Assembly: GCF_023028105.1 (NCBI RefSeq)
Contig: NZ_CP095491.1
Location: 372,001-436,000, forward strand
Direction of reading: 5' to 3'
Source: Halosolutus gelatinilyticus
Lineage (GTDB): Archaea; Halobacteriota; Halobacteria; Halobacteriales; Natrialbaceae
DNA: 64,000 bases
Under the pieces are notes generated by a model. That model was not told the DNA's origin. It ran no database searches and saw nothing but the letters and a program-made list of their open reading frames with translations. Shown piece by piece: positions 1-64,000 of the stretch. The translations under genes and the position numbers were made by a program. Position 1 is the first letter of the stretch; every line of letters starts with the position of its first letter.

Positions 1-644
1 ACGCCGACGGTGACGGAGACGTCCTCGGGGTCGCGATCGCCCAGTTCCGCGCCGCGTTCGACGTCCGCGATTCGGTCCTCGACGCCCTCGGGCGCGAGCA
101 TGATGCCGTGCCAGCCGTCGGCGAAGCGGCCGGCGAGTTCGACCGCCTTCGGACCCATACCGGTGACTTCGATCGGGGGCGCGGGGTCGGGCGGCTCGCA
201 GCGGAGTCGGAACCCGGAGAGCGAGAAGTCCTCGCCGTCGTACTCGACCCGCTCACCCGAAAGGACCTGTCGAACGATTTCGACGGTTTCTCGGGTCCGT
301 CTGAGCGGGTTTCCGTAGGCCATCCCGTGCCAGTTCTCGATCACGACCGGGCCGCTCGGGCCGACTCCGAGTCGAAATCGCCCGTCTGATACTTCCTGAA
401 GCGTCGCGGCCGTCTGGCCGAGCAGCGCGGGCGATCGGGAGTAGGTGTTGAGGATGCTCGATCCGACGTCGATCTCCTCGGTCCGCTCGGCGATCGCCGT
501 CAGGACGGTCACGGCGTCGCGACCCCACGTCTCGGGGAGCCACGCGCAGTCGTAGCCGCCGGCCTCCGCGCGTCGGGCGTACTCGACGAGCGAGTCGACG
601 GTCGGTTGTGCGGCGACCGGGAGGTGGACGTCCCTATCTGTCAT
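1..644 (-). CDS. LLM class F420-dependent oxidoreductase (3' part outside window)
   Basis: The reading frame opens at an ATG (complement of 642-644) and stays open to the window edge, so about 214 N-terminal residues are visible and the C-terminus is missing. It reads as a bacterial-luciferase-like TIM barrel of the coenzyme F420-dependent methylene-tetrahydromethanopterin reductase type. Family-like stretches are PVAAQPTVDSLVEYARRAE near the start, AWLPETWGRDA, DVGSSILNTYSRSPALLGQTA, GRFRLGVGPSG and PIEVTGMGPKAVELAG. Such enzymes transfer hydride between reduced F420 and an organic substrate in the cytoplasm. Haloarchaea carry many paralogues, so the substrate cannot be named. The assignment to the family is firm. 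The specific role is unknown. Confidence 0.85.
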   Translation of the reverse strand, partial: MTDRDVHLPVAAQPTVDSLVEYARRAEAGGYDCAWLPETWGRDAVTVLTAIAERTEEIDVGSSILNTYSRSPALLGQTAATLQEVSDGRFRLGVGPSGPVVIENWHGMAYGNPLRRTRETVEIVRQVLSGERVEYDGEDFSLSGFRLRCEPPDPAPPIEVTGMGPKAVELAGRFADGWHGIMLAPEGVEDRIADVERGAELGDRDPEDVSVTVG

Positions 645-795
645 CGTTGTTCACAGAGCAGTGCCGTCCATTTGGGTGTATTGGAACCGGCGGTCGAAGC
701 GTCGCGGGGCCGCCCGATCGGGGTCGGTTTCTCCACCGAACTGCGGGTGAGGACGCGCTCGAATCCCGATTCCGAACCGCGGGTGCCCGGTTCGA

Positions 796-3700
796 TCACT
801 CGCCGCGATCGCCGGCTGTCGGCAGCGTAAACGAGAACGTCGTTCCCTCGCCGCGTTCGGAGTCGACCCGAATCTCGCCGCCGTGGCGCTCGACGATCCG
901 CTGACAGAGCGCGAGACCGATACCCGTTCCGTCGTGTTCCTTCCGGCTGTGGAGGCGCTGGAACACCTCGAAGACCCGTTCCGTGTCCTCGGAATCGATA
1001 CCGATCCCCTCGTCGCGGACCGACACCTCCCACATCGATCCCGCCCGCTCGGCCGCGACGTGAACGCGAGGCGGTTCGTCGCCGCTGTATTCGATCGCGT
1101 TGTCGAGGAGGTTCTGGAACACCTGCCGCAACTGGCTGGGGTCGCCCACGACTCGCGGGAGCGGACCTACCGCGATCTCGGCGTCGCTCTCCGCGATCTG
1201 GATCGTGAGGTCGTCCAGCACGTCGGTGAGGACGGGATCCAGATCGACGGGCTCGAACGGATCGCCCTGCGTTTCGATGCGGGAGTACTCGAGGAGGCCG
1301 TCGATCATCTCGCGCATCCGATCGGCGCCGTCGACGGCGAACTCGATGAACTCCCGGCCGTCGTCGTCCAGGGCGTCCTCGTACCGGCGCTCGATCAACT
1401 GCAGGTAGCTCGTGACCATCCGCAGCGGCTCCTGGAGGTCGTGACTGGCGGCGTAGGCGAACTGCTCTAACCGCTCGTTGGACTCCTCGAGTTTCCGCTC
1501 GTACCCCCGGCGCTCCGTGATGTCCTGTGACATGCCCAGCGCGGCGAAGACGTCGCCGTCGTCGTCGTGAATCGGAACGAACTGAAACTGGTACACCTGC
1601 CCGTCGAGGTCGAGTTCGAACGAGTCGGACTCGCCCTCAAGCGCGGCCTCGTAGCGCGGGACGAGTTCGGCGGCCAGCGGCGGTGTGAGCACTTCTTCGA
1701 CTAACGTCCCGTTTTGCGAGCCGGTCGTAACGTCGGCCGCATTGAGCGGCGTGCCGCCGATGGTCTGGTACCGGAGTTCGTCGTCGACCAGCGCGACGGC
1801 GCCGTTCGGGAAGTGTTCGACGAGCGTCCGGTACCGACGTTCCGACTCCTTCAGTTCTCTCTCGAGGCGTTTCCGCTCCGTGACGTCGGTGATGATCCCC
1901 TCCAGGCTGATGAGGGCGTCGTCGTCGAAGATTCCGCGCCCGTAAGACCGGACCCAGCGGCGGTCTCCGCACGCGGTCTCGATGCGGTAGGTCACGGAGA
2001 ACGGCTCCCGGTCGTCGACCGTTCGCTGGATTGCCTCCCAGACGTCGTCGCGATCCGCCTCGACGATGACGTCGTCTCCGAACGATATGTCGCCTCGCTC
2101 GAGCGCCTCGGGTTCGTAGCCAGTGATCTCGCGGCAGGCGTCGCTCACGAACTCCATCGGCCACCCCCGTTCGTTGCGACAGCGATAGACCATCCCAGGG
2201 ACGTTGTCCATTAGCGTCGAGAGCTGGCGCTCCCGCTCCGCGAGTTCGTGCTCGCGACGCTTGCGTTCGGTGACGTCCCGGAAGTAGACCGAGAGGCCGG
2301 TCTCCGACGGATAGGCGTGGATTTCGAACCACGCGTCCAGCGGCTCCGGATAGTAGAACTCGAACGACGCCGGCTCCTGTGTCTCCATCGCTCGCTCGTA
2401 CTCCTCGCGGAGTCGCGTGTCGGCGGTCCAGTCGAAGACCTCCCAGACGCGTTCCCCGACCAGTCCCCGGTTCTGGAAGTCGAGCAGCTCCTCGGCGCGC
2501 TCGTTGACGTGCGTGAACTGCCAGTCGTTGTCGAGCGCGTAGAAGGCGTCGGTGATCCGCCCGAAGATCTCGCTCAGCTCGGTCTCGAGTTCCGCCTTTC
2601 GCTGCTCGAGCTGGCGTTCGCGATCCTTGAGTTCGGTGATGTCCTCGCCGGCCACGACGATCCGCTCGACCTCGCCGTCGGAGCCGAACAACGGTACCGC
2701 GTTCACGTGAAACTGGATCCGATCGCCGTCCGGCGGATCGATGATCAGCTCCTCGTTTCGCACCGCGCCACCGGTCGCTGCGACTCGCGCCGACGGCGTG
2801 TCGCTCGGGTCGAGCGGATTTCCGTCCGCGTCGTAGACGTCCCACTCGTCGGCGTCGTCGGGTTCGTCGATGAGCTCCCGTTCGGAGAGTCCCAGGGCGT
2901 CTTGCGCTCGCCGGTTCGCCATCACCGTGTCCCCGTCGGCGTTCTGGACGGCGATCGCGATCGGCGCCGTTCGCAACAGCTTCTCGGTCTGTTCGGACTC
3001 GCGGCGGAGCTGACGCTCGCGTTCTTTCTGCTCGGTGATGTCGACGACGGAGAAGACGACGCGCCCGTCGCGCGAGGAGTCGGCGATCGGCGCCGCGTTG
3101 ATCGAGAGCCACCGGCGGTCGAGATTCGGAACGTCGACCTGACACTGGTAGTCGGTCACGGCCGCCCCGGTCTCGGCGACGTGCATCCACGGTAACTCGT
3201 CGGTCGGAATCGGGTTGCCGTCGTCGTCGTAGACGTCCCACGATCCGAGATCGGAGTCGTCGAGCGCCGATTCGTCGACGCCGAGTCCGTCGAGCAGTTG
3301 CCGGTTGGTGCGGACGATTTCGCCGTCGGCCGTACTCACGAGAATACTGACCGGAACGGTCTCGAGGATCCGTTCGACGAGGTCTCGTTCTCGCCGCAGC
3401 CGCTGCTCGTGCTCGCGGCGTTCGGTCATGTCGCGGGTGACCTTCGTGAATCCCCGCAGCGATCCGTCGTCGGCGCGGATCGCGGTGATCGTGACGTTGG
3501 CCCAGAACCGAGAGCCGTCCCGACGGACTCGCCATCCCTCGTCTTCGACGCGTCCGTCCCTCGTCGCCGCCTTGAGGTTTCGATCGGGGACGCCGTCGTC
3601 GACGTCGGAATCGGTGTAGAACGTGGAGAAATGATCGCCGACGATATCGTCTGCGGCGTACCCCTTGATCCGTTTGGCGCCCTCGTTCCAGGAGACGATG

Positions 3701-4023
3701 CGACCGTCGGGATTGAGCATGAAAATCGCGTAGTCCTCGACCGCGTCGACGAGGGCGGTAAACTCCTTCCCGTCGGGCCGCCGGCCGGGCCGCTCCGTCT
3801 CGGACGGACGCCACCAGACGCGCGTCGTTTCGTCGACGTTCCTCGTCCGGATCGTTCCTCGTTCGGCGAGAATCTGTAGGGTCCGACGGACGGTCTCTTG
3901 TGGACACTCCAGTTCGTCGGCGACTTCGGCGGTCGTGACCGGTCTGGACGGCTCGTCTAACTGCGCGAAAAACCGCCGAACGTCCCCCCGAGAGATATCT
4001 GACGTCGAATCCGAGGATTCCAT
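796..4023 (-). CDS. Multi-PAS sensor histidine kinase with N-terminal winged-helix domain
   Basis: About 1075 residues from the ATG at 4023; a GTG six codons upstream (4041) is also possible. Order: a winged-helix domain at about 10-65 (VTTAEVADELECPQETVRRT), then six PAS-like modules at about 85-210, 215-340, 345-475, 485-610, 620-745 and 750-845, each followed by an ITERK/VTERR-type linker. Next come a HisKA domain with the phospho-acceptor His near 860 (SHDLQEPLR) and a HATPase_c domain to the end (N-box NLLDNAIEY, G-boxes DEGIGID and GTGIGLAL). There is no transmembrane segment and no receiver domain, so it is a soluble cytoplasmic kinase. PAS modules probably sense redox state, light or ligands. 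The fused DNA-binding module at the N-terminus is unusual for a kinase. No response regulator lies beside it. Confidence 0.93.
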   Translation of the reverse strand: MESSDSTSDISRGDVRRFFAQLDEPSRPVTTAEVADELECPQETVRRTLQILAERGTIRTRNVDETTRVWWRPSETERPGRRPDGKEFTALVDAVEDYAIFMLNPDGRIVSWNEGAKRIKGYAADDIVGDHFSTFYTDSDVDDGVPDRNLKAATRDGRVEDEGWRVRRDGSRFWANVTITAIRADDGSLRGFTKVTRDMTERREHEQRLRRERDLVERILETVPVSILVSTADGEIVRTNRQLLDGLGVDESALDDSDLGSWDVYDDDGNPIPTDELPWMHVAETGAAVTDYQCQVDVPNLDRRWLSINAAPIADSSRDGRVVFSVVDITEQKERERQLRRESEQTEKLLRTAPIAIAVQNADGDTVMANRRAQDALGLSERELIDEPDDADEWDVYDADGNPLDPSDTPSARVAATGGAVRNEELIIDPPDGDRIQFHVNAVPLFGSDGEVERIVVAGEDITELKDRERQLEQRKAELETELSEIFGRITDAFYALDNDWQFTHVNERAEELLDFQNRGLVGERVWEVFDWTADTRLREEYERAMETQEPASFEFYYPEPLDAWFEIHAYPSETGLSVYFRDVTERKRREHELAERERQLSTLMDNVPGMVYRCRNERGWPMEFVSDACREITGYEPEALERGDISFGDDVIVEADRDDVWEAIQRTVDDREPFSVTYRIETACGDRRWVRSYGRGIFDDDALISLEGIITDVTERKRLERELKESERRYRTLVEHFPNGAVALVDDELRYQTIGGTPLNAADVTTGSQNGTLVEEVLTPPLAAELVPRYEAALEGESDSFELDLDGQVYQFQFVPIHDDDGDVFAALGMSQDITERRGYERKLEESNERLEQFAYAASHDLQEPLRMVTSYLQLIERRYEDALDDDGREFIEFAVDGADRMREMIDGLLEYSRIETQGDPFEPVDLDPVLTDVLDDLTIQIAESDAEIAVGPLPRVVGDPSQLRQVFQNLLDNAIEYSGDEPPRVHVAAERAGSMWEVSVRDEGIGIDSEDTERVFEVFQRLHSRKEHDGTGIGLALCQRIVERHGGEIRVDSERGEGTTFSFTLPTAGDRGE

Positions 4024-4214
4024 TAGGACAAGTGAGAACACGAGTCCGTAAACGCGTGTTGGTCAGTTCACGACGCTCCCTCGCTCACAAACCCGCCGCA
4101 CGCGACTCCGCGATCGGTTCGGACGCGGCCGCGTCGAGCGCGGCGGGCGCCGATCGGGTTTCGATCGACGTCCCGCGACCCTCGAAGCGGTCGACCGAGC
4201 GGAAACGCGCGACG

Positions 4215-4991
4215 CTATACCTCGTGCGATTCCTCGACCCGAGGCACGCCCTGTGCGGTGATCGTTTCGCCGACGACGTACGACGACGCGGGGCTCGCGA
4301 GGAACTGCGCGAGGTCGGCGATCTCCTCGACCGTACCGATGCGACGCTCGACCTCGTCGCGCTGGATGTTGTCGGCCGAGACGCCCATTTGGCTCTCGAC
4401 GCCAGGGGTCGCGACGAACCCGGGCGCGATGCAGTTGACTCGGACGTCGTCGCCGGCCCACTCGTAGGAGAGTGACTTCGTGAAGTTGACGACGGCGGCC
4501 TTCGACGCGCCGTAGTGGCTCATATACGGCGATCCCTGCTGGCCCGCGACGCTCGCGAGATTGACGACGGTCCCGCCGCCGTCCTTTAAGTGCTCCGCGG
4601 CGGCGTGGGTGCAGTGGTAGGTCCCGTGGACGTTGATATCGACGATCGTCTTCCAGCCGTTCTCCGAGATGTCGTCGAAGGAAGCCATGAACGAGGCGCC
4701 TGCGTTGTTCACCAGCACGTCGAGCCCGCCGAACTCCTCGACGGTCGCCTCGACGAACGCGTCAACGGCCTCGCGATCGGTCACGTCGCACTCGACCGCC
4801 AGCGCCCGACCCGGCCGATCGCTCGCTTCGATCTCCTCCGCGACGGGGTCGACGTTCTCCTGCTCGCGCGAGCAGATCGCGACGTCGACGCCGTCGGCGG
4901 CGAATCGTTCCGCGATCGCCTTCCCGATGCCGCTCGAGGCGCCGGTGACGATGGCGACGTCGCCGTCGACGCCGAACTGGTCGGTACTCAC
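4215..4991 (-). CDS. SDR family NAD(P)-dependent oxidoreductase
   Basis: A 258-residue classical short-chain dehydrogenase/reductase, the normal family length. Visible motifs are the Rossmann cofactor loop TGASSGIGKA at about 16, NNAG near 90, the catalytic Ser region NLASVAG, and the Tyr-x-x-x-Lys pair in YGASKAA near 160. The sequence is closest in style to 3-oxoacyl-ACP reductase or glucose-1-dehydrogenase-like SDRs, but the substrate is not readable. The SREQE after the second strand hints at NADP(H) preference, by inference. It is divergent from the 2-hydroxyacid oxidase gene at 5166, with a roughly 175-base shared promoter region that is locally AT-rich (5020-5075). Confidence 0.93.
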   Translation of the reverse strand: MSTDQFGVDGDVAIVTGASSGIGKAIAERFAADGVDVAICSREQENVDPVAEEIEASDRPGRALAVECDVTDREAVDAFVEATVEEFGGLDVLVNNAGASFMASFDDISENGWKTIVDINVHGTYHCTHAAAEHLKDGGGTVVNLASVAGQQGSPYMSHYGASKAAVVNFTKSLSYEWAGDDVRVNCIAPGFVATPGVESQMGVSADNIQRDEVERRIGTVEEIADLAQFLASPASSYVVGETITAQGVPRVEESHEV

Positions 4992-5165
4992 GCGCGCTCA
5001 CCCGAACCGGGTGCAGTTATGGTTACCATTGTTAGATACAAAGTAACATATGCAGACAATGTTAATAAATGTGGGTGCGAAGCCGGCGTCCCGACGCCGT
5101 CGAGTGACCGTTGTCAGCGATACGCATACATTGGCGGCGTCCGAATCGCCGCTCACCGACACGCC

Positions 5166-6362
5166 ATGACAGGAGACGCTCCCGAGTACGGACCGAATCG
5201 ACAGGAGGAGGTGTACCGACGCGGCATGCTCGAAGGCGAGCCGCCCGAGTTCCCCGTCTCCTACGAGGATCTCGAGGACCGCGCCCGCGAGGAACTGACC
5301 GAGCGGGCGTTCGCCTACGTCGCCGGCGGCGCGGGTTCGGAGTCGACCGTCGACGCCAACGATCGGGCCTTCGACGAGTGGCGGATCGTCCCGCGGATCC
5401 TGCGGGACGTCTCCGATCGCGACCTCTCGGTCGACCTCTTCGGGCGCGAGGTTCCGGCTCCCGTGTTGCTCGCCCCGATCGGCGTCCAGTCGATCCTCCA
5501 CGACGAGGCCGAACTGGCCGTCGCGCGAGCGAGTCGCGACCTCGACGTGCCGATGATCTGCAGTTCCGTCTCGTCGTACACGCTGGAGGAGATCGCGGAC
5601 GAACTCGGCGACGGACCGAACTGGTTCCAGCTCTACTGGAGTTCCGATCGGGCGGTTGCGGCCAGCTTCCTCGAACGCGCGGAGGCCACGGGGTACGACG
5701 CGATCGTCGTCACGCTCGATACGCCGAAGATGGGCTGGCGCGAGCGCGACATCGAACTCGCCTACCTGCCCTTCCTCGAGGGGCAGGGCATCAAGAACTA
5801 CTTCGAGGACGAGGCGTTCCTCGATCGGCTCGACACCGACGAGCCGTGGGCCGATCCCGAGGCCTCGCTCGAGTCGTTCATCGACTGCTTCGGCGACGCC
5901 TCGCTCACGTGGGACGACCTCGAGTTCCTTCGCGAGCACACCGATCTGCCGATCGTTCTCAAGGGCGTCCTCCACCCCGACGACGCCCGCGAGGCGATCG
6001 ATCGCGGGATGGACGGCGTGGTCGTCTCGAATCACGGCGGCCGACAGGTCGACGGCGCGATCCCCGCGCTCGAGGCGCTACCCGAGGTCGTCGACGCGAT
6101 CGGCGACGAGGCGACCGTGCTGTTCGACAGCGGCGTCCGCCGCGGCAGCGACGTGTTCCGGGCGGTTGCACTGGGCGCCGACGCGGTCCTGCTGGGTCGT
6201 CCGTACGCCTACGGACTCGGGATCGGCGGCGAAGACGGCGTCCGCGCGGTCCTCGAAAACCTGCTCGCCGACCTCGATCTGACCGTGGGTCTCTCGGGCC
6301 GTGCGAGCATCGACGAGATCGATCGATCGACGGTCCGGCGGGCCGGGAGCGACGATCGATGA
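5166..6362 (+). CDS. FMN-dependent alpha-hydroxy-acid oxidizing protein (lactate 2-monooxygenase/oxidase-like)
   Basis: A 398-residue flavoprotein of the glycolate/lactate oxidase TIM-barrel family, which oxidizes 2-hydroxyacids such as L-lactate to 2-oxoacids. Signs are YVAGGAGSE near residue 48, the substrate and flavin motif GVLHPDDAREA, the catalytic His in VSNHGGRQVDG near 289, DSGVRRGSDVFRA, and LLGRPYAYGLG near the end. The ATG at 5166 gives the usual family N-terminus; a longer upstream frame would be unsupported read-through. The stop overlaps the next ATG by 4 bases, so it is translationally coupled to the HAD hydrolase. The pairing suggests 2-hydroxyacid (lactate or glycolate) metabolism, possibly with phosphoglycolate removal by the HAD partner; this is inference. 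Confidence 0.9.
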   Translation: MTGDAPEYGPNRQEEVYRRGMLEGEPPEFPVSYEDLEDRAREELTERAFAYVAGGAGSESTVDANDRAFDEWRIVPRILRDVSDRDLSVDLFGREVPAPVLLAPIGVQSILHDEAELAVARASRDLDVPMICSSVSSYTLEEIADELGDGPNWFQLYWSSDRAVAASFLERAEATGYDAIVVTLDTPKMGWRERDIELAYLPFLEGQGIKNYFEDEAFLDRLDTDEPWADPEASLESFIDCFGDASLTWDDLEFLREHTDLPIVLKGVLHPDDAREAIDRGMDGVVVSNHGGRQVDGAIPALEALPEVVDAIGDEATVLFDSGVRRGSDVFRAVALGADAVLLGRPYAYGLGIGGEDGVRAVLENLLADLDLTVGLSGRASIDEIDRSTVRRAGSDDR

Positions 6363-7186
6363 CCCGCGGCGACGACGATCGGACGAGCGACGACGACCGT
6401 GCCGGAGTCGGGACCCGCGGCACGGCCGGCGCGCGATCCGCCGACGAACGCGCCGGATCGGATCCGCGGCCACCCGACCCGCCGGCCGACCCCGACGAGT
6501 GGGAGGCCGTCTTCTGGGACATCGGCGGCGTCATCCTCGATCTCAAGTCCGTCCGGGCCGCCCACACGTCGTTCGTCGCCGACCTGCTGGAGCGGTACGA
6601 CGTCGACCGCACCATCGAGGAGGCGATCGGCGCCTGGCGGACGACGGTCGGCGACTACTTTCGCGAGCGCGACGGCACGGAGTTCCGCGCCGCCCGCGAG
6701 GGCTACCACAGAGGGATCGAAGCGATCGTCGGCGAACCGCTGCCGGCGGCCGAGTGGCGGCCGCCGTTTCGCGAAGCCGTTCGGGACGCGATCGAGCCCG
6801 TCCCCGGCGCCGTCGAAACGATCGAGGAGCTCGCCGAGCGCGACCTCCACCTCGGCGTCATCAGCGACGTCGACGACGAGGAAGGAACGATGATGCTCGA
6901 TCACTTCGGCGTCCGCGAGCGCTTCGACTCGATCACCACCTCCGAGGCGGTCGGGCGCACCAAGCCCGATCCGGCGATGTTCGAAACCGCGCTGGAGAAA
7001 GCCGGCGTCGCCCCCGAGCGATCCCTGATGATCGGCGATCGGTACGATCACGACGTGTGCGGCGCGGTCCAGGCGGGGATGCACGGCGTCGCGTTCGGCG
7101 CCGACGACGGCCCCGCAGTAGCCTATCGGATCGACTCGCCGGAAGAAGTGCTCGCGATCGTCGACGGGGAGCGACCCGTCGAATAG
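6359..7186 (+). CDS. HAD family hydrolase (phosphatase-like)
   Basis: A 275-residue HAD superfamily hydrolase. The first 50 residues are a low-complexity, Asp/Arg-rich extension rich in RSADER-type stretches, unlike the compact start of relatives, so an internal start is possible. The core begins at EAVFWDIGGVILD, the motif-I nucleophile Asp in the FDxGGV subgroup, where the second acid is replaced by Gly. Motif II is GVISDVDDEE. Motif III/IV is GRTKPDPAMFETALEKAG followed by SLMIGDRYDHDVCGA. Likely substrates are small phosphorylated metabolites, such as a phosphoglycolate-type molecule. It overlaps the preceding 2-hydroxyacid oxidase by 4 bases (ATGA), indicating one transcript. It is convergent with the TrmB gene at 7258. 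Confidence 0.88.
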   Translation: MTRGDDDRTSDDDRAGVGTRGTAGARSADERAGSDPRPPDPPADPDEWEAVFWDIGGVILDLKSVRAAHTSFVADLLERYDVDRTIEEAIGAWRTTVGDYFRERDGTEFRAAREGYHRGIEAIVGEPLPAAEWRPPFREAVRDAIEPVPGAVETIEELAERDLHLGVISDVDDEEGTMMLDHFGVRERFDSITTSEAVGRTKPDPAMFETALEKAGVAPERSLMIGDRYDHDVCGAVQAGMHGVAFGADDGPAVAYRIDSPEEVLAIVDGERPVE

Positions 7187-7257
7187 CCGTCAGTCGTCAG
7201 CCGCCGGCCGGCGGTTTCGATCGCGGTCCGCCGGCCGCCACGATTCTCGACTCCCCG

Positions 7258-8016
7258 TCACCACTCTCCCGGCGCCTTGTCGTTCGCTTCGATGAGCTGG
7301 ATCAACACGGAGGCGAACAGCGACCCCGAACTCCAGATCGCGGTCTCGCTGCCGTCGTCGTCGACGACCGACAGCAGGATGGCGTCGTCGTCGACGATGA
7401 GGATCCGCCCCGATCGATCGTCGTCCCGCCGGTGGGCCGGCGGTCTGGCAACCTCGATCCCGTCGACCCCGCGAAACCGATCGCGGACCGCTTCGGTCCC
7501 GCTGAACGCGACGACGTCGACGCCCGTCTCGGCGCGGTCTTCGAGCGCGGCCGCGATCTCGTCGGTGAGCAGTTCGGGGAGACGGGTCCCGAAGATGAGG
7601 CGTCGATCGGCGTTGGAGACGATGTCGACGACGCGATCGTCGATGCGTTCGCGGCCTCGAATGGTCCAGATGGCCTCCTGGGTCTCCTCGGTTGCCGACT
7701 CCCGTTTGACGGTATCGACGTAGTCGAACGCTCGTTCCCGTTCGCGCTCGAACCGGCGCTCGAGCGTCTCCCGCGCCTCCTCGATACTGACCGGGCGATA
7801 GCGGATCGGACTCGACTGCTGGACCTCGAGTAAGCCGCGTTCTTCGAGGCTCTCGGCGACGCTGTACACCTGCGATCGAGGGACGTCGGCCACGCTGGCG
7901 ACGTCGCGAGCGGTTCCGGAGCCGAGTCGGTGCAAGGCGATGAACACCTTGGCTTCGTAGCTGGTGAGTCCGAGCCGTTCGAACGCGTCTACGGCTTCGT
8001 TCTCGTCGTTCGTCAC
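7258..8016 (-). CDS. TrmB family transcriptional regulator
   Basis: A 252-residue archaeal TrmB-type regulator. The N-terminal winged helix at about 8-85 shows LGLTSYEAKVFIALHRLG, a recognition region DVPRSQVYSVAESLEERGLLEV, and a coiled dimerization helix EEARETLERRFERERERAF. The C-terminal effector domain, about 105-250, contains FGTRLPELL and IWSSGSLFASVLIQLI, similar to sugar- or ligand-sensing TrmB C-domains. It overlaps the upstream MMPL exporter gene by 4 bases on the same strand, so the two are co-transcribed and the regulator is made after the pump. It probably controls its own operon. The ligand is unknown. Confidence 0.93.
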   Translation of the reverse strand: MTNDENEAVDAFERLGLTSYEAKVFIALHRLGSGTARDVASVADVPRSQVYSVAESLEERGLLEVQQSSPIRYRPVSIEEARETLERRFERERERAFDYVDTVKRESATEETQEAIWTIRGRERIDDRVVDIVSNADRRLIFGTRLPELLTDEIAAALEDRAETGVDVVAFSGTEAVRDRFRGVDGIEVARPPAHRRDDDRSGRILIVDDDAILLSVVDDDGSETAIWSSGSLFASVLIQLIEANDKAPGEW

Positions 8017-11000
8017 TCGTCGGTCCCTCCGGCGTCGTTCGTCGAGTCCGTTTCGCGTTCGGCGGGCGTGCCGCCGTCGCTCGCCGCCGCGGGGCTAGCC
8101 GCTCCTGGTGCGTCGAAGGACACGTCCGGACCGAAGTACCGCGTCCAGAGCACCAGCAGCGTCGGCAGGACCACGACGCTCGCGAGGAACGCGTAGGTGA
8201 TCGTCAGTCCGGTGATGATACCGAACTGGCGGAGCGCGGGGAGGATCGCGAAGGCGAGCGTGCCGAAGCCGCCGACGGTCGTCGCCGCGCTGCCGAGCAG
8301 GGCGCCGCCGGTGCCGGTGACCGTCGTTCGCAGCGCCGACCAGACGTTCCCCTGGCGCTCGAGTTCGAGCATGTACCGGTCGCTGACGTGGATGCTGTAG
8401 GCGACCCCGAGCCCGATGGTGAGGCTCGTGATCATCCCCGTCAGCACGTTGAAGGGCATGTCGATCAGATACATCGTTCCCAGGATCCAGCTGACGGTGA
8501 ACGCGACCGGCAGCAGGGTAACGGTTCCGAGCGTCGCGCTGTTGCCGGTCAGGTAGTACGCACCCGAGAGGAAGACGAACACGGCCACGAGCGTTATCAG
8601 CAGGCTCTCGAGGACGGTGTTCAGCAGGTCCTGTTCGACGATGTGGCTGACGACTGGATCGCCGGTGGCGATTGCGCTCCAGCGACCGTTGCCGTCCTCG
8701 ATGTCGTCGGCGATCGCGCGCATCTCGTCGGTCGTGTCGCCGACGGCGGCGCCGCCCTCAATGCCGACGATCAATCGCGCCGCGTCGTACTCGCCGCCGT
8801 CGGTTCGATGGAGCACCTGGCTCGCGGCTTGCTCGTCGGCCTCGTACAGCTGGTCGTACAGCGCCGTGACGTTCTCGTCGGGGACGCCGTCGCCGTCGGT
8901 GTCGGCTGCCCGGAACGACTCGTTGAACGATTCGTTCTGCGCGGCGACCGATTCCATCGTCGACAGCGGGTCCTGGACGCTCGCCTCGCCGTCCGCCCTC
9001 GTGTAGACGACGTCGCTCTCCGCGGCGTCGTCGCGCGCCACGTCGATCGCCGCGAGCAACTCGGGATCGTCGACGCCGCCGCCGTCGGCTTCGACGAGAA
9101 TCTGGGCCTGGCTGTCCTCGCGCTGGAAGTGCTGGTTGACGAACTCCAGATCGTCCTTGGCGTGGTACTCGCCGGGACTCATTCCGGCCGGCAGGTGCTC
9201 GGTCCACGCCGGCGGACTCTCCGCGAGGAAGTCTTCCTCCTGGAAGCTGGTGTCGACCTGGGACGCGCCGTAGACCCCGCCGGCCGAGAGGAGAAGGACG
9301 AGCACGAGGACGACCAGCGGCGCCTTTCGCGCGGCAATCGAACCGATCGTCAGGATCTCGCTGAAGCGGCCGCCGCCGGTCCCGAACGCGCGCTTGCGGC
9401 GGTCCAGGCCGCGCCCTTCAAGGAACTCGTCGATTTCGACCTTGAGCGCGGGGATCAGCGCGCCGAAGACGATCAGCGCGGCGACGATCCCGACGGAGCT
9501 GACGACCCCGAACTCCCGGATCGGGCCGATCGGGCTGACGAGGTTCGAGAGGAAGCCGATGACCGTCGTCGCCGTCACCCAGACGAGCGCGGCGCCGACG
9601 CCGGCCAGTGCGATCCGCATCGAGCCGCGGACGGTGCTGGACCGTCCTTCCGCCTCGCGCTGCTCGCGGTGGCGCATGAAGACGTGAATCGCGTAGTCGA
9701 TCGAGAGCCCGATCAGTAGGACGGGCACCGCGACGAACATCTGGTTGAACGCGATGTCCGCCCAGCCCATGAAGCCGAACGTCCAGACGAGAACGGCCAC
9801 GATGCCGACGACGCCTAGGACGATGTCGAGCAGGTCGCGGTAGGCGACCAGCAGGGCGACGACGACGAACAGCAGCGCGAGCGGACCGACGATGGCGAGA
9901 CTGTCGCCCATCGATCGGTCGATCTCGTCGGTGATGATCCCGCCGCCGAAGACGATATAGTCTTCGTCCTGTGCGGTGGCGAGTTCGCGGATCTCGAGTT
10001 GGCTCTCGACGATTCGATCGTCGAGTCCGCCCATCTCCTCCATGCCGTCGCCGGTCTGAGTCGACTGGCTGATCGAGGTCATCCGCGTCTCGGCTTCGGT
10101 GCTGCCCGGATCGTACGACGAGGGCATCAGCGCGAGCGCGAAGTTCTCCTCGTCGTCGTTCGACGAGAGCGTCTGCTCGAGGAGTTGTTCGTACTCCTCG
10201 TCGTCGAGCTCTTCTATGGCCTCGATCTGCTCTTCGAGCGACGGTTGCTCGTCGTTTTCTTGGAGCGCCCGCCGATCCTCTTGGAGTTGCTGGGAGTCTT
10301 CTTCGAGTTGCTCGTACTCGTCCGCGAAGATGCCGACCGTGGCACCCTGACGGATCTGCGCTAAATTCTCGGTCAGCTCCTGATACTCGGGGTTCTCCTG
10401 GGGAGCGTCGGTCGCCTGTTCGATTTCCCACCGCTGCGATTCGATCTCGCGAGCCTGGCCGACTCGCTGCTCGTACTCGGCGGCCTGCTCGTCGTCCAGC
10501 TCGGCCGCGGCGATCGTCTCCTCGACGACGGCCTCGATCTCGGCCTCCGTCGCCGCGGCGGCTTCTTCGTCACCGGCGGCCGTCTGGTTCGCGTACTCCC
10601 GTTGGAGGGCCAGCGTCTCGTTGAATCCCTCCTCGAGCGTGGCCGTTCTGTTCTCGAGTTGGGCCCGCCGCTGCTCGAGTTCAGCGCCTCGTGATTCGAG
10701 TTCCGCCACCCGCTCGTTGGTGATCGCGGTGAACGCGACGATGTTCTCGACGCCGGTGATCGAGTCGTTTTCCGCCAGCGTCTCGTTGATCGACTCGTTG
10801 TTCCGGATCTTCTGTTGGAATTCCAACGAAGCGATCAGCGACTCCTGCGTGAGTACGTTGTCGCCGCGTGTGATCACCTGCACGCTGGTCGTGTTCCCCT
10901 CGCCTTCGGTCTCGAAGTAGCCCTCGTCCTCGTCAGTGCCTTGAATGCGCTCCAGAGCTTTCGCCTCCGCTGACTCGCTCTCGAACTGATCGAGCGACGA

Positions 11001-11117
11001 ATCGTCGTCGATCATCGGCATGCCCGCGCCGACGAGCGCCGTCAGTAACAGGAGGACGACGATGACGATTCGAGAGTGCCCCGTGACCCCGTTTGCGATA
11101 CGATCTGGAAGGCTCAT
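8013..11117 (-). CDS. RND superfamily MMPL-type transporter
   Basis: A 1034-residue exporter with duplicated RND architecture. One membrane helix at about 12-34 is followed by a large extracytoplasmic domain to about 400, a helix bundle at 405-590 (LLIGLSIDYAIHVFMRHREQ holds the typical GxxxDY motif), a helix at 597-620, a second soluble domain to about 835, and a second bundle at 840-1005 with GLGVAYSIHVSDRY. Family members move hydrophobic molecules, often lipids, using the proton gradient; sterol-sensing-domain and HpnN-like proteins are relatives. The first soluble domain carries a long Glu/Gln-rich coiled-coil stretch at about 130-305, unusual for the family. It heads a two-gene operon with the TrmB regulator. 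A TATA box at 11191-11196 on the minus strand sits about 75 bases before the ATG. Confidence 0.93.
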   Translation of the reverse strand: MSLPDRIANGVTGHSRIVIVVLLLLTALVGAGMPMIDDDSSLDQFESESAEAKALERIQGTDEDEGYFETEGEGNTTSVQVITRGDNVLTQESLIASLEFQQKIRNNESINETLAENDSITGVENIVAFTAITNERVAELESRGAELEQRRAQLENRTATLEEGFNETLALQREYANQTAAGDEEAAAATEAEIEAVVEETIAAAELDDEQAAEYEQRVGQAREIESQRWEIEQATDAPQENPEYQELTENLAQIRQGATVGIFADEYEQLEEDSQQLQEDRRALQENDEQPSLEEQIEAIEELDDEEYEQLLEQTLSSNDDEENFALALMPSSYDPGSTEAETRMTSISQSTQTGDGMEEMGGLDDRIVESQLEIRELATAQDEDYIVFGGGIITDEIDRSMGDSLAIVGPLALLFVVVALLVAYRDLLDIVLGVVGIVAVLVWTFGFMGWADIAFNQMFVAVPVLLIGLSIDYAIHVFMRHREQREAEGRSSTVRGSMRIALAGVGAALVWVTATTVIGFLSNLVSPIGPIREFGVVSSVGIVAALIVFGALIPALKVEIDEFLEGRGLDRRKRAFGTGGGRFSEILTIGSIAARKAPLVVLVLVLLLSAGGVYGASQVDTSFQEEDFLAESPPAWTEHLPAGMSPGEYHAKDDLEFVNQHFQREDSQAQILVEADGGGVDDPELLAAIDVARDDAAESDVVYTRADGEASVQDPLSTMESVAAQNESFNESFRAADTDGDGVPDENVTALYDQLYEADEQAASQVLHRTDGGEYDAARLIVGIEGGAAVGDTTDEMRAIADDIEDGNGRWSAIATGDPVVSHIVEQDLLNTVLESLLITLVAVFVFLSGAYYLTGNSATLGTVTLLPVAFTVSWILGTMYLIDMPFNVLTGMITSLTIGLGVAYSIHVSDRYMLELERQGNVWSALRTTVTGTGGALLGSAATTVGGFGTLAFAILPALRQFGIITGLTITYAFLASVVVLPTLLVLWTRYFGPDVSFDAPGAASPAAASDGGTPAERETDSTNDAGGTDE

Positions 11118-11184
11118 CCGCTCACCTCTCCGAAATACACTATCTGAGTACAGGGAACCATTCTGTTGTTATGATCCTACAAAC

Positions 11185-11200
11185 TACCGCTATATACCTG
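11185..11200 (-). promoter_or_regulatory. Candidate promoter of the MMPL-trmB operon
   Basis: TATATA at 11191-11196, in a region clearly poorer in GC than its surroundings, lies upstream of the MMPL start at 11117. Transcription would begin near 11168 and leave a leader of about 50 bases. That is longer than typical haloarchaeal leaders and could hold the binding site of the TrmB regulator. Assigned from sequence pattern only. Confidence 0.45.
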
Positions 11201-11331
11201 TTCGGATACGGACGCCCGCGTGTGGTTAATCACCAGGGATCGGCGCGGGGCGATTCGTCTATCGCCCGTACGTCCGTCTAGGCAGGCTATCGATCCGAGA
11301 CGCGGCGAAACCTATCCGGAAGCGGTTTCGA

Positions 11332-12066
11332 TCACTCGATCGAGACCGTCGTCAGGTCCTCGGCGAACCGCACGTCGCCGTCGTAGTGGGCGCCGATCGA
11401 CTCGCGCATCTCCTCGCGGCGGCCGTCGGTGTGCGGATAGAGGTGAGTCAGGTAGACGCGTCCGATATCGCGGCCGGCGAGTTCCCTACCGAGGGCGTCG
11501 GGCGTCGGATGGTTCGAGACGTCGACGTCGTCCGGAAACGAGCAGTCGTGAGCCAGAATCGCGGAGCCGTCAGCGAAGTTCGCCAGTCCGGCGAACGCCT
11601 CGCTGTCGCCGCTGAAGGTGAACCGATCGTCGAAGCGGTAGGCGAGACAGGGCAGCGAGTGGCGGGTCTCGTAGGCCGAAACGTCGAAGTCCGCGATCGA
11701 GAACTCGCCGGGGACGACTTCCCGCACCTGCAGATCGATCTTCCCCTGCATGTACTCGTACACGGACAGCAGGTCGTCGAGCAGGGCCTTCGTTCCCTGC
11801 GGACCGAGGACTTCGAGGTGCTCCTCGCCGGCGAGCCAGCGGGCTTTCACCAGCGGCAACAGGTCGGCGACGTGGTCCAGATGATGGTGGGTCAGCAGGA
11901 CCGTCGAGACGTTCTCGTAGCCGACGCCGGACTGCTGGAGCCGGTGGAGCACGCCCGACCCGCAGTCGATCAGCACCGATCGGCCGTCTTCCTGGACGAG
12001 GATCCCGGTCTGGAACCGCTCGCCGGTCGGCATCGCGCTGCCGGTTCCGAGAAAGGTAACGCGCAT
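11332..12066 (-). CDS. MBL-fold metallo-hydrolase, RNase Z-like
   Basis: A 244-residue metallo-beta-lactamase-fold protein from the ATG at 12066, where the family start MRVTFLGTGSAMP is exact. Metal ligands are visible in LLTHHHLDHVADL (about residue 77), in FSGDSEAF (the bridging Asp) and in YLTHLYPH near the C-terminus; AHDCSF is the additional RNase Z-family motif. It lacks the long exosite insertion typical of true tRNase Z, and the motif is HHHLDH. It is therefore more probably a general RNase Z-like hydrolase (phosphodiesterase type) than the tRNA 3'-processing enzyme. It is divergent from rqcH at 12355. The longer in-frame extension to 12543 is antisense to rqcH and is rejected. Confidence 0.88.
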   Translation of the reverse strand: MRVTFLGTGSAMPTGERFQTGILVQEDGRSVLIDCGSGVLHRLQQSGVGYENVSTVLLTHHHLDHVADLLPLVKARWLAGEEHLEVLGPQGTKALLDDLLSVYEYMQGKIDLQVREVVPGEFSIADFDVSAYETRHSLPCLAYRFDDRFTFSGDSEAFAGLANFADGSAILAHDCSFPDDVDVSNHPTPDALGRELAGRDIGRVYLTHLYPHTDGRREEMRESIGAHYDGDVRFAEDLTTVSIE

Positions 12067-12172
12067 ACAAACACGTCCGACGGCCCGACCGATAAGACTG
12101 ACTTCTCGTCCCGTTCTCGCCCGTTCGGCCGTCCCCCTGTACCTGCGCTCGGAGGAACCCGCTATTTTGGAT

Positions 12173-12263
12173 CCGCCACGAAAGCCGCTGGCTCGGCGAA
12201 CCCGGACACAGCAAGGACCGCAGCAAGTTCTGGGAGTCGAACACGGCAGGGCTTTCGTGGCGG
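12173..12263. repeat. Perfect 14-bp inverted repeat enclosing 63 bases (possible structured RNA)
   Basis: The arms CCGCCACGAAAGCC (12173-12186) and GGCTTTCGTGGCGG (12250-12263) are perfect reverse complements in the 288-base space between the divergent RNase Z-like gene and rqcH. The enclosed 63 bases contain no open frame and do not match tRNA, SRP RNA or RNase P signatures that I know. No target-site duplication is evident next to the arms. It could be a structured small RNA, a 5' leader element or a relic of a small mobile element. Confidence 0.6.
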
Positions 12264-12354
12264 TCGTAATCGTTCTCACCGGGTTTTCGGACGATCCCGT
12301 CGGACCTCGAACGGGAGCGACACGCCTTTTTGACCGCGCCGGGGAGTGTGCGAT

Positions 12355-14517
12355 ATGGATCCGAAGCGGGAACTCACCAGCGTCGATCTCGCCGCCCTCG
12401 TTCGGGAACTCGGTGTCTACGAGGGTGCGAAGGTCGACAAGGCCTATCTCTACGGCGACGATCTCGTCCGCCTCAAAATGCGGGACTTCGATCGGGGCCG
12501 GGTCGAACTGCTCCTCGAAGTCGGCGAGGTCAAACGCGCCCACACGGTCGCCCCCGAGCGCGTCCCCGACGCCCCCGGACGGCCGCCGCAGTTCGCGATG
12601 ATGCTCCGGAATCGGCTGTCGGGGGCGGACTTCGTCGGCGTCGAACAGTACGAGTTCGATCGCATCCTCGAGTTCGTGTTTGACCGCGAAGACGGCACGA
12701 CGAGGATCATCGTCGAACTGTTCGGGCAGGGGAACGTCGCCGTCACGGACGGCGAGTACGAGGTGATCGACTCCCTCGAAACGGTTCGGCTCAAGTCCCG
12801 CACCGTCGCGCCCGGCTCGCGCTACGAGTTCCCGGAGTCACGGACGAACCCGCTGACGGTCTCCCGCGAGCAGTTCGATCGCGAGATGGACCAGTCCGAT
12901 ACGGACGTCGTTCGGACGCTCGCGACGCAGTTGAACTTCGGCGGCCTCTACGCCGAGGAACTGTGCACCCGCGCCGGCGTCGAGAAGACGATCGACATCG
13001 ACGACGCCACCGACGACGACTACCGTCGCATCTACGAGGCGATCGAACGGCTCGCGCTCGACGTCCGCAACGGGAACTTCGATCCTCGAATCTACCGCGA
13101 ACCCGCGGACGGCGACGAGAGCGACGGCGAGGGGAGCAGCGACGACGGCGAGGGAGAGGACGCGCGGGTCGTCGACGTCACACCGTTCCCGCTGGAGGAA
13201 CGCGGGAAGATGATCGCCGACCCGGCCGACAGCTTCCTCGCCGCGCTGGACGACTACTTCTTCGAGTTCTCGCTCGAGGACGAGTCCGAGCCCGATCCGA
13301 CCGAACAGAAGCCGGACTTCGAGGCCGAGATCGCGAAACACCGGCGGATCATCGAGCAACAGGAGGGCGCGATCGAGGGGTTCGAACAGCAGGCCGAGGC
13401 CCAGCGCGATCGGGCCGAACTGTTGTACGCGAACTACGGTCTCGTCGACGAGATTCTCTCGACGGTCCAGCAGGCCCGCGCGCAGGATCGGCCGTGGGAC
13501 GAAATCGAGGAGCGCTTCGAGGAGGGCAAAGAGCGCGGCATCGAGGCTGCCGAGGCGGTCGTCGACGTCGACGGCAGCGAGGGGACCGTGACGGTCGAAA
13601 TCGACGGCGAGCGGATCGACCTGTTCGCCCGCGACGGCGTCGAGCAGAACGCCGATCGGCTCTACAACGAAGCGAAACGGATCGAAGAGAAAAAAGAGGG
13701 CGCGCTCGCTGCGATCGAAGACACCCGCGAGGACTTAGAAGGGGCCAAGCGCCGCAAGGAGCAGTGGGAAGCCGAGGATGCGGCGGCCGACGCAGACGAC
13801 GACGAAGACGAGAGCGACGATCGCGACTGGCTCTCGATGCCCTCCGTCCCGATCCGCGAGAACGAACCGTGGTACGATCGGTTCCGATGGTTCCACACCA
13901 GCGACGGCTACCTCGTGATCGGCGGGCGCAACGCCGACCAGAACGAGGAACTCGTCAAGAAGTACCTCGAACCCGGCGACAAGGTGCTCCACACGCAGGC
14001 CCACGGCGGCCCCGTCACGGTCCTCAAGGCGACGGATCCCAGCGAGGCCTCGTCGCACGACATCGAACTCCCCGAGTCGAGCGTCGAGGAGGCCGCCCAG
14101 TTCGCCGTCTCCTACGCGTCGGTCTGGAAGGACGGCCGCTACGCGGGCGACGTCTACGCCGTCGACTCGGACCAGGTCTCGAAGACCCCCGAGAGCGGCG
14201 AGTACCTGGAGAAGGGGGGCTTTGCGGTTCGGGGCGATCGAACCTACTACGACGACACGCCGGTCGGCGTCACGGTCGGCATCCAGTGCGAGCCGTGGAC
14301 CCGCGTGATCGGCGGCCCGCCGTCGGCGATCGAGGGCCAGGCGGAGACGACGATCGCGGTCGAACCCGGCCGCTACGCCCAGGCCGACACGGCGAAGCGG
14401 ATCTACCGGCGCTTCCGCGAGCGGTTCGAAGACGAGACGTTCGTCCGCAAGATCGCCAGCCCCGATCGAATTCAATACTTCCTGCCGCCGGGCGGAAGCC
14501 GGATCGCGGACGACTGA
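12355..14517 (+). CDS. rqcH: RqcH / NFACT family ribosome quality-control protein (Rqc2 homolog)
   Basis: A 720-residue archaeal NFACT protein, formerly annotated fibronectin-binding protein A-like. The ATG at 12355 gives the typical start MDPKRELTSVDLAALVREL. The NFACT-N domain occupies about 1-230. A highly acidic linker at about 250-275 is followed by coiled-coil helices at 320-400 and another at 430-480. The NFACT-R domain at about 500-620 begins WYDRFRWFHTSDGYLVIGGRNADQNE; that WFHTS/GGRNAxQNE block is the family hallmark. Homologues bind 50S subunits obstructed by peptidyl-tRNA and recruit tRNA-Ala to add C-terminal Ala tails. It therefore belongs to the same rescue field as Pelota (22255). 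It stands alone, with TATA-like TTTTTGAC about 25 bases upstream. Confidence 0.93.
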   Translation: MDPKRELTSVDLAALVRELGVYEGAKVDKAYLYGDDLVRLKMRDFDRGRVELLLEVGEVKRAHTVAPERVPDAPGRPPQFAMMLRNRLSGADFVGVEQYEFDRILEFVFDREDGTTRIIVELFGQGNVAVTDGEYEVIDSLETVRLKSRTVAPGSRYEFPESRTNPLTVSREQFDREMDQSDTDVVRTLATQLNFGGLYAEELCTRAGVEKTIDIDDATDDDYRRIYEAIERLALDVRNGNFDPRIYREPADGDESDGEGSSDDGEGEDARVVDVTPFPLEERGKMIADPADSFLAALDDYFFEFSLEDESEPDPTEQKPDFEAEIAKHRRIIEQQEGAIEGFEQQAEAQRDRAELLYANYGLVDEILSTVQQARAQDRPWDEIEERFEEGKERGIEAAEAVVDVDGSEGTVTVEIDGERIDLFARDGVEQNADRLYNEAKRIEEKKEGALAAIEDTREDLEGAKRRKEQWEAEDAAADADDDEDESDDRDWLSMPSVPIRENEPWYDRFRWFHTSDGYLVIGGRNADQNEELVKKYLEPGDKVLHTQAHGGPVTVLKATDPSEASSHDIELPESSVEEAAQFAVSYASVWKDGRYAGDVYAVDSDQVSKTPESGEYLEKGGFAVRGDRTYYDDTPVGVTVGIQCEPWTRVIGGPPSAIEGQAETTIAVEPGRYAQADTAKRIYRRFRERFEDETFVRKIASPDRIQYFLPPGGSRIADD

Positions 14518-14602
14518 TTCCGTCGCGGATCGACGTCCGCGCGCGATCGCCGGTGACGACTCGAGCACAACACCAATGGGGGAGGTGCCCGTATCGGACC
14601 CT

Positions 14603-14983
14603 ATGAGTCCGTCAAATGGAACTCGCGTCGAAGAGGTCATGTCGACGCCGCTGGAGACGATCTCGAAGCGTGCGACGATCGCGGACGCCGCGACGGTGAT
14701 GCGCGACAACGAAATCAGCGCGCTCGTCGTGACGACGGATCCGCCGTCGATCATCACCAGCACCGACATCGTGGCCGCTGCCGCCGACGGGCGCGACCCG
14801 ACCGAGGTGCAGGTCGCCGAGGTGATGACCGAATCCGTCGAGACCGTGCCGCCGGACCTCTATCTGGAGGAGATCGCGGCGATGATGGTCAACTTCGGCA
14901 TCAAACACCTCCCCGTCGTCGACGAGGACGACGAGTATATCGGAATGATCTCCTCGACCGACGTCACCGCGCAACTCTCCTGA
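14603..14983 (+). CDS. CBS-domain pair protein
   Basis: A 126-residue protein made of two CBS domains (Bateman module) and little else. The first runs from VEEVMSTPLETISKRATI to TSTDIVAAAADG, the second from VAEVMTESVETVPPDLY to GMISSTDVTAQL. Such modules bind adenine nucleotides or S-adenosylmethionine and serve as energy or metabolite sensors. The target is unknown. The ATG at 14603 is chosen because the residues encoded before it are not conserved-looking; a start at 14576 would add nine residues. It follows rqcH by 85 bases on the same strand. Confidence 0.88.
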   Translation: MSPSNGTRVEEVMSTPLETISKRATIADAATVMRDNEISALVVTTDPPSIITSTDIVAAAADGRDPTEVQVAEVMTESVETVPPDLYLEEIAAMMVNFGIKHLPVVDEDDEYIGMISSTDVTAQLS

Positions 14984-15091
14984 CGGCGAGATCCGGGTGG
15001 TCTGTGCCCCTCGAAACGAGTTTTCGATCGATCCGTCGACGTAGCGCCTGCGCTCTCGCGTCGCGGTTCCGGTCTCGGACGACCGCTTCGA

Positions 15092-15376
15092 CTACTCGTC
15101 GCCGGCTTCTTCGACGCGCGCGGCGTGTTTCTCGAGATCGGCGGCGATCGTCCGCGCCTGATCGGGCGTCAGCGCGAGTTCCTCCATGTGGGCGGGGAGG
15201 TGTTCCTCGGTCATGTTGTCGAGTTCGAACTGCAGTCGAACGCGGTCGGGGTTCTCCCTGTCCGACGTCGCGTTCACGACGGCAAACGACTCTGTCTCGA
15301 AGTCGTGCCCCGTCGCGACGGCGTCGACGAGGTCGAGCGTCGTGTACGCGTTGACCTTCATCAGTCGATCGGCCAT
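15092..15376 (-). CDS. Conserved haloarchaeal small protein (DUF6360-like)
   Basis: A 94-residue acidic protein beginning MADRLMKVNAYTTLDLVDAV. Its pattern matches what I recall of the haloarchaeal family named DUF6360; the number is from memory and should be checked. It has no transmembrane segment or signal peptide. The C-terminal half (LTPDQARTIAADLEKHAARVEE) is a predicted amphipathic helix. Function is unknown. It lies on the minus strand downstream of ccdA with about 70 bases between. Confidence 0.75.
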   Translation of the reverse strand: MADRLMKVNAYTTLDLVDAVATGHDFETESFAVVNATSDRENPDRVRLQFELDNMTEEHLPAHMEELALTPDQARTIAADLEKHAARVEEAGDE

Positions 15377-15446
15377 GTGTCCGGTTCGAGAGAGCGCTCG
15401 AACGCACTTATACTGCCGGGCGGTGGCAAGCGTTCGCCGGCGTGTG

Positions 15447-16142
15447 TCACGTGGTTCCCGGGAGAACGGCGAACACGAACACGAGGTAGTAGACGGAGAC
15501 GACCACGAGGACGACGCCGACGAGACGGTTCAACGGCGACCCGTAGCGTGCGAGCGTCCGGGTGAGACGCCGGCCGAGCGACTGCGAGAGGACGGCGAAC
15601 GCCAGCAGCGGAGCGCCGATCCCCAGCCCGAACGCAAGGAAGCCGAGCATCACTTCCAGTCCCGAGTCGAACCCGGGGAAGACGACCGTCGATCGGCCGA
15701 AAAACAGCGCGATCAGCCCCGGGTTGCAGGGAATGACGATCGCCCCGAAGAAGAAGCCGTAGCCGAACGCCGACAGGGTGGGATACCTGCTGTGGGGCGG
15801 TTCTATCGTCGGAAATCGGGCGAACCCGTTCGGCGCGACGACGAGCACCGCGCCGACGACCGCGAGGACGGCGAAGGCGATCGGCGAGAGGAGGTCGACG
15901 GCGTCCGCGACCCCCGCTCCCAGCACGACGGTCCACAGCAGGCCGACGACCGTCACGAACGCCAGCACGCCGGCGACGACGAGGAGGCCGAGCAGCGCTT
16001 CCGAGGGTCGCCGATCGCCCTCGCTTGCAGAGACCAGGTACGCGACGAACGAGGGATACAGGGGGATGACGCAGGTCGCCGTCAGCGGCGTCGCGAGGCC
16101 GAGCAGGAAGAACTCGAGTAGCGCGGCGGCGGTCGAGGTCAC
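15447..16142 (-). CDS. ccdA: Cytochrome c biogenesis protein CcdA family (thiol-disulfide membrane transporter)
   Basis: A 231-residue polytopic membrane protein of the CcdA/DsbD-beta type with about six helices. The two redox cysteines are present: Cys24 in TATCVIPLYPS in helix 1 and a second near 139 in VIPCNPGLIALFF in helix 4, each in the expected Pro/Cys context. CcdA carries reducing equivalents from cytoplasmic thioredoxin across the membrane to outward-facing thioredoxin-like proteins. Those keep apocytochrome c haem-binding cysteines, or other outside thiols, reduced. A thioredoxin-like Tat lipoprotein gene lies 58 bases upstream on the same strand and is the obvious partner. Confidence 0.93.
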   Translation of the reverse strand: MTSTAAALLEFFLLGLATPLTATCVIPLYPSFVAYLVSASEGDRRPSEALLGLLVVAGVLAFVTVVGLLWTVVLGAGVADAVDLLSPIAFAVLAVVGAVLVVAPNGFARFPTIEPPHSRYPTLSAFGYGFFFGAIVIPCNPGLIALFFGRSTVVFPGFDSGLEVMLGFLAFGLGIGAPLLAFAVLSQSLGRRLTRTLARYGSPLNRLVGVVLVVVSVYYLVFVFAVLPGTT

Positions 16143-16200
16143 GGGTGTGGATTCGTGAGAGCGGGGTCGATCGGGTGCGCCGCGATAACCTCCATCGGTA

Positions 16201-16785
16201 TCAGCAGTTCCCGTCGAGCACCGACTCGAGCGGGCCGGCGTCGACGACCTTGTCGAGGCTATAGACGCCGCCGTTCGGACAGACGACGATCACCGGTGAA
16301 GCCGCGCTGGTGGTTACGTCCCTCCCGAAGTCGTCGATGAGGCTCCTCGTAACGTCTTCCGTAGACGTCCCGAACCGCCACTCGAAGCCGTCTTCCGACG
16401 CGTAGGTCCGGATCTTCTCCGGATCGTCGTTCGGATCGATCGTGAGGTCGACGATCTCGACGTCGCCCGCCGTCGCGTAGAAGTCGGCGAACTGCTTTTG
16501 CTGGGCGTGACAGGCCGTACACCCTCGCGAGAACGTGTGCACGATGGCGGGCCGATCGAAGTCCGCGACGCGGAACTCCTCGTCGGACGTGACGTCCGTG
16601 AGCGAAGCGGTCCGCCAGGTCGCGTCATCCGCGACGTCGACCGACTCGGGGTTCACGTCCTCCCCGCCTTCGCCGTCCGTACCGCCGTCGTCGCTTATGC
16701 ACCCTGCTATCGACGCCAGCGCGCTCGTCCCGACCACCTGAAGCACGCGTCGGCGATCGACCGGTCCCCGATCGATGATACTCAT
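16201..16785 (-). CDS. Thioredoxin-like (TlpA/redoxin) lipoprotein, Tat-exported
   Basis: 194 residues from the ATG at 16785. The N-terminus has a twin-arginine stretch (DRRRVLQVVG) leading to a lipobox ASIAGC with lipidation Cys29, then an acidic Gly/Asp/Glu spacer. The mature domain is thioredoxin-like with the redox pair CTAC in FSRGCTACHAQQKQF. The C-terminal cis-Pro region reads AASPVIVVCPNGG. It would be anchored outside the cytoplasmic membrane and be reduced by the adjacent CcdA, acting as a thiol reductase. A longer start at 16809 adds eight residues before the twin arginines and is less likely. Confidence 0.88.
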   Translation of the reverse strand: MSIIDRGPVDRRRVLQVVGTSALASIAGCISDDGGTDGEGGEDVNPESVDVADDATWRTASLTDVTSDEEFRVADFDRPAIVHTFSRGCTACHAQQKQFADFYATAGDVEIVDLTIDPNDDPEKIRTYASEDGFEWRFGTSTEDVTRSLIDDFGRDVTTSAASPVIVVCPNGGVYSLDKVVDAGPLESVLDGNC

Positions 16786-16905
16786 TCTGAACGTCTCTTG
16801 GGACGACAACGTAACAATAGTTCTGGTACGAACGCCGATACGATGACTCGCCCGAGACGAGTCACCTTCCCGATCGGAACAGTCGTCCGACGGGACCGGA
16901 GCGGA

Positions 16906-18681
16906 TCAGTCGTCCGACGGAATCGGCGTCCCGTCGGCCCGCGCGGGTGCGGGGCTCGCGTCGAGGCCGTCGTCCTCGGCGTAGGGGTACCAGGTGCGCT
17001 TCGTGTTGTGCATGTAGGGGTCCTCGTAGTCCGTCTCCTCGGGCTCGATCAGCTCGGCGAGCTCGTCGTCGTCGCGGGCGGCGACGAACTCCCGGAAGCT
17101 CTCCGTCCCCTCGCGCGCCTCGGCGAAGTTCTCGAGCAGATTCTTGATCGCGCCGGGCACCTCGTCGGCGGGGACGCGCTCGCCAACCCAGGAGGCGAAC
17201 TGCGGATTCTCGCCGAGACCCCCGCCGAGGCCGATATCGAGCGCCTCGACGGGTTCGCCGTTCTTGCGCGTCTTCATCCCGCGCAGGGAGACGTCGGCGA
17301 TCTGGGGCTGGGCGCAGGAGGCGGTGCAGCCCGAGAGGTGGATGTGGAAGTTCTCCACGCCGTCAGGAAGCTCGACGTTCTCTTTGAGCCACCGCGAGTA
17401 CCGAACCATCCGATTTTTCGTCTCGACGATCGAGAGCGAGCAGAACTCGGTGCCGGTACAGGCGATCGAGCCGCGCTGGAACGGGTGCGGATCGGGGCTG
17501 TACTCGCCGAGGACGGGTTCGGCGCGGAGGTCGTCGAGGGTCTCTTCGAGGACGTCGGTGAAGACGATGTTCTGGCGCTGGGTCAGGCGGACCTCGCCGG
17601 AGCCGTACGCCTCGGCCGCGTCGGCGAGGCCGTAGGCGTCGTCGATGCCGATCCGGCCGACGAGGACGTTCAGCCCGACGTAGTAGTCGCCGTCGACCTG
17701 CTCGTGGACGCCGACGTGGTCGTGCTTGCCGTCGGCTTCGCCCGCGTTGTACGAGTAAGAGTCGCGCAGGTCCTCGCCCGCCGTTTCGAGTTCGAAGTCG
17801 ACGTAGTCCTCCTGGAGGACCTCGCGGACCGTCTCCGGACCCCACTCGTCGACGAGGAACTTGATCCGGGCGTTGTATCGGTTGTCCCGATCGCCGTGAT
17901 CGCGGAACAGCGCCGAGATGCCGCCGGCGACCTCGACGGCCTGCTCGGGCGTGGCGAAGACGTCGATGTTACGCGCGAAACGGGGCTCGTTGCGCGAGAG
18001 GCCGCCGCCGACGCGGACGTTGTAGCCCGTGACGGTCTCGCCGTCTACCTCCTTCTCGGCGGGTTCGAACGCGAGGTCGTTGATGTCGCCCTGGCCGCAG
18101 CCCTCGTCGCAGCCCGTGACGGACACTTTCCACTTGCGCGGGAGGTTCGAGTGCGCCTCGTTCTTCTTGTACGCGTCGTTGAGTTCGTTCGCGAGGGCGC
18201 CGGCGTCGACGTGCTCGTGTTTGTCCTTGCCGGCGACCGGACAGCCGACGATGTTGCGCCAGGAGTCACCGCAGGCCTGGACCGTCGAGAGCCCGACGTC
18301 CTCGAGCCGATCCCAGATTTCGGGGACGTCTTCGAGCCGGATCCAGTGCAGCTGGATCGCCTGGCGGGTCGTCACGTCGAGCCAGCCGTTGCCGAACTCG
18401 GGGTTTTCGACGGGGCCGCGGGAGAACTCGTCCGCGATCTCGACGACGCGCCGGAACTGACCGGGTTCTAGACGTCCGCCCGGCGGGCCGATCCGCATCA
18501 TGAAGTACGATTCCTGGCCGGCGCGCTGGTGGTACAGGCCGTACCACTTGAAGCGCTCGAACCAGGCGTCGCGCTCGTCCTCGGGGATGGACTCCCATCC
18601 CTCCTCGGCGAAGCGCTCGACTTCGGCGCGGATATCGGTTCCGTAGAGTTCGTCTTTCCACTTCTCGACGTCGCTGACCAT
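16906..18681 (-). CDS. Ferredoxin-dependent nitrite/sulfite reductase (siroheme protein)
   Basis: A 591-residue assimilatory reductase from ATG 18681. The siroheme-[4Fe-4S] ligand set is complete: CTGTEFC (Cys near 407 and 413) and CTASC (near 449 and 453), the C-x5-C plus C-x3-C signature. The duplicated ferrite-reductase half-domains are visible, the first containing GCPVAGKD and VTGCDEGCGQGD. It catalyses six-electron reduction of sulfite to sulfide or nitrite to ammonia with ferredoxin as donor; sequence alone does not decide between them. No nitrate reductase or nitrate transporter is nearby, which slightly favours sulfite. No flavoprotein subunit is attached. The longer frame start at 18705 is disfavoured because MVSDVEKW fits a family N-terminus. 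Confidence 0.9.
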   Translation of the reverse strand: MVSDVEKWKDELYGTDIRAEVERFAEEGWESIPEDERDAWFERFKWYGLYHQRAGQESYFMMRIGPPGGRLEPGQFRRVVEIADEFSRGPVENPEFGNGWLDVTTRQAIQLHWIRLEDVPEIWDRLEDVGLSTVQACGDSWRNIVGCPVAGKDKHEHVDAGALANELNDAYKKNEAHSNLPRKWKVSVTGCDEGCGQGDINDLAFEPAEKEVDGETVTGYNVRVGGGLSRNEPRFARNIDVFATPEQAVEVAGGISALFRDHGDRDNRYNARIKFLVDEWGPETVREVLQEDYVDFELETAGEDLRDSYSYNAGEADGKHDHVGVHEQVDGDYYVGLNVLVGRIGIDDAYGLADAAEAYGSGEVRLTQRQNIVFTDVLEETLDDLRAEPVLGEYSPDPHPFQRGSIACTGTEFCSLSIVETKNRMVRYSRWLKENVELPDGVENFHIHLSGCTASCAQPQIADVSLRGMKTRKNGEPVEALDIGLGGGLGENPQFASWVGERVPADEVPGAIKNLLENFAEAREGTESFREFVAARDDDELAELIEPEETDYEDPYMHNTKRTWYPYAEDDGLDASPAPARADGTPIPSDD

Positions 18682-18791
18682 TGATACCCTCTCTTTGAAG
18701 AGCACGCATAAGCCTCTCCTTCTGGCGTCAGTTCTCCCCGGCTCTCGCCGCTTCCGGTCGGTGTTGCCACCTCCGGTTCGGTGCTACCGTC

Positions 18792-19115
18792 TCACGAACG
18801 ATCGAGGATCGGTTCGATCCGCGATTGGACGCCCTCGGGCTCGTACGGTTCGAACTCGCCGTCGACCATCCGGCCGACGGGTAATCGATCGATCGGGTCG
18901 CGCTCGCCGCACTCGAGACACTGTCCGACCGCGTCCACGGCCACGATCGGCCCGTCGACGGAGACGTCGACGAAGGCCTCCAGCAGGACGTAGGCAGGTT
19001 CGCAGTCGCAAAACGCGCCGCGAGAGAGGGTCCAGACGTCGCTCACGCTCACCTGTCGACTGTCGTTGACGCTGATCCACGCGCCGTCGTCGAGCGTTCG
19101 CAGTGCGATCGCCAT
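18792..19115 (-). CDS. Hypothetical four-cysteine small protein
   Basis: A 107-residue protein I do not recognise. It has two cysteine pairs, C36-x-C38 (FCDCEP) and C66-x2-C69 (QCLECGERD), suggesting a structural zinc or an iron-sulfur site. The rest is acidic, with mixed strand-like segments and no signal or membrane helix. It lies 110 bases upstream of the sulfite/nitrite reductase on the same strand and may share its transcript, so a link to redox or sulfur assimilation is possible but unproven. Confidence 0.72.
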   Translation of the reverse strand: MAIALRTLDDGAWISVNDSRQVSVSDVWTLSRGAFCDCEPAYVLLEAFVDVSVDGPIVAVDAVGQCLECGERDPIDRLPVGRMVDGEFEPYEPEGVQSRIEPILDRS

Positions 19116-19519
19116 ACGAGCGATTCCGCGGCCACGACCCTTCGTCCGTCGCCCCGGGCAAGGCTTACCGGCGTGACGAGTCGCGTTCGAGCCGAAAATC
19201 GCGCGACGAGAGCGTGGTGAATATCGCCATCGGAGACCGAGATAGCGGCGATCGTTTCCGGCATGCGCGAGCGACGCACCGCCACCGATCGTTCGAAGGT
19301 GGCGTTCGTCGAGAGCCGAGGGCGAGCGGTGCCGAGGCTCGCCGGTTCACGGGCCGTGCTCAGCCCCGTCTCGATCGGCCGATACGGGTTCGACCGGGCT
19401 CGTCGGAAACAGTCGTCGGCAATCACCGTGCCAAATTATTTCTATATAATATATGTGCAAATAACGTTTGAACTATTTGTCACAAACTTTTATAACTCGA
19501 AAAATAGTACCGGTGTCCC
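19116..19519. other. 404-base intergenic space, AT-rich at its right end
   Basis: No convincing gene is seen; short frames here have no coding bias. The last 90 bases (about 19430-19519) drop sharply in GC and contain the promoter of the amidase gene. The remainder is ordinary GC-rich DNA between divergent genes. Confidence 0.6.
19449..19494 (+). promoter_or_regulatory. Candidate promoter of the peptidoglycan amidase gene
   Basis: TTTTATA at 19488-19494 is a good archaeal TATA box about 28 bases upstream of the ATG at 19520, so the message would be leaderless or nearly so. Upstream, CGTTTG and CAAAC(T) arms flank a 14-base AT-rich centre (about 19465-19487), a possible regulator site. The sequence TATATAATATATG near 19443-19455 is a second potential TATA element. 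Confidence 0.5.
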
Positions 19520-20461
19520 ATGTGCCTCGAGTGCACACGACACGACGACGAAGCGCACGAATCGGAAGCGACCGACGATCGGACGGGCGATCGCTCGAGG
19601 TGGAATCGCCGATCCTTCCTCCGGGCGTCCGGTGCTGCGGCCGGAACGGGGACGCTCCTGGGAACCCAGACGGACCGCGCGGCCGCGTCGCACACGGAGT
19701 GTCCGGCGGCGGACCGGTGGGTTGGATCACCGAACCACAGCACTCGCCAGTACGGTATCAACTGGATCGTCATCCACGTCACCGCCGGCGCCTACCAGGG
19801 CGCGCTGAACACGCTGACCAGTTCGGATTCGGGCGTCAGCTCCCACTACCTCGTGAAAAACTACGACTGGACCAGCGGTCCGGCAGCCGGCCACGTCGAT
19901 CAGCTCGTTCACCACAACCGCGCAGCGTGGCACGCCCGGTACATCGCGAACCACCGCTCGATCGGTATCGAGCACGAGTGGTTCAACGACAACGGCATCT
20001 CCGAGGCGTGTTACCAGTCGTCGGCGGAGCTCGTCCGGTGTATCGCCGACACGTACGACATCCCGCTCGAGTTCTACACGAGCAACACGTGCATTCAAAA
20101 TCATTCCGGCGGGATCATCGGCCACACGCACGTCCCGGACGGCGGGTGTGACAGTTTCTATCACGGAGGCCGAACCTGTCCGTACCCGGACTGGGACATG
20201 GACTACTTCGCGAGCCTCGTCCGCGACGGCGACGGCGGCGACAAGTTCCAGGACGGCGATCAGGTGCGCACCACGACCGGTCTCAACGGACGGGAGGGCC
20301 CCGGCCTCAACTACGACGTCGTCCGAACGTATCCCGAGGGAACGCAAGGCGAGATCATGAACGGCCCCGAAACCAACGACGGCTACACCTGGTGGGGCAT
20401 TCACTTCCCCAGCTACAACGAGTGGGTCTGGTGCGTCGAGCGCTACCTCGCGCACGCCTGA
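19520..20461 (+). CDS. Tat-exported N-acetylmuramoyl-L-alanine amidase with SH3-like domain
   Basis: 313 residues. A twin-arginine signal (RRSFLRASG at about 30) is followed by a short Ala/Gly hydrophobic run and an AAASHT cleavage-like site. Residues about 75-235 form an Amidase_2/PGRP-type zinc amidase. Likely zinc ligands are His86 (IVIHVTAG), His202 (GHTHVPDGG) and Cys220 (TCPYPDW), with the IGIEHEW strand between. Residues about 243-313 are an SH3b-like cell-wall-binding domain (TGLNGREGPGLNYDVV). The enzyme cleaves the lactyl-amide bond between muramic acid and L-Ala in peptidoglycan. Haloarchaea have no peptidoglycan, so the target must be bacterial walls outside the cell. Several extra cysteines suggest disulfides in the exported protein. 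Acquisition from bacteria is likely. Confidence 0.92.
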   Translation: MCLECTRHDDEAHESEATDDRTGDRSRWNRRSFLRASGAAAGTGTLLGTQTDRAAASHTECPAADRWVGSPNHSTRQYGINWIVIHVTAGAYQGALNTLTSSDSGVSSHYLVKNYDWTSGPAAGHVDQLVHHNRAAWHARYIANHRSIGIEHEWFNDNGISEACYQSSAELVRCIADTYDIPLEFYTSNTCIQNHSGGIIGHTHVPDGGCDSFYHGGRTCPYPDWDMDYFASLVRDGDGGDKFQDGDQVRTTTGLNGREGPGLNYDVVRTYPEGTQGEIMNGPETNDGYTWWGIHFPSYNEWVWCVERYLAHA

Positions 20462-21039
20462 GGAGATTCGGGCCCTCTCACCAGGTGTCCCGGAAGCAAC
20501 TTGAGGAGGAGGAACGGAGCGAACCACTCGAGTCCCGCCGGCGCCGCGACGAAGGACAGCGCGACGAGCAACCCGACGGAGACGATTCCCATCGCGACGG
20601 GCCGCCGAAGCCGCTCCGGAACGGCGAGGATGACGATCGCACCGACGAGGACCACCCCGTAGACGAGGGTCGCCTCCGCGAACGTGAACGCGGCGAACAG
20701 CGCGGCGAGAACGAACGGGTGAACGTGCGCGGCGACGAACCGAAGGTGATCGGCTCTGGTCCGCGACGGCCGGTGCCACCAGCGACTGCCGGACTCGGTC
20801 GTGTTGGCGATGATTCCGCCCGCGATGTCGAACGCGATGAGAACGGCGACGAGTTGCTGCAGCGGGGTCCAGCTCAGTTTCGCGTCGTGGACGTACAACA
20901 CCAGTCCGCCGCAGACGAGCGCGCTGTATCCGAGCACCAGTCCGTTCTCGGATCTGGTCGCGTCGGGCCCGACGAGCCGATCCCACACGCCGCGAACCTC
21001 CGTTCCGGACGACGGGGCCGTCCCTTCCTCGCGTGACAT
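20443..21039 (-). CDS. Hypothetical haloarchaeal membrane protein
   Basis: 198 residues from the ATG at 21039 (an ATG at 21048 adds three residues). An N-terminal soluble stretch is followed by about five hydrophobic helices: VLGYSALVCGGLVLY, LQQLVAVLIAFDIAGGI, PFVLAALFAAFTFAEA, VYGVVLVGAIVILAV and VAMGIVSVGLLVALSFVA. The loop between helices 2 and 3 carries ESGSRWWHRPSRT and VAAHVHPF. I do not recognise the family. Its 3' end overlaps the convergent amidase gene by 19 bases. Confidence 0.72.
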   Translation of the reverse strand: MSREEGTAPSSGTEVRGVWDRLVGPDATRSENGLVLGYSALVCGGLVLYVHDAKLSWTPLQQLVAVLIAFDIAGGIIANTTESGSRWWHRPSRTRADHLRFVAAHVHPFVLAALFAAFTFAEATLVYGVVLVGAIVILAVPERLRRPVAMGIVSVGLLVALSFVAAPAGLEWFAPFLLLKLLPGHLVRGPESPQACAR

Positions 21040-21175
21040 GACGGACATTTCGTGATCGGCGGTGATGAAGGGTGCTTCTACTACCCTCGAGCCGTCACCA
21101 CGCCGCGCCCGCACTTCCCGTCGCGGTTTCGTCGGCCGATGCAAGCGTTATCCCTTCGCGGCGCTTAGCTCGGAC

Positions 21176-21625
21176 ATGACATCGACTACCACGCCCACGA
21201 GTGACGCCAACGCCGGCGAGCGGATCGTCGAAACGGTCTCGGCGTGGCGCGGCGTCACCGTCGCTCCGCACCGACTCGGCACCGACGAGTTCACGATCGA
21301 CGGCCGGGAGTTCGGCCACACCCACGGCGACCGCGTCGTCGACATCAACTTCCCGAAGCGCGCGGCGGATCACCTCATCGCGACTGGCGGGACGAACGAA
21401 CACCGCTTCGCCGGCGGCGGCTGGACGAGTTTCGCGATCGAGTCCGACGAAGACGTCGATCGCGCGATCCGCCTGCTTCGACTCTCGTATCTCCTCACCG
21501 CGCTCACGCTCCGCCGAAAGCCGGCGGGAGAAGCGATCCTCTCCGAGATCGATCTCGACGCCGAACTCGAAGCACTCGAGGCCGACGACGAGATCGAGGC
21601 GATCGTCGATCGGATGCGCCCGTAA
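21176..21625 (+). CDS. Luciferase-domain (DUF5519-like) family protein
   Basis: 149 residues from the ATG at 21176. The core GTDEFTIDGREFGHTHGDRVVDINFPK followed by HRFAGGGWTSFAIESDEDVDRAIRLLRLSYL matches the small single-domain family named luciferase (PF17648) or DUF5519. It contains conserved His and Gly residues but no known cofactor motif, and despite the family name it is not a demonstrated light producer. Catalytic activity is unknown. It is followed on the same strand by another small protein at 21796. Confidence 0.82.
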   Translation: MTSTTTPTSDANAGERIVETVSAWRGVTVAPHRLGTDEFTIDGREFGHTHGDRVVDINFPKRAADHLIATGGTNEHRFAGGGWTSFAIESDEDVDRAIRLLRLSYLLTALTLRRKPAGEAILSEIDLDAELEALEADDEIEAIVDRMRP

Positions 21626-21795
21626 GGAGCCGTTTTTACGGTGAGATCGGCGGCGTCTCCCGTGTGAGAAACGGTGACGGTAGCGATCATCACGGCCGCG
21701 ATCGAGCTCGGGATCGGACTCGGACCGCGAACGACACTCGTCAGCGACGAGGGCCCCTTCGGAAGATCTATTGGCAGTTCTGAACCAGTCGTCGT

Positions 21796-22143
21796 ATGGC
21801 TGGCGAGATCTCGCTCGACGGACGGACGCTCGCCGGGGTCGCGAACGACGACGATGGCGACGTCGGCCCCGATACTGTCTTCCACTTCGAACAGACCGGC
21901 GACCGAATCTACGCGCAGTACTCGGGCGGCGACGTCGCCGACGGGCACTTGGTCGGTACGTTCGACGGGTCGCGGTGGGATATCCGATACGTGCAACTGA
22001 ACGCGGACGGCGAGACGGCCACCGGTCATTCCGTCGGCGACGTCGAACTCCTCGAGGACGGCCGCGTCCGCGTCGAGGACGAGTGGGAGTGGGAGTCGAA
22101 ACCCGGAGCGGGCGAGTCGGTCCACGAGGAAGTACCCCGGTAA
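21796..22143 (+). CDS. Small conserved beta-rich protein (annotated in bacteria as n-acetylglutamate synthase-like)
   Basis: 115 residues with the repeated beta-strand pattern VFHFEQTGDRIYAQYSGGDVADGHLVGTFDGSRWDIRYVQLN and VEDEWEWESKPGAGESVHEE. Bacterial proteins of this length and pattern are often labelled n-acetylglutamate synthase, but they lack any acetyltransferase fold, so that label should not be trusted. The likely structure is a small beta-barrel or lipocalin-like sheet. Function is unknown. It is widespread in bacteria, which is compatible with transfer. Confidence 0.78.
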   Translation: MAGEISLDGRTLAGVANDDDGDVGPDTVFHFEQTGDRIYAQYSGGDVADGHLVGTFDGSRWDIRYVQLNADGETATGHSVGDVELLEDGRVRVEDEWEWESKPGAGESVHEEVPR

Positions 22144-22254
22144 CCGTTTCGGCCCCGTCCAACCGAGTCTCATCCCTCGATTGAGGCCGACGCCGTCAGC
22201 GGCCGACCCGTCGGATTCGTCACGCACTTACCGTCTCCTCGAGAACGCACGGGC

Positions 22255-23322
22255 ATGCAGATCAAAGACCGGGAGCACGTCGAGGGCGGACGCGAACGGG
22301 TGACCGTCGTCCCCGAGAGCGTCGACGACCTCTGGCACCTCCAGTACGTCCTCGAGCCCGGCGATCGGGTCGCGGGCGATACGACCCGGCGGATCCAGCG
22401 CAACGACGACCAGATGCGGGATACGGGCGGCGAGCGCGAGCACATGTGGGTCGCGATCGCCGTCGAGGATATCGAGTTCCACAAGTTCGCGAACCGGCTG
22501 CGCGTCGGCGGCGAGATCGTCGCCTGTTCGCGCGAGGACCAGCTCGGCTTTCACCACACGCTGAACGTCGAGGAGCGCGACGAACTCTCGATCGAAAAGT
22601 GGTTCAAACCGGATCAGGAGGCCCGACTCGAGGAGGCCGAGGAGGCCACCGAGAACCCCGACGTGGCGATCGCGACCGTCGAGGAGGGCGAGGCCCACGT
22701 CCACACGGTCGCCCAGTACGGCACCGAGGAGCGGGCGACGATTACCGGTCCCACCGGCAAGGGCGAGTACGCTCGGGATCGATCGGAACTGTTCTCGGAA
22801 CTCGGCGACGTCCTCAAGCGCCAGGACGCCGACGCGATCATCCTCGCCGGCCCCGGCTTCACGAAGCAGGACGCCTACAAGTACCTGGAGCAGAACGAGC
22901 CCGAAGTCGCCGAGAAGGTGACGATGGTCGACACGGCGAGCGTCGGCGATCGCGGCGTTCACGAGGTCCTCAAGCGCGGCGCGGTCGCGGACGTTCAACA
23001 GGAGACCCGCATCGAGAGCGAGGCCGAGTACATCGACGAACTCACGAAGCGCATCGCCGAGGGCGCGAAGGCGGCCTACGGGCCCGACGACGTGAAGCGG
23101 GCCGCAGAGTACGGCGCGATCGAACGTCTGCTGATCGTCGACGATCGGCTGCGACAGGAGCGCGGCCCCGACGGCGAGTGGGCGATCGACGTCGACGAGG
23201 TCGTCCGCACGGCCGAGCAGAAAGGCGGCGAGGTGACGGTCTTCTCGAGCGAGTTCCCGCCGGGGGAACAGCTCTCGAATCTCGGCGGCATCGCGGCGCT
23301 GTTGCGGTACCGGCTCGACTGA
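22255..23322 (+). CDS. pelA: mRNA surveillance protein Pelota
   Basis: 355 residues, the expected length for archaeal Pelota (aPelota/Dom34). The N-terminal Sm-like domain contains [24 protein letters not shown]. The central eRF1-like domain includes [13 protein letters not shown] and [18 protein letters not shown]. The C-terminal domain reads [44 protein letters not shown]. The Gly-Gly-Gln of eRF1 is absent, as expected. It binds stalled ribosomes with an empty A site and, with ABCE1, splits them. It complements RqcH at 12355 in the same pathway. It starts at an ATG 110 bases after the preceding gene and is probably monocistronic. Confidence 0.96.
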
Positions 23323-23336
23323 GCCGAGTAATCGAC

Positions 23337-23366
23337 CGGCCGAGGGCTCGAACCCTCGATCGGCCG
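23337..23366. terminator. Imperfect hairpin between convergent genes
   Basis: CGGCCGAGGG is followed by a CTCGAA loop and then CCCTCGATCGGCCG, giving a GC-rich hairpin with a 4-base bulge. It lies in the 61-base space between pelA and the convergent flippase-like gene. It may act as a bidirectional terminator or a 3'-end stabiliser. There is no clear T-run, as is common in haloarchaea. Confidence 0.4.
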
Positions 23367-23383
23367 CGGACGACGCTCGCGGG

Positions 23384-24466
23384 TTACTGTCGCCGGAGGA
23401 GCTCCAGCGCGGCGATCCCGCCCACCGTGATGCCGAACCAGTAGGTGGCGATCCGGTAGATGAGGGTGATCGCGTAGGCCTCGGCGGCCGTCACCGCGAC
23501 CAGGGCGAGCAACAGTCCCGTGAGGACCACCTCGATACTACCGAGGCCGCCCGGAGACGGGACGTACCCGGCGAGCATGCTCGCCGGAACGACGAAGAAC
23601 GCGACGAACGGACCGATCATCAGGCCGACGGCTCGGCCCGCCAGAATCAGCGGGAGGACGAACAGCGCCCACCCGCTGATCGAGAACACGAACGCGCGAG
23701 CGAGCGTCCGCCGCTCGGCCCCGATCCGATTGAACGCGTCGTAGAGCTCCCGAAGCCGGTTCTGGATGCCGGTGACGGTCAGCCCGGGAACCAGCCGCGC
23801 GGCCGGTTCGATCCCCCCCTCGATAACCCCTGCCAGCCGCGTTCGAAACCGCCAGCTGATCGTCGCGAGAATCACCACGCCGATCGCCGCGACGGCGAGG
23901 CCGCCCGCGATCGATTCGATCGAGTTCGGGAGGTCGATTCGCGCCGCGAGCAAAACCAGGCTGCACAGCGCGAGACCGAACGACGCGAGCAGGTTCAGCA
24001 GGTCCACGGTCACGACGGTCGCGAGGCTATCCTCGAAGCTCGCGTCCGTCTCCCGGGAGAGCACGTACGCGATAAACGGTTCGCCGCCCGCCTGCCCCAT
24101 CGGCGTCACGAAGTTGGCGAACGTCGCGGCGGCGTACGTCACTACCAGCGTCGAGAACGGTTCGTCGACGTCGATGACGCCCAGAACGATCTGCCAGCTC
24201 CGGGCCCACGCGGCGAAACACAGTCCCGTCGAGAGGAACGCGACGGCGATCCACTCGATCGATGCGGTCGAGAGCATCGTCCGAAGGTCCTCGAGCCCGA
24301 GACCGACGGCCAACACCGCCAGGAGGATCATCGCGACGGCGAACCCGCCCCCGATTCGGACCAGTTGCGACCGCGAGACGATCCCCACGACTGCGCGACG
24401 ATCGTCACCCGTCTGGCGATCGTCGGTCACGCGTCGATCGTCGGCCGCGTGGTGATCATCCGTCAC
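23384..24466 (-). CDS. Lysylphosphatidylglycerol synthase-like membrane protein (UPF0104 flippase family)
   Basis: About 360 residues from the GTG at 24466 (VTDDHHAAD); an ATG at 24616 would add 50 basic, unconserved residues. A hydrophilic Asp/Arg head is followed by about eight membrane helices. Hallmarks include FSTLVVTYAAATFANFVTPMGQAGGEPFIAYVLSRE and SMLAGYVPSPGGLGSIEVVLTGLL, the APGGLG-like motif of the LPG-synthase transmembrane/AglD-like domain. No catalytic transferase domain is attached. Members include flippases and membrane parts of glycosylation enzymes. Here the substrate is unknown. The start codon is uncertain. Confidence 0.85.
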   Translation of the reverse strand: MTDDHHAADDRRVTDDRQTGDDRRAVVGIVSRSQLVRIGGGFAVAMILLAVLAVGLGLEDLRTMLSTASIEWIAVAFLSTGLCFAAWARSWQIVLGVIDVDEPFSTLVVTYAAATFANFVTPMGQAGGEPFIAYVLSRETDASFEDSLATVVTVDLLNLLASFGLALCSLVLLAARIDLPNSIESIAGGLAVAAIGVVILATISWRFRTRLAGVIEGGIEPAARLVPGLTVTGIQNRLRELYDAFNRIGAERRTLARAFVFSISGWALFVLPLILAGRAVGLMIGPFVAFFVVPASMLAGYVPSPGGLGSIEVVLTGLLLALVAVTAAEAYAITLIYRIATYWFGITVGGIAALELLRRQ

Positions 24467-24797
24467 GATTGGGACGCGTCGATCGCCGATGATTCGCCCC
24501 GATCGACACCCGGATCGTTCGCCCACCCGATCCGACCGCGCTATCGGGGCGAGCGGCACCGTCCGAAACCGGCGCCGCCACCTCGTCACGGGTCGCCCTC
24601 GATTCTCTCGTAGCACTCATGCTCGATCGCTAGTCGAAGCGACGGGCGCAACGTTCACGTTTCTTTCCCTCTCGACGGAGCGTACAGATTCCGATCGCGA
24701 TCGCGAGGGGAACGCACCCGTTGGCGAACATTGTAAAACCCGATCCCTGTCGAAAACACTTTCGTAAAGAAGAGAGGGACTAGTACCGTACATCACC
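24467..24797. other. Intergenic region between divergent genes
   Basis: No supported gene. GC falls between about 24650 and 24790, where the promoter of the phosphotransferase (and of the small leader frame at 24798) should lie; no single TATA box is convincing. Confidence 0.5.
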
Positions 24798-24878
24798 ATG
24801 TCGATCGTGAACCGCAAACCGACCGCTGTGGCCGCATCGGCCGACGATACCGACGGAATCCCCGTCCGCGCACTATGA
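24798..24878 (+). CDS. Possible 26-residue leader peptide
   Basis: An ATG at 24798 opens a 26-codon frame whose TGA overlaps the ATG of the phosphotransferase gene (24875) in the 4-base ATGA arrangement used for coupled genes throughout this window. The peptide is MSIVNRKPTAVAASADDTDG plus six residues. It has no recognisable domain. It may be a regulatory upstream frame or simply chance; codon use is neutral. Confidence 0.35.
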   Translation: MSIVNRKPTAVAASADDTDGIPVRAL

Positions 24879-25978
24879 GCGACGACTACTACGAGCGGCT
24901 GGTCGACGAGGACGCGCTGGCGACCTACCTCGAGGATCACCTCGGCGAGGTCGACCGGTACGAGGTCGAGCGCCACCAGGAAGGCCACTCGAACGAAACG
25001 TTGTACGTCGCCTGGGGCGATCGGAACCTGGTGATCCGTCGGCCGCCGCCAGGCGAGACCGCGGACACCGCACACGACGTCCTTCGAGAGTATCGCGTGA
25101 CGAACGCGCTCGTCGAGACCGACGTTCCGGTTCCCGAGCCGCTGCTGGCCTGCGAGGATCACGGCGTCATCGGCAGCGACTTCTACGTGATGGAGCGACT
25201 CGACGGCGTGGTGATCCGCGACGAGGAACCCGATCGGTTCGCCGATCCCGCCTCCCGACGGCGGATCGGCGAGGAACTGGTCGACACGCTGGCGTCGATC
25301 CACGACCTGGACTACGAGGCGATCGACCTCGGCGAGTTCGGCTATCCCGAGGGGTACACCGAACGACAGGTCGACCGGTGGGGCCAACAGCTGATGTGGG
25401 CCTTCGACGTCACGGCCGAGGAGCGGGAGGTTCCGGCCCTCTACGAGGTCGGCGCGTGGCTGCAGGAGAACCGCCCCGACGAGCATCCGCACGCGCTCGT
25501 CCACGGGGATTACAAACTGGATAACGTGATGTACGGACCGGCGAGAGCCGACGGCTCCCGGGACGAACGAGCGGGCGGCACCCGCGAGCAGCCGGAACTG
25601 ATCGGCGTCTTCGACTGGGAGATGGCGACCCTCGGCGATCCCCGGGCCGATCTGGGCTGGATGCTCTCTTACTGGCGCGACCCGAAAGATCCCGAGCCCG
25701 TGATCCCGGAACTCACCTCGACGTTCATGGAGCGCGAGGGGTATCCGACCCGACGCGAGTTGGTCGATCGCTGGGAGTCCCGAACGGGCTACGCGTTCGA
25801 ACGCGAGCGGTTCTACCGCGCCCTGGGGGTGTACAAGCTGGCCGCCCTGGGCGAGATGTTCTACCGCCGGTACCTGGAGGGCAACAGCGACGATCCGATG
25901 TACCCGAAGATGGAAGACCGCGTCCCGGCGCTCGCCGAGCGAGCGACGCGGATCATCGAGGGCGACGAGCCGCTCTGA
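24875..25978 (+). CDS. Phosphotransferase family protein (APH/ACAD10-type kinase fold)
   Basis: A 367-residue aminoglycoside-phosphotransferase-fold protein of the kind related to the kinase domain of ACAD10/11. Visible motifs are the nucleotide-binding N-lobe (NETLYVAWGDRNLVIRRPPPG), the catalytic loop HGDYKLDNVMYG near 210, and the metal-binding Asp in GVFDWEMATLGDPRADLGWML. Family members near acyl-CoA dehydrogenases phosphorylate hydroxy-acyl intermediates, a plausible role given the acyl-CoA genes downstream, but unproven. Between NVMYG and IGVFDWE sits an extra low-complexity stretch encoded by two tandem palindromes (25545-25557 and 25571-25585), probably an in-frame insertion. A frameshifted acetyltransferase follows. 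Confidence 0.9.
   Translation: MSDDYYERLVDEDALATYLEDHLGEVDRYEVERHQEGHSNETLYVAWGDRNLVIRRPPPGETADTAHDVLREYRVTNALVETDVPVPEPLLACEDHGVIGSDFYVMERLDGVVIRDEEPDRFADPASRRRIGEELVDTLASIHDLDYEAIDLGEFGYPEGYTERQVDRWGQQLMWAFDVTAEEREVPALYEVGAWLQENRPDEHPHALVHGDYKLDNVMYGPARADGSRDERAGGTREQPELIGVFDWEMATLGDPRADLGWMLSYWRDPKDPEPVIPELTSTFMEREGYPTRRELVDRWESRTGYAFERERFYRALGVYKLAALGEMFYRRYLEGNSDDPMYPKMEDRVPALAERATRIIEGDEPL
25545..25585. repeat. Two tandem small palindromes inside the phosphotransferase gene
   Basis: GAGCCG/CGGCTC at 25545-25557 and GCGGG/CCCGC at 25571-25585 encode part of a Ser/Arg/Gly-rich loop absent from the usual family spacing between the catalytic loop and the metal-binding DWE motif. They resemble the palindromes found inside the UPF0173 hydrolase gene, mrpE and the helicase gene. 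Confidence 0.5.
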
Positions 25979-26096
25979 ACGACGACGGACGCCCCGATTC
26001 GGCACTCGTCGACGTCGAGTTCGACCCCGAAATCGAGCGCCGAGAGCGGTACGGCTCTCCCCGAACACCTATTGTGACGGTCGATCGAAACCAGTC

Positions 26097-26658
26097 GTGC
26101 CCAGCGAAAAGGAGAAGATGCTGAACGGAGAGCGGTACGATCCGACGGACGCCGAACTCGTCTCGGATCGCGAGCGCGCGGAACCTCGCGCGCCGCTACA
26201 ATCGAACGTCGGCGAGCGAAGTCGATCGACGACGGCAGCTTCTGGACGAACTCCTCGGGTCGCACGGCGAGGAGTACGTCGTCGAGCCGCCGTTTCGCTG
26301 CGACTACGGCTACAACGTCCACGTCGGCGACGGGTTCTTCGCGAACTTCGACTGCGTGATCTTGGACGTGTGCCGGGTGAAGATCGGCCGGAACTGCCTC
26401 GTCGGCCCCGGCGTCCACATCTACACCGCGACCCACCCGCTCGACGCGATCGAGCGGTCCAGCGGACGGGAGTACGGAAAACCGGTCGCGATCGGCGACG
26501 ACGTCTGGATCGGCGGCCGCGCGGTGATCAATCCGGGCGTGACGATCGGCGACGAGGCCGTAATCGGGTCCGGCGCGGTCGTCACCGGGGACGTCCCGGA
26601 CCGGGCGGTCGTCCAGGGGAATCCCGCGAGCGCGGTGAAAGAACTGGATTCGGAGTGA
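26097..26658 (+). pseudogene. Maltose/sugar O-acetyltransferase, frameshifted
   Basis: Two frames together encode one hexapeptide-repeat acetyltransferase of about 187 residues. The first frame begins at GTG 26097 with the family N-terminus [20 protein letters not shown] and reads correctly to the DRERA codons near 26178. The rest ([10 protein letters not shown], then [24 protein letters not shown], the catalytic [10 protein letters not shown], and the C-terminal hexapeptides [19 protein letters not shown]) continues in another frame to 26658. Joining them needs two added bases in the CGCGCG run at 26174-26180, as if one CG unit were lost. This is either a recent inactivating deletion or a sequencing error. 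The function would be CoA-dependent acetylation of a sugar or similar hydroxyl. Confidence 0.82.
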
Positions 26659-26790
26659 GTCGGATCGGCGATCGACGGCCTACTCACGACCGGCGTCGTC
26701 GAACAGCTCGGGCGAGACGACGCAGCCGCAGGGGCTGGCGATCGCTGGCGAACGTACTCGTGTGTGGTGATACGTCGATCGTGAGGGACG
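26659..26790. other. Intergenic space upstream of the structured RNA candidate
   Basis: I see no gene here. It separates the broken acetyltransferase from the TATA box at 26791. The whole acetyltransferase-to-HACD interval (26659-27164) is about 500 bases. Confidence 0.5.
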
Positions 26791-26797
26791 TTTATAT
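26791..26797 (+). promoter_or_regulatory. TATA box of the structured RNA candidate
   Basis: TTTATAT at 26791-26797 stands in otherwise GC-rich sequence. Archaeal spacing places the transcription start at about 26817-26821, exactly where the first hairpin (and an ATG at 26819) begins. Confidence 0.55.
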
Positions 26798-26817
26798 CCC
26801 GGTAGAATGAACGCAAT

Positions 26818-26912
26818 CATGGCTTCGAACCCTTGCGGGTGGAAGCCACGTCTCGGGTGTCCCAGCACCCGGGGCATTTCATCCATGCCCGTTGTGGCTT
26901 CCGTTCTAATTG
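26818..26912 (+). ncRNA. Candidate structured small RNA with three hairpins
   Basis: Three consecutive perfect or near-perfect hairpins follow the TATA box at the right distance. Hairpin 1 is 26820-26848 (TGGCTTC/GAAGCCA plus ACCC/GGGT round a TTGC loop). Hairpin 2 is 26854-26871 (CGGGTG/CACCCG). Hairpin 3 is 26872-26890 (GGGCAT/ATGCCC). A further GTGGCTTCC at 26894-26902 can pair perfectly with GGAAGCCAC at 26841-26849, which would destroy hairpin 1. AT-rich DNA follows. The same strand also holds a 35-codon leaderless frame from ATG 26819, but the dense base pairing favours an RNA. It could be a small regulatory RNA, a riboswitch-like leader, or the end of a lost IS200/IS605-type element; no transposase or TnpB is present. 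Confidence 0.5.
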
Positions 26913-27164
26913 TTGATTTAGTATAACTTATAACTACTGCAAATTGGCTGGAACGAGTGGATGCGTTTCGGTTGATAGTCGCGGTAGTCGCTTGGAGCGT
27001 GCGAGATTCTGAGTCGATCGGCACTGACTCGATCGATCGACGACATTACCGACGTTCCCGACGAGATCTATTGGTCGTACGAAAAACGGATGTCTCGCCG
27101 ATAGATTTAACAATGGTAATTTTCCGACGGTGGTATTAAGCCGATCCCGGACGAGGTGTCGACT
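26913..27164. other. AT-rich region upstream of the HACD-ECH gene
   Basis: No gene is seen. Two TATA-like elements, ATTTAA (27105-27110) and TATTAAG (27134-27140), precede the start at 27165; the second would give a leaderless message. Confidence 0.45.
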
Positions 27165-29123
27165 ATGGCATACGAGGACATCGATCGCGTCGCGGTGCTC
27201 GGCGCGGGCAATATGGGACACGGAATCACGGAAGTGACCGCGATGGCGGGCTACGACGTTGCGATGCGCGATATCGAAGCCGAACTCGTCGAAGATGGTT
27301 ACGAACAGATCGCCTGGAGCCTCGAGAAACTCGAGGAGAAGGACCTGCTCGACGAACCCGCGGACGCGATCCTCGATCGTATCGACACCACCACCGACCT
27401 CGAAGAAGCGGTCGCCGACGCCGACCTCGTGATCGAGGCCGCGCCCGAGAATCTCGACCTGAAACACGACATTTTCGGCGATCTCGAGGCGTACTGCGAC
27501 GAGGACGCGCTGCTCGCGACCAACACGTCGAGCCTTCCGATCACGGACATCGCGCAGGCGATCGACACGCCGGAACGCGTGCTGGGACTCCACTTCTTCA
27601 ATCCGCCGGTGAAGATGGACCTCGTGGAGGTCATCTACGGCGAGGAGACGAGCGACGAGGCCGCCGACGCCGGCTACGAGTGGGTCGAGTCGATCGGCAA
27701 GACGCCGATCTACGTCCGCAAGGACGTCCGCGGCTTCGTCGTCAACACGATCGTCGGCCCGTTCGGCGGCGAACCCGCCTGGATGGTCTCGAACGGGGAG
27801 GCCACGATCCGGCAGGCCGACGCCGCGATGGTCCACCGGCGGGGCTACCCGATGGGGCCGTTCGAACTCGCCGACCTGACCGGGATCGACGTCGGCTACC
27901 ACGTGCGCAAGGAAGGCGGCGGCGACATTCCGCCGATCATCGAGGAGCAAGTCGAGGCCGAGGAACTCGGCCGGAAGACCGGGAAGGGATACTACGACTA
28001 CGAGGGCGGCGACGGGGCCGACTACGAACCCGGCGACGGGGAGGGTTTCGACACCCTCCGCGTCGAGGCCAGGATGATCAACCGGGCGGCGTCCCTCGTC
28101 GGCGAGGACGTCGCCACGCCCGATGCAGTTGACACCGGCGTCCAGCTCGGACTCGGCTTCCCGGAAGGGATCTGCCGCCGCGGGGACAAGATCGGACTCG
28201 ACAGGGTGCTCGAGAAACTCGAAACCCTCCGCGAGGAGACCGACGACGATCGATTCGAGCCCCACCCGTACCTCGTCGAACTCGTCGAGGACGGCAAGAC
28301 CGGCGAGGATGCGGGTGCAGGCTTCTACGAGTACGACGACGGCGACGGCGCGCTGGAGGGATACCACCACCTGAACGCCGAGATCGAGGATCGCGTGCTG
28401 CGAGTCGAACTCGATCGACCCTCCCGGATGAACGCCCTCTCGGCCGACCTGCTCGCGGAGATCGACGAGCTGTTCTCCTCGGTCGACGTCGACGAAATTC
28501 GCTGTGCGACGATCGAAGGGGCGGGCGATCGGGCCTTCAGCGCCGGCGCGGACATCACCGGCTTCGGCTCGCTCGAACCGACCGACGCGATGGACGTCAC
28601 GCCGGCCTTCGAGACGGTCCACGACTTCCCGCGGCCGGTCGTCGCGAAGATCGACGGCTACTGTCTCGGGGCCGGGCTGGAACTCGCGCTCGCCTGCGAC
28701 CTCCGGATCGCGACCGAGCGATCGGCCTTCGGCGCGCCGGAGATCGGCCTCGGGCTCATCCCCGGCGGCGGCGGGACCCAGCGCCTGATGCGGGTTCTCG
28801 GCGAGACCCGCGCGAAAGAACTGGTCTTCCGCGGGAACCACATCGACGCCGATCGCGCCGAGGAGTGGGGGCTGGTCAACCGCACCGTTTCCCGCGGCGA
28901 GTTCGACGAAACCGTCGCCGAGTTCGTCGACGACCTGCGCAGCGGCCCGCCGATCGGACTCAACGTTGCCAAGAAGGTGATGAACGAGGGTTCGGAGGTC
29001 GGACTCGAGGCCGCACTCGCGATGGAGAGCCAGGGCTTCGGCCTCCTGCTCAGCACGGAGGACGTGATGGAGGGGACCGCCGCGTTCGCCGAGGATCGCG
29101 AACCGGAGTTCGAGGGACGGTGA
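27165..29123 (+). CDS. Bifunctional 3-hydroxyacyl-CoA dehydrogenase / enoyl-CoA hydratase
   Basis: A 652-residue fusion in the archaeal order, dehydrogenase first. The N-terminal NAD-binding Rossmann domain starts VAVLGAGNMGHGITEVTAMAG; GLHFFNPPVKMDLVEVI contains the catalytic His, and KTPIYVRKDVRGFVVN leads into the C-terminal helical domains (two copies, to about 400). The C-terminal crotonase domain, about 405-650, has the oxyanion-hole segments AFSAGADITGFG and GYCLGAGLELALACDLRIA and the acid-base region FGAPEIGLGLIPGGGGTQRL. It converts enoyl-CoA via (S)-3-hydroxyacyl-CoA to 3-ketoacyl-CoA in beta-oxidation, or crotonyl-CoA to acetoacetyl-CoA. The ATG 27165 is chosen over GTG 27156. The MaoC gene follows directly. 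Confidence 0.94.
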   Translation: MAYEDIDRVAVLGAGNMGHGITEVTAMAGYDVAMRDIEAELVEDGYEQIAWSLEKLEEKDLLDEPADAILDRIDTTTDLEEAVADADLVIEAAPENLDLKHDIFGDLEAYCDEDALLATNTSSLPITDIAQAIDTPERVLGLHFFNPPVKMDLVEVIYGEETSDEAADAGYEWVESIGKTPIYVRKDVRGFVVNTIVGPFGGEPAWMVSNGEATIRQADAAMVHRRGYPMGPFELADLTGIDVGYHVRKEGGGDIPPIIEEQVEAEELGRKTGKGYYDYEGGDGADYEPGDGEGFDTLRVEARMINRAASLVGEDVATPDAVDTGVQLGLGFPEGICRRGDKIGLDRVLEKLETLREETDDDRFEPHPYLVELVEDGKTGEDAGAGFYEYDDGDGALEGYHHLNAEIEDRVLRVELDRPSRMNALSADLLAEIDELFSSVDVDEIRCATIEGAGDRAFSAGADITGFGSLEPTDAMDVTPAFETVHDFPRPVVAKIDGYCLGAGLELALACDLRIATERSAFGAPEIGLGLIPGGGGTQRLMRVLGETRAKELVFRGNHIDADRAEEWGLVNRTVSRGEFDETVAEFVDDLRSGPPIGLNVAKKVMNEGSEVGLEAALAMESQGFGLLLSTEDVMEGTAAFAEDREPEFEGR

Positions 29124-29124
29124 G

Positions 29125-29574
29125 ATGGCCGCGGAGACGCCGTCGTTCGACGACCTCGAGATCGGTCACGAGGTCGTCACCCACTCGCGGACGATCACGG
29201 AAGCCGACGTGCGAAACTACGCGGGCGTCAGCGGCGACTTCAACCCGCTGCACCTGAGCGAGCGGTTCACCGCCGAGGAGACGCCGTTCGGCGAGCCGAT
29301 CGCCCACGGCGCCCTGCTGTTCGGGATCGCGAGCGGACTGCTGTGGCAGTACCGCCACGAACGGCCGGAGACGATCGCGTTCTACGGCGTCGACGAGCTT
29401 CGATTCACGAGCCCCGTGACGATGGGGGCGACGGTCCACGCCGAGTCCGAGTTGATCGACAAGGAGCCACGGGACCACCCCGTCGCGAACGGCGTTGCCC
29501 GGTACGAGACGCGACTCGTCACCGACGAGGACGCAGTCGCGCTCTCCTGCGAGATGCTGACACTGGTGCGCTGA
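29125..29574 (+). CDS. MaoC-like (R)-specific enoyl-CoA hydratase
   Basis: 149 residues of the hot-dog fold. The catalytic dyad region reads YAGVSGDFNPLHLSERFTAEETPFGEPIAHGALLFGIASGLL, with the Asp and His of the D-x4-H-type hydratase motif. It hydrates enoyl-CoA to (R)-3-hydroxyacyl-CoA, supplying polyhydroxyalkanoate-type monomers or an alternative stereochemical branch of beta-oxidation. It starts one base after the fused HACD-ECH stop, so the two are surely co-transcribed and offer S- and R-specific hydration in one operon. Confidence 0.93.
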   Translation: MAAETPSFDDLEIGHEVVTHSRTITEADVRNYAGVSGDFNPLHLSERFTAEETPFGEPIAHGALLFGIASGLLWQYRHERPETIAFYGVDELRFTSPVTMGATVHAESELIDKEPRDHPVANGVARYETRLVTDEDAVALSCEMLTLVR

Positions 29575-29649
29575 CGGTGATACGCTGATCCCGGTACCGC
29601 GGCCGGTTCCGCGATCGACGGCAGGCCCGTCAACCGAAGACCCGATCGC

Positions 29650-30201
29650 TCACTTCTCGCCGTGTTCTTCGCCGAGGTCCTCGTAGATCCGGGGATCGGT
29701 CCGGAACTTGAGCACGTTGTGGACGGCCGAGTTCCTGACGTTCGCGATGACGTCGCCGTACTCCTTGTAGCAGTTGTGGATCCACTTCGAGACCTCCTCG
29801 CGGTCCCGGAACATCATCACCGTCTTCCACTGGTACTCGCCGTCCGAAAGGAAGAAAAAGAGGGTGTGCTTGTCCTCGCGGATGTGCTCCATCGCGTCGT
29901 ACCAGCTCTCGGCGAAGTTCGCCGTGTTGAACTTGAACTCGAAGAGCGCGAAGATGTAGTACTCCTCGTTCGGGATGATCGCCTCCCGGAAGACGCCCTC
30001 GTCGCGCATCCGCCGGATGGATTCGCTAACGGTGACGTGCGAGACGTCGATGTCGTAGTCCTCTTTCAGCACCCTCGTCAACTCCCGAGACGAGAGCTGC
30101 GGATCCTCGGCAAGTTCGCAGAGAATCGCGATGTCGCGGTCCTTGAAGTCCCAGTCCGGCGCTTCCTCCTCGGTCATCGACTGTGAATTCGTTGGTTCCA
30201 T
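29650..30201 (-). CDS. Winged-helix transcriptional regulator
   Basis: 183 residues. The N-terminal winged HTH at about 15-75 reads FKDRDIAILCELAEDPQLSSRELTRVL and DVSHVTVSESIRRMRDEGVF, similar to Lrp/AsnC and ArsR-like readers. The C-terminal part (EYYIFALFEFKFNTANFAESWYDAMEHIREDKHTLFFFLSDGEYQWKT) is a haloarchaea-type effector domain with many aromatic residues, possibly binding acyl or aromatic ligands. An internal ATG at 30177 is an alternative start. It lies 3 bases downstream of the alpha/beta hydrolase in the acyl-CoA dehydrogenase operon and probably regulates it, perhaps through the inverted repeat at 32260-32278. Confidence 0.87.
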   Translation of the reverse strand: MEPTNSQSMTEEEAPDWDFKDRDIAILCELAEDPQLSSRELTRVLKEDYDIDVSHVTVSESIRRMRDEGVFREAIIPNEEYYIFALFEFKFNTANFAESWYDAMEHIREDKHTLFFFLSDGEYQWKTVMMFRDREEVSKWIHNCYKEYGDVIANVRNSAVHNVLKFRTDPRIYEDLGEEHGEK

Positions 30202-30204
30202 CGT

Positions 30205-31083
30205 TTATACGTTCGGTTCGAGCAGGAAGTCGCGAAGCCGATCGACGTACGCCGCCGATCGGTCCTCGGGAACCCAGTGGTAGGCCTCCGACAGCGGTTC
30301 GACGGCGGCGTTCTCGAGGTCGTCGGTCAGTCGCTCGGCGTAGTCGATCGGCTGCATGACGTCATCCTCGCCCCACAGCAGCAGCGTCTCGGCTTCGATC
30401 GCGCCGTACTCGATCTCCGTCGTGTGGTTCGTGTTCGTCGCGACGGCGTTCCGAACGAGCGAGCGCTGCCCCTCGTCGGAGCGCCACGGGGCTTTCATCC
30501 CCTCGACGAATTCGGGATCCGCCTCGCCGTACGCGCCGTCGACGAACGCCGAGTCGAGGTGGCTTTCGAACTCGTCGTCCGTCTCGGCGCTGTCGGGCAG
30601 CCCCAGGTTCGCGACGAACTCCACCGGCCACGAGTCGTAGCAGACGGCGTTCGAGAGCACCAGCTTGTCGACTCGATCGGGCTCGTGCGCCGCGAACCGC
30701 AAGGCGACCCCGCCACCGATGTCGTGGGCGACCAGCGACGCCGTCTCGACGTCCAGTTCCACCAGAAGCTCTTCGAGCATCGACTCCTGGGCGCGGATCG
30801 ATCGATCGAAGCCGTCGCGCATCGACGAGTTGCCGTAGCCGAGCAGATCCGGTGCGATCGTTCGCCGGTCCTGGGCGATCGCCGGCGCGATATCGCGCCA
30901 GAGGAACGACCAGGTCGGGATGCCATGGAGGAAGACGATCGGCGGTTCGTCGCCGCCGGTTTCGGCCTCGTTCCCGGCCTCCGCGCCTGGCCCGTCCTCG
31001 TAGTAGGCGACTGCGAGATCGTGGCCGTCGACCGTCACGTCCGCGCGCGTCTGCTGCTCGCTCCAGTCCTCGTGGGCGGTCAT
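30205..31083 (-). CDS. Alpha/beta hydrolase with Asp nucleophile (haloalkane dehalogenase/epoxide hydrolase-like)
   Basis: 292 residues. The oxyanion/entrance motif [12 protein letters not shown] and the nucleophile elbow VAHDIGGG (Asp121) place it in the haloalkane dehalogenase, fluoroacetate dehalogenase and epoxide hydrolase branch, where Asp replaces the Ser of esterases. The acid lies in [12 protein letters not shown] and the base in [12 protein letters not shown] near 272. Such enzymes attack carbon-halogen or epoxide bonds. An acyl-CoA-linked role is suggested by the 4-base overlap with the acyl-CoA dehydrogenase, but the true substrate is unknown. An N-terminal loop insert (residues 31-46, acidic) precedes the core. 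A longer upstream frame start is rejected. Confidence 0.9.
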
Positions 31084-32219
31084 AACAGCTGATCGGCGAC
31101 GATGTTCTTCTGGATCTCGCTGGTCCCCTCGTAGATCTTGGTGATGCGGGCGTCGCGGTAGTAGCGCTCGACGGGGTGGTCGGTGACGTAGCCCGCGCCG
31201 CCGTGGACCTGGATCGCCTCGTCCGCGACGTCGACCGCGTGCTCGCTGGCGAACAGTTTGGCCATCGACGCGAACTTCGCCGCGAGTTGGTCGTCGTCCG
31301 CCATCGCGTACGTCGCCGCGCGGTAGGTCAGCGACCGGGCCGCCTCGACGTTCGTGGCCATCTCCGCGAGTTTGTGCCGGATCGCCTGGAACTCCGCGAT
31401 CGGCTGGTCGAACTGCTCGCGCTCCTGGGCGTAGTCGAGCGCCTGATCGAGCGCGGCCTGGGCGGTCCCGACCGCCTGGGCGGCGACGCTGACGCGGCCG
31501 GCGGCGAAGAAGTCCATCAACTGGTAGAAGCCGGCATCCTCCGTCCCGATGACGTTCTCCTCGGGCACCCGGACGTCGTCGAGGACGAGTTCCGCGAGGT
31601 CGGATGCGCGGATGCCGAGTTTGTTGTCGATCTTCTCCGCGCTGAACCCGTCGAGATCCGTCGGAACGAGGAACGCGCTGATGCCGTCGTGGCCCTCGTC
31701 CGGGCTGGTCTTCGCCATGACGACGGCGACGTCGGCGACCGTCCCGTTCGTGATCCACATCTTGGTGCCGTTGATCACGTACTCGTCTCCATCCTGTTCC
31801 GCGCGCGTTTCCATTCCGGCGACGTTCGAGCCGTGGGCCGGTTCGCTGATCGCGCTCGCACAGGCCGACTCGCCGCTCGCGATCTTCGGAAGCCACTCCG
31901 CTTTCATCCACTCGTCGCCGAATCGGTTGATCATCGTCGAACCGAACGCCCGGCTACCGATCGCGCTCCCGATACCCGGATCCGCGTGCCAGAGCTCCTC
32001 GGTGACGACCACGCTCGAGAGGAGGTCCATCCCCGCGCCGCCGTACTCGACGGGGATGCTCGTCCCCACGAGGTCCATCTCCGCGGCTTTCCGGACGAGT
32101 TGGTGAGGGTACTCCTTGTTCTCGTCGTGCTCTCGGGCGACGGGTTCGATCTCCTCCCGGCCGAACTCCCGAACCGTCCGGCGGATCGCCCGCTGTTCTT
32201 CCGATAGCTGAAACGACAT
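31080..32219 (-). CDS. Acyl-CoA dehydrogenase
   Basis: 379 residues, the standard length. Features are the N-terminal helical domain ([27 protein letters not shown]), the flavin-binding signature [20 protein letters not shown], the second signature [34 protein letters not shown], and the Glu in IYEGTSE (about 364) in the position of the catalytic base. It oxidizes acyl-CoA to trans-2-enoyl-CoA with FAD and passes electrons to ETF. It is the first gene of an operon with the alpha/beta hydrolase and the regulator. The enoyl-CoA produced can feed the divergent-side HACD-ECH and MaoC genes. Confidence 0.95.
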
Positions 32220-32259
32220 ACGCCCACTGCAATTTCCAACAAAAAATAATTTCGGGTGA

Positions 32260-32278
32260 ATCCTATCGATGTTAGGAT
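32260..32278. promoter_or_regulatory. Candidate operator for the acyl-CoA dehydrogenase operon
   Basis: ATCCTA (32260-32265) and TAGGAT (32273-32278) are a perfect 6-bp inverted repeat round 7 bases, 41 bases upstream of the acyl-CoA dehydrogenase start and close to TATA-like sequences at 32277-32296 on the minus strand. The local winged-helix regulator is the natural candidate binder. Confidence 0.5.
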
Positions 32279-32387
32279 ATACTCATTATATTCAAAGTTG
32301 TGGAAAGCGCCGTCCGTTCGGGGCGTCCGACGATCGCGCGGTCGGACGCGGGGGCGACCGAGATCCGACGTTAGGTCTCGGTCGCCC

Positions 32388-35216
32388 CTAGTCCTCGCCC
32401 GACAGCCCCGCCAGCGACTCCTCGCCGATCTCCTCTAGGACGTGCTCGTGGAACGCCTGCAGCGCCGCGCTCTCGTCTTCGGCGAGAACGACGTCGCTCG
32501 CCGAGAGGGTCGCAAGCCCGAACGCCCGCGGCGTCGGCGAGTCGACGAGGCGCCGTTCGACGTCGATCTCGCCCGCGTCGATCGCGCCGACGATCTCCGC
32601 GATCTCCTCGACGTTGAGTTTGTCCTCCAGGATCTCGCGGTACGTTTCCTCGATGACGGCGAACCCGTCCAGATCCTCGGCGAACCCGAGTAACATTTCG
32701 CTGGAGACCTGCTGTTCGCTCGCGGACTTCTCGTAGCCCTTGTAGCGCTTTAAGATCATCAGCGATCGGGTCGCATTGATCCGGAAGTACCGCTGGAGCA
32801 GGTCGGTGCCGGAGAGCGCCGATCGGAGGTCCTCGCGCACCTCGTCCGCAGCGAGATCGTCGACGATCCCTTCGAGGTCGATCTTCCGGTTCAGCGGCAT
32901 CGAGAGCACGAAGCCGTTGTCGGCGACGGCGACGCGGACGTTCGCGGTCGCCTGCTGGGCGCAGTGATACGCCAGGAGCCGCGAGAGGCCGTCGTTGAAC
33001 TTGCGCCCGTACGCCGAGTGGACGTAGTAGTGGCGCTCGTACTCGTCGTGGTCGCGCTCGACCTCGATCGTCAGTCGGTCGGTCGCGCTCACGCTCTCGG
33101 GCCCCGCGTACCGGATCTGGTAGTCGAACAGCCGCGCGATCGCCCGGACGCTATCGTCGTCCAAGGGGAACTCGCGCAGCCACGCGCGGATCATCGGCGG
33201 GCCGCCCTCGTCGTAGCGATCGAGCAACTCCCCCTGGAACCGGAGGATCTCAAGGCCGAGGTCGTACGAGAGCGGAAGCCGCTCGGAGTACCACGAGGGG
33301 ACGGTCGGGCGGGCGCTCGTTCGATCGACGTACACCTTCGAGCCGCGACGGTACCGGTACTCGAAGTGGTCGCCGCCGAGCACGAAGACGTCACCCTTCT
33401 CCAGGGTGTCGAGGTAGCCCTCGTCGAGTTGGCCGACCCACTCGTCGCTCGCGCGGGTAAAGACGTCGCAGGTGAAGGAGTCCGGGATCGTCCCGATGTT
33501 GGTCATGTAGATCACCCGCGCGAGTCGGCCCCGCTTGCCGATCAGGGGCTCGCCCACGGGATAGGCCTCGTAGTGGTGTTGGCCGTCCGGCGGATCGTTC
33601 TCGTCGCGCCAGACTTTCGCGTAGACGTTCCGGTCTTCCATGCCGGCGTACTCGGCGGTGAGATACCGCATGAGCGACTCGAACTTCTCGTCGCCGTAGT
33701 CGCGGTACGGGTACGCACGCCGGAGGATCGCGTTCACCTCGGACTCGGGCCGGATCTCGGCGATCGCCATCCCGTAGACGTGCTGGGCGGCGACGTCCTG
33801 GGCGCTCTCGGGGATCGACACCGAGTCGACGAACCCCTCGTCGGCCTTCTTGAGCATGACCGCACACTCCAGCAGTTCGTCCCGATCGAGTGCGATCACT
33901 CGGCCGGCGACGGTCTGGCCGACGCGGTGGCCCGCCCGCCCGATCCGCTGGAGCAGGGCGGCGACCGACTTGGGGGAGCCGACCTGCACGACCAGATCGA
34001 CGTGGGGCATGTCGATCCCCAGTTCGAGCGACGTCGAGGACGTTACGACGTCGAGGTCGCCGTCCTTCAGTCGCCCCTCGACGCCCTGACGGACGTCCTT
34101 CGAGAGGCTCCCGTGGTGACACCCCGAGTTCGTCTCGTCGTAGTCGTCGAACCGCTCGCGCAGGTTGTGTAAAACGCGTTCCGCGCCCGATCGGGTGTTC
34201 GTGAAGACGAGGGTGTTCGTGTGCGCCTGGATATGATCGTGGAGCATCCGGTAGAACCGCTCCTGGACCACCTCGCGGGACGTGTGAATCAGGTCGTCCG
34301 TCGGGCACTCGAGTTCGATGTCGAACTCGCGAGCGAAGCGGGCGTCGACGATTTCGTAGGGTCGCGGCTCGCGGATCACTTCGTTCCCCGCTCGCTCTTC
34401 CGAGGCGCAACGCGCCTCGCCCGACTCGCCTCCCGGTTCCTCCTGTCCCACGAGGAACTCGGCGACCTGCGAGAGGGGTTCGATCGTCGCCGAGCAGCCG
34501 ATCCGCGTAATGTCGTGCTCGACCATCGCCTCGAGTCGTTCGAGGCTCACGGCGAGGTGGGTGCCGCGCTTTCCGTCCGCCAGCGAGTGGATTTCGTCGA
34601 CGATGACGTACTCCACGGTGCGAAGCTTCTCTCGGAACTTCGGGGAGTTGAGCAGGATGGCGAGCGTCTCCGGCGTCGTGTTGAGGATGTGCGGCGTCTC
34701 CGCGAGCATCTTCTGGCGATCGCTCGAGTCCGTGTCCCCGTGGCGGATCGCGTGGCGAATCTCCCCCATCTCTTCGTCCCCGTCTCGATCGCGGACGATC
34801 GACTCGATCCCCTCGAGCGGCACCTCCAGGTTCCGGTGGATGTCGTTGGCGAGCGACTTGAGCGGGGAGACGTAGAGACAGTAGACGGAGTTTTCCAGGC
34901 CGTCTTCGGCGGCCCGATTGCGCCGGTAGAGTTCGTTGATGATCGACGTAAACGACGCGAGCGTTTTGCCAGATCCGGTCGGCGCGCAGATCAGCGTGTT
35001 CGTTCCCTCGTGAATGTTCGGGATCGCCCCCTCTTGGGGCGGCGTGAAGAACCCCTCGTTCTCGGGAACGAACTCGCCGAATTCCTCGAGCCACCACTGC
35101 TGGACCGCCGGTTCGAGCAGGTCGAAGACGTCTCGGTCCTCGATCGCGACGGCGTCCGGATCGAAGGGGAGGGAGTCGTCGGCGACCGGCAACTCGAGGT
35201 CCTCGTTCCCAACCAT
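32388..35216 (-). CDS. ATP-dependent helicase, Lhr/SF2 type
   Basis: A 942-residue superfamily 2 DNA/RNA helicase. The DEAD-type core shows Walker A CAPTGSGKT near 80, VDEIHSL (DEIH box) near 206, SATIEPL, then HTNTLVFTNTRSGAERV and QRIGRAGHRVGQ (motif VI) near 425. The C-terminal half contains the winged-helix and Lhr-like beta-sheet region. Such helicases act in archaeal DNA repair and fork rescue with 3'-5' polarity. A low-complexity loop at about 262-278 (between VGQEEPGG and NEVIREPRPYE) is encoded by a strong palindrome at 34401-34419 and looks like an insertion. It is divergent from nothing close and likely monocistronic. Confidence 0.93.
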   Translation of the reverse strand: MVGNEDLELPVADDSLPFDPDAVAIEDRDVFDLLEPAVQQWWLEEFGEFVPENEGFFTPPQEGAIPNIHEGTNTLICAPTGSGKTLASFTSIINELYRRNRAAEDGLENSVYCLYVSPLKSLANDIHRNLEVPLEGIESIVRDRDGDEEMGEIRHAIRHGDTDSSDRQKMLAETPHILNTTPETLAILLNSPKFREKLRTVEYVIVDEIHSLADGKRGTHLAVSLERLEAMVEHDITRIGCSATIEPLSQVAEFLVGQEEPGGESGEARCASEERAGNEVIREPRPYEIVDARFAREFDIELECPTDDLIHTSREVVQERFYRMLHDHIQAHTNTLVFTNTRSGAERVLHNLRERFDDYDETNSGCHHGSLSKDVRQGVEGRLKDGDLDVVTSSTSLELGIDMPHVDLVVQVGSPKSVAALLQRIGRAGHRVGQTVAGRVIALDRDELLECAVMLKKADEGFVDSVSIPESAQDVAAQHVYGMAIAEIRPESEVNAILRRAYPYRDYGDEKFESLMRYLTAEYAGMEDRNVYAKVWRDENDPPDGQHHYEAYPVGEPLIGKRGRLARVIYMTNIGTIPDSFTCDVFTRASDEWVGQLDEGYLDTLEKGDVFVLGGDHFEYRYRRGSKVYVDRTSARPTVPSWYSERLPLSYDLGLEILRFQGELLDRYDEGGPPMIRAWLREFPLDDDSVRAIARLFDYQIRYAGPESVSATDRLTIEVERDHDEYERHYYVHSAYGRKFNDGLSRLLAYHCAQQATANVRVAVADNGFVLSMPLNRKIDLEGIVDDLAADEVREDLRSALSGTDLLQRYFRINATRSLMILKRYKGYEKSASEQQVSSEMLLGFAEDLDGFAVIEETYREILEDKLNVEEIAEIVGAIDAGEIDVERRLVDSPTPRAFGLATLSASDVVLAEDESAALQAFHEHVLEEIGEESLAGLSGED
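34401..34419. repeat. 8-bp palindrome inside the helicase gene
   Basis: CGAGGCGC and GCGCCTCG flank a 3-base centre. It lies in a poorly conserved Gly/Glu/Arg-rich stretch of the helicase and keeps the reading frame. See the note on GGA-loop palindromes. Confidence 0.55.
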
Positions 35217-35449
35217 TATCGTTGGGTGCGGGACGTGTATGTAAGAGGGTTTGGCCAGCGGAGCGAAAGTGAAATCCCCGCGCGACGGCCGACCGGCGGT
35301 CCGACGCGCCGAAGCGTGCGATCGTCGCTGGCGGGCTTACGTGGCCGCGTTCACCCTCGTCCGGATACTACCTGCCCTCGAGCAGTTCTTCGCCTGACAC
35401 GGGTTCGGGACCCCGGTGCCGATCGTCGGCGTCCGCGGTCCGGAATCGC

Positions 35450-36520
35450 TTAGCGGCTTTCGAACGCCGTCACGACTTCGATCCCGCTCGTCTCGTAGTC
35501 GGTCATCGCGGCGAGGCGATCCGACACGTCCTCGAGCCCGACCCGATTCGTGACCAGCCGCTCGGGTTCGAGCCGGCCCGCATCGATCATCCGGAGGAGT
35601 TCGTCGTACCGCGAGGGAGGCATTCCCCGCGAGCCGAGGAAGCTGACGTCCCAGCGGGTGATCTCGTCGATCGGCAGCGACACCTCGCCGCGCTCGGCGT
35701 CGGTCGTCAGGCCGACCTGGACGTGTGCACCTCGACTCCGGAGGCAGTCGACGCTGTTCCGGCAGGTTTCGGCCCGTCCGAGCGCGTCGACGGAGACGTG
35801 CGCGCCGCCGTCGGTGATCGCCTCGATTTCGGCGGCAACGTCGTCGACCGCGGACGCGTCGACGGTCGCGTCGGCCCCGAGGGTCGTCGCCATCGCGAGC
35901 GGTTCGTCCCGAACGTCCACCGCGACGACGCTCGCGCCGAGCGCGTCCGCGATCTGCACCGCCGCGAGTCCGAGCCCGCCGCAGCCGTGGACGGCTACCC
36001 GATCGCCGCCGTCGATGTCGGCGCGGTGAGCGAGCGCGTGGAAGGCGGTGACGTACCGACAGCCGAGCGCCGCGGCCTCCGTCGCCGAGACGCCGTCCGG
36101 CAGCCGAGCCGCGTTGAACTCGGCGTGAGGGACGTGGACCCGCTCCGCGAACGCGCCCGGGACGTCGGATTCGAACCCCAGCGCATAGCCGTCCTCGCAG
36201 ACGTTCCCGTGACCGTTCCGACACTGGGCACAGGTCCCGTCTCCGAGATTGAACGGGACCGCCACCCGGTCGCCCGGCCCGAGCGCCTCGACCCGATCGC
36301 CGATCTCGACCACTCGTCCCGCGGGTTCGTGTCCCAGAATCTGCCCGATCGGCACCCGATCGTCGGCCCACTCGCCGTGGCCCCGCCAGGCGTGCCAGTC
36401 GCTGCGGCAGATCCCGCAGGCTTCGACGTCGACGACGACGCCGTGCGGGTCGGGTTCGGGCGGGTCCACGTCTTCGATCGCGAGCGGTTCGCCGTACTCC
36501 GCCAGCACTGCAGCGCGCAT
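35450..36520 (-). CDS. Zinc-dependent alcohol dehydrogenase family protein
   Basis: 356 residues from the ATG at 36520. The catalytic zinc Cys is in ACGICRSDWHAW (about 38), the next ligand pair in GHEPAGRV. The structural zinc site CAQCRNGHGNVCEDG has three of the usual four cysteines visible and a His/Asn spacer. The Rossmann domain reads AVHGCGGLGLAAVQIADALGA. Members oxidize alcohols, sorbitol-like polyols or threonine with NAD(P). The substrate is not resolved. The upstream extension of the frame to 36670 is basic and unconserved, so it is rejected. The gene is isolated, between two unrelated neighbours. Confidence 0.92.
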   Translation of the reverse strand: MRAAVLAEYGEPLAIEDVDPPEPDPHGVVVDVEACGICRSDWHAWRGHGEWADDRVPIGQILGHEPAGRVVEIGDRVEALGPGDRVAVPFNLGDGTCAQCRNGHGNVCEDGYALGFESDVPGAFAERVHVPHAEFNAARLPDGVSATEAAALGCRYVTAFHALAHRADIDGGDRVAVHGCGGLGLAAVQIADALGASVVAVDVRDEPLAMATTLGADATVDASAVDDVAAEIEAITDGGAHVSVDALGRAETCRNSVDCLRSRGAHVQVGLTTDAERGEVSLPIDEITRWDVSFLGSRGMPPSRYDELLRMIDAGRLEPERLVTNRVGLEDVSDRLAAMTDYETSGIEVVTAFESR

Positions 36521-36803
36521 ACTGTCGGCGACGGGTGCGGAGGTGTTAAACGATCGCTCGAACTGAACCGGTGACGAGCAGATTACGATCGTATTTCGAG
36601 CGAGATCACCGCGACGAACTCGGATTCGATCGCGCATCGGATCCACACCCTCTATCGACCGCGGTCGCAACGCTAATCCGAACCGACCCGTATCTCACGA
36701 GTATGAACGACGCTGCCGCCGATCGGTCGCCCGTTCGGAACCGCCTCGCACCACTCGGGCGACCCGAATCGGCCCGCGCGATCCGCGGAGGGGGCCGCCA
36801 GCC

Positions 36804-37457
36804 ATGAGTCAGGCAGCCGATCGTTGGGACGACGTCTTCCGTATCCCCCGGTTCTTCGAGCGACTCGAAGCGGACGGCGGCATCTCTGTGATAGCGCTGG
36901 TGGAGGAGTTAAACGACAGTGGACAGGTCTCGATCGACGCCGGCGGCGTGGTCTACCACGATCGCGGCGTCCGGGTACCGGGATACGACGCCACGTTCGT
37001 CCACGAACCGACCGGCTCGCGCGGCCGGCCCGCGTTCAGCGTCGAGGTCGACACGATCGGGGCGCGCAACGCCTGGGAGAAGTTCGACGACACCCTGTCG
37101 TGGGACGCCTACCTCGTGCGGACGCAGGGGCTGGCGGCGCTGGCGTGGATCAGCGACGAGGAGTATCGGATCGAGGAGGCGGATCAGTTCCAGTCCAAGC
37201 AGGACGCGGTCGCGGCCGGCCGGTTCTCCTTCGGCGTCTTCCTCTACGACGAGTCGGAGTGGCAACAGCGAGTCGATCGACTCCGCGCGACGGACTCGCC
37301 GGCGTACCTCCTCTACGAGGACGGCGAACCGCTCTTCCCGCAAACGCAGGGGGAATTCTACCAGCGCGTCGACTCGTCGGTGTCCGAGTTCCGGATGAGC
37401 GGCGGGAACGCGCCTTCCTACCTCGGCGTCCTCGAACTCGAGGTTACGATCGACTGA
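36804..37457 (+). CDS. Conserved haloarchaeal protein of unknown function
   Basis: 217 residues, acidic, with no signal peptide or membrane helix. An N-terminal helical part (FRIPRFFERLEADGGISVIALVEEL) is followed by a beta-rich middle containing PGYDATFVHEPTGSRGRPAFSVEVDTIGARNAWEKFDD and a C-terminus with YLLYEDGEPLFPQTQGEFYQRVDSSVSEFRMSGG. I recognise it only as a haloarchaeal-style conserved protein. It is convergent with the tenA pair 30 bases away. Confidence 0.72.
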   Translation: MSQAADRWDDVFRIPRFFERLEADGGISVIALVEELNDSGQVSIDAGGVVYHDRGVRVPGYDATFVHEPTGSRGRPAFSVEVDTIGARNAWEKFDDTLSWDAYLVRTQGLAALAWISDEEYRIEEADQFQSKQDAVAAGRFSFGVFLYDESEWQQRVDRLRATDSPAYLLYEDGEPLFPQTQGEFYQRVDSSVSEFRMSGGNAPSYLGVLELEVTID

Positions 37458-37487
37458 GCGCGAGCGCGATCGGCGGACGCACCCACC

Positions 37488-38273
37488 TTACTCGTTCGGA
37501 GCCGAGTCGTACGCCGTATCGAAGAACGCGACCTCCAGTTCGACCGCCCGCCGGAACAGTCGATCGACGCGGGTTTCCCGTCGCAGCGAGAGTTCGGGAC
37601 CGATCGCGTCGAGTTGGCCCCGCAACCAGTCGACGAACTCGCGGAACGGCGGAACCGCGTGGAGGTCGATCCATTCGGCGTAGTAGAACGGGAGGTCGGC
37701 CCCCGCGCTCGGCGGCCCGTCGGCGGCGGGATCGCCGTACTCGGCCGCCACCGCCGTCGCCCACTCCTCGTAGATCCACTCGGCCGGGACGAGCACTGCG
37801 AGCGTCTCCGCGTACCCGCCCTCGCGCGCCGCTCGCCCGAGCAGGTCGGCGAACGCGGCGGTGGTCTCGACGAGTTCGGGATCCCGCCGGCGCGATTCTG
37901 GGACGTCGAGGGCGTCGAACGAGCGCTGGAAGTAGTCGTTCTCCTCGTCGGTGACGGTGTCGAGAAACTCGACGAGCGGCCGTTTCGACGGCACGTCCGG
38001 CGCCTGGCCGATCGCGTACCCGAACGTTCCGACCAGTTCGTCCAGAAACGCGTAGTCCTGGACGAGGTACGCCGCGTACGTCTCCGGGGGGAGCGTTCCG
38101 GCCCCGAGCTCGTCCGTAAACGGGTGCTCGACGGCGGCCGTCCAGGCGGGTTCCGATCGCTCCCGGAGCCAGTCCGTAAACCGCGGGTCCGCTCCGTCGC
38201 TCTCGGCGACGTACTCCTGATACACGGCCGGGACGGCCTCGTCGGGTCCGTCACGGGCTCCCGTCGCGTTCAC
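37488..38273 (-). CDS. TenA family protein, Cys-less (TenA_E type)
   Basis: 261 residues from a GTG at 38273 that overlaps the stop of the upstream tenA by 4 bases (GTGA). The fold signature is TenA/PQQC: HPFTDELGAGTLPPETYAAYLVQDYAFLDELVGTFGYAIG and EEWATAVAAEYG. The position of the catalytic Cys is LVPAEWIYEEW, with no Cys but an adjacent Glu, the TenA_E subclass. TenA_E proteins in some organisms act on N-formyl-4-amino-5-aminomethyl-2-methylpyrimidine or other thiamine degradation products. Together with the Cys-containing TenA it forms a salvage pair. An in-frame extension to 38606 is rejected because it runs over tenA. Confidence 0.87.
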   Translation of the reverse strand: MNATGARDGPDEAVPAVYQEYVAESDGADPRFTDWLRERSEPAWTAAVEHPFTDELGAGTLPPETYAAYLVQDYAFLDELVGTFGYAIGQAPDVPSKRPLVEFLDTVTDEENDYFQRSFDALDVPESRRRDPELVETTAAFADLLGRAAREGGYAETLAVLVPAEWIYEEWATAVAAEYGDPAADGPPSAGADLPFYYAEWIDLHAVPPFREFVDWLRGQLDAIGPELSLRRETRVDRLFRRAVELEVAFFDTAYDSAPNE

Positions 38274-38929
38274 AGGCCCCACCCCTCCAGCGTGTAGGCC
38301 ATCTCCCAAAATCGGTACTCGAGTTTCGCGCTGGTGAGGAACGCCTCCCGCATCGCGTCGTGCTCGCCCGGATACCGCTCCCCACAGCGATCGACGAACG
38401 CGCGACACCACTCCGTCGCCTCGCGGAACTCCTCGCTCGTGTACATCTCGATGAAGGGGGTATACCGGTGTCCCTCGTCGGCGAGGTCGGCCATGTGGCT
38501 GGCGACGTCGTAGTACCCCTGCATGCACGGGTACAGCGCCGCCGCGATTTCGGCGATCGACCCCTCGTAGGCGGTCCGCAGCAGAAAATTCGTGTACGCG
38601 ACGCACGTCGGCGCCTTCTCGACCGACTCGAGCTCCGCCCGCGAGATGCCGTAATCGGCGGCGAACTCCCGGTGAAGGCCCATCTCGTGGTCGAGCACCT
38701 GGTGGGCGACGCCGAGCAGGTGCGTCATCGTCTCCTCGTCGCGGGCTTTCGTTCCGGCGATCGCGAACAGCCGCGCGTAATCGAGCAGGTACCGGTAATC
38801 CTGCTTCACCCAGTGTTCGAACGCCGCCTCGTCGAGCGTTCCGGCGGCCAGTTCGCGGACGAACGGATGCGCTTTCTGCGCCTCCCAGACGTGTTCACCC
38901 TCCTCGAGAAGCGTCTCGCTGAACGTCAT
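38270..38929 (-). CDS. tenA: Thiaminase II / aminopyrimidine aminohydrolase
   Basis: 219 residues of the TenA_C subclass. The start SETLLEEGEHVWEAQKAHPFVRELAAGTL is typical. The catalytic Cys135 sits in ALYPCMQGYY, and the C-terminal Glu is in SAKLEYRFWEMAY. It hydrolyses 4-amino-5-aminomethyl-2-methylpyrimidine to the hydroxymethyl pyrimidine used for thiamine salvage. It is the first gene of the two-gene tenA operon. No thi-box riboswitch (TPP motif) was recognised upstream, and the promoter at about 38940-38980 is AT-enriched. Confidence 0.93.
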   Translation of the reverse strand: MTFSETLLEEGEHVWEAQKAHPFVRELAAGTLDEAAFEHWVKQDYRYLLDYARLFAIAGTKARDEETMTHLLGVAHQVLDHEMGLHREFAADYGISRAELESVEKAPTCVAYTNFLLRTAYEGSIAEIAAALYPCMQGYYDVASHMADLADEGHRYTPFIEMYTSEEFREATEWCRAFVDRCGERYPGEHDAMREAFLTSAKLEYRFWEMAYTLEGWGL

Positions 38930-39154
38930 CGATCGATCTGACGAGAGTCTCGCTCATATAACCCGCTGATATCATCCCGTTATCCCTCGGCGGACCGGTT
39001 CGACTGTTCAGCGGGGCACCCCGGCTGCTCGATGGTCCTATCTGGCCGGTCGATCGGACACTCCGACGCGATCGGACGCGATCGAGGCGGTACCGTCAGC
39101 GCCAATCGGCGATCGATTCGGTTTCGATCGTCGGGTCGGTTACCGGGCGGCGGG

Positions 39155-40558
39155 CTACAGCCGCTCGACCGTCTCCCTGGCGTTGATTCTGCCGGCGCCG
39201 ACCTCGGGATCGCTTCGTCCGGGATCGCCCGCCGCACCGTGTTTGATCGCGGATTCGATCTGATTCGGGGTGGCCTCGGGATCGAGTTCGCGGACGAGCG
39301 CGACGAGTCCGGCGACCTGCGGCGCGGCCATCGACGTCCCGGCTTTCCACCCGTACGCGTCGCCCTCGATGCGGGGCGACGTCACCGAGAAGACCAGATT
39401 CGTCGGGTACGGCCAGTCGACGTCGGCGCCGGGGTCGACCGTCTTCTCGAGCGTCTCGTAGCCGCCGCCGGGTGCGCCGACGTCGATCTCGTTCGTCCCG
39501 TAGTCCGAGTAGAACGCGAGTTCGTCGTTCGGCGCGGTCGCGCTGACGCTCATCGCGCCCTGGACGCTGTTGGGGAGGCTGAACAACCCGCCCTGCTGGA
39601 GCCGCGTCTCGTCGTTGCCCGCGCTGGCGACGACGACCGTCCCCCGCTGCGTGGCGCGTTGGACAACCCGCTGGTAGGCGTTGCGCATCGTTCGAACGGT
39701 GTCGTCGCTCATCTCGCGCGGTTCGATCGGCGCGGTCCCGAGGCTGAGGTTCGCCGCGTCGTATCCGCGCTCGGCCGCGTGATCGATCGCGGTCAGCACG
39801 TCGCCGGTCGTCGTGGCCAGCGTCGGCTCGCCCTCGTCGTCGGTCGTCCACCAGAAGACGCGCAACGAGACGAGCGTCGCGTCCGGTGCCGTCCCGATCA
39901 CATCGTCGCCGTCGGCCGCGGCCGCGATGCCGGCGACGTGCGTGCCGTGGCCCTCCTGATCGTCGGCGACGTGGAAGGTCGCGGTGTCGAGCGACGTCGG
40001 ATCGGCGTAGTCGTCGGGTACGAGGACCTCGTCGACGCCCGACTCGACCGTGCCCTCGCGGAACAGCCGCCCCGCGTCTTCGTCGAGGTTCGGCGCGAGT
40101 TCGGGGTGGGCGGAGTCGATTCCGGTGTCGATCACCGCGACCGTCGCGCCGTCGCCGGTCGCGCGGGCGTTCGCCTCGACCGACTCGATCAGTTGCTTAT
40201 CCCAGAGCAACTCCTCGTAAAAGGCGGGTTCGTCGACCGCCGACTCGGCCTCGGACCGGCCGCGTTCCAGTTCCGCGCCCGCGAGTTCGAGTCGGTAGTC
40301 GTGTGCGGCCCGCTGCACGCCCTCGATCGCTTCGAGGTCGTCCGCCGCATCTGCCGGTCCCCAGACGAGGGACACCGTTCCGTCCGCGAGCGAGCGATCG
40401 ACGTCGAACGCCGTCTCCTCGAGACGGTCTTCGACGCCGCCGTTGCCGCCGACGACCAGGTACCGTTCCCGATCGTCCGCGCTAGTGACCCCGGCGACGC
40501 CGAGCAGTCCCAGTCCCGCACCGATACCCTTCAGGTACGTCCGTCGATCGAAATTCAT
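39155..40558 (-). CDS. Tat-exported S8 family serine peptidase (subtilase)
   Basis: 467 residues from the ATG at 40558. A Tat-like start (DRRTYLKGIGAGLGLLGVAG) exports it. A propeptide-like inhibitor region covers about 30-120. The catalytic triad is Asp144 (AVIDTGID), His204 (GHGTHVAG) and Ser409 (GTSMAAPQVAG), with the oxyanion Asn in ASAGN near 315. The domain lacks the C-terminal extension seen in halolysins and ends just after the subtilase fold. It would degrade extracellular proteins under high salt. It resembles halolysin-type enzymes but has a longer N-terminal prodomain. An upstream in-frame run to 40819 passes through AT-rich DNA and is rejected. Confidence 0.92.
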   Translation of the reverse strand: MNFDRRTYLKGIGAGLGLLGVAGVTSADDRERYLVVGGNGGVEDRLEETAFDVDRSLADGTVSLVWGPADAADDLEAIEGVQRAAHDYRLELAGAELERGRSEAESAVDEPAFYEELLWDKQLIESVEANARATGDGATVAVIDTGIDSAHPELAPNLDEDAGRLFREGTVESGVDEVLVPDDYADPTSLDTATFHVADDQEGHGTHVAGIAAAADGDDVIGTAPDATLVSLRVFWWTTDDEGEPTLATTTGDVLTAIDHAAERGYDAANLSLGTAPIEPREMSDDTVRTMRNAYQRVVQRATQRGTVVVASAGNDETRLQQGGLFSLPNSVQGAMSVSATAPNDELAFYSDYGTNEIDVGAPGGGYETLEKTVDPGADVDWPYPTNLVFSVTSPRIEGDAYGWKAGTSMAAPQVAGLVALVRELDPEATPNQIESAIKHGAAGDPGRSDPEVGAGRINARETVERL

Positions 40559-40649
40559 GGCTGGATCGCTTCTATCCGGAAGCAGTCTGTGATAATTATA
40601 TATCGCAATATAAATATACGTTATCCGGAAGTATCGTACCGTAACGATG

Positions 40650-40830
40650 ATCGATGCCCTCCGGGCAGCAGCGCGAGAGCAGGGGGCGGAAAGACCGAGT
40701 ACGCCGTGGCGAGTCGCTTTATGGGGAGGTAAGCGATCGGTGGGGATGGCGTACTCGAACGAGATGTTGCTCGGAGTGTCGCTGTCGATCTGGGGGAGAG
40801 TCGACAACGGTGCCGACATCCGTCGGCAGG
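40650..40830 (-). ncRNA. Candidate structured RNA with nested inverted repeats
   Basis: Intergenic DNA between elp3 and the subtilase holds three strong hairpins. TGCCGAC/GTCGGCA is at 40811-40828. A long one is CGAGTACGCC (40696-40705) with GGCGTACTCG (40748-40757), enclosing TCGCTT/AAGCGA (40714-40719 and 40731-40736). TGCCC/GGGCA is at 40655-40667. A minus-strand TATA-like AAATTTATAC at 40851-40860 would start a transcript at about 40829, exactly at the first hairpin. The same stretch also encodes a short frame with ATG at 40819 and high GC3, so a small peptide is the alternative. No known RNA family was recognised. Confidence 0.4.
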
Positions 40831-40921
40831 CGATAGTTTCTCGGTCGAGGGTATAAATTTTGTCGTTCGGGAGAGAATTTTACCGAGGAATGACGAGCGG
40901 ATCGATCGAAAGGGTGGCCGG
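40831..40921. other. Intergenic remainder upstream of the RNA candidate
   Basis: Apart from the TATA-like element I see nothing here. The whole 40559-40921 space has its AT-rich minimum at 40590-40640, which serves as the subtilase promoter. Confidence 0.45.
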
Positions 40922-42589
40922 TTAGAGCCGCTTGCTCACGTACGGTCCGTCCTGGTGGTAGCCGAGTTTGTTCCGGTAGTACTCCCGGGCACCGATGCCC
41001 GAGATGACGCTCAGTTTGTCGTAGCCCGCGCCGGCGGCAAGTTCCTCGGCGCACTCCATCAGTCGCTTCCCGTATCCCTGGTGTTGGTGCTGCCCGCGCT
41101 CGCTCTCGTCGCCCATGGCGACTTCGCTGCCGTAGACGTGGAGTTCGCGCACGAGGGCGGCGTTTTCGAGTTCCCCTCGGACCGGGTCGTTCGGGAACCG
41201 CAGCCGACAGAAGCCGACGAGGAGGTCCTTCTCGAAATCCTCGAAGGAGATGAAGTGCTCCGTCCCGCCGCAGGCCTCGTAGGTCGTGACGTCGAGTTCG
41301 ATGGTCTCGGGATCCTCGTCATTCATCCCGACCTCACGACAGCGGATGCACTCGCAGGTCCAGCCGTGGTCCGCCATGCGCTGTCGGGCGAGTTGCCGCA
41401 GGTTCGACTTCCAGACGCCGGCGTCGATGAAGTCCGCCGGAATGTCCCGCTGGACGCGCTGGAGGCGCGTATAGCGCGGGATCATGTCCTTGATCTCCGC
41501 GACCAGCTCCGCGGCCTCCTCGTTTCCGAGCGGTTCGTACTCGTCTTTGTACCACCAGTCGTAGGTCGCGGTGCCGCGGACGACCAGCGTCGGGTAGATC
41601 TTCAGGTAGTCCGGCTTCCACTGCTCAGACTCGAAGATGCGCCGGAAGTCCTCCAGACACATCTCCTTCGACATGCCGGGTTGGCCGGGCATCATGTGGA
41701 AGCCGACCTTGAACGCCGCGTCGCGCAGGCGCTGGTTGGCCTCCATCGACTCCTGGACGCCGTGGCCGCGGTGCATCTCGCGGTTGATCCGCTCGTAGGT
41801 CGTCTGGACCCCGACCTCGACCTTCGTTCCACCCAGATCGAGCATCCGATCGATCTGCTCGGGATCGCACCAGTCCGGTTTGGTCTCGAACGTGGTCCCG
41901 ATGTTGCGGACGTCCGCGGTCTCGTTCTCCGCGATGACGTCCTCGACGTACCGCCACTCGTACTCGTCGGGATCCTGCGCAAAGCTCTCGCCTTCGGCGG
42001 GTTCGGGCTCCTTCTCGACGTCGAAGTCGTTCATCGCCTCCAGCGCGCGCTTGACGAACCACTCCTGGTAGTCGTGGCTGCGGGCGGTCATCGTCCCGCC
42101 CATCAGGATGAGTTCGACCTTGTCGACGGGGTGACCGATCTCGCGGAGTTGTTCCAGTCGGAGCGTCACCTGCCCGTAGGGATCGTAGTCGTTTTGCACT
42201 CCGCGGGCGGCCGCGGGTTCCTCGCCGGTGTAGCTCTGCGAGGAGGAGAACTCCGAGTCCGGGCCGCCCGGACAGTAGAGGCACTTTCCGTGGGGGCACC
42301 GCTCCGGCGACGTCATGATCGCGACCGGCGAGACCCCCGACGCGGTTCGGACCGGCTTGCGCTGGAGCACCGCCTCGAGTTCCTCGCGGTGCTCTCGGGA
42401 CGCGTAATCCAGCAGCTCCGAATTCTTCGGCACCTTCGGCGCCGAGTGCTCCGAACAGGCCTCGAGTTTGGCCGTCTCGACCTCGTCGCGTTCGATCTCG
42501 CCCGCGAGGATCCGCTCGACGAGCGACTCGCAGACCCGCTCGAACGCGTCCGTCTCGGTCGGATCGGAATCGGGCGTCTCGGTGCTCAC
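40922..42589 (-). CDS. elp3: tRNA uridine(34) 5-carboxymethyl radical SAM/GNAT enzyme Elp3
   Basis: 555 residues from the GTG at 42589. The radical SAM cluster is C98-x4-C103-x2-C106 (CPHGKCLYCPGG). GGTMTARSHDYQEWFVKRALEAMNDF and VEVGVQTTYERINREMHRGH are Elp3 hallmarks. CECIRCREVG is the additional zinc site, and the C-terminal GNAT acetyltransferase domain runs from about 430 to the end (HQGYGKRLMECAEELAAGAGYDKLSVISGIGAREYYRNKLGYHQDGPYVSK). Elp3 installs cm5U at the wobble uridine of certain tRNAs in the cytoplasm; archaea do this without the other Elongator subunits. The extension of the frame upstream to 42787 is unconserved. It stands alone. Confidence 0.95.
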   Translation of the reverse strand: MSTETPDSDPTETDAFERVCESLVERILAGEIERDEVETAKLEACSEHSAPKVPKNSELLDYASREHREELEAVLQRKPVRTASGVSPVAIMTSPERCPHGKCLYCPGGPDSEFSSSQSYTGEEPAAARGVQNDYDPYGQVTLRLEQLREIGHPVDKVELILMGGTMTARSHDYQEWFVKRALEAMNDFDVEKEPEPAEGESFAQDPDEYEWRYVEDVIAENETADVRNIGTTFETKPDWCDPEQIDRMLDLGGTKVEVGVQTTYERINREMHRGHGVQESMEANQRLRDAAFKVGFHMMPGQPGMSKEMCLEDFRRIFESEQWKPDYLKIYPTLVVRGTATYDWWYKDEYEPLGNEEAAELVAEIKDMIPRYTRLQRVQRDIPADFIDAGVWKSNLRQLARQRMADHGWTCECIRCREVGMNDEDPETIELDVTTYEACGGTEHFISFEDFEKDLLVGFCRLRFPNDPVRGELENAALVRELHVYGSEVAMGDESERGQHQHQGYGKRLMECAEELAAGAGYDKLSVISGIGAREYYRNKLGYHQDGPYVSKRL

Positions 42590-42976
42590 TACACGGGATT
42601 GGTCGCCCGTCGCGAATAAGCGTGTCGGACTCGCGACCGCTCGCGTGCGAGTACGGCCCCGACGCGGATCTACGGATAGTGGAGGGGATCGACGATGGTG
42701 AGGATGTGCATGCTGATTATTCGCGCAACGATAAAATGTATCTTGGGGACTGGGAAGTCTGCTTGTAAACGGCAGAGAACGCGCCATCTGCTTGAAAAAC
42801 GTCGTCGGGAAAGGACGTTTCGACGCCTACGATCGATCGCCAGTAGACGATCTTCTCCGAGCATATTTTAGACCGGACGGACCCCTCGGGGATCGTCCCG
42901 GTGAAGGCGCTCTCTACGCCGATCGCCGAAGCGTAGGGCCGAATCCATAACTCGGTCGGAAGTCGAAAGGCCACGA
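42590..42976. other. Intergenic space between elp3 and the mrp operon
   Basis: 423 bases between divergent genes. A minus-strand 85-codon frame (42717-42974) lacks coding bias and is not called. GC is lower than average around 42700-42870. A weak hairpin is possible at 42883-42900. No repeat or RNA gene was recognised. Confidence 0.5.
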
Positions 42977-42982
42977 TTTAAG
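42977..42982 (+). promoter_or_regulatory. TATA box of the mrp operon
   Basis: TTTAAG at 42977-42982 lies about 30 bases before the mrpA start at 43013, placing transcription initiation near 43005 with a leader of about 8 bases. Confidence 0.5.
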
Positions 42983-43012
42983 TACAGTTGCTGGGAAGGG
43001 TGCGATAACTAG

Positions 43013-45385
43013 ATGCCCGATTTGTCGGTCGTAGTTGCCGCTGTCGTCTTACCGTTTCTCGCTGCCGGCTGTACACCGTTCCTGTTTCGTATCCTCGGCG
43101 AGCGCACCGGCTATGCAGGCGTGGCCGTGGCGCTGACGAGCTTCCTCCTGCTCGTCACCCAGTACGGAAGCGAAGGGACGGTCGGACTCTCCTGGATCTC
43201 GGCGCCCACCGCGTCGCCGCCGCTCGACATCGCGCTCCGCTTTCACGTCGACGGCTGGGCACTGCTGTTCGCGCTGCTCGCCTGCGGGATCGGCGCGCTC
43301 GTCTTCCTCTACTCGCCCGCGTACCTCCACGAGGGAGAGGGGCTCGCCAGGTACTATACCGCCTTACTCGCCTTCATGGGCTCGATCGTCGGCGTCGCGC
43401 TGGCCGCCGACCTGGTCGCCATCTTCCTCTTCTGGGAACTCACCAGCCTCTGTTCGTTCGTGCTGATCGGCTATCACACCGGCGACGACTCCTCGCAGTA
43501 CGCCGCGCGGATGGCCATGCTCGTCACCGTCGGCGGCGGCCTCTTCCTGCTCGTCGGCTTCCTCCTGCTGGCGTCGGTCGCCGGCGACGTTCTCGGGACC
43601 GAATCGGCGTTCAACCTCGCCGCGATGCTCGAAAACTCCGACGCGATCGCCGGCGCGCTCCGCGATCGCGGGCTGTTCCTGCCGGTGCTCGGCCTGATCG
43701 CGATCGGCGCCGGAACCAAGTCCGCGCAGGTGCCACTGCACTTCTGGCTGCCGAACGCCATGGCGGCACCCACGCCCGTCTCGGCCTTCCTGCACTCGGC
43801 GACGATGGTGAAAGTCGGCGTCTACTTCGTCGGTCGCGTGCGGCCGCTGTTCGTCGGTCCCGAGTGGCTCCTCCTGTTCGCGACGCTCGGCCTGGTGACC
43901 ATGACCGTCTGCGCGCTGCTGGCCGTCGCCGCGACCGACATCAAGGAACTGCTCGCGTACTCGACGGCGAGCCACCTCGGGCTGATGATCGCCGGCTTCG
44001 GCTTCACGTCGGTCTACGGCGCCGAGGCCGGCGTCTTCCACCTGTTCAACCACGCCCTGTTCAAGGCCGCGCTCTTCCTCGTGGCCGGAATTATCGCTCA
44101 CGAAGCGGGCACGCGTCGGATCGCCGACCTCGGCGGCCTCCGGCACGACCTCCCGGTGACGGCGGCGATCACCGTCGTCGTCGGGCTCAGCATGGCCGGC
44201 ATCCCGCCCTTCAGCGGCTTCTACTCCAAGGAACTGCTGTTCGAGGCGGCGGTCGAGGTCGGCCACCACCACGATATCGGCGCCCTCGCGTGGCTCTACC
44301 CCGCCGTCGCCGTTTTCGCGAGCATCTTCACGGTGCTGTACTCGCTGCGCTTTATCGCGCTCTTCTTCGGCGATCGACCCGACGAGCTGGGCCACGTCCA
44401 CCACGCGCCGCTCACGATGCTTGTCCCGCCGGCGATCCTGGCCGCGCTCACCGCCGTCGTCAGCGTCGACCCCGACCTGGCGGTCCGCGCGATCGTCCAG
44501 TCGGCCCTCGACGCGACCGCGATCGATCCGCCCGAGATGCACGTCGAGATTCCCACCTCCTACTCCCCCGCAGTCGGCATGAGCGCCGTCGCGATCGGCG
44601 TCGGGGTCGCCGCGTACCCGTTCTACGATCGCATCCACGACGGGATCCGGGCGGTTCCGCGCGCGGTTCCGCCGATCGGCGCGAACTGGTGGTACGACGC
44701 GATCGTAGACTCCTTGACGGACGGCGGCGCGCGGCTCGGCTCGCGGGTCCACAACGGCCACCTCCGAACGTACGCGACGTGGACGCTCGGCGCGACCTGC
44801 GCGCTCGCGCTCGCCGGGTTCGCCGCCACGACCGCGGTCTTCCCGACCGACCTCGGCCTGGACGCGCCGCCCGCCGCCGCGCTCGTCCTCGTCGTCGCGA
44901 TCGCCGCCGGGATCGCGGTCGTGCTCTCGTCGTCGCACATCGCCGGCGTCCTCACCCTCTCGATCCTCGGCTTCATGGTCGCGATCTTCTACATCCTCGC
45001 GAGCGCGCCCGACCTCGCGCTGACCCAGCTGGTCGTCGAGACGCTCGTGCTCCTGATCTTCCTGCTCGTGATCGAGGAGATCCCCGAGTACTACGAGGTC
45101 GGCATCGGAAAGGTCGCCCGCGACGCCGCCCTCTCGCTGATCGTCGGCGCCACCGCGTTCGTCACGGTCGTCCTCACGACCGACGCGCGCCCCGACGGGA
45201 GCACGTACATCGCTCGGACGTACACGGAGTGGGCCGTGCCACAGGGCGGCGGGACGAACGTCGTCAACGTGGTCCTCGTCGACTTCCGCGGGTTCGACAC
45301 GCTCGGCGAACTCACCGTAATCGCGCTCGCCGCGCTCTCTATCATCACCTTGGTGGTGATGCGGTCCGGAGGTGGGAACCAGTGA
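43013..45385 (+). CDS. mrpA: Na+/H+ antiporter subunit MrpA (with DUF4040/MbhE-type C-terminus)
   Basis: 790 residues of mostly membrane helices. The NuoL-like proton channel domain (EGLARYYTALLAFMGS, VPLHFWLPNAMAAPTPVSAFLHSATMVKVGVY, ALFKAALFLVAGIIAHEAGTR) ends near 500. The C-terminal part has the DUF4040 domain (LSILGFMVAIFYILASAPDLALTQLVVETLVLLIFLLVIEEIPEYY), then a MbhE-like end LGELTVIALAALSIITLVVM. Multi-subunit Mrp uses the proton gradient to expel Na+ in exchange. In a haloarchaeon it is needed for Na+ and pH homeostasis. It opens a seven-gene operon; its TGA overlaps mrpB by 4 bases. Confidence 0.95.
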   Translation: MPDLSVVVAAVVLPFLAAGCTPFLFRILGERTGYAGVAVALTSFLLLVTQYGSEGTVGLSWISAPTASPPLDIALRFHVDGWALLFALLACGIGALVFLYSPAYLHEGEGLARYYTALLAFMGSIVGVALAADLVAIFLFWELTSLCSFVLIGYHTGDDSSQYAARMAMLVTVGGGLFLLVGFLLLASVAGDVLGTESAFNLAAMLENSDAIAGALRDRGLFLPVLGLIAIGAGTKSAQVPLHFWLPNAMAAPTPVSAFLHSATMVKVGVYFVGRVRPLFVGPEWLLLFATLGLVTMTVCALLAVAATDIKELLAYSTASHLGLMIAGFGFTSVYGAEAGVFHLFNHALFKAALFLVAGIIAHEAGTRRIADLGGLRHDLPVTAAITVVVGLSMAGIPPFSGFYSKELLFEAAVEVGHHHDIGALAWLYPAVAVFASIFTVLYSLRFIALFFGDRPDELGHVHHAPLTMLVPPAILAALTAVVSVDPDLAVRAIVQSALDATAIDPPEMHVEIPTSYSPAVGMSAVAIGVGVAAYPFYDRIHDGIRAVPRAVPPIGANWWYDAIVDSLTDGGARLGSRVHNGHLRTYATWTLGATCALALAGFAATTAVFPTDLGLDAPPAAALVLVVAIAAGIAVVLSSSHIAGVLTLSILGFMVAIFYILASAPDLALTQLVVETLVLLIFLLVIEEIPEYYEVGIGKVARDAALSLIVGATAFVTVVLTTDARPDGSTYIARTYTEWAVPQGGGTNVVNVVLVDFRGFDTLGELTVIALAALSIITLVVMRSGGGNQ

Positions 45386-45846
45386 CCACGGTCATCATGC
45401 GAACGACCGCCCGCGTGGTCGTCCCGATCATCCTCGTCGTCTCGATCGCGCTGTTCGTGGAGGGCCACAACCTCCCCGGCGGCGGCTTCATCGCCGGCGT
45501 CCTGACGACGACCGCGTTCGCGATCGTCTACATGGCCTTCGGGCTCGACTTCCTGGAGCGGGGCGTCCTCGGGCGCGACGTCGAAGCCGGAAAAGAACCC
45601 TCGCGCGATCGGGTCGTCTCGGCGTACCGCCGCGTGTTCACGGTCGGACTCGCGATCGCCGTCGGCAGCGGGCTCGTCCCGCTCGCGTTCGATCTGCCCT
45701 TCCTCACGCAGACGTACGAGGAGTTCGAGGGGGTGCCGATCTACCACCACGTCGAACTGGCGAGCGCGATCGCGTTCGACTTCGGCGTCTACTGCGTCGT
45801 CGTCGGCGGCGTGCTGACGATCCTCTCGGTGGTGGGCGCCGAATGA
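45382..45846 (+). CDS. mrpB: Na+/H+ antiporter subunit MrpB (MnhB domain)
   Basis: 154 residues from a GTG that overlaps the mrpA stop. The MnhB signature VVPIILVVSIALFVEGHNLPGGGFIAGVLTTTAFAIVYMAFG is clear, and EGVPIYHHVELASAIAFDFGVYCVVVGGVLTIL completes the family pattern. It has four membrane helices and is an accessory subunit needed for antiport. Its stop overlaps mrpC by 4 bases. Confidence 0.95.
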   Translation: MTTVIMRTTARVVVPIILVVSIALFVEGHNLPGGGFIAGVLTTTAFAIVYMAFGLDFLERGVLGRDVEAGKEPSRDRVVSAYRRVFTVGLAIAVGSGLVPLAFDLPFLTQTYEEFEGVPIYHHVELASAIAFDFGVYCVVVGGVLTILSVVGAE

Positions 45847-46196
45847 CGGCGTTCGGCCTCGCCGTCGCGGTCGGCGCGATGTTCGCGCTCGGGACGTTCC
45901 TGCTCCTGCAGCGGGATCTCATCCGCGTCGTCTGGGGCCTGGCGATCGTCAGCCAGGCCGCGAACGTCTACCTGCTGGCGATGGGGGGTATCACATCCGG
46001 CACCGCCGACTCGGTGCCGGTGTTGGCCGGGCACGCCGATCACGTTCCCGAAACCGCCGATCCGGTGGTCCAGGCGCTCGTCCTGACCGCGATCGTCATC
46101 GGCTTCGGGATGACCGCGTTCGCACTCGTGCTCTCCTACCGGGTGTACGAGGAACACGACACGCTCGACGTAACTGAGTTGGGTGATCGGGAATGA
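45843..46196 (+). CDS. mrpC: Na+/H+ antiporter subunit MrpC
   Basis: 117 residues, three helices, NuoK-like family. VGAMFALGTFLLLQRDLIRVVWGLAIVSQAANVYLLAMGG and VQALVLTAIVIGFGMTAFALVLSYRVYEE match the family well, including the short hydrophilic loop. The ATG overlaps the mrpB stop and its own stop overlaps mrpD, both by 4 bases, which forces balanced translation of the complex. Confidence 0.95.
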   Translation: MTAFGLAVAVGAMFALGTFLLLQRDLIRVVWGLAIVSQAANVYLLAMGGITSGTADSVPVLAGHADHVPETADPVVQALVLTAIVIGFGMTAFALVLSYRVYEEHDTLDVTELGDRE

Positions 46197-47923
46197 CGAC
46201 GCCGGACGCGACGATGGCGGCGACGGTACCGTCGGACGCCGCGATCGCCGCGCAACCGGCCGGCCCGGCCACGGAATCGCTCGTCATCGCGCCGATGCTG
46301 ATCGTCCTCGTCGTCGCGGTCGGAACCTTGCTCGTCGGCGATCGGCCGCGGGCGCGAGCGATCGTCAGCCTCGCAGGCGGCGTCGGTTACGCCCTCGCCG
46401 TCGCGGCGATCGACTGGTACGTCGTCCTCGCGCCGAACGCGCCGGGAGTCGCGACCTACCAGGTCGGGGACCTGCCGGCGCCGTTCGGCATCACGCTCGT
46501 CGTCGACGGCCTGTCGGCGTTCATGCTGACGATGGTCGCCGTCATCGGGATCGCGTCGCTGGTCTTCTCGGTTCGAGTGCTGCCCGAACTCGATCGGCGC
46601 AGCTACTACTTCCCGTTGTTTCACTTCCTGGCGCTGGGCGTCACCGGCGCGTTTCTCACCGGGGACCTGTTCAATCTGTTCGTCTGGTTCGAGGTGATGC
46701 TGATGGCCAGTTACATCTTCGTGGCTTACTACGGCGGTCCGCAGCACACGCGGGCTGCGTTCTGGTACGTGGCGCTCAACCTGCTGGCCAGCGCGATCTT
46801 CCTGCTCGGCGTCGGCGGCATCTACGCGACGACCGGCACGCTCAATATGGCCGACCTCGCCCGCCGACTCGCGGCGCCGGCGGCGTACGGGATCGACCCG
46901 ACGCCGGTCGTCGGCCTGCTGGCACTGCTCCTGTCGGTGTTCGCGATCAAGGCCGGACTCGTCCCCTTCCAGTTCTGGATTCCGACTGCCTACCGGGCCG
47001 CGCCGCCGCAGATCACCGCGCTGCTCGCGGGCGCGACGAAGAAGGTCGGTATCTACGCGATCATCCGCCTCTCCTTCACCGTCTTCGCGGGCGCGCAGAT
47101 CGGCGTCGATCTGACGGTCCCGGGAACCGAACTCGGCGTCGCGGGCGACTCGCCGCTGGTCCTCGTCGGCGCCGCCCTGTTCGTCATGGCCGCCGCGAGC
47201 ATCCTCGTCGGCGGTATCGGCGCCGTCGGGCGGTCGTCGTTGGAGGGCGTGTTCGCCTACTCGAGCATCGGCCAGGTCGGCTTCATCGCGCTGCCGGTCG
47301 CGATCGCGGCGACGACGACGAGTTCGGAGCTCCGACAGGCCGCGATCCTCGCCGCGCTCGTCTACGCGCTCAACCACTCGCTTGCGAAGGGGCTGCTCTT
47401 CCTCTCGGTCGGCACCGTCAGATCGGCGACCGGAACGAGTCGCTTCGACGACCTGGGCGGACTCGCCGGCCGATCGCCGCCGCTGGCGATCGCCGTCTTC
47501 GTCGGCTCGCTCGCCCTGGTCGGCATTCCGCCGCTTTCGGGTTTCTTCGGCAAGTTCCTCGTCTTCGACGCTGCGGTCGAAGCGGAGGCGTCCTCGGCGC
47601 TCGTCCTCCTGCTCGTCGGCTCGCTGCTGACGATCGCCTACGCGACCCGAACCTGGAACCGGAGTTTCTGGGGCGCGCGGACGGAGGCGGTCGAGGAGGC
47701 GGCGGTCGATCCCGTCCAGGTCGCCGTCCTGGTCGCGCTCGCGGCGGCGATCGTCGCCGTCGGCGTGGGCTTCGAACCCGTCTACGAGTTCGCCGACGCG
47801 GCGGCGGAGGCCGCGCTCGATTCCGACGGGTACGTCGAGGCCGTCGACCCCTGCGAACCGGGCGAGATGACCGAAGATTGCGCGCTCGAGGGTGCGACTG
47901 GGAACGGGGGTGAACACGCGTGA
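46193..47923 (+). CDS. mrpD: Na+/H+ antiporter subunit MrpD
   Basis: 576 residues, a second NuoL/M/N-like proton-channel subunit. Family motifs include FPLFHFLALGVTGAFLTGDLFNLFVWFEVMLMASYIF, KAGLVPFQFWIPTAYRAAPPQITALLAGATKKVGIYAI and ALNHSLAKGLLFLSVGTV. About 14 helices follow an N-terminal soluble extension of about 30 residues (rich in Thr, Ala and Asp) that is unusual; an internal start would remove it. The C-terminus is acidic. Expected to form the second ion path of the Mrp complex. Confidence 0.94.
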   Translation: MTTPDATMAATVPSDAAIAAQPAGPATESLVIAPMLIVLVVAVGTLLVGDRPRARAIVSLAGGVGYALAVAAIDWYVVLAPNAPGVATYQVGDLPAPFGITLVVDGLSAFMLTMVAVIGIASLVFSVRVLPELDRRSYYFPLFHFLALGVTGAFLTGDLFNLFVWFEVMLMASYIFVAYYGGPQHTRAAFWYVALNLLASAIFLLGVGGIYATTGTLNMADLARRLAAPAAYGIDPTPVVGLLALLLSVFAIKAGLVPFQFWIPTAYRAAPPQITALLAGATKKVGIYAIIRLSFTVFAGAQIGVDLTVPGTELGVAGDSPLVLVGAALFVMAAASILVGGIGAVGRSSLEGVFAYSSIGQVGFIALPVAIAATTTSSELRQAAILAALVYALNHSLAKGLLFLSVGTVRSATGTSRFDDLGGLAGRSPPLAIAVFVGSLALVGIPPLSGFFGKFLVFDAAVEAEASSALVLLLVGSLLTIAYATRTWNRSFWGARTEAVEEAAVDPVQVAVLVALAAAIVAVGVGFEPVYEFADAAAEAALDSDGYVEAVDPCEPGEMTEDCALEGATGNGGEHA

Positions 47924-48612
47924 AGTGGCGCGCCTGGCCCGTCGCCGGCGTCGGTTTCGCCGTCCTGTGGATCTTCGTCCGCGGCGTCGCGCTCGAACCG
48001 GCGGCGCTGGTCGGCCAGTTCCTCTTCGGCCTCGCCGTCGGCCTGCCGGTCGCGTTCGTCTTCCGCCGGCTCTACGCCAAGCGGGTCGATCTCTCCCGCG
48101 GCGTTCGCGCGCTCCCCTACGTCGGCCTCTACCTCGCGGCGTTCTCATGGGAGATCGTCCGGGCGAACGTCGACGTTGCCTACCGAGTGCTCTCGCCCGG
48201 CATGCCGATCGAACCCGAGGTGATCCTCGTCCCGCTGCGGGTCGAGACCGACCTCGCGATCACGACGATCGCCAACAGCATCACCATCACGCCCGGAACC
48301 GTCACGCTCGACTACGACGAGGAGACGAACGCGCTGTACGTCCACGCGGTCGACGGCCGCGACCCCGAGGCGATCGTCGCCCCGATCCGGACGTGGGAGG
48401 ACTACGCGCTCTCCGTGTTCGACGAGGAGCGATCGCCCGGCGATCCGGCGCGGGAGATCGTCGTCTCCGGGGGGGAGCACGACGCGGTGCGCGGCGGACG
48501 GGAGTCCGCCGGGAGCGACGGCGAATCGGACGGCGGAGAGCTCGGGGCCGCGCGCGACGGAGACAGAACGAAGAGTCGAGAGCCCGAACGGCGAGGTATC
48601 GACGATGAGTGA
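47920..48612 (+). CDS. mrpE: Na+/H+ antiporter subunit MrpE, with extended C-terminal tail
   Basis: 230 residues from a GTG overlapping the mrpD stop. The MrpE domain covers about 1-160: LVGQFLFGLAVGLPVAFVFRRLYAKR, VGLYLAAFSWEIVRANVDVAYRVLSP and ITTIANSITITPGTVTLDYDEETN. Residues about 185-230 form a Gly/Glu/Arg-rich tail not typical of MrpE. Part of that tail is encoded by a 7-bp palindrome (48493-48510), probably an inserted element. The gene overlaps mrpF by 8 bases. Confidence 0.93.
   Translation: MKWRAWPVAGVGFAVLWIFVRGVALEPAALVGQFLFGLAVGLPVAFVFRRLYAKRVDLSRGVRALPYVGLYLAAFSWEIVRANVDVAYRVLSPGMPIEPEVILVPLRVETDLAITTIANSITITPGTVTLDYDEETNALYVHAVDGRDPEAIVAPIRTWEDYALSVFDEERSPGDPAREIVVSGGEHDAVRGGRESAGSDGESDGGELGAARDGDRTKSREPERRGIDDE
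48493..48510. repeat. 7-bp palindrome with GGGA centre in the mrpE tail
   Basis: GGCGGAC (48493-48499) and GTCCGCC (48504-48510) flank GGGA. It encodes part of the low-complexity MrpE tail, in frame. Confidence 0.5.
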
Positions 48613-48892
48613 GGCGACTCCGGTGGTTCTCGAAACGACGATCGGCGCGGCGCTGATACTGGTCAGCGCCCTCTGCGTGCTCTGTAGCTACCGCGTCATC
48701 CGGGGGCCGACGAACCCCGATCGGGTCGTGGCGCTCGACGCCATCGCGACGAACGTGGTCGCGATCGCCACCCTGTACGCCCTGCAGACCGATCGCGGCC
48801 TCTTCGTCACCGTCAGTTTGGTGCTCGCGATCATCGGCTTCATCGCCACGGTCGCGGTCGCGAAGTTCGTCATCGAGGGAGAGGTGATATAG
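48605..48892 (+). CDS. mrpF: Na+/H+ antiporter subunit MrpF
   Basis: 95 residues with three membrane helices. The family signature YRVIRGPTNPDRVVALDAIATNVVAI is intact (the PTxxDRVVALD block is the strongest mark of MrpF). It begins inside the last codons of mrpE and ends immediately before mrpG. Confidence 0.95.
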   Translation: MSEATPVVLETTIGAALILVSALCVLCSYRVIRGPTNPDRVVALDAIATNVVAIATLYALQTDRGLFVTVSLVLAIIGFIATVAVAKFVIEGEVI

Positions 48893-49267
48893 GTGCTGCA
48901 CGCCTGGCTCGAAGTCGCGCTGATCGCCGTCGGCGTCTTCTTCCTGACCGTCGGCACGATCGGCCTGCTCCGCCTGCCGAACGTCTACAACCGGATGCAC
49001 GCGACGAGCAAGCCCACGACCCTCGGGACGGCGGCGATCTTCCTCGCCGGCTTCGTCCGCTTCGGCCCCGGCAGCGAGGGGCTGACCGCGCTCGTCGGCA
49101 TCCTCTTTCTGTTCCTGACGGTGCCGACGGGCGCGCACATGATCGCCCGATCGGCCGAGCGGATCGGCATCCCGTTCCTCGGCAGCGTCACCTGGCCGGA
49201 CGCGTCGGCGCTGGCGCGAGATCGGCGGGACACCGCGGAGTCCGCCGAGGCGCCCGAAGACGAGTGA
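48893..49267 (+). CDS. mrpG: Na+/H+ antiporter subunit MrpG
   Basis: 124 residues from a GTG directly after the mrpF stop. GVFFLTVGTIGLLRLPNVYNRMHATSKPTTLGTAAIFL is the MrpG/MnhG/PhaG signature (LRLPDxYxRxHAxTKxxTLG). An acidic, charged C-terminal tail (residues about 95-124) is longer than usual. It closes the operon; the MFS gene is convergent 9 bases downstream. Confidence 0.95.
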   Translation: MLHAWLEVALIAVGVFFLTVGTIGLLRLPNVYNRMHATSKPTTLGTAAIFLAGFVRFGPGSEGLTALVGILFLFLTVPTGAHMIARSAERIGIPFLGSVTWPDASALARDRRDTAESAEAPEDE

Positions 49268-49275
49268 GGCGGCGA

Positions 49276-50604
49276 TCAGGCGCGTCGCGGGACGATCGGG
49301 TCGCGGGCGCCGACGAACCCCGATCCCGCGACGAGTCCGGCGACGGCGAGCGCCGCGACCGCGCTGGCGAGCAGCAGCGGCGCGTAGCCCGTCGTCGCGG
49401 CGATCGCCGCGAAGGCGACGGGACCCAGCGTTCGCCCGAGGAACGTCGTACTGTTCCGGAGGCTCAGGGCGCCGGCCAGGTACCGACTCGCGACCAGGTC
49501 GCTCACCTCCGCGTCGACGGAGGGCAACACGAGGCCGACTCCGGCGCCGATGATCGCACAACCCGCCGTGATCCCGCCGACCGTCGGCGCGAGCCACGCG
49601 ATCGCCAGCCCGGCGGCCAGACAGCCGAAGCCAGTCGCGACGATGGTCGGATTCGAGAAGCGACTCGCGAAGCGGCCGTTCGCGGCGGAGACGACAACCG
49701 AGACGCCCTCGGCCAGCATCAGGATCCCGCCGACGATCGCGGGTGCGAGCCCGTACGAGGCGGTCAGCAGGAAGGGCACGGCTGTCAGGATCGCCCCGAA
49801 CAGCAGCAGTTCGGCGGCGAACGTCGCGACGAACATCGCCACGACGCCGGTCGTCCCGACGGCCGCGAGCACGCCCCGGACGTAGGCCGCGTCGAGCGTG
49901 ACGGAACCGTCGGTGTCCGCGGTCGACTCTGTCGATCCGCCGGTCGACCCGGCGTCCCGATCGGCGTCGGACCGCGCCGGTTCGTCCAGAACGATCCAGG
50001 CGACCGCCCCGAGCGGGATCGCGAGCAGGTACAGCAGGTACGGCGCGTCCCACGAGATCGCGACGAGCGCGCCGCCGACGACGGGAAAAATCGCCGCGCC
50101 GACGGAGAGCACGGCGTTGTTGACCCCCAGAACCGCGTTCCGCTGGGTGTCTTCGAACGTCTCGCCGACGATCGTGATCGTCGCGACGAAGATCCCCGCC
50201 GAGGCCGTTCCCTGCACGACCCGGACCAGCAGCACCGCCGCGAACGAGGGCGCGAAGACGATCGCGCCGCCCGCGAGCCCGAAGACGACGAGGCTCGTGC
50301 CGAGCACGAGCCGCCGGCCGAGCCGATCGGCCAACGCGCCGATGAACGGCGAGAGGACGATCCCTGCGACGAAGTAGGCGCTGATCAGCAGGCTAGCCGT
50401 CGCGTCGGAGACGCCGAACGCGTCCCGGACGACGGGCAGCGTCGGACTGACCAGCGGCACCCCGAGCGGCGCCAGCAGCGTGCTCAGCAGGACGACCCGG
50501 ACCGTCGGCGACCCCCAGGGGATGCGCGATCCTGCGGAGTCGGGCGTGGACGGGGTTGCGCCGGCGTCGGAGGGAGTGTCGGCTTCGGGGGCGCTCGCGG
50601 TCAT
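49276..50604 (-). CDS. MFS transporter
   Basis: 442 residues with twelve predicted helices. The conserved cytoplasmic loop motif between helices 2 and 3 is visible (PFIGALADRLGRRLVLG), and a central acidic loop (about 205-235, rich in Ser/Thr/Asp) separates the halves. It belongs to the drug/small-molecule exporter type. Its start overlaps the methyltransferase stop by 4 bases (ATGA) on the same strand, so the methylated product of that enzyme may be its cargo; this is inference. It is convergent with mrpG. Confidence 0.9.
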   Translation of the reverse strand: MTASAPEADTPSDAGATPSTPDSAGSRIPWGSPTVRVVLLSTLLAPLGVPLVSPTLPVVRDAFGVSDATASLLISAYFVAGIVLSPFIGALADRLGRRLVLGTSLVVFGLAGGAIVFAPSFAAVLLVRVVQGTASAGIFVATITIVGETFEDTQRNAVLGVNNAVLSVGAAIFPVVGGALVAISWDAPYLLYLLAIPLGAVAWIVLDEPARSDADRDAGSTGGSTESTADTDGSVTLDAAYVRGVLAAVGTTGVVAMFVATFAAELLLFGAILTAVPFLLTASYGLAPAIVGGILMLAEGVSVVVSAANGRFASRFSNPTIVATGFGCLAAGLAIAWLAPTVGGITAGCAIIGAGVGLVLPSVDAEVSDLVASRYLAGALSLRNSTTFLGRTLGPVAFAAIAATTGYAPLLLASAVAALAVAGLVAGSGFVGARDPIVPRRA

Positions 50605-51731
50605 CGGTGGAGCCGGTAGAACCGGAAGAAGAGGTTCTCGATCGGCAGCACCTCGACGCTATCGAATCCGGCTGCGGACGCGTACTCCGAGAGCGTGTCC
50701 GGGCGCATCACCGTCCCGGTGCCGGTCGCGGGTTCGTCCGCCGTGCCGACCGGCAGACAGTGCAGCACGCTGAAGCCGTATATCAGCGGCTCGATCTCGT
50801 TACCTTCCGGCGTGAACGACTCGCCCGCGCGTTCGTCGACAACCAGCACGGCGCCGTCGTCGCCCGCCAGCCGCCCCATCGTCTCGAGGACGCTGACCGG
50901 ATCGGCGACGTCGTGGACGCACTCGAGGGCCATCACGAGGTCGTAGTCGCCCTCGATCGTCGGGTCGCCCGCGTCCCGGTGGTGGACCGTGACCCGATCG
51001 TCGACGCCGCGGGCTGCGGCGTTCTCGTTCGCCCGCGCGACCGACGCGGCGTCGAGGTCGTAGCCGTCGACGATCGCCTCGGGGTAGTGTTCCGCGACGC
51101 CGATCCCGGACCAGCCGTGGCCGCAGCCGATGTCGGCGACACGTCCGCCGTCGCGGAGCCGCGCGTCGACGTCGGGGATCGACGCGAGCCACTCCGGGCC
51201 GAGCTGGGCGAGGAACGCGGGCCGGTTCATCGCCGCGATCTCCTCGTGGCAAGCGTCGCCGTAGGCCGTGAAGGGGACGCCCTCGCCGGTTTTGAACGCC
51301 TCGAGCAGGTCCTCGAACGTCGCGGCGACGGTCGGGAGGAGGCTCGCGAGCGGCGCGAGGTACGACAGACTCTCGGCGTCACAGAGGACGGGAGCGTAAC
51401 TCTCCGGCAGCGCGTAGCGCCGATCGGGCGCGTCGGCGTCCGGGTTCTCGACGGTCAGGACGCCGGTGACGGTCTGGTGTTCGAGCCACTCGCGCGCGTA
51501 CCGCTCGTGGGTGTCCGTCGTCGACGCGAGTTCGGCCGAGGTGAGCCTCTCGGCCGCGGCCAGCGCGTCGTAGTAGCCGAGTCGATCGCCGATCGAGATT
51601 CCGAACAGCGACATCGCGCCGACGGCTCGCTCGAGCATCGAGTCGGCGAACGCCTCGGTCAGTTCGGGGTCGATTCGGTCGGAGTCGGTTTGTTCGCGGT
51701 CGGTTCGGTCGGGATCGGTCGTCGTTCCCAT
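50601..51731 (-). CDS. Class I SAM-dependent methyltransferase with N-terminal HTH-like domain
   Basis: 376 residues. An N-terminal winged-helix-like dimerization domain at about 30-110 (GISIGDRLGYYDALAAAERLTSAELASTTDTHERYAREWLEHQTVTGVL) precedes the Rossmann methyltransferase domain. There GGRVADIGCGHGWSGIGVAEHYPEAIVDGYDLD gives SAM-binding motif I and the acidic residue of motif II. This architecture matches small-molecule O-methyltransferases (hydroxyneurosporene and aromatic polyketide type). It heads an operon with the MFS transporter. It is divergent from a FilR1-like regulator, as in small secondary-metabolite or detoxification clusters. The substrate is unknown. Confidence 0.88.
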   Translation of the reverse strand: MGTTTDPDRTDREQTDSDRIDPELTEAFADSMLERAVGAMSLFGISIGDRLGYYDALAAAERLTSAELASTTDTHERYAREWLEHQTVTGVLTVENPDADAPDRRYALPESYAPVLCDAESLSYLAPLASLLPTVAATFEDLLEAFKTGEGVPFTAYGDACHEEIAAMNRPAFLAQLGPEWLASIPDVDARLRDGGRVADIGCGHGWSGIGVAEHYPEAIVDGYDLDAASVARANENAAARGVDDRVTVHHRDAGDPTIEGDYDLVMALECVHDVADPVSVLETMGRLAGDDGAVLVVDERAGESFTPEGNEIEPLIYGFSVLHCLPVGTADEPATGTGTVMRPDTLSEYASAAGFDSVEVLPIENLFFRFYRLHR

Positions 51732-51876
51732 GGCTTACCCCAGGCGGCCGGCCGTCCTGTACTTATTTTCTGAGCGAATTATCCGGTGTTGAGACCCGTC
51801 TCAGTGCGTGAGACAGGGTTAAGCCGGCGAACGGTGTACGGCTAGTAACGGTCCGCCGGGCCGTGGTGAGCGCGCC

Positions 51877-52719
51877 GTGACACAGGACCTCCTCGACGAA
51901 CTGTTCCAGTACGAACTCTCCCTGGGACGGGACCGATACCGCCGGGACCCGGACGCGGCTCCCGACGCCGAAGAGCTGCTCGACGTCGTCCGCCACGGCG
52001 AGCTGTTTCGGGCGTTGCTCGCGGGTCCGCTCGATCGGCGCGAGATCGAGGAGCGACTGGACGTGTCGCGGGCGACCAGCCACCGATTCGTCCGCTGGCT
52101 CGAAGAACACGGCTACGGCGAGCGCGTCGACAACCGGTACCAGTTGACCGGGTTCGGCGCGACGATCGCCTACGGCGTCTGCAAGTTCGAAACCTACCTG
52201 GGGACGGCGCGCCGGCTCGAGCCGCTGTTCGAGTACATCTGCGAGGACCACGAGGAGTTCGTGGTCGAGCCGTTCGTCGACGCGACCGTTACGATCGCCA
52301 CGCCCGCCGACCCGTACGCGCCGATCGAGCGCTTCCTGTCGCTGTTGCGCGAGAGCGAGACGTTCCGCGGGTTCAACACGACGCACATGATTCCGCCCGG
52401 CGCCGACGCGGCCGACGACCCGCTCTTTACGGGTCGCACCGTCGAACTCGTCTACGTCCCGGACACCGTCGAGACGCTCCGAAACGACTCCGACGCCGCG
52501 CTCGAGGCGGCGATCGACGAGGGAACCGTCACCATCCGCGCTCGAGACGCGCTCCCGTACGGCCTCGCGCTGTTCGACGATCGGGTCGGGATCGGCGGCT
52601 ACGACGAGGAAACCGGGGCGATGTGCGTGTTCGTCGACGCGGACGCGGCGATCGCGCGCGAGTGGGCGACCCGCGTGTTCGACTCGATCCGCGCCGATTC
52701 CAGGCCGGTGTCGGCCTGA
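51877..52719 (+). CDS. FilR1-like winged-helix transcriptional regulator
   Basis: 280 residues from a GTG (51877). The HTH at about 45-100 reads FRALLAGPLDRREIEERLDVSRATSHRFVRWLEEHGYGERVDNRYQLTGFG. The C-terminal domain at about 140-275 (DATVTIATPADPYAPIERFLSLLRESETFRGF and GLALFDDRVGIGGYDEETGAMCVFVD) resembles the methanogenesis-regulator FilR1/DUF1724 domain common in haloarchaea. It probably binds a small molecule and controls the divergent methyltransferase-MFS pair. The 145-base intergenic region contains the AT-rich TTATTTTCTGAGCGAATTAT near 51760. Confidence 0.87.
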   Translation: MTQDLLDELFQYELSLGRDRYRRDPDAAPDAEELLDVVRHGELFRALLAGPLDRREIEERLDVSRATSHRFVRWLEEHGYGERVDNRYQLTGFGATIAYGVCKFETYLGTARRLEPLFEYICEDHEEFVVEPFVDATVTIATPADPYAPIERFLSLLRESETFRGFNTTHMIPPGADAADDPLFTGRTVELVYVPDTVETLRNDSDAALEAAIDEGTVTIRARDALPYGLALFDDRVGIGGYDEETGAMCVFVDADAAIAREWATRVFDSIRADSRPVSA

Positions 52720-52766
52720 CGACCGACCTGCGCCGAACCGCCGGGTAGCTCGCGTCGACCCCGCTT

Positions 52767-53279
52767 TCAGCGTTCGTACTCGTAGTCGCGGTTTCGATCC
52801 GAATTTCGATCGCGATCGGCTCCCCGTTCCCCGTCGCGATTCCGGGCGCGATCCTGGACGTCCTCGATCGTCTCCGTCTCGATCAGTCGCTCGAGTTTTC
52901 GCTCGAACTGCTCGTCCGTCAGTTCGCCCGCGGCGTACCGTTCACGAAGCGTCTCGAGCGCCTCACGGGCGTTCTCCGAATCCGCGGCGGCTCCGATCGA
53001 CGTCTCGGAGTCGGTCTTCGACTCCGCGTCGGTACTCGAATCGCTCGTCCACCCGTCCACCCACTCCTTTCGATCCTCCTCGTCGCCGTACACCAGCGCG
53101 ACCAGCGGCACGACGACGATGTATCCCACGAGTAACGCGGCGAGCCACCACGACTGGCCGGTGAACATGGCCGCGAGCCAGAACCCGGTCACGAGCATCG
53201 ACGCGATTCCGGTCGCGTTCTCGCGGAGCCGCGCCCGCGGATCGTCGCGTTTGCGATCGTTCGATCCCGCCGTTCCCAT
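52767..53279 (-). CDS. SHOCT-domain membrane protein
   Basis: 170 residues. An N-terminal basic segment is followed by two transmembrane helices (ATGIASMLVTGFWLAAMF and SWWLAALLVGYIVVVPLVALVY). Then comes an acidic linker and a SHOCT motif (EALETLRERYAAGELTDEQFERKLERL) at about 110-140. The tail is an Arg/Asp/Asn repeat, rich in RDRNSDRN-like units. SHOCT modules are small helical oligomerization elements of unclear role in many prokaryotic membrane proteins. It stands alone. Confidence 0.85.
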   Translation of the reverse strand: MGTAGSNDRKRDDPRARLRENATGIASMLVTGFWLAAMFTGQSWWLAALLVGYIVVVPLVALVYGDEEDRKEWVDGWTSDSSTDAESKTDSETSIGAAADSENAREALETLRERYAAGELTDEQFERKLERLIETETIEDVQDRARNRDGERGADRDRNSDRNRDYEYER

Positions 53280-53419
53280 ACCGATTGTATTCGGCTAGAA
53301 ACGAATACGTGTTGTCATTCGATCGATCGCGGGTCGGACGAGCCGAAACGGCGTGGCTCTCGAGAGGCGACGGCGGGTGCTGTGGCTTATCAGGGATCGA
53401 CGACGGAGAAGGGCGCGTG

Positions 53420-55570
53420 TTACGCGAGCGTTTCGACGAGCGCCTCGATAGCGGCCTCACGAACTGCGTCGCGTTCGCCGGGCAGGAATTCGACGTGGCC
53501 GTCCGCACCGCCGACGACGTGAACGCCGGCGTCGGGGACGCGATCGGCGATCGACTCGCCCAGGTCGCGGACGTTCACGGCGCCGGTCGTGCGGACGTGG
53601 AGTTCGTCCTCACCGACGCCGAGGGTGACGACGGGGGGCTCGGCGCGATCGCGTTCGCGCCGGTGGAGTTCGTCGAGCAGCAGGACCGTCGTCGGGAAGT
53701 TGTACCGGTGGGTGAAGGCGTCGGTGTCGAGCAGCGCGACCGTGACGCCGTCCCGGCCGCGGACCGTGGCGTTCTCCCGGGCCGTCTCGAGTTCCGTCTC
53801 GAGTTTCGCCCGGAACTGCTCGGAGACGTGGGCGGCGAGGTCGCCGTCTCGGGGCCGCGAGGCCTCACCGTCGCCGAACAGCAGGTCGATGACGAGTTCG
53901 CGCTTGTCCTTGTAGGACTGGTAGTAGGCCTCGAGCGCGACGGCTTCGCGGCGTTCGGAGACGGCCGTCTCGTCGTAGCCCGCGTCGGTCGCGAGGTCGA
54001 CGTACGCGTCGGGCGCGTCCTCCCAGTAGCTGACCGCGGGGAGGTGTTCGAGGTCCGATCGGACGTCATCGTTGACGTGCGCGGCGACGTTGGCCCCCAG
54101 AGCCGTCGACGTGACGTCCGAGACGTCGACGTCGGCAAGCGACGGGGCGACGGCGGCGGAGACCGCGTCGACGATTCCCTCGTCGGCGCGGCTGTCGTCG
54201 ATGACGATCGACTCGGCGTCGTACAGCGAGAGCAGGTCGTAGCCGTCGACGGATTCGACGGTCGAGCCGGCGTCGACCAGTACGACGAGCGGAAGCTGTT
54301 CGCCGTGACGGTCGCGGGCCTCGAGCATCGATGTGACGTCGCTGGTCGCGGCGTCCATGTCGTAGACGCGGCCGTCGAGCGGCCGGCGCTCGAAGTAGTG
54401 GTACACGGCGTCCTCGCGGGTGTGCTTCTCCCGGATCAGCGGGAGGACGGCGCGCTCGATCGCGGCGCCCGCGACGTAGCCGTCGGCGGTCGCGCCGTGG
54501 CGGACGACGACGGGACGGGCTTCCATCACGGCCCGCCGAATGGTCGTCGCGGCGTCGGCGATGTCGTCCTCGACGGCGCCCACCGCGTCGTGGTCGGCCA
54601 GCAACTCGATCTCGGCCGGCCGGGCCTCGCGCTCGATCGCGTTCTCGAGGCGGTCGACGACGGTTTCGCGGTCCTCGCCGTCGAGCACCTCGAGCGACTC
54701 GGTTTCGATCTGCAGGTCGCCGTAGTGGCGTTCGACCTCGCCCTCGAGGGCGACGATGTCGTCGACCTCGACGGCCGGGTAGGCGCGAACGCCGGCCTCC
54801 TCGAAGGCGGCGCACTCGACGGTACCGCTCTCGTCGCGCAGTTCGAAGACGGTCGGTCCGGAGGTCTGTCGAACGCCCGTGATCTCGCCCTCGAGGCGGA
54901 CGACGCTGCCGACCTGGTTGCCGATCGCGTCGATCGTGGTGCGCTTGAGCGCGGGTTCGGCGTCCGGTTCGGCGTCGGTCGCGTCGTCGGCCGCAGGCTT
55001 CGAGGCGGCGGCGGTCTCCGTTGCGACCGAGCCGCTGCCGCCCGAGACGGTGTCGGACGCGTTCGGGCCGGTCGTTCCGGCGTCGTCGGCAGCCGCCTGA
55101 AGGTCGCCTGCCTCGTGCGTCTCGGCGGGCGCGTCGTTCGGTTCCGACGCCGTTCCGGTTCCGGCCCCGTCTTCGGTGCCGTCCTCGAACGCTTCGGGAC
55201 GGACCTCGTCGTCGCCCGTGTCGATCAGTTTCCCGCGGAATTCGCGTTCGCGCTGGCGGATCGACCAGCCGAGATCGACGTTGCCGTTGTCCCGGACCTC
55301 GAGCACCTGGACGTAGACGTCGTCGGCGGGCTCCCAGTCGAGACTTTCGAGTCGTTGGTCGAGTTCGCTTCTGTGCAACAGGCCAGTAACGTGGTCTCCG
55401 ATGTCGACGAAGACCCCGAAATCGGCATAACCGTCGACGGTCCCCCGGTAGTACCGGGAGGGGGTAAGCTGCGAGGGAGAAGAGCCGTGGAATTCGAACA
55501 CCACGTCCTCCTCGTGACTCCCGCAGATTTCGCCGTCGACGGGCGTGCCGCAGATGATACAGGTACCCAT
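53420..55570 (-). CDS. S1/OB-fold and RecJ-like DHH phosphoesterase protein with degenerate DHH motif
   Basis: 716 residues. An N-terminal zinc-like knuckle (CIICGTPVDGEICGSH) precedes an S1-like RNA-binding domain (RYYRGTVDGYADFGVFVDIGDHVTGLLHRSEL), an acidic linker, an OB-fold region (VVRLEGEITGVRQTSGPTVFELRD), and a DHH/DHHA1-type core from about 320. Motif I keeps RHGATADG. The DHH triad is replaced in SIVIDDSRADE (DDS). The DHHA1 motif is GGADGHVEF. Loss of the central DHH suggests it is not a normal nuclease. Archaeal relatives include RecJ, GINS-associated nuclease and the Cdc45-like inactive relative. It may bind RNA or DNA through S1/OB rather than cut it. Solitary gene. Confidence 0.83.
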   Translation of the reverse strand: MGTCIICGTPVDGEICGSHEEDVVFEFHGSSPSQLTPSRYYRGTVDGYADFGVFVDIGDHVTGLLHRSELDQRLESLDWEPADDVYVQVLEVRDNGNVDLGWSIRQREREFRGKLIDTGDDEVRPEAFEDGTEDGAGTGTASEPNDAPAETHEAGDLQAAADDAGTTGPNASDTVSGGSGSVATETAAASKPAADDATDAEPDAEPALKRTTIDAIGNQVGSVVRLEGEITGVRQTSGPTVFELRDESGTVECAAFEEAGVRAYPAVEVDDIVALEGEVERHYGDLQIETESLEVLDGEDRETVVDRLENAIEREARPAEIELLADHDAVGAVEDDIADAATTIRRAVMEARPVVVRHGATADGYVAGAAIERAVLPLIREKHTREDAVYHYFERRPLDGRVYDMDAATSDVTSMLEARDRHGEQLPLVVLVDAGSTVESVDGYDLLSLYDAESIVIDDSRADEGIVDAVSAAVAPSLADVDVSDVTSTALGANVAAHVNDDVRSDLEHLPAVSYWEDAPDAYVDLATDAGYDETAVSERREAVALEAYYQSYKDKRELVIDLLFGDGEASRPRDGDLAAHVSEQFRAKLETELETARENATVRGRDGVTVALLDTDAFTHRYNFPTTVLLLDELHRRERDRAEPPVVTLGVGEDELHVRTTGAVNVRDLGESIADRVPDAGVHVVGGADGHVEFLPGERDAVREAAIEALVETLA

Positions 55571-55665
55571 CTACTCGGACCAAGCAGTTTCGCCCTAAAA
55601 CGGTTGTCGGATTGTCCTCGAGAACGAACGACCGATCGGCACTCCGGATTCGACGGCGACTGACG

Positions 55666-55929
55666 CTACTCGAACGCGGGGGAGTCTTCCTCGAGCGCCT
55701 CGATCTCGTCTACGAGTTTTCGGACGTCGTCGGGGAACAGCGACACCTGAATTTCGTTGTCGTCCTCGTCTGCGAAAACGAGTTTGACGCGTTTGTCGCC
55801 GAACTCGCGCGCTTCGGCCGACTCGACGTCGAACAGTTTGACCGTCGCCGACTTGTTCTTCGGACCGACGTTTTTGATCGACCCCTCGTTCAACTCCACC
55901 ATGAACTCATCGAGCGTCAGTGCGAGCAT
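55666..55929 (-). CDS. Small conserved haloarchaeal protein
   Basis: 87 residues from the ATG at 55929, with strands such as NVGPKNKSATVKLFDVESAEAREFGDKRVKLVFADEDDNEIQVSLFPDDVRKLVDEIEALEED. It is acidic and beta-rich. The order of charged and hydrophobic residues is typical of conserved haloarchaeal small proteins. I do not know the family. TATA-like TTTTTTA at 55951-55958 on the minus strand would give a leaderless message. The longer frame to 56268 is not supported. Confidence 0.72.
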   Translation of the reverse strand: MLALTLDEFMVELNEGSIKNVGPKNKSATVKLFDVESAEAREFGDKRVKLVFADEDDNEIQVSLFPDDVRKLVDEIEALEEDSPAFE

Positions 55930-56303
55930 GGTCGTCGTACGAACCCGGGGTAAAAAACGATGTGGCATCGCCGGCGAGCGCCGACCGTGAGGAATCTCGG
56001 ATCCCCCCGATTCCGTCGCGATCGCCAAGCGACCGGGAGGTTCGAGTAGACGGTCGCTGCGGCGGACCGACCTGCTCGACGCCTCGCTCTTATTTCCGGT
56101 CGCGGGGTGCGCGACCGACCGCATGCGTGGTGTGTCAGGATCCGCGTGCGGCTTGATATCGTTGCGATACGCGGCGTATAAACGTTGGTGATCGTTCGAG
56201 CCGATCGCGCCGCGCGATCGATCGCCGGACGGCCGCCGGATTCCGGCGTTCGACGGGCTCCCGCCCATTTTTAAGTTCGCCTGCGCCCAACGGTTCGAAC
56301 GCT
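55930..56303. other. Intergenic region before the UPF0173 hydrolase
   Basis: 374 bases without a supported gene. TTTTAAG at 56268-56274 is the likely TATA box of the downstream hydrolase (start 56304). A second TATAAA at 56177-56182 has no obvious gene after it. CGCCGGATTCCGGCG near 56234-56250 can form a small hairpin. Confidence 0.5.
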
Positions 56304-57086
56304 ATGCAAGTCACCTGGCACGGCCACTCGACGTGGCACGTCACCGTCGGCGAGACGGACCTGTTGATCGATCCGTTCTTCGACAATCCGAAGACCGACC
56401 TGGAGCCGTCGGCCGTCGACGCGCCGGATTACGTGCTGTTGACCCACGGCCACGCCGACCACATCGCCCACGCCGGCGAGTTTTCGGACGCGACCCTGGT
56501 CGCCACGCCGGAACTCGTCTCCTACTGCCAGGAGGAGTTCGGCTTCGAGGACGCCGTCGGCGGCATGGGGATGAACCTCGGCGGGACCGTCGAGTGCGGC
56601 GACGCGTTCGTCACCATGGTTCGTGCCGATCACACGAACGGAATCATGACCGAGTACGACGTCGACGCCGGCGTTCCCGCGGGGTTCGTCGTCTCCGATA
56701 CGAAGCCGACGCAGGTCGCCGACGAGGACGGCGCGGAACGGAGTTCCGCGGACAGTTCGAGCGGGCGGAGCCCGCGAGAAGACTCGGCGACGTTCTACCA
56801 CGCCGGCGACACCGCGCTGATGACCGAGATGCGCGACGTCATCGGGCCCCACCTCGAGCCCGACGCGGCCGCCGTCCCGATTGGCGACCACTTCACCATG
56901 GGACCCCAGCAGGCCGCCATCGCGGTCGACTGGCTCGACGTCGACTACGCGTTCCCACAGCACTACGACACCTTCCCGCCGATCGAGCAGGACTCCGAGG
57001 ACTTCGAGCGCGAGGTCGCCGCGACCGGCAGCGACGCCGAGGTAGTGACGTTGGAAGCCGACGAGCCGTACGATCTCGACGCCTAG
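56304..57086 (+). CDS. UPF0173-type metal-dependent hydrolase (MBL fold)
   Basis: 260 residues. MBL motifs are visible: [15 protein letters not shown] (HxHxDH) near 50, and [21 protein letters not shown] at the C-terminal part, the UPF0173 signature. This family hydrolyses unknown substrates in bacteria and archaea. Compared with relatives it carries an extra Ser/Arg-rich loop (about 145-168) between VADEDGAE and [11 protein letters not shown]. That loop is encoded by two GGA-centred palindromes (56732-56750 and 56761-56775), giving 260 instead of about 235 residues. The catalytic core is intact, so the insert is probably tolerated. Confidence 0.9.
56732..56775. repeat. Two GGA-loop palindromes inserted in frame in the UPF0173 gene
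   Basis: CGCGGAAC-GGA-GTTCCGCG (56732-56750) and GCGGGC-GGA-GCCCGC (56761-56775). Both have a GGA centre and encode a low-complexity loop absent from relatives. Confidence 0.6.
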
Positions 57087-57260
57087 GAATATCCCGTACG
57101 ATTCGCGTCGATCGGCGGACGAACCCTCGAGTTTTTCGCATCTAGTCCTGCGCTGGAGGGACCGAGAGGCGGTGCCTGTATCTGAGCACGGTTCTCCGCT
57201 AGAATCGCCTCGGTTTCGAGAGCAACGTTTACAGCGACGGCTGTCGACGTCACGAGTGCT

Positions 57261-57656
57261 ATGGCGAAGGAAGTCACCACCATCTCCGAGGAGGGATTCA
57301 GTTCGACGAACGAGATCCGCGACTTCGAGACGACGATCGACGCCACCGGCGAGGACGCGCCGGACACGCTCGAAGCGCTGCTCGCCGCGTACGCGTCCTG
57401 CTACGTGCCGGCGCTGCGCGTCGGCGGCCAGCAGCGCGGCGTCGACGACCTCGGACGCGTCGAGATCGGCGCGACGGGCGAACTCAACGACGACGACAAA
57501 CTCGAATCGATCGCGTTCGACATCCGCGCCGAGGCCGAGTTCGACGACGAAACCGGCGAGCGGATCATCGAGCGAGCGAACGAACTCTGTAAGGTCCACG
57601 ACGCGGTGAAGCCGGACCTGCACGCGGAGATGTCGATCGACGGCGGCGCCTTGTAG
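57261..57656 (+). CDS. OsmC family protein
   Basis: 131 residues with the OsmC fold. The first catalytic Cys lies in LLAAYASCYVPALRV and the second in ANELCKVHDAVK, as in OsmC/Ohr peroxidases; DATGEDAPDTLEALLAAY is the shared N-terminal pattern. It reduces organic hydroperoxides by thiol chemistry in the cytoplasm. The second Cys context differs from Ohr and is closer to the YhfA/SACOL1771-like branch, so organic hydroperoxide reduction is probable rather than proven. Solitary, 175 bases after the UPF0173 gene. Confidence 0.9.
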   Translation: MAKEVTTISEEGFSSTNEIRDFETTIDATGEDAPDTLEALLAAYASCYVPALRVGGQQRGVDDLGRVEIGATGELNDDDKLESIAFDIRAEAEFDDETGERIIERANELCKVHDAVKPDLHAEMSIDGGAL

Positions 57657-57796
57657 AACCGTCGCAAGAGGGTGCGATCGGCCGCCGGACGACGGCGATC
57701 GGTTCCGAATCGCCCATCAGTTACGCGGTTTTATTCTGAGACGACCTCCTGTGAACCAGTCACAACCCACATATTCGCCGATGGCTTCGACAGCGT

Positions 57797-58924
57797 ATGC
57801 GCCGAGGGCTGGCGGTTCTCTCCGTCGCTGGGCTGCTCCTGATCGCGGGTTGTACCACCGGATTCGACGCGGGCATCGGCCCCGACGACGACGACCGTCG
57901 GAACCCCGACGATCCCGGCAGCACCCCGGACGGCGAACTGGAGATCCACCACATCGACGTCGGCCAGGCCGACGCGACGCTGCTGACCACCCCGGACGGA
58001 GAGACGGTCCTGATCGATACCGGCGACTGGCGCGACGACGGCGAGTCCGTCATCGCCGCCCTGGAGGACCGCGGCGTCGATCGCATCGACCACCTGATCG
58101 CGACCCACGCCCACGCCGACCACATCGGCGGTCACACGGCCGTCATCGAGCACTTCGAAGAACGCGGCGACGGCGTCGGCGCGGCCTACGACCCCGGGGT
58201 CGCCCACACGAGCGCGACCTACGAGCGCTACCTCGACGCCATCGAGGCCCACGACGTCGCGCTGTTCGAGGTCGCCGACGGCGACGAACTGCCGATCGCG
58301 GACGAGGCGGTCACCGCCGCCGTGTTGAACCCGCCCGCGGAGGGAGCCGATCGCGGGGGCGATATCGACGATGCTAGCGTCGCGCTCCGGATCACGTTCG
58401 GCGAGTTCGCGTACCTGACGACCGGCGACGCCGGACGCGACGCGGAACAGCGACTCGTTCGGGACCGCGAGGACGACCTCGCGGCCGACGTCTATCAGGC
58501 GGGTCACCACGGTTCGTCCACGTCCTCGCACGATCGATTCCTCGCCGCCGTCGATCCCGAGATCGCGATCGTCTCGAGCGCGGCAGACTCCCGGTACGGC
58601 CACCCGCACGACGAGGTGCTCGAGTCGTTCGCCGATCGAGGCGTCGAGACCTACTGGACCGGCGTCCACGGAGACATCGTCGTCGCGACGGACGGCGAAA
58701 CCGCGTCCGTGACGACCGATCGAGATGCACCGACGGACGCGCGCGCCCTGCTCGAAGCGAAACGCGACGAGTCCGGTCGTGATCGAATCGGATCGAGCGG
58801 GGATCGAGTCGATCCGATCGCCGCACCGTCGACCGCGCCCGCGATCCCGACGATCGGAGCCGCCGATCCGTCGGCCGGCCGGCCGACGATTGATATCCCT
58901 GGGGCTCGGCCGCTTACACCATGA
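57797..58924 (+). CDS. Secreted lipoprotein with ComEC/Rec2-type MBL domain
   Basis: 375 residues. A lipobox LLLIAGC (Cys19) follows a signal peptide, so it is anchored outside the membrane. The MBL domain has HHIDVGQADATLL, THAHADHIGGH (HxHxDH near 110), the bridging Asp in YLTTGDAG, and AGHHGSSTSSHDRF near 235, which is the C-terminal signature of the ComEC/Rec2 DNA-processing branch. There are no ComEC membrane channel helices. About 80 Asp/Ser/Pro/Arg-rich residues follow the domain. Its stop overlaps the DUF3006 gene by 4 bases, a pairing seen widely in bacteria and archaea. The substrate may be DNA or another phosphodiester. Confidence 0.9.
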   Translation: MRRGLAVLSVAGLLLIAGCTTGFDAGIGPDDDDRRNPDDPGSTPDGELEIHHIDVGQADATLLTTPDGETVLIDTGDWRDDGESVIAALEDRGVDRIDHLIATHAHADHIGGHTAVIEHFEERGDGVGAAYDPGVAHTSATYERYLDAIEAHDVALFEVADGDELPIADEAVTAAVLNPPAEGADRGGDIDDASVALRITFGEFAYLTTGDAGRDAEQRLVRDREDDLAADVYQAGHHGSSTSSHDRFLAAVDPEIAIVSSAADSRYGHPHDEVLESFADRGVETYWTGVHGDIVVATDGETASVTTDRDAPTDARALLEAKRDESGRDRIGSSGDRVDPIAAPSTAPAIPTIGAADPSAGRPTIDIPGARPLTP

Positions 58925-59199
58925 GCGAAATCGATACCGCGGTCGTCGATCGCATCGTCGACGGCCGGACGGCGGTGCTCCTCCTCGAAGCCGAGGGAAC
59001 GACCGTCGACGACCTCGCCGTCTCCGTCGCCGCCTTGCCCGAGGCCGGCCGGCACGAGGGAGCGGTGTTCGCGGTCTCGATCGAGGACGGCGTCCTCCGC
59101 GAGCTGACCTATCGCCCCGACGAAGAGCGCGGTCGCCGAGAGCGGGCGCAGGAGCGATTCGATCGACTCTCCCGCCGACTGCCCGACGAGGATTCCTGA
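58921..59199 (+). CDS. DUF3006 family protein
   Basis: 92 residues starting SEIDTAVVDRIVDGRTAVLLLE, the typical short beta-barrel pattern of DUF3006. It overlaps the MBL lipoprotein gene by 4 bases (ATGA), the common partner arrangement for this family. There is no signal peptide, so it stays in the cytoplasm unless coupled to its partner. Function is unknown; it may regulate or escort the partner. Confidence 0.88.
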   Translation: MSEIDTAVVDRIVDGRTAVLLLEAEGTTVDDLAVSVAALPEAGRHEGAVFAVSIEDGVLRELTYRPDEERGRRERAQERFDRLSRRLPDEDS

Positions 59200-59241
59200 C
59201 CGCTGATCGAACGCTCCGTCCGAGAGAGAACGAAGGGGGAA

Positions 59242-59263
59242 CCGAATCCGGTCTGCGATTCGG
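59242..59263 (+). terminator. Perfect 7-bp hairpin downstream of the DUF3006 gene
   Basis: CCGAATC (59242-59248) and GATTCGG (59257-59263) flank an 8-base loop, 42 bases after the stop. A likely terminator or 3'-end structure, judged from position and symmetry alone. Confidence 0.45.
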
Positions 59264-59347
59264 GGGTGCCTGAATCGACGGCTCAGCGGGTTCTCCTCGA
59301 CCGACCGCGTCGAACACCCGCTGCACCACGGCGGTTTCACCTCCGGG

Positions 59348-59380
59348 ATAATATGGTTGATGCCAAGGTGTGTTGGTATC
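59348..59380 (+). promoter_or_regulatory. Promoter/operator region of the gamma carbonic anhydrase gene
   Basis: ATAATATG at 59348-59355 is TATA-like. GATGCCAA (59359-59366) and TTGGTATC (59373-59380) form a near-perfect inverted repeat with one mismatch, placed where a repressor could block initiation. Confidence 0.4.
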
Positions 59381-59472
59381 CGTGATTGTCACTAGATTTG
59401 ATACCGGCGGACGAGGCGCGTGCGGCGACGGAACCCGCTGGGTTCAAGGCGATTCCGGGACAGCAACGATCC

Positions 59473-59973
59473 ATGCGACGATCCTTCGACGGAACGGAAC
59501 CGCAGGTCGCCGACTCCGCGTACGTCGACGCGGCCGCGGTCGTCATCGGCGACGTCCGGATCGAGGCCGACGCGAGCGTCTGGCCGAACGCGACCCTCCG
59601 CGGCGATCACGGGACGATCGTCGTCGGCGAGGGAGCGAACGTCCAGGACAACGCCGTCCTCCACGAGGATGCCGAACTGAAACCACACGCGACGGTCGGT
59701 CACGGCGCGATCGTCCACGACGCGACCGTCGCCGAGCGCGCGCTGGTCGGGATGAACGCGGTCGTCCTCGACGGTGCGCACGTCGGGGAGGGCGCCGTCG
59801 TCGCCGCCGGCAGCGTCGTCGCCGAGGGAACGGACGTCCCCCGGTCGACGCTGGTCGCCGGCGCGCCCGCCGAACCGAAAGCCGAGGTCGACGACCCGCG
59901 ACTCGCGGCGACGGCCGATCGGTACGTCGACCTCTCGGCACGATACCGGGAGACGTCGGAGCGACTCGACTGA
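59473..59973 (+). CDS. Gamma carbonic anhydrase family protein
   Basis: 166 residues of left-handed beta-helix, just under the usual 170-180. Hallmarks are SVWPNATLRGDHGTIVVGEGANVQDNAVLHE, then HATVGHGAIVHDATV (the zinc His pair) and GMNAVVLDGAHVGEGAVVAAGS. Together they match the gamma-CA pattern with three zinc His residues on neighbouring rungs. It hydrates CO2 to bicarbonate or acts as a related acyl/transferase-fold protein. The ATG at 59473 is chosen; a longer TTG-started frame adds nothing conserved. A DUF5799-like gene follows 89 bases later. Confidence 0.9.
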   Translation: MRRSFDGTEPQVADSAYVDAAAVVIGDVRIEADASVWPNATLRGDHGTIVVGEGANVQDNAVLHEDAELKPHATVGHGAIVHDATVAERALVGMNAVVLDGAHVGEGAVVAAGSVVAEGTDVPRSTLVAGAPAEPKAEVDDPRLAATADRYVDLSARYRETSERLD

Positions 59974-60061
59974 TCGGGGACGATCGTCGATCCACGAGCG
60001 GGCGTTCGCCCCGACCGCGACGAGGGAAACCCTGATACAGGTACCGTTCCAATCGGCGGGC

Positions 60062-60532
60062 ATGAGCGACAATTCGTGGACAGACCGGATCGTCGGCGCC
60101 CGAATGACCGTCGATCGGGAGTTCACTTCGCGGATCGCGAGTTCGAAGTTTTCGAACCAGCAGTGGAGCCTGATCATGACCGCCACCGAGTTCGAGATCG
60201 AACACGCGGACGATCCCGATCGGGCGCGAATCGTCGCCAACACCGAGAAAGTCGACCAGATCCTCCCGGAACTCGACAACATCCAGTCGCAGATGGGCGC
60301 GATGGGAGGCCAGGCCGGATCCGGCGGATCGAGTTCGGGCGCCTCGGGCGGATTCTTCGACTCGGTCAAGGGCGCACTCGGACTCGGCGGCGGTGGCGGC
60401 GACTCCCACGCCGAACAGCGCGAAGCGGCCGAGCAACTCACCCAGGAGTACGCCGATCGGCTACAATCGCACCTGGAATCGAACGGTCGGTGGGAGTCGG
60501 TGCGCGAGGTCGCGGCCGACGGCGAACGCTAA
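60062..60532 (+). CDS. DUF5799-like haloarchaeal protein
   Basis: 156 residues. Start MSDNSWTDRIVGARMTVDREFTSRIASSKFSNQQWSLIMTATEFEIEHADDP is very like the haloarchaeal family I recall as DUF5799 (name from memory). A central Gly/Ser/Ala-rich linker (about 80-120) contains GGSSSGASGG, and the C-terminal helix is EQREAAEQLTQEYADRLQSHLE. No membrane helix. Function is unknown. Confidence 0.75.
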   Translation: MSDNSWTDRIVGARMTVDREFTSRIASSKFSNQQWSLIMTATEFEIEHADDPDRARIVANTEKVDQILPELDNIQSQMGAMGGQAGSGGSSSGASGGFFDSVKGALGLGGGGGDSHAEQREAAEQLTQEYADRLQSHLESNGRWESVREVAADGER

Positions 60533-60588
60533 CCGGACTCGACCGCGACACGGGAGAATCGGTCGAGTAGGGCTCTGGGCGCAGCTTC

Positions 60589-60732
60589 TCAGTCGCCGGC
60601 GTGAAACAGCGTGAACTCGCTGCTCTCGTAGATGTTGATGAGTTCGTTGACGAGTTCGTCGTAGGACTCGTCGTCGACGCGCAGTGCATCCAACCGCTCG
60701 ATCGTCTCCTCCTCGAGTTCGACGGACGGCAT
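60589..60732 (-). CDS. Small DUF7557-like protein
   Basis: 47 residues from ATG 60732: PSVELEEETIERLDALRVDDESYDELVNELINIYESSEFTLFHAGD. This is the pattern of a short haloarchaeal protein often labelled DUF7557 (from memory) and resembles the ribbon-helix antitoxin-like fold, but no toxin is adjacent. The upstream extension to 60804 is unsupported. Confidence 0.7.
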   Translation of the reverse strand: MPSVELEEETIERLDALRVDDESYDELVNELINIYESSEFTLFHAGD

Positions 60733-60843
60733 GTCCTCGGCTTCACCGCCGGAGGGCAAAAACGCACGGGGCGCACGAGACGGCCCCGGGAACGGCCGCC
60801 GCAAGCCACAGCACCTTTAGGTACGGTTCCCGACCGTAGAGGT

Positions 60844-61134
60844 ATGACAGACGAAGTTGACACGACGACCTTCTCGATCACGGCCGACGACGGCTCGACC
60901 GACGACGTAACGGTTCCGACCGGACTCGTCGAACTCGTCGCCGAGGGCGACCAGAACGGCGCCGAAACCGTCGCGGACGTCCTGCTGCTGTCGTTCGCCA
61001 GCCGCGCGCACCACCTCGTCCACCACGGCGAGGCGGGGGACGACGACCTGGAAGCCCAGGAGTCCCGCGTGATGGACCTGTTCGAAGAACGCTTCGGCGT
61101 CACCTTCGGCGAAGCGACCGGCCACCAGCACTGA
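60844..61134 (+). CDS. Small acidic haloarchaeal protein (DUF7545-like)
   Basis: 96 residues from ATG 60844: TDEVDTTTFSITADDGSTDDVTVPTGLVELVAEGDQNGAETVADVLLLSFASRAHHLVHHGEAGDDDLEAQESRVMDLFEERFG. It has a paired His run (RAHHLVHHGE) that could bind metal, and a C-terminal helix. Family name is from memory. Its promoter is in the divergent 110-base space with the 47-residue gene. Confidence 0.75.
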   Translation: MTDEVDTTTFSITADDGSTDDVTVPTGLVELVAEGDQNGAETVADVLLLSFASRAHHLVHHGEAGDDDLEAQESRVMDLFEERFGVTFGEATGHQH

Positions 61135-61178
61135 TCGGGGGCACTGGATCCGCGGGGGACGAGACGCCGAAGTGAGGC

Positions 61179-64000
61179 CTACGCGCCGCGGAACCAGAGC
61201 GCACCGAAGGGCTCGTCGAACGGATCGTTATCGGGTGATTCGTTGTCCGGCGGCACGTCATCGAACGGATCATCCTCGGGCGGTTCGTCGTCCGGCGGCC
61301 CGTCGGACGGAGCGCCGTCCTCGCCGTCGATCTCCGACGGCTCGGTGATCACGACGATCGTCTCGGCGTCGGCGTCCTCGCTCGAGATCGTGGCCGCGTA
61401 CTGGCCGGGGGGAACGTCAGTCGTCTCGACCGCGAACGAGACCGTCTCGGTCGCCCCCGGTTCGAGCGAAAGCGAACTCGAATCGGTTATGACGCCGCCG
61501 ACGTCGAGTTCGACGTCCTGCGTCCCCTCCTCCCCGCCCACGTTCTCGACGGCCGCTTCCACTTCGAGCGGTTCCCCCTGCTCGACGGGATCGTTCGTCC
61601 CGAGGATCTCGACGGCGAACTCGGCGGGCTCGGTCGGATCGATCTCGCCGGCGGTATCGGTCTCTGCGACGAGCACCTCCTCGTAATCGTACGCGGTCGG
61701 ATCGACCTCCCAGACGAGGCGCTCGGCGTCGTCGTCGGGCGTCCATTCGACGGTAAACGTGTCCGTTCCGGGTTCGAGGTTCTCGACCGGCTCGTTCGGG
61801 GTCGTTCCCTCGACGAACGCGCTTTCGACGAGCATCGCGGCGTCGTTCGGGTTCTCGTACTCGAAGGTCACCTCGATCGCGCCCGACGGATCGCCCTCGA
61901 TCGGGACCGCGTCGGCGACGGCTATCGACGGGAGTTCCGGCCGAACCTCGAGGAGACACTCCTGCTCGTCCGGGTTGGGGTAGTCGACCTCGCCGGGCGC
62001 CGCCTCGGGAGAGGTGAAGCCGACGATCGCGACGCCGAAGTCGCCGTCCGGAAGCGTCACGGTCGCGCCGTCTTCCGTCTCGGTGACGCTAAACTCGTCG
62101 CCGGGTTCGTAGGCGATCGTCCCGTCGAACGGCGCCGCGACGTCCTCGCCGACGGTGATCTCGTACTCCTCCTCGACGGGGCCGTCGGCGCCAGACTCGT
62201 AGAACGCGGTCGTGACGCCGATCACGTCACCCTCCTCGAACGTCCCGGACACCGCCGCGTTCGAACAGTCGAGGGACTCGACCTGAAACGGGTCGGCGGT
62301 TTCGTTGTCGTCAGTCTCGTTTCCGATCGGTTCGTCGCCGTCGGTTACGTCTTCGGTCGTTTCGTTTCCGGCCGTTTCGTTTCTGATCGCGTACTCGATG
62401 GTTTCGTTCTCGAGTTCGACGCCGTCGGAATCGACGAGCGAGACGTCGACCGTCGCGTTCTCTTCGATCGGCGGCTCGAGATCGATCGTCTCGTTCTCGA
62501 CCGCCTCGTTCTCCTCGAAGAACTCGCTCTCGGTCCGCTCGCCGTCGTATTCGGCGGCGATCGCGTACTCGACGGACGCGTTCGCGTCGTCGATCGTCAG
62601 GTTCTCGCCGGTCCCCTCCTGATCCGCGACCGAGAGCGTCGCCTCGACGGTGTCGGTCTCGGCGGTCTCGTTCTCGTCCGTCTCGTTCTCGTCCGTCTCG
62701 TTCTCGTCCGTCTCGTTTCCGATCGGTTCGTCGTCGATCGTCTCGTTCGCGTCGTCGGCGCCGTCGACTTCGAGGAGGGCCGTGTCGAGCACCGGCGCGC
62801 CACCCGGAGCCACGTACGGCGGATCGTCCTCGCCGTCGCTGTCGGCGTAGTCGAACTCCCGGTCGCCGTTCGTGTCGGTGTGGGCGGCCGCGACGATCGG
62901 CTGATCCGATTCGATCGGTTCGTCGAGTTCGATCTCGACGCCCTCGTGCTCGCCGGGGTCGAGGTAATCCGAGACGCCGAGGACGGACTCAGGGTCGAGA
63001 TCGGTGCCGTCGTAGACGGCGACGAAGCCGCCCTCCGAGAGGTTGACGGCGTCGACGACGACGCGATCGCCGTCGCTCTCCTGGTCCACGACGCTCGTCG
63101 ACGCGGTTCCTTCGATTTCGTCGATCTCTTCGACTCCCTCTTCGGCGTCTCGTGCGGCGAATTGCTGGATCTGACTCGGATCGTCCGTCCCCTCCTCGGC
63201 GGCGAAGGCCGCCGTATCGGAGGCCGTTTCCTGGCTCAGCTGCTGGAGTTGCGTGACGCTGATGCGCTGGTACTGGACCGACCGCGCAGTCTCCTGACAC
63301 GCCCCGATCGCGGCGATCTGGAGCTGTTCGATCGTCACCTCCTGGTGCTGGACGAGCACGCCGGCGGCGGCCCCCTGGGCGAGGTTCTGCACCTGCGTGA
63401 CGTCGAGGACCTGCGTCTGGATCACTGTCCCCTGGCCCGCGCCGAAGGCCGCGGCCTGGATCTGTTCGACCTCGACGATCTGCTGCTGGATCGCCGCCAC
63501 GGTCGCGCCTTCCGCGGCGCCGACCGCGGCGGACTGGACCTGTGCGATCGACACCAGCTGTTGTTGGACGACCCCCTGGGACGCGCCGTCGGCCGCGGCC
63601 TGGATCTGCTCGACGGAGGCCTCCTGACTCTGGGAGATCGACCCCTTCGCCGCGCCGAAGCAGGCTTCCTGGATCTGCGTGATCGAGATCCGCTGGATCT
63701 GCTCGACGCGAACCCGCTGGATCTGCTTCAGCGGCCCGGCTCCGGCACCGCGCGCGGCGGCCTGCGTCTGCTCGACCGAGACCTCCTGCTCCTGGACGAT
63801 CGCGCCGGCGGCCGCGCCCATGGCCGCCTTCTGTATCTGCTTGATCGTCACCCGCTGGTACTGCTCGACCTCGACGCGCTGCTCCTGCTCGAGGGCGGCC
63901 CTGGTACTCCCCTCGAGCGCGCCGGCGGACGCGCCGGCGGCCGCGTGTTGCACGTGCTCCAGGGAGACCCGCTGGCGCTGCTCGACCGTGATCTTCTGGT
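61179..64000 (-). CDS. Very large Gln-rich repeat surface protein, partial (DUF7282 and CARDB domains)
   Basis: The frame runs off the right edge, so the N-terminus is missing; at least 940 residues are visible. The first about 270 form roughly ten repeats of 22-31 residues of the consensus QxQxVxVEQIQxAAxGAAxG (for example VEQIQAAAFGAGQG). Alternating Gln/hydrophobic positions suggest stacked strands or helices. Then come a DUF7282-like domain (VVVDAVNLSEGGFVAVYDG, at about 290-400), a linker of repeated NET sequons (NETDENETDENET) that are potential N-glycosylation sites, further beta domains, and a CARDB-like domain (EILGTNDPVEQGEPLEVEAAVENVG) near the end. The C-terminus is Pro/Asp-rich, ending ALWFRGA. 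No C-terminal anchor is seen. It is probably a secreted or surface protein; the signal, if any, lies outside. Confidence 0.88.
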   Translation of the reverse strand, partial: QKITVEQRQRVSLEHVQHAAAGASAGALEGSTRAALEQEQRVEVEQYQRVTIKQIQKAAMGAAAGAIVQEQEVSVEQTQAAARGAGAGPLKQIQRVRVEQIQRISITQIQEACFGAAKGSISQSQEASVEQIQAAADGASQGVVQQQLVSIAQVQSAAVGAAEGATVAAIQQQIVEVEQIQAAAFGAGQGTVIQTQVLDVTQVQNLAQGAAAGVLVQHQEVTIEQLQIAAIGACQETARSVQYQRISVTQLQQLSQETASDTAAFAAEEGTDDPSQIQQFAARDAEEGVEEIDEIEGTASTSVVDQESDGDRVVVDAVNLSEGGFVAVYDGTDLDPESVLGVSDYLDPGEHEGVEIELDEPIESDQPIVAAAHTDTNGDREFDYADSDGEDDPPYVAPGGAPVLDTALLEVDGADDANETIDDEPIGNETDENETDENETDENETAETDTVEATLSVADQEGTGENLTIDDANASVEYAIAAEYDGERTESEFFEENEAVENETIDLEPPIEENATVDVSLVDSDGVELENETIEYAIRNETAGNETTEDVTDGDEPIGNETDDNETADPFQVESLDCSNAAVSGTFEEGDVIGVTTAFYESGADGPVEEEYEITVGEDVAAPFDGTIAYEPGDEFSVTETEDGATVTLPDGDFGVAIVGFTSPEAAPGEVDYPNPDEQECLLEVRPELPSIAVADAVPIEGDPSGAIEVTFEYENPNDAAMLVESAFVEGTTPNEPVENLEPGTDTFTVEWTPDDDAERLVWEVDPTAYDYEEVLVAETDTAGEIDPTEPAEFAVEILGTNDPVEQGEPLEVEAAVENVGGEEGTQDVELDVGGVITDSSSLSLEPGATETVSFAVETTDVPPGQYAATISSEDADAETIVVITEPSEIDGEDGAPSDGPPDDEPPEDDPFDDVPPDNESPDNDPFDEPFGALWFRGA

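Follow-up and report, generated by a model that had tools for sequence, protein, structure and literature searches.

Haloarchaea do not have a bacterial-type cell wall, that is, they have no peptidoglycan. What use would a haloarchaeon then make of a secreted enzyme that appears to cut peptidoglycan? The question is raised by a gene of Halosolutus gelatinilyticus that lies in the window (our term for the whole 64,000-nucleotide stretch of DNA that was analyzed) and whose product is, in our judgment, very likely a Tat-secreted zinc N-acetylmuramoyl-L-alanine amidase. The open reading frame was exact in both frame and coordinates, with a product of 313 aa (Table 1). Chance long open reading frames are common in this GC-rich genome, and we regard the amidase gene as functional because it has a domain match, because its orthologs have the same MCLxC start, and because the orthologs are under purifying selection, with dN/dS values of 0.07-0.16 in the amidase domain and 0.12-0.36 in the SH3b domain. 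The MCLxC motif belongs to a Cys-containing N-terminal extension ahead of the Tat motif (19520-19603 of the window) that is conserved in the orthologs; relatives of the M23 type (L021 and L022) have an N-terminal extension of another kind, rich in Cys/His.

Table 1. Positions of the features discussed (window coordinates unless another locus is named)
Feature	Position	Strand	Basis or content
Amidase gene	19520..20461	+	ORF, Pfam/NCBIfam, orthologs 75-81% identical, dN/dS
AT-rich promoter region, 32% GC	19420..19519	+	sequence; lowest-GC 100-bp stretch of whole window
TTTTATAA, TATA-like box	19488-19495	+	25-32 bp upstream of ATG
Twin-arginine signal, residues ~29-57, NRRSFLRASGAAAG...AAAS	19604..19690	+	TIGR01409
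Amidase_2 catalytic domain, residues 64-236	19709..20227	+	Pfam, alignment, Foldseek
H86, zinc ligand	19775-19777	+	alignment
E151, AmpD Glu116 position	19970-19972	+	alignment; invariant
H202, zinc ligand	20123-20125	+	alignment
C220, zinc ligand	20177-20179	+	alignment
C-terminal SH3b-like domain, residues 243-313	20246..20458	+	homologs above SH3_3 cut-off; model and Foldseek
NFACT-domain gene, one flank of variable slot holding amidase	12346..14517	+	Pfam, synteny
aRF1 (peptide chain release factor), other slot flank	22255..23322	+	Pfam, synteny
Cluster in the window's own genome	L150 (G000:C2:528000-547900), 7803-15879		ABC sugar importer, Tat-signal NagZ-type GH3, Tat-signal NamZ, second NamZ
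Cluster on Halorussus limi plasmid	L066, 284-8453		short Amidase_2 gene with AnmK, HAD hydrolase, beta-lactamase-family protein, NamZ, nagZ

The Tat signal scored 17.0 bits against TIGR01409, above the cut-off of 16.7 (the Pfam TAT_signal match, 17.6 bits, was under its own cut-off), its RR is invariant in 26 haloarchaeal relatives, and no lipobox Cys follows the signal in the amidase. The Pfam match to Amidase_2 (PF01510) covers residues 80-222 (E 3.8e-20, 73 bits vs. a cut-off of 26), and the best PDB matches found by Foldseek for the predicted model were AmpD, AmiD, AmiA/AmiE and endolysins, the model of the whole protein being moderate (mean pLDDT 71.6) and its metal loop, residues 205-221, badly modelled (pLDDT below 50). 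When the active site is aligned with AmpD and AmiD of E. coli and with relatives from bacteria and haloarchaea, the zinc ligands correspond to H86, H202 and C220; the two histidines are invariant among the 26 haloarchaeal relatives and the third ligand is either Cys or, as in AmpD, Asp. Two departures lie close to the metal: Arg218 occupies the position of AmpD Lys162, a position that is variable among the relatives, and the metal loop reads CPYPDW vs. CPGPDW in most Cys-type relatives. From these residues we consider the protein probably active as an enzyme, with Arg218 and the CPYPDW loop as reasons for caution.

The C-terminal domain was less easily recognized. Pfam SH3_3 had no match in the window amidase, although homologs of the domain pass the SH3_3 cut-off. 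At its C-terminus the predicted model forms a beta barrel of high confidence (block pLDDT mostly 81-97), for which Foldseek returned SH3-like wall-binding domains of fungal muramidases, 8b2f/8b2g and SH3 domains. Going by homology and the model, the domain is a probable wall anchor. An earlier note on this DNA had proposed the twin-arginine signal, the same three zinc ligands under the same numbers, the Amidase_2 fold and a C-terminal SH3b-like domain, and all four held up, the last of them via homologs and fold even though it is under the Pfam threshold in the window protein. Its description of a gene standing alone behind an AT-rich promoter was also accurate, as there is no co-directional operon partner, the next open reading frame downstream is convergent, and the promoter region has the lowest GC content of any 100 bp in the window. 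The position of TTTTATAA is consistent with a leaderless transcript of the amidase gene. That such a promoter is a sign of an acquired gene, as was also suggested, does not follow: AT-rich promoters are ordinary in haloarchaea and say nothing on acquisition.

What does the amidase cut? Module shuffling among the haloarchaeal relatives provides the strongest evidence and, as far as domain composition can tell, a well supported case that the substrate is peptidoglycan. The haloarchaeal SH3b domain is also joined to an M23 peptidase, including in a Tat protein of the window's own genome (L002); an SH3b of the window type is fused to a SleB-like domain in L011 and L012 (matching Pfam Hydrolase_2 in L011 at E 0.023, which is under the cut-off, and with no Pfam match in L012); and SH3b, Amidase_2 and a GH73 glucosaminidase are combined in L008, L052 and L130. 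Related amidases have two PG_binding_1 domains instead (L126 and, by sequence, L128 and L110), and in relatives L008, L010 and L126 both the catalytic domain and a Pfam binding domain are above threshold. Because peptidoglycan is the only substrate common to these partners of SH3b and PG_binding_1 (Amidase_2, M23, GH73 and SleB-like), it is the likely substrate. The bacterial-wall substrate proposed earlier is thus supported by the domain partners of the relatives, and bacterial peptidoglycan would most likely be what the window amidase acts on, although SH3b domains are able to bind targets besides peptidoglycan, which counts against this reading. Two of the relatives deserve mention in their own right: L002 (1069-1809, minus strand), with its Tat signal, SH3b and M23 peptidase, gives the window's genome another secreted wall hydrolase besides the amidase, and L102 (in G207), an open frame that runs to 841 aa or more, has an N-terminus that is putatively esterase-like and an Amidase_2 domain flanked by SH3b repeats.

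Where did the gene come from? Amidase_2 was present in 50 of 391 Halobacteria genomes, and when 67 amidase domains were placed in a maximum-likelihood tree, all 45 haloarchaeal ones were grouped together by a single branch (99/98), beside amidases of Streptomyces and Nonomuraea, with a long stem (0.74) to the window subclade; the bacterial sequences in this tree were drawn from collections of plasmids, phages, viral contigs and E. coli, a narrow sampling. A megablast against plasmids gave no match. The amidase gene occupies a variable slot, and orthologs next to aRF1 in this slot were found in Natrialba species and in genera g5, g14 and g26 (the last being our code for Natrialba), while in two genomes of the same genus as H. 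gelatinilyticus the amidase is missing and only ~0.7-0.8 kb separates the NFACT gene from aRF1. In another genome (G192; L095, 6413-9995) the amidase gene is followed by intergenic DNA resembling that of Natrialba aegyptia and then by a 25-codon stub of aRF1, with an intact aRF1 ~1.4 kb beyond; the stub may be the scar of a transfer between haloarchaeal genera. On present sampling the tree suggests a single old entry into haloarchaea from an actinobacterial-type donor, followed by spread and loss. The claim that the gene was acquired from bacteria therefore stands for its ultimate, actinobacterial-type ancestry and fails for a recent, individual acquisition by H. gelatinilyticus, which is ruled out by the single haloarchaeal clade, the conserved slot and the matched codon usage (GC3 of 0.84, with neighbors at 0.80-0.91). 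The earlier note had held that a phylogeny deep inside the archaea together with a non-wall substrate would speak against it; the phylogeny is indeed deep, but the domain partners of the relatives still indicate wall peptidoglycan. Contamination was also ruled out, as the gene is flanked by those for NFACT and aRF1 in an archaeal contig of 3.9 Mb, and a role in anti-phage defence was rejected in the absence of any PADLOC match.

How does the protein compare with known systems? Its Amidase_2 fold and zinc site are shared with E. coli AmpD and AmiD, Staphylococcus AmiA and AmiE and phage endolysins, but identities in the structural matches are 14-30%, none of these proteins has the haloarchaeal SH3b, and AmpD is cytosolic. 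The secreted Amidase_2 proteins of Streptomyces and Nonomuraea, its sister group in the tree, have the same catalytic residues, and the nearest of them include short secreted single-domain amidases; they differ in having Asp instead of Cys at the zinc and in lacking the haloarchaeal SH3b. Within the archaea, the Tat-secreted haloarchaeal hydrolases Woldo and Danwoldo kill a halophilic bacterium (Strock et al., 2025; PMC12352652), and the window protein is like them in being haloarchaeal, Tat-secreted, patchily distributed, of bacterial ancestry, and built of shuffled catalytic and wall-binding modules. However, Woldo and Danwoldo pair M23 or a glucosaminidase with PG_binding_1, whereas the window protein pairs Amidase_2 with an SH3b under the Pfam threshold (L002 is of Woldo's type, except that SH3b replaces PG_binding_1). 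Judged by the criterion of that study, a Pfam catalytic domain plus a Pfam wall-binding domain, the window protein has the catalytic domain only, with its Tat secretion signal present, and since its SH3b is under threshold a screen demanding a Pfam binding domain would miss it. Archaeal peptidoglycan hydrolases are already a known kind, and most of the surprise of finding one has gone since 2025, the year in which an archaeal attack on bacterial walls was first demonstrated (PMC12352652); the same study left open whether such hydrolases are used to compete, to prey or to scavenge.

That question bears on H. gelatinilyticus through a second locus, on contig C2 and thus unlinked to the amidase on C1, in which two NamZ genes and a GH3 gene adjoin an ABC sugar importer. 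Its Tat-signal NamZ (exo-muramidase) has both Pfam domains, and its Tat-signal GH3 has the motif KHFPGHGDTHTDSH, which we take to mark the NagZ type. From its gene content, the cluster's probable function is catabolism of peptidoglycan sugars. Peptidoglycan catabolism by NamZ and NagZ is known from Bacillus subtilis, and the window's genome likewise encodes a NamZ and a NagZ-type enzyme that carry secretion signals; it differs from the B. subtilis route in that the amidase is unlinked, an ABC importer takes the place of the PTS, and AnmK had no match in this genome. The proposition that absence of AnmK excludes feeding was overturned by the finding of NamZ. Across the 391 Halobacteria genomes NamZ occurred in 16, of which 11 also had Amidase_2 (Fisher p 1.4e-7, not corrected for phylogeny), and in all 15 genomes with AnmK. 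A short Amidase_2 gene lies within such a cluster on the Halorussus limi plasmid, and in the stretch examined of a Halorussus vallis plasmid (L072) another lies with AnmK, a HAD hydrolase and a beta-lactamase-family protein/serine hydrolase. It is a fair possibility, to which we give a little less than an even chance, that some haloarchaea eat bacterial walls, the amidase and M23 enzymes opening the peptidoglycan, NamZ and NagZ-type GH3 cutting the glycan to MurNAc and GlcNAc and the ABC transporter importing these, with amidase, AnmK, NamZ and NagZ gathered elsewhere into one cluster. In the literature searched we found no paper on a dedicated peptidoglycan catabolic pathway or clusters in Archaea, and these probable catabolic clusters are a more novel lead than the amidase itself.

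Is the amidase, then, a weapon or a tool for feeding? If it were secreted pre-emptively against competing halophilic bacteria, with the wall itself not used as food, one would have the precedent of Halogranum, whose Woldo and Danwoldo kill Halalkalibacterium (PMC12352652), and one could readily accommodate the patchy presence of Amidase_2, its absence from two same-genus genomes, the probable transfer between haloarchaea at the G192 locus, and the seven sampled Natrialba genomes, all of which have the amidase but lack both NamZ and AnmK. The NamZ/NagZ-type/ABC cluster in the window's genome and the co-occurrence of Amidase_2 with NamZ argue against this, and they are the very observations that favor scavenging, mostly of dead bacterial wall, by amidase and M23 followed by NamZ and NagZ and then ABC import, as does the position of the Halorussus limi amidase gene. 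Against scavenging stand the missing AnmK and the fact that the SH3b-type amidase, that of the window, is unlinked to the NamZ cluster in all four genomes of the window's family that have both. Because of the cluster and the association of NamZ with Amidase_2, we consider wall feeding as likely as warfare, each tenable but short of probable when taken as the sole use; of the earlier proposal of a weapon or a way to feed on walls, the preference for the weapon is thus unsupported.

The remaining explanations depart from the bacterial wall or from catalysis. Having abandoned the ancestral substrate, the enzyme might act on a surface polymer of the haloarchaeon itself (e.g., a glycopolymer or polyglutamate), as the long branch of the window subclade, its changed metal loop and its vertical stability in Natrialba would allow; we think this improbable given peptidoglycan-specific domain partners and a gene missing from two same-genus genomes and from about 87% of the sampled Halobacteria. 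Slightly less probable still is an inactive, PGRP-like protein that merely binds peptidoglycan, for while Arg218 and the CPY sequence are changes by the metal site, all three zinc ligands and E151 are retained and the amidase domain is under the selection described above. A remnant of a viral endolysin is disfavored to the point of being very improbable: there are weak PHROG endolysin matches, but viral matches are confined to one distant phage hit and two weak hits to viral contigs, no viral genes lie nearby, and the protein has a Tat signal.

The explanation we favor, and consider likely as a whole, is a Tat-secreted zinc amidase of old actinobacterial-type origin that acts on the bacterial wall and serves both to lyse bacteria and to eat them. 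From the domains, residues, signal, selection, phylogeny and companion genes, all read from sequence, we infer catalysis, substrate and ecological use as follows. The amidase would fold in the cytoplasm and then be exported via Tat, its SH3b-like domain would keep it on bacterial peptidoglycan, and its H86/H202/C220 zinc site with E151 would cut the MurNAc-L-Ala amide, so that stem peptides would be removed and the wall weakened or lysed. The stripped glycan could be trimmed by the secreted NamZ and NagZ-type GH3 and imported by the neighboring ABC transporter, and the archaeon's gain would most likely be double, from the lysis of bacteria and from eating the released material. The family would have been in haloarchaea since long ago, spreading, being lost in patches and swapping its binding and catalytic modules.

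We conclude that the window family adds an amidase branch to the archaeal wall hydrolases. As its SH3b form can fall under Pfam thresholds, archaeal wall hydrolases have probably been undercounted, and the co-occurrence of NamZ, AnmK and NagZ provides a genetic handle for telling killing from feeding.
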